A stretch of DNA of 27,556 bases from Allomyces arbusculus (lineage: Eukaryota > Blastocladiomycota > Blastocladiomycetes > Blastocladiales > Blastocladiaceae). The stretch spans positions 1 to 27,556 of the forward strand of contig JADHYV010000139.1 in NCBI GenBank assembly GCA_027604705.1, given 5' to 3'. Of the stretch, positions 1 to 27,556 are shown in pieces. Made by a program: the position numbers and the translations under genes. Position 1 is the first letter of the stretch; each line of letters starts with the position of its first letter. The notes beneath the pieces are model-generated. The model had not been told where the DNA came from, did not search any database, and saw only the letters and a list, made by a program, of their open reading frames with translations.

Positions 1-340
1 AAAACCTAAAAAACCTAAACCTAAAAACCTAACCTAACCTAAAAACCTAAAAAACCTAAACCTAACCTAAACCTAAAAACCTAAACCTAAAAACCTAAAA
101 ACCTAAAAAAACCTAAAAAACCTAAAACCTAAAAACCTAAAAACCTAACCTAAAAACCTAAAAACCTAACCTAAAAACCTAAAAAAACCTAAAAAACCTA
201 AAAACCTAAAAACCTAAAAAACCTAACAAAAACCTAAAAAACCTAACCTAAACCTAAAAAACCTAAAACCTAAAACCTAAAACCTAACCTAAAACCTAAC
301 CTAAACCTAAACCTAAAACCTAAAAACCTAAAAACCTTAA
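1..340. repeat. Telomeric repeat array, C-rich strand
   Basis: The first 340 bases are an uninterrupted run of CCT units separated by 2 to 7 A. On the opposite strand this reads T2-7AGG, always with two G and never GGG. About 45 units are present, with A-run lengths mixed along the whole array and one unit interrupted by a C near position 228. The C-rich strand runs 5' to 3' from the window start, which is the orientation expected for a left chromosome end. The array decays into unique sequence at about 337-345. The usual fungal and animal unit is TTAGGG, so this is a non-canonical heterogeneous telomere. Homopolymer miscounting by the sequencer could add to the length spread, but it would not remove a third G from every unit. 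Confidence 0.93.
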
Positions 341-3129
341 ACAAGAAGGGCCTTATTTGTGTCAAAAGGGATATCGGATCCCCTTTTGCGCAAAGCAAAA
401 CTGGCCGAACATCCACGGCTCCGTTTTATGCGACTATCCCAGGAAGCAGCGATGGCAGGCGAGCATGCCATACTGAATTGCCTCAAAATGCCTCTGCAAT
501 GCTGTTTGTGCTCTCCACAGCCAGATGCATCAACACCAGAGTGGTCAGACGGCAGAGCAGCCGTCAAGTCTCTCACTGGTCGTTGCACTGAGTGGGCCCT
601 CTCATGCAGGGCAATCAGCTGTGAAGCCACCAGCATCATGCCAGGTCACGGCCAGGTCGTGACGTGCAAGATCGACCACCAGCCGCATGCAAGACGCGTT
701 TCGCCGTGGCGTGAGGCACCTTGGCCGGTCTGGGCGGTGTGAGGCCTCCCCCATGGCAGCCCAGCTGGCACAAGCAGACACAACGTCCAAGACGGCAACA
801 CGGTTCACCTGTCTTCAGTCTGTCGAGATGTGGACGCCCGCCAAGCTCGAGATGCCGCCAACCAGGGGCCTGCACCACAAAGGGATGCTGTGCGGCCAGC
901 TTCCCATCCTCAACAAAGCACCAGCGCCACCATGGCACATCCTGACAGTGCACAAACATGACGCATACTTCTCTCTCTACACGAACAGAGAGATTCAGGC
1001 AAGCGTCTTTCTATTGCAGGCCACAAGGTGGCCGGGGTCGTGGCAAGATTGCAGTTGTGGTGGTATGCAGGTGCACTGCAACTGGCATCGCGCCTGCATT
1101 TTGTCGCTCAAGGATTGCATGGCCACCCGCTCCGTGACAAGCAGCAGCCGGACGCGCTGCGAGGTGCTGAGCAGCGGTGGGGGGACGTGTTTGTTGGCGG
1201 GGTTGTCCTGGCACCTCTTTTTGCAAGCGATCAGTGGAGACGTCCCAGCACGTTCTCAAATCGGTTACGAAGGCGCCGAGCGAGCCAGGTGCGGTCGAGA
1301 GACGCCGGCTGCGTCTTGCGTCTTGTGTGTGCTCGGCTCGCGCTGGATGATCGATGGTGCGTCGTGGATTGCCGCTGTGCGGGTCAACCTGCTCACGCTT
1401 GCACCGCGCTTGCGCTCCTCCGCTGGCTTCCACTCATTTGGACGCGCCCTCTCGGGCGGGTCCAATCACGCGCGCACACGTCGATCCTGACGACGACCTT
1501 CCCGCGCGCTCGCTCGCTTGCTCGTCTGCCGTGGTCTCGACCGACCGCCAGCCTGTGTCATGGCGCTGCTCCATTGCCTGTGCGCACGCTGCACGCCGAC
1601 AAGCTCCACACCAACGCCCTCCAGCTGCAGCACGCTCAATACCACCCGACCAAATGCATAGGAGTCGTTGGTCCGGCAACGCTGAGCGCTCCTCGACGAT
1701 GTCGTCCCTCGACCATGGTTTACACGCATACGCGGCTCTGACTGGTTGGAGGCGCCGGGTCGCTCACACTCACGTCCCACACATTCCCGTCGCCTTTCCT
1801 TGCTCAGCACTCGCCGATACCATCGCCATGATTCCACACGGCGTGATGGCGACAGTGGCCGGACCCAACGACAGTTGGATCAGTGTCAAGCACCAGCGCC
1901 CATGCACTGCGTTTGGTCTTCACGCCGACGCCCTCGATCCCGAGACCCCGACCCCAGGAGGACACGCTCTCACGGCGCGCAGCCCGAGATCCCGCGCCTG
2001 CCGTCGTTCTGTGCTCGGCATGCACCGAGCTGGGCTGTCCTGGGTTGCCGAGCCGGCCGTGTCATGCCAACTGACCCCGACTAGTACACACGTTGCTGCG
2101 CCGTGCTGCGTACGGCCGTACGACTGCATTTCGCACCCGCAATATCGGCGGCGTCGCCCGTGCTCTGCGGCCACACGCCGTCGTCGTCTCTGCTCGTACC
2201 GATACCCGAGCTGGAGACGGCGCTGCTCGCGCTCAGCACCACCGCGCCCTCACACGCGTGCACGTGGGCGGTGCATTGTCTGCACGACGACAACGGCAAC
2301 GAAGAGGCCGACGCTGACGGTCATCTGCTCGTCGCTGTGCCGCCTTTGACCACCCCACGCACGCGACGCCATATGATGGCCACGATGTCGTCGAAGTCGC
2401 AGCTGCCGCGCTGCGTTTGACCCAAGTCTGTCGTCGTGGCCACTCTCCGCTCGCACTTCCGCACCGTGCCAGACACCCGGATTACGAACCGCCACGAGGC
2501 GCAACTCGTTGCCGCGCGACGTGCTGGAAACGGATGTGCCGTCGCGCATCGCGTGCGCAACTTTATGCGCCGGCCGATTCGATTGCAGGCCCTGCGCTCA
2601 CCACCCAAAACTGCTCCCCGCGTTCTCGTGTCATGGCCGGCCAGCTGGTAATAGTACAAAGCAGCGGTACGGAGCCTCAACGGGCTCGCTCGTGTTAGTC
2701 TGGTCTTCACTGGTGTTGGTGATCAAGACGTGATCACCAGCTGGCTCAGTGATGGCGCTGAGCTGGGCCGTACCATGGACGATGCCGTGCCTGCAATACG
2801 CATCGAGCTAGTCATCTGCCTCTGCGTCGCCCTCCCCACCCTCTTGACCCGAGTAGAGCGTGCTGTTTGGTTGCGAACGAAGTCGTTTCGGTCTGATCGG
2901 TTTGGCGATGCATTTTTGCGCGAACGCGACTGCCGCAGCTTCCAGATGTCACTGGGGAAGCGTTTGGTGAGAAATGACATTGCACTGTCGTTGCATTCAG
3001 AGTCTGATCGTCAGGAACCCGGTCGACCTCAGGCCGGCCTGGGCCGACCTCGCTGGCGTGCCGACGAACTATCACTTGGCACATTCGCTGTCATCCAGAT
3101 TCGAGACGATAGACTTGCTGCAATTTACC
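341..3129. other. Subtelomeric region without a defensible gene
   Basis: No coding gene is called here. The first roughly 700 bases after the telomere are less G+C-rich than the gene block. Open frames occur on both strands (for example 687-1490 on + and 1011-1433 on -), but they match no family I recognise, overlap one another, and are expected by chance in G+C-rich DNA. Short stretches with protein-like composition lie on the + strand at about 1699-1890, 2103-2345 and 2436-2651. I could not connect them with consistent splice sites, so they may be remnants of a decayed gene or nothing. No tandem repeat beyond the telomere and no tRNA were seen. Confidence 0.6.
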
Positions 3130-4351
3130 ATGTCCAACCAGTCCAGAAAATCGACAGCAACGGCGGCCACCGGCCACGACATCCTCAAGGTCAAGGCGGT
3201 AGCACCAGCACGGCCCCAACCGGCCGCGGCCGTGGCGCCAAGCAGCACCGCGACGGCCACCTCGGCCACTTCGACAACGGCCCCCACGATGGCCAGCAGT
3301 AGCACGAAACTTGCCTCGCTGCCGGGCCAGTCGCAAGAGGTCGCAACGGCGCTCATTTCGGCCCTCGAGGCGCGCGGCTTCGACCTCTGCACCGTCTTCC
3401 CGGTCGAACGGTCCGTGCCGCTCACCAATCTCGCGCATCGCCACACCGCCACAACAGATGGGTGGAGAGAACCCGATATTGACGGAGCGCCAACATATAG
3501 TTACAATGCGACTCTGCCCGACCACAAGCACATGCACCTGCCCGCCTTGCAACCCGCACCAGCCACGACGCTCGCCGTCCTGGTCGCGTACTCGCGCGGC
3601 CAGTGGACGCGATTTCTCGCCGACTTGCGCGCCAACCCGGCACACGCACGACTCACGGACCCATGGGACGCGTTTCTCACGCGCGAAATTTCAGCGGCCC
3701 TGAACGCGACCAAGCTCCCGGTCGCGCACGACGTGCGGTACTCGTGGGATTTGGCACCGGGACGGATGGTCGCGATGCAGCGCGCGGCCGAGGCGAGTGG
3801 GCTTGCCGCATGGGATGCCGGGTGCTGCTTGAACGTGCACGAGACGTTTGGTCCGTGGCTCGCGTTTGCTGCTGTGGGTACGTTCTTGTCGTGTCCTCTC
3901 GTCCGCCCGTCATGAGACATGCATACACATGGTTTCTGACCTGTTCGGTATCGCCCGCATGCTAGTCGTCTTGAACCTCCCCGGTCCGGCTGTCAACGCG
4001 ATCCAGCCCGCACGCAACCCTATCCCGGCGTCGCTGCAGGCGCATCTCACGACCACCATGGAAATGCTCAAGAACCAGGCGCCATTGTCGTGCCACGTCG
4101 TGACGGGCAAGCCTGGTGTCTGCCATGGCGACGGCACGCCCGACCCGGATCAGACCTGGCGTGGGTGGGTGTACCTGCGTGACCTGGCCGCGTCGTGGTT
4201 GCCGTGCGAGGCCCTGGAGCGTGCGCGGTACACGCCCGACCAGATTGCGTACCACTACTCCAAGGACACGACGGTGCTCAAGCGCACGCTCGAGGGCACG
4301 TTTGTGGACCGCGCGCTCGAGCAGGCGCCGGAACCGTGGGTGGAGAAGTAA
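3130..4351 (+). CDS. MMACHC: MMACHC-like cobalamin-processing protein (cyanocobalamin reductase family)
   Basis: Exons 3130-3877 and 3966-4351 with one 88-nt intron (GTACGT...CTAG, containing CTGAC) give 377 residues. About 65 residues of low-complexity Ala/Thr/Ser sequence precede a core starting at QEVATALISALEARGFDL. The core follows the order of human MMACHC: a hydrophobic strand (TTLAVLVAYS), LTDPWDAFL (human LTDPVDQC), then GPWLAFAAVVVLNLPGP across the splice (human GGWFAIRGVVLLPG), and near the end ERARYTPDQIAYHYS (human QERYSEEQKAYFS). In animals MMACHC binds cobalamin in the cytosol and removes its upper ligand before delivery to methionine synthase and methylmalonyl-CoA mutase. The start at 3130 is the first Met after upstream sequence with no family similarity; the Met at about 3289 is an alternative. 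The assignment rests on recalled family sequence, so a related flavin reductase-like fold is possible. Confidence 0.62.
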
Positions 4352-4585
4352 CGGATGGATGGAGTGGGTGCGGTGGAGAGTAGGTATTCGCGGAGGATAT
4401 TATTTTTGGGACATAGATTAGTATTAGTTGTTAGTTTAACTGTCATGCAGCCCGATCTCAAGCACATTCTGTGAGCTCTGGCTTGCAAGAGTCCTGGTGC
4501 GGTTAAGTAGAGCAAAAGAGCGCTTCATCCAAAACGTCAAGACGCTAAACGTAGTCACTATGGAGTATGCGAATGTACCGCTTGA

Positions 4586-4657
4586 TACCGCAGCCGTGGA
4601 TTGAACACGGGACCGACGCCTTACAAGGGCGTCGCTCTGCCACTGAGCTACAACGGC
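4586..4657 (-). tRNA. tRNA-Thr (anticodon UGU)
   Basis: The reverse strand folds as a complete 72-nt cloverleaf. It has an acceptor GCCGTTG/CTGCGGT, D stem GCTC/GAGC, anticodon stem ACGCC/GGCGT with loop CTTGTAA (anticodon TGT, reading ACA), T stem CCGTG/CACGG with loop TTCAATC, and discriminator A. The A box (TAGCTCAGTGG) and B box (GTTCAATCC) are both recognisable, and there is no intron. The acceptor has two blemishes: a terminal G1-U72 wobble and a U6-U67 mismatch. Candidate Pol III stop signals (T4 on the tRNA strand) lie about 50-75 bp downstream, near 4532 and 4513. It sits between the 3' ends of the MMACHC-like and CEP41-like genes. Confidence 0.9.
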
Positions 4658-5139
4658 GATATTCATGAATTTGAAGTTTGCCTCTTCATCTATGGGCGGA
4701 CGGCCCAGCCGCGTGGTCAGGCTGGTCATGGAGAACGTGTCCACGCGCCATCGTGCAAAATGGCTGCCTTGCGCGAGCGAGTTCCGGGTTCCCAGGGTAG
4801 ACAAGCAGCAGCGAAGCAACACCAGTTCGAGATCAAAATGGGGGAACCAGACGATTCAACTTCGAACCGACACCCAAGTCCTCATCACCACCATGCCGTC
4901 ATGCTCCGCGTCGACGCGCGCCTGCGACTCCACTGGGCCCACCGCGTCCAGCATTCGCGCCTGGCCCGGCCCGTGCTGGCGCGCCCTTGGCTAACCCACC
5001 AACCGCCGCATTGGTCCTGGCCGATGCTGCCGTGGCCGTCGACGTGGTGGAGTAGGTACTCATGCGCGTCGTCGACCGCGACGAGGATGCTTGGGTAGCT
5101 ATAATGACGCGATCCACCGATCAGCCACGGTTTATGCAG
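4658..5139. other. Spacer between tRNA-Thr and the CEP41-like gene
   Basis: No gene is called in this 482-bp stretch. A frame on the + strand stays open from about 4802 to 5055 and encodes a Pro/Ala-rich string ending in a hydrophobic tail. It has no methionine and no recognisable domain. A 72-codon open frame lies on the opposite strand (4899-5117) and is equally featureless. I saw no repeat and no second tRNA. Confidence 0.5.
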
Positions 5140-6822
5140 TTACGACGTATCGGTGGTAAACGAGAACGTACTCGGCGTTGCGGTCATGAGCGACCGTTCC
5201 AGATCGAGCATGTTGAACTCGCCCGACTGGGGCAGCACCGTGGGCCGTGGACTGTCGCGTTGGACGACGGACCGCTTGGCATGCAGCTGCGGCAATTCGG
5301 CGCGCGGTGGGGTCGGCGGGTCGCCGACGAGCACGCCGGCAATTTTTTCGACCATATGGAGCATTCCTGGGTGAGGGGTCGGAGGGTCGTGATGAGTTGA
5401 CATGTGGCGATGGTGAGCACGCGCGCCGCATCGAGGAGAACAGCGCACCTCCCGTCAAAATGAAGACGTTTTCGAACCCACGTTCACAAAGGATCTGAGC
5501 GGCCGGCGCAGCGATGCTATCGGATGAGTTGGGTGAGACGTGACGCACAGAAGAGGGGGAGCAGGCATGAGAACGCCTGCAAATGAATGTACCTTTCGTC
5601 GGTGTCGTACAAGATAATGATCTTGCTCTCCTTGTTGCGGTACATGACGAGATCCTTGGAGATTTGGTCGCGGCGAATGAACACGTGCGGGTACGAGAGA
5701 GCTGGTTAAGATCAACGGGCAAGAACGCACTGCTGGTCAGTTTGCGCTCGAGGCGCGAACCGGGCTGCGCAGCAACGTTAACGAGATCAAGTACCTCCAA
5801 TGACATGGCACGTCCTCCACTCGGCAAAGTCGCGCACGTCGAGCAGCAAGTACGGCAAGTCCCAGTTGTACCCCGTGTCAGCGGCGCCATTAAACTTGAA
5901 CCCGTGGATCGGCGGCGTGCCCGGGCCGTGATGGTGCATCTTGGCGCGGTCCGAGTCCGGGTCGGCCATCAAGTGCATGACCGAGTCGTGCAGACGGTCC
6001 GAGCACAGCGGCGGGCGTGGTGCCGGCGGTGCCGCTGGTGCCGGCATCATGCGACGGCCCGAGGGTGGTGCATTAGAGCTGCGTGACCGTTCGGAATAGT
6101 CGCCGAGGAAGAAGCTACCCGAGGGCTTGGGCGCCGCGGCGGCAGCGGGTGGTGGAGCGGGCGAGCTGGCGCGTGTTGTGTCGCGCGTCGCAACAGGCGT
6201 TTGCACGCGCGAGGTGATATTGGCTTCCATGGCGAGCAGGTCAATGTCGAGCTGCGTCTCGTAGATGAGGCGACCGAGCGTCTACATCGATGAGCGGAAT
6301 GGGAGCGAGTCGGTTGACCAAGCTGCACGAGACTGTCGCGACGGAAGTGACTGTGGACGCATACCACCGGCTTAAGCCGGCCAAACATTTCATTTTCGAG
6401 GTACTTGTGCTCTATCCAGTGAACAAAGGCTTGATGAGCGCACGGACAAGTAACCAAGGCCGTGGTGGTCGGGGCGGGGGCGCACCGTGCGACTTGAGCG
6501 CTTGCTTGCGGAGAAAGTTGGCCTCGCTGGCGCCCGAGTCGATGGTGGGCCTGTGGGGGTCGAGGGTCAGGGCCAGATCCGGCCGAGAGCGCGGGAAATG
6601 GAACAGGTCAAGCTGGTATCGCTTCGTACCGGACGTCCGAGTACTTTTTGGCCTTGGGAATGGGCTTGCCAAGAAACTGGCAGCACGACGAGCATCCACG
6701 GGTTGGTCAGCGTTCACCGCGGCGTGAGCAACGTGGGCGCGCGTCTGCACAGGGCCGCAGGAGGGCGCTGCGGGCAGCAATCAGCATACGGAGCGGTCGG
6801 CTAGCGCGTCCTTTTTGCTCAT
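5140..6822 (-). CDS. CEP41: CEP41-like centrosomal/ciliary protein with rhodanese domain
   Basis: Eight exons, read right to left: 6822-6790, 6676-6630, 6550-6486, 6429-6365, 6281-5795, 5701-5593, 5516-5449 and 5366-5140. All phases agree and give 366 residues (human CEP41 has 373). The N-terminus carries the family's basic start (GKPIPKAKKYSDV then DSGAS). A Pro/Ala/Ser-rich linker follows, then a rhodanese domain at about 212-305: PYLLLDVRDFAEWRTCHVIGA, KIIILYDTDES and LCERGFENVFILTGG. The last is nearly the human CERGFENLFMLSGG. The rhodanese active-site loop has no cysteine, as in animal CEP41, so it is probably a non-catalytic binding fold. In animals CEP41 sits at the basal body and cilium and is needed for tubulin glutamylation, which implies a flagellated cell here. 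The gene is head-to-head with the HAUS8-like gene. Confidence 0.85.
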
Positions 6823-7163
6823 CTTGGCGGCAGAGCAGTGCGGGCGCGGCGGGCGTGTGGTGAGCGGGGAGTCGCTGCTGCAGCGAGATGGCGACGGACG
6901 ACGACGACGGCGACGACGAGAACGGCGAGAACGGCGATCCGCCCACGGGAGCAGAGGGATATCTGGCGCGCGGTACATCGCGGTCACGCGCAGCGCTACC
7001 GCACGCACCCGCTTCTTGCCAGGGGCCGGCCATGTCCGCCGACGAGCGCTCCACAGCGCACTCGCCCACGAAACAGCACCGACCACCATGCCCGCCTAAC
7101 TTGCTGCATTCGATCGGCACTCGACCATCTTCATGTCGCCCCGCCCGCCAGCGCACCAGCACC
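6823..7163. promoter_or_regulatory. Shared divergent promoter of CEP41-like and HAUS8-like genes
   Basis: These 341 bp separate two start codons facing apart (6822 on -, 7164 on +) and must hold both leaders and promoters. No TATA box is obvious. The stretch near 6890-6930 is a run of GACGAC-type repeats. Open frames cross it on both strands but show no family similarity. Shared regulation of the two microtubule genes is inferred from arrangement only. Confidence 0.5.
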
Positions 7164-9268
7164 ATGCCGCCACCAACCACCACCACCGATCCGCCCGCCA
7201 CGGCCAAGCGCCGCCGAACCGGTGTGTGGGTGTGGCCCCTTTGCATTGCTCGAGTGAGCCCTCATTCGCTCCATGACCGCGAGTCCTGACCGTGCCTGCT
7301 TTTCCTGCCGCCAATTTCCAGCGGGCCGCGTCGTCCAGTCACGGTACATGGCCGCGGCCAGCTCGGCCGCCGCTAAACCTGGCCCACCACCAGCGACGAC
7401 GAGTGCAAGTACAAGCGCAAGTGCAAGTGGTGCGCCCCCACCTCCACCTCCACCACGCAGCGCAACGCCGGCCCCACCGAGGAAAGCGATTCCGGCACCA
7501 GCACCTGCTCCGCCGCACACCGCTCCACCCGTCCCGACCGACCCGACGTCGACCACGGCACCGGCCACGTCAGCACGCAATGGCCACGGCTCCGGCCCGA
7601 CGGCACCATCTGCGCCGCCACTGCCACGACCGGTCCCTACCTCTCCTGCGGCCAAGCGCTCCGTCACCGACGACGGCGCCGATCCGCCCGGTGCCAAGCG
7701 CCGCCGCACACTCGGGCCCGACGCCGCAGCAGCTGCAGCAGCCGAGCTCGAACGGCTCGCGGGCCGGCCTGCCCTGGACCGCCGCAAGACCCTCGATAAG
7801 CGTGCCGCCGCGAATGCCGCCGCCAACGCGACCCTGCAGGCGGCCGTACGAAGGCGCACAGTCGGGAGGAAGACGAGCACGAGAGCGGATGCTGGTGGGG
7901 ACACCAACAAAGCGGGCGCGAGGAGAAAGACTGCAACCACAACGGCGACGGCGTCAAATGGAGCGCCGTTGGACGCTGCGGCTGCGGCACCGAAACCGGG
8001 CGACTTGCCGCCGATCCCACAAGCCGCGGCGACCGCGGGATCGTCTTCCAGCAGTGCATTGCATTCGTCTACGGCACCGGCACCAGCACCGGCCGCTCCA
8101 GCGGCCGAGCCGACCGTCGCGAAACGTCCTGCTCAGTCGTCTTCATCCAGCGCAGCAGCAGCTGCTGCACCACCGCCGGTCGCGGCACCATGGGCCAAGA
8201 TCGTTCCAGCACGATCAGCAGCCAGCTCGCGCGCTCCTCCTGCCAAAAGCAACCCACCACCACCTCGACCTGCATCACGGGTCACGAACCGCCCGACATC
8301 TCGCCGCACCACGACTGCTCGCGTCCAGCCTGCACCCGCAGCGTCCCCGTCCGACGCATCCAGCAGCCGACCCGCGACACCCGCCGCACCCTCGGAATCG
8401 GCACCAGCAGCTCCCCCGCCGCCCCCTCCCGCCGCCATACCAGACGCGGTTGTTTCCTCGACCCACCCGCCGTTGATCCCACCCGCATCTGACGCCGACG
8501 CACAGCTTGACGTTTCCCTCGCAACGGGCCTCTCTCCACTGCACCTGCACGTGCGTCTCGTGCAATGGACCGCGCTCCTCGCCGACACGCGCGCACAGCA
8601 CGCGGCCGAAACGGCGCGCGCCGAGGCACAGCTCGCAAGTGTCGCTCGCCTCGTGGCCGCCAAGCGCAAGCAGTTGGCCGACGTGCAGCGGCAGGCCGAA
8701 TGGGACCGGATCGCGGCGGTCCTCCCGCAATTACGTGCGGAGATGGAGAGGTTGCGCCCGATTGTCGAGGCCATCGAGGGCGGAGCGTTTCGGCACGCGC
8801 ACGTGCAGGTGGTCGGGGCTGTGCGCCGTGCCGTGGATGTGTTGGCGGTGCACCGATCAACAGTGTCGCAGTTTGGTAAGGATGGGTCGGTGTGGCTTGT
8901 GTAGGTCGAGACGATCAAGCTCACGACGTGTGTTTCTTGACGTAGATTCGATGATCGCATCACTCGATAGTTGTCTCGCGAGCTTGCACACGGTGTTAGA
9001 CCAGGTCGACACGGACGAGGTATGGATGTGCCAATTCGAATCTGTCGCCGCATTCGGCTCACCCCCATCTTACCACGCCTCGTAGACGGAAACACTGGCC
9101 GGCCAGGCCCGCCAGCTCCGCGAGCACGTTGCGCGCGTGCGCAACCTGAAGGCCGATGTGGCCCGGCTCGACGCCCAACGGCGTGTCGTGCAACAGCGCG
9201 TCACCAGTAAGGCACCGCCGGCCGCGCCGCACGCACGGTGGATGGATCCGGTGCTCAGCACGCTCTGA
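7164..9268 (+). CDS. HAUS8: HAUS8-like augmin subunit (microtubule-binding, coiled coil)
   Basis: Exons 7164-7221, 7322-8875, 8946-9019 and 9086-9268 give 622 residues in consistent phase. The first exon supplies a basic MPPP...AKRRRT start. Splicing joins it to GRVVQSRYM, closely resembling the GRVIESRYLQY element in the human HAUS8 N-terminus. A very long Ala/Pro/Ser-rich, basic, probably disordered region follows (about 35-410). Then comes a helical segment with VRLVQWTALL (Gln434-Trp435), reminiscent of the QW motif of plant AUG8/QWRF proteins, and coiled coil including AKRKQLADVQ (human QRKRELADVL) and LREHVARVRNLKADVARLD near the C-terminus. HAUS8 is the microtubule-binding subunit of augmin, which recruits gamma-tubulin for branching nucleation on spindles. 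It is longer than human HAUS8 (about 410 aa) because of the disordered region. The first donor (GTGTGT) is weak. An unrelated coiled-coil protein is the main alternative. Confidence 0.6.
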
Positions 9269-9378
9269 ATACATATGTGAACAACGGGCCAGGCATCTCG
9301 GTTTTGGAGATTGCATAAGAGCCAAATTTTTGCACATATTGAACGCGGTGGTCACACCCGATGTATTGTGATGTGTGC

Positions 9379-10720
9379 TCAGCTCCGACGCCGGCTCCGC
9401 TCGCGATCGTGGTCGTCGTCGCGGTGCCGGCGTGACGGCCGCTCGCGATTGTCCTCGTCGTCGTCACGACTGCGGCGGGACGGGCGATCCCGACCCTGGT
9501 CCCGATCACGGTCACGGTTTCGGCCGTGTGTGCGAGACCTCTCCTCATTTGGACGGCTCACGTCAAGGTCATCGCGCGACGAGCGATACGACGTGCGGTC
9601 GCAATCAGTCGGACGCGCGTTGGGCGATCGGAACCGCGAGCGATGACGCGAAGGGCCCGGCCTGGGCGGAGATGTCGAAGTACGGCGGCGCGACGGCCGC
9701 GGGGACCGCGAGCGGGAGAGAGAGTCGGAATGACGAGGACGATGGTGCGGCGACCGCGACCGCGACCGAGAAGCACGTCGACGATCGGATGGATGGGGTG
9801 ATTTCGACCGCGATCGTGAGGCACGTCGGCGGTCGGACGACCGTGGTGGGGAGCGCGACCGCACCGACGTTGACTCGGTTCGTCGCGGGCTGCGGGACGT
9901 GCGGCGGCGCCGGCGGCTATCGTCGCGGTCGTTTTCACCGTCCTCGTCGAGTTCGGCGGGCCGCTTGCGCTTCTTGCTGTCCTTGTCCTTGTCCTTTTTC
10001 TTCCTGTCCCTTTTCTCCTTTTTCTTGCGCTTGCGCTCCTCCTTTTTCGCGCGCTTACGTTCGGCAAGGAGGAACTCGAACATGGGGTCGTCTGGGTCGA
10101 GCCCGTCGGCGTCCGAGTCGTGCGCGTCGTCATTCGACCCGTGATCATCTTCGAGCAACGCGCGCTCGGCCTCTTCAGTCGTCTTGCCCCACAGTTCGGG
10201 CGCAACGTTGCCGCCGTAGAGATCCTCGAGAGCACGCCGGCGCGCGAGGTCGTTCTGCTCCTTGGGCGTCAACTTTTGCAGTTCTTTCGGGTCCAGTTCC
10301 TTGTCACTGCGGGCATAGCGGTCCACATGGTCGACGCGAATGGTGCGCTGCAGCAGCTTGATGCCGTTGAGGTTGTCGACGGCGAGATCGGTGGACCGCT
10401 GGTCCTCGTACTTGAGGAAGCAGAACCCCTTGGACTGGCCGGTCGCCTTGTCGCGCACGAGGTGAATGTCGAGGACCTCGCCGTATTGCGAGAAGACGGC
10501 GATGATATCGCCTTCGGTCAGGTCGTAGGGCAGGCCGCCGCAGTAGATCAAGGAGGAGTGGCGGTACTGGTCGTGCCAGGACCCGCGCGTGCCGGCAGTG
10601 CCCGCGGCGAGCTCGGCGTGCGACAGTTTCTGGATGGCGCGCACGTTGCTACATGATGTGGGCGGTGAGATTGCAGGCAGTGCGTGGTGGGGTCAGGGGG
10701 GAGAGCACGGCGTACTTCAT
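9379..10720 (-). CDS. IST3: IST3/RBMX2-like spliceosomal RNA-binding protein (RES complex)
   Basis: Exon 1 is only five coding bases (10720-10716, ATGAA). A 67-nt intron (10715-10649) then leads to one long exon 10648-9379, giving 424 residues. The join restores MNNVRAIQKL, the conserved start of Ist3/RBMX2, which the long exon alone lacks because its frame has no ATG there. A single RRM (about 35-112) holds RNP2 IYCGGL and RNP1 KGFCFLKY, preceded by SWHDQY and ending in RTIRVDHV, all hallmarks of this family. The C-terminal 230 residues are Lys/Glu-rich and then Arg/Ser/Asp-rich repeats, far longer than in yeast Ist3. Ist3 works with Bud13 and Pml1 in the RES complex at the activated spliceosome. 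The gene is convergent with HAUS8-like (110 bp) and shares a 122-bp promoter with VPS34. Confidence 0.92.
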
Positions 10721-10842
10721 GTTCTCCCGCGGGAGAGCCGGCCGCGGGCAGTGGCCGCGTTCTCTCCCTGCAAATCCATCGCAGGTCTCCCTCCCCGCAA
10801 CCAAACGGCCGCTGCACGAGTGCCCGCAATCGCCAAGAAACG
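10721..10842. promoter_or_regulatory. 122-bp bidirectional promoter between IST3 and VPS34
   Basis: Only 122 bases separate the two divergent start codons, so both leaders and core promoters must fit here. A G+C-rich palindrome-like stretch (CTCCCGCGGGAG at 10724-10735) lies just upstream of the IST3 start. There is no TATA box. Function is inferred from the spacing. Confidence 0.6.
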
Positions 10843-13800
10843 ATGCTGTCGACGACCGCGGCCAACCCGGCGCTGCGCGACTTTTCCTACTCGATCTCGT
10901 CCGACATCGACCTGCACGCCGCCGTCAAAGTGTACTCCTCCCCCGCGACCATGCGGGCCAATCGATCCGGCATCGACTTGCGAATGTGGCCCTCACCTGG
11001 CCCGCGCCAACGCAACGCAGAACATGCCTGCGCGGGTCGCTGCCGCGCCTCCGGCTCAAGGATTTCGACCAGGACCCGTTTCTCGAGGTGGTCGCGGCCG
11101 AGTAGGTTCAGATTGCCCTTGCGCTTCCAATTCCGCGCGCCGTGCTCGCTGCTGTGCTGATACGTCGGTGGTGCTTCTTCACCTCAACACCAGCGAGCCG
11201 CACGAGCTCTTCGCCACCGTCACGCTCGCGTCGCGCGGCAAGCCCCTGTTCCTGCACTCGCAAACCTGCTTCAGCTCGATCGAGGCCGTCGGCGCGGACC
11301 TGCTCGAGTGGAGGTATGCTCCTTCGGCTTCACGAGCTCCTTCGTCCGCACGGTGTCCTGCTCACACCATCTCGCTCACCAGGTGGGACGAATGGGTCAC
11401 GCTGCCGCGCAAGGTCAAGGACCTGCCGCTCGATGCCGCGCTCGACATTACCGTGCACGATACGACCAGGCCCGGCGAGCATCACCCCTTGGGGTCCTGC
11501 TCACTGCGGCTTTTTGACGATGCCGGGTACGTTGCCCTCGCCACGCTCGCCTTCTACCGCCACGTCCTGACAGTGTCGGTCAACCAGCATGTTGCGCCGT
11601 GGCCAGTACCGATTACCGCTCCGCACCGCTACCCACCCCACGACCGACGGGCAACCGGAAGAGCTTGCCAACGTCGAACGGCTTTGGAAGCGGCACGAGC
11701 TCGGAGACGTGGAGCGCGTCGACTGGCTCGACAAGCTCGCGCTGCGCGAGGTGGAGGTGATGCAGGAGGTACATGCGCGCAGATTGCATCCGGCCCACTC
11801 TCTCACCATCCGTGCCTGACGTGTAACCGCCATCCACAATGGGCCTAGAACGCGCTCCGAGCTTCCAAGCGGCTCGTCCTCGTCGTGGAACTGCCCAAGT
11901 TTGATTTCCCCGTCGTCTTCAACGAGCCCGTCATCTCCGTCTCGTGCTCGGACGTGTTCGACCCGGAAATCGGGAAAGAGAACCTCGTCGAAATCAAGCA
12001 CCGCCTGCTCGCGCGGTCCCACCGCACCGAGTATGCCGACCGCAACTTGAAACCCAACTCCAAGACGCGCGACGAGCTGCAAACCATCATCTCTTACCCG
12101 CCCACGCACGCATTGACGGTCACGGAAAAGGACCTGGTCTGGAATTACCGCTACTACCTGAGCAAGGACAAGAAGGTGCGTCGGCGATGCCTGAAAGCGG
12201 CTGCTCCTGCTCCAGGTCAACGACTCACCCCCCGCTGCTCGCAACCAACCCCCAGGCGCTGACCAAGTTTCTCAAGGCCGTGACTTGGAAGGACCCGATC
12301 GAGGTCAAACAGGCCGCCGATCTCATGGAGGCCTGGAGCTCTCCCGACGTGGACGACGCGCTCGAACTGCTCGGGCCCGAGTTTGAGGACCTGAACGTGC
12401 GGTCGTTTGCGGTGCGCCAGCTCGCCAAGGCCGACGACGAGGAGCTCTCGCTCTATTTGCTACAGCTTGTGCAGGCGCTCAAGTTTGAAGGTGTGTATCG
12501 TTCGCGTGGATGGGCGGGAACTCGGTCGGGCCTGGCACTGACGCCGGGACTTGCGTGTGTGCACAGAGCTGAACAGCAGCGTCACGGCTGAGTCGACGCT
12601 CAACGCTCCCAACTTGTGCGACTTTTTGATTTCGAGGGCGGCCGACAATCCAAACCTCGGGTGTCTGCTCTTTTGGTACGGCCATGGGTCTCTCGACTGC
12701 TTGACTTGCACAGTCTTCTCACCCGTCGGGAACCAGGTACTTGACGTGCGAGACGCGCGACAAGTCGTACGGCCCGCTGTTCAAGGCTGTGCAGCAGCGT
12801 TTCCTTGACCGGGTCCTCGCGGTACGCCTACCACATTCGCACGACGCTGACCGATCATGCTCCCATCCTGATCACAACGACCCCCACAGCTCCCCGACGG
12901 CATCTATCGGCGCGAAATCCTGCACCGGCAAGAAGATTTGGTGCGCAAGCTCACCGACATGGCGAAGGACCTGCGTGCGAGCAAGGACCCACGGCCGCGC
13001 AAGATTGAGCGGTTGCGCGATATGATTGCCGACCCCAAGAACGGACTTGTCTCGTTTCCGCCGTTGCCGTTACCGCTCGACCCGACAGTGCAGGTAGTCG
13101 GGATTATTCCGAGCAAGGCGAGCATGTTCAAGTCGGCGCTAATGCCGCTGCGGCTCGTTTTCGTGTGCATGGATGGGAGCGAGTACCCGGTACGCACTGC
13201 GGTTTTGTGATACGATTCGTTGCGGGATTGGGTGGATGCACGAGACTAACGCGCACGACTGCTGCGGAAACAGGTCATTTTCAAGGTCGGCGACGACTTG
13301 AGGCAGGATCAGCTCGTGATTCAGCTCATTACGCTCATGGACAAGCTGTTGCAAAAGGAGAACTTGGACCTCAAGCTGACGCCGTACAAGGTGCTCGCAA
13401 CGGGGCCCGACCAAGGTGTGCTCTTCGTGGTCGACTGGACCAAACCGATCGGAGCCTGCGTACGCTGACTCTCAGCACATGTAGGTTTTGTGCAGTTCAT
13501 TCCGTCGATCCCGCTCGCGACCATCTTGGCCGAGAGCAACTCGATCCAGTCGTTTTTGCGGCGGCACAACCCCGATGACTCGATTTCGTCGTCGTATGGC
13601 ATCTCGGCGAATGCCATGGACACGTATGTGCGCAGCTGCGCCGGATACTGCGTGATTACTTACTTGCTTGGCGTGGGCGACCGGCACTTGGACAATTTGC
13701 TGTTGGCGCCCAAGGGTACATTTGATTTGCACGTGTCTCTATCTACCCCGCAACGGCACGTCGACTGACGCCCGCCCGCCACATCCCCCGCCAATTACCA

Positions 13801-14202
13801 GGCAACCTGTTCCATATTGACTTTGGGTATATTCTCGGGCGCGACCCGAAGCCATTCCCGCCGCCAATGAAGCTGTGCAAGGAAATGGTCGAGGCGATGG
13901 GCGGGCTCGGGTCGCTGCACTACACGCGGTTCAAGAACTACTCGTACATTGCGTTTTCGACGCTGCGCAAGTCGGCCAACCTGATCTTGAACCTGCTAAA
14001 CCTGATGGTCGACGCGAATATCACCGACATTGCGTTTGAGCCCGATAAGGCGGTCGTGAAAGTGCAGGACAAGTTTCGGCTGGGCGAACCCGAGGAAGCG
14101 GCGATCAATGCGCTGGGCGGGCTGATCACCGAGTCGGTCACGGCCATGTTCCCGCAGGTGATTGAGACTATCCACAAGTGGGCACAGTACTGGCGCAAAT
14201 GA
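10843..14202 (+). CDS. VPS34: Class III phosphatidylinositol 3-kinase Vps34
   Basis: Thirteen exons: 10843-10931, 11021-11101, 11194-11313, 11383-11526, 11588-11768, 11849-12175, 12256-12490, 12567-12675, 12737-12821, 12890-13189, 13274-13415, 13485-13715 and 13802-14202. They total 814 residues and every phase agrees. An N-terminal C2 domain (about 10-220; [23 protein letters not shown]) is followed by a helical PIK domain (about 290-440; [28 protein letters not shown]) and the kinase domain (about 530-814). The kinase shows GDDLRQDQ, a lysine at 561 in VIFKVGDD, catalytic loop [12 protein letters not shown] (D670-N675) and DFG at 688-690. The C-terminus [10 protein letters not shown] matches the membrane-contacting tail of human VPS34. 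The enzyme makes PI3P on endosomes and autophagosomes with Vps15 and Vps30/Beclin. It is slightly shorter than human (887) because the linker between C2 and kinase is trimmed. Confidence 0.97.
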
Positions 14203-14635
14203 TGGCCGTCGAGGGGGGTCGTGGTGGTGGTCGCGCTGGCCGCGCCAAGGGTCGCAGGAGTTCGGAGGGGCGGCCGGGGATCTGTAGTTATCATGTAAGA
14301 TGGCACCGCTGCATTGCGCGGGAGAGTTGCATTTGCGTCTCTCCTCTTCCAGGTCACTGCTCTTGCTCGCTCTTGCTCGCTCTTGCTCGTCCTTGCTCTG
14401 CGAGACAGGCGCCGTGAGATTCGCGTGCCGTGCGCCAGGAGGTCTCGCGCGTCTCGCTTTGCCCGCGTTGATCACAGCGCGGTGGGTCAATGCACACACG
14501 TACATATTGAGGCCGCACCGGCCCACGATGCGCCATCAACTCGACAGCCGCCTGCCAGCCCCGCGGGTCCCGCGAGCGATCGGCGCCCGAGATCCGAGCC
14601 ATTCGCAACGACTTGCACCAGCACACCTCGACGCG
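14203..14635. other. Intergenic region between VPS34 and the two-segment membrane protein gene
   Basis: This 433-bp gap holds the VPS34 3' end and the leader of the next gene. The only structure seen is a pyrimidine-rich decamer repeat at 14361-14399. The frame of the downstream gene is open through part of this region, so an earlier start (for example the ATG at about 14527) is possible. Confidence 0.5.
14361..14399. repeat. Short tandem repeat, decamer TCTTGCTCGC
   Basis: Three nearly perfect copies of TCTTGCTCGC (14361-14390) are followed by a partial, diverged copy. The repeat lies about 240 bp upstream of the next start codon, in its likely leader or promoter. It is pyrimidine-rich on the coding strand. 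Confidence 0.85.
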
Positions 14636-17468
14636 ATGTCGCTTCCACCACCGAAATCCACGCCGATCCGACCCGCAAAGAGTGCACGCCGCCGCACGAT
14701 CCGCGCCGTGCTCGACGGCTCCGTCTACCTCGCCCTCGGCTCGATCACGCTCGGCTTGCTGCTCCCAATTCTCGCGCCGATTGTGCGGCCGCTTCTCGCG
14801 CCTCCGGCTACTGCTCCGCCAGCAGTACCGCCATCAACGTCGCCTTTGACAGCAGCAAGCGTCGCTGTCGATGCAAGACTTGATGACCGGCAAGACGCTG
14901 CCATCCACGAGTGCATAGCGCGAACCTGGCAGTGGCAACGAGTCGCGTCCCAGGCTGACGCTCTTCGTCCGCTTTAGACTCGACGACTGGATTCCAGGGG
15001 CCCGTGAGGGCGCCGATCGAATCGACCCGCGGACCGACCCGCGGACCGACGACCACGGCTCCGTCGCGGAGAACTTGGCGGCGATCCGGGTTGCATGCGG
15101 CAACGTTCACGGCGCAGAGCGACCGCCAACGTCGTATCTGACGGCGAGCGACGTCGCTCTTGGCGCGGCCGCTTTCGGCCACCATGGCGACGACTGCGAC
15201 AGGTACGTTTGAACTGTCATCTCTGGGCAACTGGTGCGCTTTCGAGACTCTGACGGTTGTTCGCTCGATCTAGTCGTGCCAACAAGGGTGCCGACGTGCC
15301 CAGTTTTCCGCCCACTGAAGGCATCGACGTCCCCACCGATGCTGCCGACACTCTGGCTCTCGTCAACGGTGCCGATGCCGCGCCTGGCACGCCGACCAGC
15401 TCCGTCGCGATGTACACGTCCGTCAACGAATACGCACATGATGTCGCGCTGCATCGCACCTTCTGGCACGGTCTCGCATTGCACCGAGTTCCTGACGGCG
15501 TGAGCGGCGTTCGCGAACGTGTCGATGCGGCGCCGACGGTTGCCGACTCGCCGGTGAGGACGGGCAACTGGACGACTTATCGTTACCAGTACGTCTTCTT
15601 CCAGCAATTTGTCACCGGTACAATGATGAGCTCACGTCGCGCAACAGGAGCAATTACTGCGTCCTCTCGCTCGAGTTCAAGGCCATGCTGTCTGGGACCG
15701 CGGTTGCTCAGTCTCCCGACCTCGCGTCACCGACCGGCCGCGTACTCGTGATCTTGCTCCTCATTTCGGCGCAGATTGGCACGCTCTGCATCTGGGCCCA
15801 CGGCTTGGCCCGTGCACTCGGCCGCGTGGTTCTCATTTTCCAGCTCCGCCGTGCCGCTCAATTACCGAGCCAAGAACAGATCGACGCAGTGGACACTGCA
15901 CACACAGAAGCCGGATTGGTCGACCTGGCCAAGCCAGTCGAGGCGGTTGACGAAGACCTCTTAATCGATCTCGTCGCTCGGTGGGAGCAAGAAGCCCTGC
16001 GCGCGCACGAACACGATCTCGATGCCATGGGCGGCGTCCCCTGGCCCGACAAGCTCAAGGACGCGACCGCGACCATGTCGTGCCGCTTCTTTGTCAAAAT
16101 CGACACGCCCACGAGCATGAACTCGCACTGGGTGTTCCCCGTTCAGTGGAAGGAGATGCACGGGGTTCGTTCATTTTCACTGGGTGCACTCCTCGTCCTC
16201 GGTCCCTTTTACTCACTGCCACCTGCTAGTAGACTTCGTTTGCTCAAGTTTACTTCCGGCCCGCGGCACTGCGGGTCCTGGACGTGCTGGAGCCGTTCCC
16301 GGGCCGCGTCCTGCCGTTGCGCGCGTTCCCGGACCTTGGGCAGGCCTACAACGACCGGCTGGTCCGTCAGCACGACTTGCTGGTCGCAACGATCCCGTAC
16401 CGCATGGCGCTGCCGTACGATATGATGAGTGACGGCGAGCCCACGTGGTCGCTCGCCACGCTCTCGCTCGAGGCCCGGCAAGTCGCCGTCTTCCACTTGC
16501 TCGACACGGCGTTGCCCGTGATTGCCCAGCTCGTCGACTCTGGCATTCAATACGGCCGCGTGCCCATGGTCATGCTGCACCGCGACTCGGCGGTCCACAC
16601 TGGCTGGTCGCCGTTCCGCGTCGGGCTCGTGGAGGCCGACGACTCGGGGCTCACGCTATGGAACTCGCTGATCGTGCACACAATTCTGCCGTTGCTCAGC
16701 AACAAGTGGGCCGACGAGGATGTGGACGCGGTCACGACACTCGATGACGCGATGCGCGAACGCGTCGGGTGCCATTTCGCCGCGTCGCTCGCGCCGGCAT
16801 GGGATTTGATCAAGGTCGTGAAACTGTTGATTGCCGCAGACATCCCTGACACGAATGCGCTATGCGAGACATGGCGCGAGGTTGCGCGCCAGTATTACCC
16901 GATGCTTTTGGCCAAAGGCCGCGACACGGACGGCGACGAGTCCGACGCCGAGGTCGAGTTTGTCGACGCCGTCACGAACCAAGAGCCGCTGTCCGGCACT
17001 GCCGCCGCCGCCGCCCGCGCAAGAGCCGCGCACGCCGACTCGGCGGTGCACATCCCGTCCGAGTCCGACCTCGCGCGGACCATTACCGTCTCCCCTACAC
17101 GACTCCTGAGCATGCCAAATGGCCCTACCTCGACAGTCGCCACCGCGTCAATGCACGACCCGGCTGACCTGATTTGGACCGCGAGCGCGGTGCACCGGTT
17201 CTATGACGGGCTGGAATTGCTCGACCAGTCAATTGACCCGGACCATCCGTTGCTCGATTCGCCCGAACGGCGATGGCGCGACCGCCGCGGCGCCGCGACG
17301 GTGCCCGTGCAGCTCCCCAAGGTGGAGAGTCCGTTTGGGAGTCCGGCGCGAAAGCGCGATTTCTATAAGCCGGCGCGCGGGTTTGCATTGGTGCTCAAGG
17401 ACCGCCGGAATAGAGCGGCATGCGAGGAGGGGATGAGGAACTGGTCGAAAACAGCGTCGCCGTGGTAG
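14636..17468 (+). CDS. Unrecognised protein with two membrane segments
   Basis: I do not recognise this family. Exons 14636-14910, 14954-15202, 15274-15588, 15648-16164 and 16233-17468 give 863 residues in consistent phase. The first intron is only 43 nt and is the least certain. A basic N-terminus (KSARRRTIR) precedes a membrane helix at about 30-52 (YLALGSITLGLLLPILAPIV). Next is a region of about 250 residues containing TLFVRFRLDDWIPG and YRYQSNYCVLSLEFKAML, then a second hydrophobic helix at about 312-334 (VLVILLLISAQIGTLCIWA). A soluble domain of about 500 residues follows, with HWVFPVQWKEMHG, PVIAQLVDSGIQYGRVPM and TLWNSLIVHTILPLL, and then an acidic/Ala-rich tail. The topology suggests a luminal or extracellular loop between the helices and a large cytosolic C-terminal domain. 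Start choice is uncertain. Confidence 0.7.
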
Positions 17469-17938
17469 ACTGACTTATTGGACGACTGGGTGTGATTGCG
17501 GGTCAAATGTGCACTATCGTTTGGTGCGTCGCTTGCTCCATGTTGCGGGACAGGGCGTTGGCGCTTGGATTTGTGTGTGAGCCGCCGGAGACAGGAAATA
17601 CATAGACTGGCACGGTTCTTGTCTCACCTTAGCGATTTCGGGCGTAGGCTGCTCACGGACACAGACACATCGACCAGCACACGCGCTGCAAACGCATCGC
17701 CCCCCATCCGTGGCCACGCAGTTTGTCGTCGCGTCACGCTCCTTTTTGGCGCTCACTTGCTCCCAGCGCTTCAGCTCATTCAGACTGGATAATGCATAAT
17801 TCTCTGCTTGAAATCCATGATGCTAGCAACTGCCAACAATAATAGCGTCAGCGTGCCGCGCACGACTAAGGTCCGCGCGACGACCGACTGGCCCGCACAC
17901 TCCCCACAAACGCATACGACGCATCCTACCGCCATCCA
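17469..17938. other. Convergent 3' spacer
   Basis: This 470-bp stretch between two converging stop codons (17468 on +, 17939 on -) holds both 3' UTRs. No open frame with family similarity, tRNA or repeat was found. It is somewhat less G+C-rich near 17770-17850, which would suit poly(A) signals. Confidence 0.5.
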
Positions 17939-20900
17939 TCACCCAAACGTCTGCGAGACGCGGCCGTACCGCTTCATCTTACTCAGTCGCCACGCGTCCT
18001 TATCCTCGTACTTGTTGAACAACGGCTCAATCTTCTCCTTCATCTTGCGCTTCGACAGGCGCGTCGCGTCGGCCACCTGGAAGAAGTTGGGTGCGACGTC
18101 GACAAGCCACTTCGCTTCGATCGCCGTGACCTCGCGCATGTACTCCTTGGTCGTGAGCACGAGCTCGTGGTAGATCACCCATTCCGGGTTTTTGTTGAAG
18201 AGCGCCGACGACGGGTGAATGTAGACGGGCGTGCCCTCGACGAGCGTCTTGTAGCCCTCTTGCGGGTCCTTTTTCGCGGCATGCGAAAAGAAGCCAGCGG
18301 TGATCGCCTTGCGCACCTTGTTATACTGCTTGCCGCACGAGACCACGTCCTGGTGGTACCGGTCCATGATGCCGACCATTTGCTTGCGAATATCCTGCGC
18401 GCGCCGCATCGACCGCGCCTGAATGTAATTGTCGTAGCACCAGGCATTGGAAAACTGCGCGGCTTGCCACCCCTTGTAGACGGTCAAGAGCGTCAGGTGG
18501 TCGCCCTCGGGCTGGTTGAACCGCGCCTTCTTTTGGTCGGCGACTTGCTGCTTTTCCTTGGGCCGGAAAAACACGTTTTGCACCGAGAGCATGGCGACAA
18601 TAGTCAAAATCTCGTCGGAACAGCCGAGCTCGACCGAGAGCAGCAGCATCTTGGCGAGCGGCGGCTCGAGAGGGAACTCGGCCATTTTCCGGCCAATGCG
18701 TGTGAGCAACCCCTCTTCGTCGAGCGCCGACAAGTGGTAGAGCGTTTCCATGGCCGTGATGAGCGTTTGCGGCGGCGGCGGGTCCATGAAGTCGAACCGC
18801 AGCAGGTCGTTGATGCCCATGGCCTTGAGCTTGAGCACCGTGTCGGCCAAGTTTGTACGCTGGATCTCGGGCACCGTGTTGGGCAGCATTTCGTTGCGGT
18901 AGGCCGACTCGGTGTAGAGCCGGTAACACTTGCCCGGACCGGTACGGCCGGCACGGCCCGCACGCTGCCGCGCCTGTGCTTGCGAGATGGGCACGACGAC
19001 GAGCGAGTCCATGCCGAGTTTCGGGTCGTAGGCGTTTTGCTTGACGAAACCCGGGTCGACGACATAGTAAATACCGTCGATGGTGATCGACGTTTCGGCA
19101 ATGTTGGTGGCAATCACGACCTTGCGCGACCCGGGCGGCGCCGGGTCAAAGATCTTGGACTGCATTTCCGAGGGCAGCGCCGAGTAGACGGGCAAGATGA
19201 TGAGTTCCGGCACGTGCGGTCCGAGTTTCTTCATGCGGTCAAAGAGGACCTCGGCCGACGTGTCAATCTCCTCTTGGCCCGTCAAGAAGAGCAAGATATC
19301 GCCCGGCGGTTCCGACAAGTGGATCTGCATGACGGCGATCAGTGCGGCCTCGAGGTAGTCCGACTCTGGCTCCTTGGTGTAGAGGATCTCGACGGGGAAC
19401 GTGCGGCCGGGAATAGTAAAGATCGGGCATCCCAAAAAGTAGGTTGAAAACTTGTCGGCATCGAGTGTCGCTGAGGTGATGATGATTTTCAGGTCCGGGC
19501 GCGCCTGCACCGTCTTTTTCAGCAGCCCAAAGAGCACGTCGGTGTTGACGGTGCGCTCGTGCGCCTCGTCGAGAATAATGACCGAGTACTTGGCCATGTC
19601 CGGATCGACGAGACACTCGCGCAACAGCATACCTTCGGTCATGTACTTGATCTTGGTCGCTGGGCTCGTGCAGTCCTCGAAACGGATCGTGTACCCAACC
19701 TCGTCGCCGAGCCGGCATCCGACTTCTTCAGCGACACGCTTGGCGACCGACATGGCCGCGACGCGACGCGGCTGCGTGCACCCAATCACGCCGCGCGCAG
19801 CAAAGCCTGACTCGAACAGGTACTGCGTCATTTGCGTCGTCTTGCCCGACCCGGTATCGCCGACGACAATCAAGATTTGGTTGTCGCGCACGGCCTGCAC
19901 GAGATCGTCGCGCAACTTGAAGACGGGCAGCGACTGGCGCTGCTCGGTAATCGACAAGTTGGTAATCTTGCCGAGCGTACCGGAATTAAGCGCCTTTTTC
20001 CACTCGGGCAATTGCGGCGGGCGCTGGAACGAGCCCGACGGCCGGCCAGTGTCCATGGTCTGCGCGGCCTTGATCGGATCGTCCCACGGGCGCCCTTGCT
20101 GTTCGACCTTGGCCGCCTCCTCCTCGGTCTGCTGCTGGCGCAACTGGCGGCGCTCCTTGGCAAGTTCAGCCCCAGCCATGGCGGCGCGATTCAGCGACCC
20201 GTCGGGCGCCTTGACGACCTTGACGGGCGAGAGCTGCAGCGACATTTTCGTCTGCCCGCGCAAGAATTGCGGCTCGTCTTCACGGATTTCAATGTCGACG
20301 TCTTCTTCGACGTGGTCGCCGACGGGTACGAGTCCTTGTTCCGCGTCAAACTCGGGCAATTCGGCGCGGTCGAGTACGCCCGCGGCCATCATTTGCTTGA
20401 GCTCGAATCGCTCGACCGAGGACATGCGCTTGGCCGACCGGAACTGCGCTGCGTCGCCCGAGACGGCCGACCCCTCAGCGGCTCGTAACCGTTTCCGAAT
20501 ACGGCCACGCTCCTCCTCTTGTGCGACTTCGGCGTCGGTCTTGATGCGGAGGTGCGGCGTCAAGTCGGTGCCCGTGGCCTGGTCGACGTCCTTCATTGAC
20601 AGCGACAGCCGCGTGCCGGTAATCGACAGGACCTTAACGTAGACTTGCTGGTTGCGCTTGACAATCTCGTGCGGGTCATTGACACGCGCCGGGCCGAGCA
20701 TAGAGACGTGCACGAGGCCTTCGACGCGGTCGCGGCAGCCGTCAAGCTGGACAAAGACGCCAAAGTCGCGCACGTTGGTGGCGCGGCCGCGGTAGATTTT
20801 GTAGAGGACCGGAGTCGCGTCGAGCGGGCTGGGCGTGCGCATGCGCTTGCTAGATGGATGGATCGTAAAGAGAGGGGGTGAGCGTGCGTGCGAGGACGAA

Positions 20901-21764
20901 TAGCAGAGCATCCAAGGCAGGAATGCGAAGTTACCGAGCCATGTCGTGGTTCGGGTGCCGGCCACGCGGGTCTGACCGGTCGAGCGGGTTGCGCCAGTCT
21001 GGATGGCGGTGGTCATTGGCGTCGCGCGAATCGCGCAAGTTGCGAGCGTCGCGGCGACCGCGGCCGTCGTCCCAGCGGTCGGATCGTGGCGGCGGAGAAC
21101 GCGAGCGCGACGAGGGTCCACCGCGGCGGTGGTAGCGCGGGCTCGGAGACCGGGATGACCTGCGGCGCGAGTGCGAGTGCGAGTGTGAAGAAGACGGTGG
21201 TGGCGGCGGCGAGTCGTGACGTGATGGTCGTGAGGCCGAACCAGCGAGCAATTCCATGTCGCGCAAAAGGGCGTCGGCCTCTTGCTTGGCGCGTTGCTCG
21301 GCCGCGTCTTCGGCGTCGCGCTTGGCGCGCCACTGCGGGTCGTCGTGCATGGCGAGGCCGGGGAACTGCTTGGCACGGCGCTCAGCGCTCATGGAGGACG
21401 AGGACGACGATGACGTAGCGGCCAGAGCCTTGTATGCCGGGTTCATGGTGGAGATGACGCGGTGCAGCACGTCGACGAGCGAGTCCGACAAGTCGGCGTC
21501 GTTTTGGTCGAGCAGGTGCTTGAAGCGCGCCTTGTCGGCCTTGGCCTGCTCGTGCAGCGAGATGATAAACTCGGCAAGCACTTTTTCGTCGACGCCGAGA
21601 TGGTTCCAGAGCTCGGCGGCGACCTTGGCGACGAGGGCGAGGCGCTCGAGGCGCGCCAGGTCGGCGTTGGCGTCGTTGCCGGGGCCGACGTTGCTGGCGG
21701 ATGCGGGCACAAAGGCGGGGCCGCCCGGCGTGGTCGCGCCCGGGCGCGGCGGGAGCGAGGTCAT
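17939..21764 (-). CDS. PRP22: Spliceosomal DEAH-box helicase Prp22/DHX8
   Basis: Exon 1 is 21764-20935 and exon 2 is 20849-17939, with one 84-nt intron, giving 1246 residues (human DHX8 has 1220). The N-terminus [22 protein letters not shown] corresponds to DHX8 [22 protein letters not shown]. An RS/Asp-rich stretch follows, then an S1 RNA-binding domain (about 291-365; [20 protein letters not shown]). The helicase core shows Walker [10 protein letters not shown] at 607-615, DEAH at 704-707, SAT at 736-738 and QRAGRAGR at 905-912. The C-terminal HA2 and OB parts are complete ([31 protein letters not shown]). Prp22 uses ATP to release spliced mRNA from the post-catalytic spliceosome in the nucleus. 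The gene is divergent from CatSper3-like (424 bp). Confidence 0.97.
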
Positions 21765-22188
21765 GGTGGAGGGCAGCGACGGGCAGTTCGCGTGCGGGCG
21801 GTGAGCGTGCGGCGTGAGTGCGGCAGTCGCGGCGCCGCGTCGTCGATCGCCGCTTGACGGCGTGATGCCTGGCGAGGAGACGAGGAGACGCGGAGCGCGG
21901 CCGCACTGCACAGCCGGCGAGCAACGCGGCACGCGGCGTCGGCTCACCGGCCTGCCACACGCATCACCGCGCGCCTCCCTCTCCGCCCCGCCGCCGCCGG
22001 TGACGACGATCTTGATCCGGGCACGACGGCGAGCAGCACCGCACCGCACCGACGCCGCCGGCACCTGCTGCACTCGCGCCGCTATCGTCGCTGCTGCTTG
22101 GCCGCACAGACACACCAGCACCACCAGCACCAGCACCAGCACCAGCACCAGCACCAAGTCCGACCGCGATCCCACCAAATCCGCCAAG
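21765..22188. promoter_or_regulatory. Divergent promoter/leader region of PRP22 and CatSper3-like
   Basis: These 424 bp lie between divergent starts. The CatSper3 side carries a CACCAG tandem repeat (22113-22155) that ends 33 bp before its ATG. The channel's frame is open far upstream, but the translated sequence there shows no channel similarity, so the start at 22189 is preferred. Confidence 0.5.
22113..22155 (+). repeat. CACCAG hexamer tandem repeat in the CatSper3 leader
   Basis: About seven units of CACCAG, one expanded to CACCACCAG, run immediately upstream of the CatSper3-like start codon on its sense strand. A related CACCACCAG-type repeat occurs on the sense strand of the RPA2 leader (25461-25523). 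Confidence 0.9.
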
Positions 22189-23928
22189 ATGGTCGCCGGC
22201 GGCGGCGTCGCCTTTGGCGGCTGGGGCATGGCCAAGGCCGCCCAGCGCGCCGCGCGCCTCATGCAAGAGTTTGACGCCCAAGGCCTGCTGCCTGACACGC
22301 TCAACGCCCACGCCACCTCCGAATCCTCGCTCGCCAACGGCAACGACCCGACCGCCGCCGTCGATGCCAAGGGAAAGCGCCCGCACCCGGCCGACCCGTT
22401 TGCGCTCGGCACGGGCCACACTGACGACGTCTCCACCACAACCGCCTGGCGCGCCGCTGCCGTGCTCGAATTCTCGCGCATCCGCCGCGCCCTCAAGCGC
22501 GTCGTTTGCAACGCCTGGTTCAGCCGATTCTTGCTCGCCGTCATTGCCGCCAACTGCATCACCATCGCCATCGACGCGTCGTTGCCACAGGACCAGACCA
22601 CCTGGACCGACTCGGCCGACGCCCTCTTTCTCGGCATCTACCTGACCGAATTCATCTTGAAAATCATCGTCGACCCAAAAGGTTACTGGAAGTCTGGCTA
22701 CAATAAGTTTGACGCGCTCGTCCTCGCCATCTCGCTCGTGCAGTTTGTCACGTCGTTTCTTAACGCCAACATTGGCAACCTCACCTTTTTACGCGTCTTT
22801 CGAGCGCTGCGCGCCCTCCGGTCTTTCCGCTCCGTCTCGTCGATCCGCCGTCTGCAAATCATTGTCGAGGCCCTCTTGCGCACCTTGCGCTACAATGCCC
22901 TCGACATTTTCGTCAACCTCTTTGTCTTCCTCTTTCTCTTTGCCGTCATGGGCTACTACCTGTTTGGCATGGACTCGGGCGGCGATACCTCTGATTTCGG
23001 GTCGCTCGGAATGGCCATGCTCTCGCTCATGTACTACGTCACGGTACGCTTTTGTGCGACCACACCTCCTTCTCCACCGCTTCCCATCACGCTCACCACC
23101 CACCCTCAACAGAGTTCCGGCTGGGTCGGCGTGCAGGACAACCTGACCCAGGCCGGATTCGCCGGATCCGAGTACTACAGCATCATCTTCATGGTCATCT
23201 CCAACTTTATCTTTGCCAACAGTACGTTGTCCGACTTGCTCCATTTGCGTTTCCTTGTCGAGTTTGGCCGCCTGACCCATCTGTTCTCCACGGGTTAGTG
23301 TTCATTGGGGTCATTTGTACGTCTCGATCTCGATTCCGTCCCTCGCTCGCCGCCTTGCCGTTCACCCACCTCTCGCGCAGGCGAGAACATTGACGAGGCC
23401 TCTGAGGCCGACCGCGAATCGCAGCTCCGCATTAAACTGCTCGCCCAGCAGCAGAAAAAGGACGCGTTTCGCGTCAAGCAGAGAAATGACATGCGTGAGC
23501 TGCTGGCGCGCACTGTATGTTGCTTTGGCTCTGACACGGAGCTGATTCCGCGATCGCAACTAAACCATTTGATTCGTGTGCCTAGGACTTTTCCAACAAC
23601 TCGAACAGCATGCAAAAAGTGCTCGAGTCGCTGGCCGGCACGCTGCGGTACGGATTTTACTCACGATTTCCCCGGCGACACTGTGCACGCATCACTGCCA
23701 CGACGATGAGACTGACTTCGATCTGCAAACGACGTTGCTAGCCACGACGAAGTGGTGCCCATGACGCACATGGCGTGCAATTTGACGTGGCTCGAGGCAT
23801 TCATGGTCACGCAGTACCATCTCGAAAACTCCATGTACCGTTGCCAGCAGACGCACTTTGCGATTGCCAATGCCTTGACGGAACTGCTCGACCGCCGACT
23901 CAAGAACAAGGCGAGTCGGGGCGCGTGA
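22189..23928 (+). CDS. CATSPER3: CatSper3-like voltage-gated cation channel subunit
   Basis: Six exons: 22189-23043, 23113-23221, 23299-23316 (18 nt), 23381-23514, 23586-23647 and 23742-23928. They give 454 residues with all phases consistent. This is a single six-segment domain: S1 about 111-131, S2 about 143-160, S3 about 174-191 and S4 about 201-222, with arginines at 202, 205, 208, 211 and 214. S5 is at about 238-259, the pore at about 268-292 and S6 about 307-327 (IIFMVISNFIFANMFIGVI, close to human CatSper3 ...ASFIFLNMFVGVM). A coiled coil follows. The C-terminus (ESLAGTLRHDEVVPM...HFAIANALTELL) aligns in order with the CatSper3 tail, which supports subunit 3 over 1, 2 or 4. The pore motif reads TSSGW where CatSpers have T-x-D-x-W. 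CatSper conducts calcium in sperm flagella, and here zoospore motility is inferred. Confidence 0.83.
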
Positions 23929-24107
23929 TTGGGATGGGGTCGAGGGCGGACGGCTGTGGGGCTGAGTGGACGCGACTCGGATGGGACTTGTCGTTTGGGT
24001 CTTGCCATTCATGTCGTTGTTGTCGACGCAGAACGCGAGGTTCAACGCAAAAATGAACGACCAAATTCTGAAACTGTTTCCATTCACGTCATTCTCCGCC
24101 AACCCAC

Positions 24108-25364
24108 TCACGCCGACGTGCTCTTGATGTGGTCGTCGTCGACGGTCGCATACGCATGGCCCTCGACCAAGAGCCAATCGAAGTGCGGCTCCAACTCCTG
24201 CGCCGGCACGGTATACCCGAGCAATTTCGATGTCTCGGCGTATAAGTAGGTCTTGTGCGTGCCATCGACCTGCGACGTCTGGTCGGGTCGCGCGAGAATA
24301 CTGGCCATGGCGTTGCGGATCGGATGGCCGTAATCGGGCCCAGCGACGGGCGCGGCGACGGGCGGACGTCCGCCGCCCATGCCTATCGCACCGCCCATGC
24401 TGCCGCCGCCGAATCGGTTGCCCGCGAACCCGCCGTACTGTTGCTGCTGCGGCGGCTGTTGTTGGAACCCGGCGTTGCCGCCGTACCCGCCATACTGTTG
24501 CTGCGGTGCGCCGCCGTAATGCTGCTGCTGCGGCGCGCCAAATTGCTGGGTCCCGTACTGTTGATGCGGCGCGCCATTCAGCTGCGTGCCGCCAAACTGC
24601 GGTACGCCGAATTGCTGCTGGGCGCCGTACGATTGTTGCGCGCCGCCAAACTGCTGCTGCTGCTGCTGCGTTCCGTACCCGGCAAACGCGCCCTGCGACT
24701 GCTGTTGCGGCGGAACTGTGGCATTGGCGCGCGGCGGCGGCCCGCGCGTTGCGAGCAGGAAATGCGCAACAACGTTGATCAAGTGCAGCGAGACTTCGTT
24801 GAAGTCGACGACGGGCCGGATCGTTTGCGCAATGATATACCGTTTCCCGTTCCACGTCTTGGGATTGCCGACAATCTTGACGTAGGTGCCCTCGTCCACG
24901 CCGGCAATGGCACGCGGCTTGCCATCCCCTTGGCCGCTGGCCGCGGCGGCCGCGGCGGCGGCATCGGCCGCAGCGTTCAGGTACATGCGCACGTCGCCGT
25001 CGCCCGACCCGTCCGAGATGCGCAGCGTCACGTTCGTCGCCACTTCGGTGACGGCCTCGACCTTGGCGACGAGCGAGACGAGCGACAGCTCTTGGCCGTG
25101 CAGCGTCAACGGGCCGTCGCCGCTTTGCACGGCCTGGGCGAGGCACTTCAGCGTCACAGCGCGCACGCGCTGGTCGCGCTTGGGGCGCGAATTCCCGCCA
25201 CCTTGGGTCGACGACAAGTCGGTCCCGCCGCCGCCGGCCTGCGAGAGCGAGAAGCCGCCACCGCCGCTGAGACCGCCGTAGCCGCCGCCTTGAGTGCTGG
25301 TCGAGGCGCCGCCGTAGCCGCCGTACGTGGCGCTGCCGCCGCCGTAGCCGAATCCGGAGTTCAT
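24108..25364 (-). CDS. RFA2: Replication protein A 32-kDa subunit (RPA2) with a long Gln/Gly-rich linker
   Basis: A single open frame of 418 residues without introns. The Gly/Ser/Tyr-rich N-terminus (1-60) corresponds to the phosphorylated tail of RPA32. The OB fold (about 65-206) includes RAVTLKCLAQA, YVKIVGNPKTWNGKRYIIA and DFNEVSLHLINVVAHFL, and contains an Ala-rich insertion at 131-142. Residues 207-345 are a Gln/Gly/Tyr/Pro-rich, prion-like linker (QQQQQQFGG, QQQYGG). The winged helix at 346-418 ends EGHAYATVDDDHIKSTSA, matching human EGHIYSTVDDDHFKST. RPA2 is the middle subunit of the RPA heterotrimer that coats single-stranded DNA in replication and repair; the winged helix binds repair partners. 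Human and yeast RPA32 have about 270 residues, so the linker adds over 100. The gene is convergent with CatSper3-like (179 bp). Confidence 0.95.
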   Translation of the reverse strand: MNSGFGYGGGSATYGGYGGASTSTQGGGYGGLSGGGGFSLSQAGGGGTDLSSTQGGGNSRPKRDQRVRAVTLKCLAQAVQSGDGPLTLHGQELSLVSLVAKVEAVTEVATNVTLRISDGSGDGDVRMYLNAAADAAAAAAAASGQGDGKPRAIAGVDEGTYVKIVGNPKTWNGKRYIIAQTIRPVVDFNEVSLHLINVVAHFLLATRGPPPRANATVPPQQQSQGAFAGYGTQQQQQQFGGAQQSYGAQQQFGVPQFGGTQLNGAPHQQYGTQQFGAPQQQHYGGAPQQQYGGYGGNAGFQQQPPQQQQYGGFAGNRFGGGSMGGAIGMGGGRPPVAAPVAGPDYGHPIRNAMASILARPDQTSQVDGTHKTYLYAETSKLLGYTVPAQELEPHFDWLLVEGHAYATVDDDHIKSTSA

Positions 25365-25460
25365 GGTCGTGGTGGTGCGGGGACTGGTCGAGGGTGGTGG
25401 TGGTCGTGGGCGCAGGCGCTGTGGGCGGGGTGACGCGCGTCAGGAGCGCGGTGACGTTGT

Positions 25461-25567
25461 CTGCTGCTGTTGCTGGTGGTGCTGGACCTGGTGGTGCTGG
25501 TGGTGTTGCTGGTGGTGGTGCTGGAGGACGAGACGAGGACGAGGCGAGGACGAGGCGAGGACGAGAA
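25461..25567. repeat. Two simple repeats in the RPA2 leader/promoter
   Basis: CTG/GTG-rich units (CTGGTGGTG, 25461-25523) pass directly into GAGGACGAGGC-type units (25524-25567). On the RPA2 sense strand the first part reads CACCACCAG, the same motif type seen in the CatSper3-like leader. It begins about 97 bp upstream of the RPA2 start. Confidence 0.8.
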
Positions 25568-26101
25568 GGCAGAGTCGAACAGCGTCGACTCACTTCCGAC
25601 GCGCGCGATCCGCCAACTGCAACAGTGCGCACGCGTGCAGTCACGTGGGGAAGGGTCTGCTGCGTCTCGCGTCTCGCGTCTCGCATCAACCAGGTGGGTT
25701 GGGTCAAAATTGGCATGGGCTGCATGTACCATGGCCACCAACAGTCAGTGCACCTGATGAAAACCAACACTGAAGCAATAGAGACCGCATTGCACAGATT
25801 TCTGCAATAGTCGCAAGGGCCAGCACCACTCACGCGACCATGTCAATATGCTCAGCTGCTTTTGAATTTCACTAAGCAAGTGTCCATTTCACACTAAGGC
25901 CCAAACCCATATATCAACCTCTCACTCCATGTAACTATAGCATGCAAAAAGCATGAATTCTCGGCTCTGTCAGTTGCTTCCTGTGCTACCAGCCTTGATC
26001 GCCCACCACCACAAGCATCACCATGACCTCTGCCATCTCTTGGCCCTTGGTCTTGCTTGTGGCCACCAGTCGCATTGTACTTCCTGTGAGCTTGAGCATA
26101 T
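25568..26101. other. Gene-free stretch between RPA2 and the LTR element
   Basis: About 530 bp with no recognisable gene. Base composition drops from G+C-rich to near-even at about 25790. A small hairpin (CATGC-AAAAA-GCATG, 25941-25955) is present. An open frame starting at 25953 runs into the LTR and shows no family similarity upstream of it. Confidence 0.5.
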
Positions 26102-26242
26102 TGATGTGAAGTGGAGTTACGAGTTTAGCTCCTTTTGCAAGTTTGTTGTTTCTGATAATTCCCACTTGTCATTCCATGTATATAAACGCCCAAACTGTAC
26201 CTCTGGGTACAACAGGCTTGTTCTACAATCAACACCATATCA
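26102..26242 (+). repeat. 5' LTR (about 141 bp) with TATA box
   Basis: The start at 26102 is fixed by the match to the second copy. The end at 26242 is inferred: the termini then read TGATGTG...CATATCA, an imperfect inverted repeat with the usual TG...CA ends. A TGG-initial stretch (26246) that could be a tRNA primer-binding site follows after 3 bases. A TATATAAA box lies at 26179-26186. Such a short LTR is unusual but known in compact elements. Confidence 0.65.
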
Positions 26243-27440
26243 TTTTGGTAGCTTCTGTCTGCAACGACTCCTCGCGTCTGGCTGCTCAGCCCGCACCTCA
26301 AGCAATCATGCTTTTCCGCCCTCATGTGCTCTTCTGCATCCACAACGGCTCTCACAGCCTTACCACACTCTTACACTCTCCTCGTCATCAATAACGGCTG
26401 TCACGCTGTCTTGCTGCACCATCGCAATCTTCTCTCCACCAACAACGACTTTTCCGTTTTCATGGCGTTCTCAATCTCGACACTCGAATCGTACCCATTC
26501 CACACTGCAACACAACGATGCTACACAAGGCTTCTCCCCAACAACAATTTCTCGTGATCGTGCCATGTTTCAAGGGCTCTACCATCTTTGGTTACAAAAC
26601 GTACATGGATGTACGCTCCAGTGCAACTGCCACTCTACCAACCACCTCAGTCCTGCTCGATGCCACCAACAATGCCCATGTTACATTTGTCAACAACGCT
26701 ATCAAGGAAAAGAGCTATTGGCAAGTCTCGCTCGACGGATCGCTCACCAAGGCACACGAATCTTTTGCAAAACTGGCAGAGCAGCATATTTGGATAAGCA
26801 TGGGTGCTGCTTCGGCTCGTGCTGCGGCCAAGTGTGCCACAGCTGATGTCACTGCTCAAGATTGCTCAACCTCGGCCCAATGGGCCATGGACAAGCCAAC
26901 AACAGTGTGCAGCCTGCAAAGCAATGGCCAAGCTGAAGGAGCCACCCTCCAAGATTCTCACATCTTGGAAATGGTGCTACATGGCCTCAATAGCATGCTG
27001 TGGAGGGACATGGTTCCGATTGTGTGGACGACATTCAACTCTGTGCATCATCATGCTCTCTGCATGTCACTGCCCCAAGCTGCAGTTGGCACTGTATCTC
27101 GACTTCCAGCAACCACGTTTACGGCGACTTGCATCAAGCCACCGATGTTCTGCAACCTGACATCACGACTTCTGTGCTCTCATGACGCCATCTTGGACTC
27201 GCAGCAGTGCATGCTGCAATGCATGCCCCAAACCCAAGCAACTCATTCGCAACCAGACGTTGGCAATTTAGTCAAGCTCGATGCACACAACCTGAATGCC
27301 AACACTGCTGGACTTCATGTCACAGACAAGTTACAGAACCAGCTTCCCCGAACAATAGCCGCAAGTTGCGCCAATTACTTGGACAAGTACCCAAGCTGCA
27401 ACAATGGTTCAAATCTAAATCATGTCATTGTCGCTCGCCA

Positions 27441-27453
27441 GAGGGGGGAGAAA
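27441..27453 (+). other. Polypurine tract of the LTR element
   Basis: Thirteen consecutive purines, including a run of six G, end exactly one base before the TG of the 3' LTR. This is the expected place and composition for the plus-strand primer of an LTR retroelement. It fixes the orientation of the element as + strand. Confidence 0.8.
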
Positions 27454-27556
27454 TGATGTGAAGTGGAGTTACGAGTTTAGCTCCTTTTGCAAGTTTGTTG
27501 TTTCTGATAATTCCCGCTTGTCATTCCATGTATATAAACGCCCAAACCGTACCTCT
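27454..27556 (+). repeat. 3' LTR, cut by the window end
   Basis: These 103 bases repeat 26102-26204 with two differences, including the TATATAAA box. The window stops inside the repeat, so its right end and any target-site duplication cannot be seen. Confidence 0.85.

Follow-up and report, generated by a model that had tools for sequence, protein, structure and literature searches.

A terminal T(n)AGG array with a variable T-run at chromosome ends of Allomyces arbusculus

Described telomere repeats and the array of Allomyces arbusculus

The telomeres of Saccharomyces and Schizosaccharomyces are irregular, and it is mainly their G-run that varies. The water-living fungus Allomyces arbusculus (Blastocladiomycota) resembled them in that the unit length changed along a single array; however, its T-run varied while the GG was fixed.

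The comparisons in this paragraph draw on excerpts of the cited papers. The canonical fungal telomere consists of TTAGGG, for example in Batrachochytrium dendrobatidis (PMC11797018). Like such fungi, A. arbusculus had terminal arrays of T, A and G with an outward G strand and possessed a TERT gene, but its units contained two G rather than three and a variable number of T, and the TTAGGG probe GGGTTAGGGTTAGGG matched the whole assembly once, inside contig C2 and at no end. Microsporidia, another early-branching fungal lineage that lost G relative to TTAGGG, have telomeres reduced to TTAGG and TTAG (PMC13174016); their unit is short and fixed, whereas the T-run of A. arbusculus was variable. 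Long T-runs are found in Klebsormidiophyceae (TTTTAGG, which was also one of the A. arbusculus classes), Chlamydomonas (TTTTAGGG) and Cestrum (TTTTTTAGGG) (PMC7046594; also PMC7658794), although these are described as having one unit per species and A. arbusculus mixed T2 to T7. Finally, Mimulus lewisii also carries differing unit lengths at the ends of one species, a mixed telomere made by two telomerase RNAs (PMC12169523), but its two units are discrete, in contrast to A. arbusculus, in which six lengths were common and T2-T2 neighbours scarce.

No description of a variable T(n)AGG telomere was found in the literature on Allomyces, Blastocladi and chytrid telomeres, covered mostly through titles and abstracts and partly through best-ranked records, and the TeloBase and TelFinder articles named neither Allomyces nor Blastocladi in their main text (data tables apart). 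As far as searches of these sources reach, a T(n)AGG telomere with variable T was undescribed; it represents a new type of chromosome end in early-branching fungi, beside TTAGGG and the microsporidian TTAGG and TTAG. The suggestion that it was a lineage-specific change is plausible.

The window, i.e. the whole stretch of DNA that was analysed (27,556 nucleotides), was the entire contig C139 (1-27556) of an assembly of 25,903,786 bases in 197 contigs. Its PRP22 helicase was 100% identical, over 99% of the query, to a protein recorded at NCBI for A. arbusculus. The first part of the window is a chromosome end of this species, with 46 units by the pattern used (Table 1). The array opened at the first base of the contig as C-strand CCTAA-type units. 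It comprised the classes T5 (14 units), T2 (9), T3 and T6 (7 each), T4 (6) and T7 (2) as well as one TTTAAGG at its inner edge, and was interrupted once, where TTTTTG was directly followed by TTAGG. Tandem Repeats Finder reported the same span with a score of 282, a period of 8 and 20% indels. Since the gene-bearing rest of the window had a GC content of 62%, a chance origin of the array was of no concern and was rejected.

Table 1. Positions of the window features, the array-bearing contig ends (L, left; R, right), protein loci and candidate template places
Feature	Contig	Position	Strand	Remarks
Terminal telomere array	C139 (window)	1..341	-	46 T(n)AGG-type units; G strand points to base 1
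Array inner edge	C139	328..341	-	off-pattern unit TTTAAGG; borders unique subtelomeric DNA
Subtelomeric DNA	C139	342..4800		first 4.5 kb without match to 20 other subtelomeres (E 1e-10)
tRNA	C139	4586-4657	-	
RRM protein	C139	9382-10644	-	
PI3-kinase pieces	C139	11885-14199	+	
PRP22-type helicase	C139	17942-21376	-	
Ion-channel domain	C139	21814-23295	+	
Replication protein A 32 kDa subunit-like frame	C139	24111-25364	-	PDB match 3e-15; no Pfam match at 0.001
Direct repeat, 103 nt	C139	26102-26204 and 27454-27556		98% identical, 1352 apart
Array-bearing ends	C12R, C19L, C29L, C29R, C33R, C34L, C38L			
Array-bearing ends	C58R, C67L, C68R, C72L, C86L, C89R, C91R			
Array-bearing ends	C104R, C106L, C114L, C117L, C127R, C139L (window), C164R			
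TERT gene with introns	C8	~19.9-24.2 kb		limits by eye
POT1-like stretch	C26	42123-42488		weak match
Candidate template	C60	71778 on		AAAAAACCTAAAAAACCTAAAAACACCTAA; ~78 nt past end of METTL16-looking open frame (by eye)
Candidate template	C23	178366-178381	-	UAACCTAAAAAAACCT; in ~500-bp gap between two frames (by eye)
Candidate template	C1	1028124		GAACCTAAAACC inside possible 6-bp hairpin (by eye)
Candidate template	C3	7470		full repeat flanked by CC
Candidate template	C110	31255		full repeat flanked by CC
Candidate template	C23	285590		full repeat flanked by CC
Candidate template	C2	838907		CCC both sides; would write GGG

Units and their order at 21 contig ends

Arrays with the same unit mixture were present at 21 or more contig ends, including that of the window. 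The ends were located by the words CCTAAAAACCTAAAAACCT (57 matches) and CCTAAAACCTAAAA (126 matches, of which the first 100 were listed); 21 is a lower bound because the CCTAAAACCTAAAA ends come from the matches listed and ends lacking these words escape. All 21 fetched arrays (188-501 nt) were terminal T/A/G repeats with the G strand running 5' to 3' outward: the 11 left ends began with the C strand and the 10 right ends closed with the G strand. The description in the earlier note, a telomere of mixed T(n)AGG units, was right and extended to every end found, with next to no GGG. Ends carrying TTAGGG, which would have spoken against it, did not turn up with the single probe used. Contig C29 (284,793 bases) had arrays at both ends; either it was misassembled or it is a complete chromosome of very small size.

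The unit statistics cover the 21 ends, with the C117 right and C164 left ends set aside, and were taken from the assembled contigs rather than from reads. By hand sum, the arrays held 979 units, 952 of them T(n)AGG, distributed as T1 1, T2 215, T3 141, T4 212, T5 231, T6 99, T7 45, T8 6 and T9 2. The previously proposed range of T2 to T7 applied to the window and to 943 of the 952 units; genome-wide, however, the range was 1 to 9. No class exceeded 25%, and T3 was rarer than both T2 (p 1.0e-4) and T4 (p 1.9e-4). From T3-T9 alone, a fitted bell curve (mean 4.39, sd 1.36) predicted 52.6 T2 units and 11.8 T1 units, whereas 215 and 1 were observed. The arrays were built neither from the fixed TTAGG of arthropods or Microsporidia, which made up 215 of the 952 T(n)AGG units, nor from canonical TTAGGG. 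The absence of GGG claimed for the array of the window held there (1-341), but 2 of the 979 units ended in GGG, both of them T(n)AGGG and close to the inner edge of the C106L and C58R arrays.

The remaining part of the unit was nearly invariant. With the innermost 30 nt of every array excluded, 875 of 906 G-runs were GG and 31 were single G, with none longer, and 902 of 903 A-runs were single, the other being double. Single-G endings were tallied by hand in 23 of all 979 units, some irregular units lacked the A (as in TTTTTG before TTAGG), and C occurred within the arrays at the C67L junction only. T2 followed irregular places, a few of which were inner-edge junctions, in 21 of 41 cases compared with 22.6% overall (p 8.6e-5). 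The composition was alike across ends (chi2 109.5, df 100, p 0.24; permutation p 0.25), and the inner, middle and outer thirds of the arrays looked similar by inspection. These units suggest that telomere finders based on a fixed word may miss or fragment such ends.

The order of units was near random, though not wholly. The lag-1 correlation of unit length was 0.107, against 0.021 +/- 0.032 in shuffles, and lags 2 and 3 gave 0.074 and 0.076. In neighbour tests that comprised eleven pair types and two summary counts, chosen post hoc and serving as leads only, T2-T2 neighbours were depleted (30 vs 45.1 +/- 5.1 in shuffles), long-long neighbours with at least 4 T each were enriched (379 vs 351.8 +/- 7.4), and identical neighbours were as expected (178 vs 174.4 +/- 11.3). 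Given the non-random order, either bases farther back than the last few also play a part or the enzyme exists in different states.

The longest string of unit lengths shared between ends was 7, equal to shuffles. Homology between subtelomeres (up to 4.5 kb each) was detected in 16 of 210 pairs with 66-98% identity, and the window subtelomere was in none of these pairs. The subtelomeres of C29L, C106L, C114L, C117L and C127R had common blocks of ~83-96% identity, beside some of the arrays.

Possible origins of the variable T-run

The usual explanation for the fidelity of telomerase repeats is that the register is set by an alignment region. The best explanation of our observations, to which we assign a probability of about 0.6, is that the telomerase copies an A-run of its RNA and that the new GGTT end re-pairs with this run in several registers, producing variable units. 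We infer both the template sequence and the registers. The RNA would contain CCU beside an A-run, and the CC would be preceded on its 5' side by two A. In each round, part of the A-run would be copied, followed by U, CC and the two A, giving a new end of ...AGGTT. Once this end is released, its two T, alone or together with the GG, would re-pair at differing positions of the A-run: pairing directly beside the U would yield T2, and pairing farther back would yield T3 to about T7. The expected outcome would be a hard floor of two T, a soft ceiling of about seven determined by the length of the A-run, and a constant AGG. It was proposed earlier that the template slipped on a U-run; slippage as such was plausible, but the run would have to be A, which is copied into T. 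For the telomere-binding system tolerant of variable units that was also suggested, the analysis covered a weak POT1-like match.

Re-alignment was supported by the same mixture at 21 of 21 ends, the concentration of units in T2-T7, the near-constant GG and A, the likeness of ends and of thirds, the lack of shared unit strings beyond shuffles, and the presence of the TERT gene. The two-T floor was the reason for preferring it to plain stutter. Moreover, the T2 excess together with the T1 deficit pointed to re-alignment registers with a two-T floor and fitted badly with symmetric slippage on one run. On the other hand, the order of units was not memoryless and was not predicted by a model of the last four bases, and a favoured GGTT-CCAA pairing should make the longest register dominate, yet T7 accounted for less than 5%.

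A related proposal, which we advance tentatively and with more doubt than belief, is that a telomerase without a strong alignment region re-seats the two-T end anywhere along the template A-run. The unit length would then be set nearly afresh each time, never below two T and at most as far as the A-run allows. If this were true, the telomere proteins would have to read AGG with free spacing. The combination of near-constant AGG and free T separates the fidelity of copying from the register of re-alignment, and the 952 units from 21 ends can serve to test models of primer re-alignment.

The strongest competitor, although an unlikely one, was that the arrays were written jointly by at least two telomerase RNAs, either paralogues or alleles, whose templates differ, e.g. 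for TTAGG and for T4-5AGG with slippage. T2 did stick out from the T3-T9 bell curve, the genome contained several template-like words, and the enrichment of long units after long ones was weakly in favour; according to excerpts of one paper, mixed telomeres are reported in Mimulus lewisii and proposed in Candida tropicalis (PMC12169523). However, a processive TTAGG RNA should yield runs of T2, whereas T2-T2 neighbours were depleted, and there were at least six common lengths instead of two. It was distinctly improbable that telomerase added a fixed unit whose T-runs were later spread by replication slippage or mutation. T-runs are natural sites of slippage, and GG and A barely varied, but under this scenario the older inner units should vary more, while the thirds looked alike, and a single peak would be expected rather than a T2 peak, a T3 dip and nearly no T1.

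Sequencing or assembly error in homopolymers, which could make a fixed unit seem variable and had been named beforehand as a possible refutation, was rejected as very unlikely. Array ends are frequently poorly polished, but with T5 at only 231 of 952 units about 76% of the runs would have to be misread, and the final 2.64 kb of the window's PRP22 frame stayed open across 102 runs of at least 3, 22 of them of at least 4. In addition, there was no dominant unit, there were two peaks, with T3 rarer than T2 and T4, and a hard floor, the GG and the single A were nearly constant, and all ends agreed. Copying of ends from one another by recombination, without telomerase writing them, was likewise rejected as highly improbable in spite of the homologous blocks in 16 of 210 subtelomere pairs, since unit strings were shared no further than in shuffles, the window subtelomere was unmatched and a TERT gene was present.

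Telomerase components and other features of the window

The TERT gene was recognized by a Telomerase_RBD domain (PF12009) across three exons, which exceeded the curated cut-off. Single exons matched RVT_1 (1.4e-4, 0.042 and 0.14) and TERT_C (8.8e-6), all below the Pfam cut-offs. VDIESAFD, SGIPQGG and RFVDDF were readable in its frames, and we take them to be TERT motifs A, B' and C. A homologue search with one TERT exon gave no hits, since the piece was too short for any candidate to have enough words in common with it. The POT1-like stretch scored 28.2 and 26.0 bits, just short of the cut-off of 29.

The telomerase RNA was not identified by whole-genome template-word patterns with the context read at 24 places. 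The patterns cover particular starts and breaks of the template, and templates built otherwise could escape. BCCTAAAAACC occurred at 3 places genome-wide, CCTAAAAACCV at 4 (one within the C19 telomere), CCTAAAAACCTB at 1 (the array edge of the window itself), and TTTTAGGTTN{0,20}C at 21 distinct places by hand count; GGTTTTTTN{0,1}AGGN{0,16}C was also run genome-wide. Of the 25 places with GGTTTTAGGN{0,20}C, 2 (in C1 and C3) were among those read, and the other 23 (A4 places, each with CCTAAAACC) stood outside the 24 together with C16:285858-285870, an A6 place of the GGTTTTTTN pattern. Seven of the 24 places carried a full repeat flanked by CC on both sides. The C2 candidate was rejected as a wrong template on account of its CCC flanks.

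Rfam, at a loose threshold, gave three weak, unrelated hits but no telomerase RNA at the seven candidate loci. Six of these loci (all except C23:285590) were also scanned for pseudoknots over their first 900 nt with a home-made procedure. Nothing was found at four; 9 of 60 shuffles attained the score of the C60 locus, and 1 of 60 attained that of the C2 locus. The C60 tract was the longest candidate, and the GC content was lower for ~1 kb downstream, with open frames there of up to 221 aa. As a template, it would give GGTG or T5 and T6 in a fixed order, units that were not seen: GGTG was counted 0 times in the arrays, and T5-T6 neighbours matched shuffles (24 vs 23.5). This internal telomere-like tract is a telomerase RNA candidate but may therefore be an interstitial remnant. 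In the candidate word 5'-UAACCUAAAAAAACCU-3' (minus strand) at the first C23 place in Table 1, AA on one side and A7 on the other would correspond exactly to the limits T2 and T7.

At the other end of the window, the second copy of the 103-nt direct repeat reached the end of the contig. The pair resembles a short element of LTR type that is cut by the contig break.
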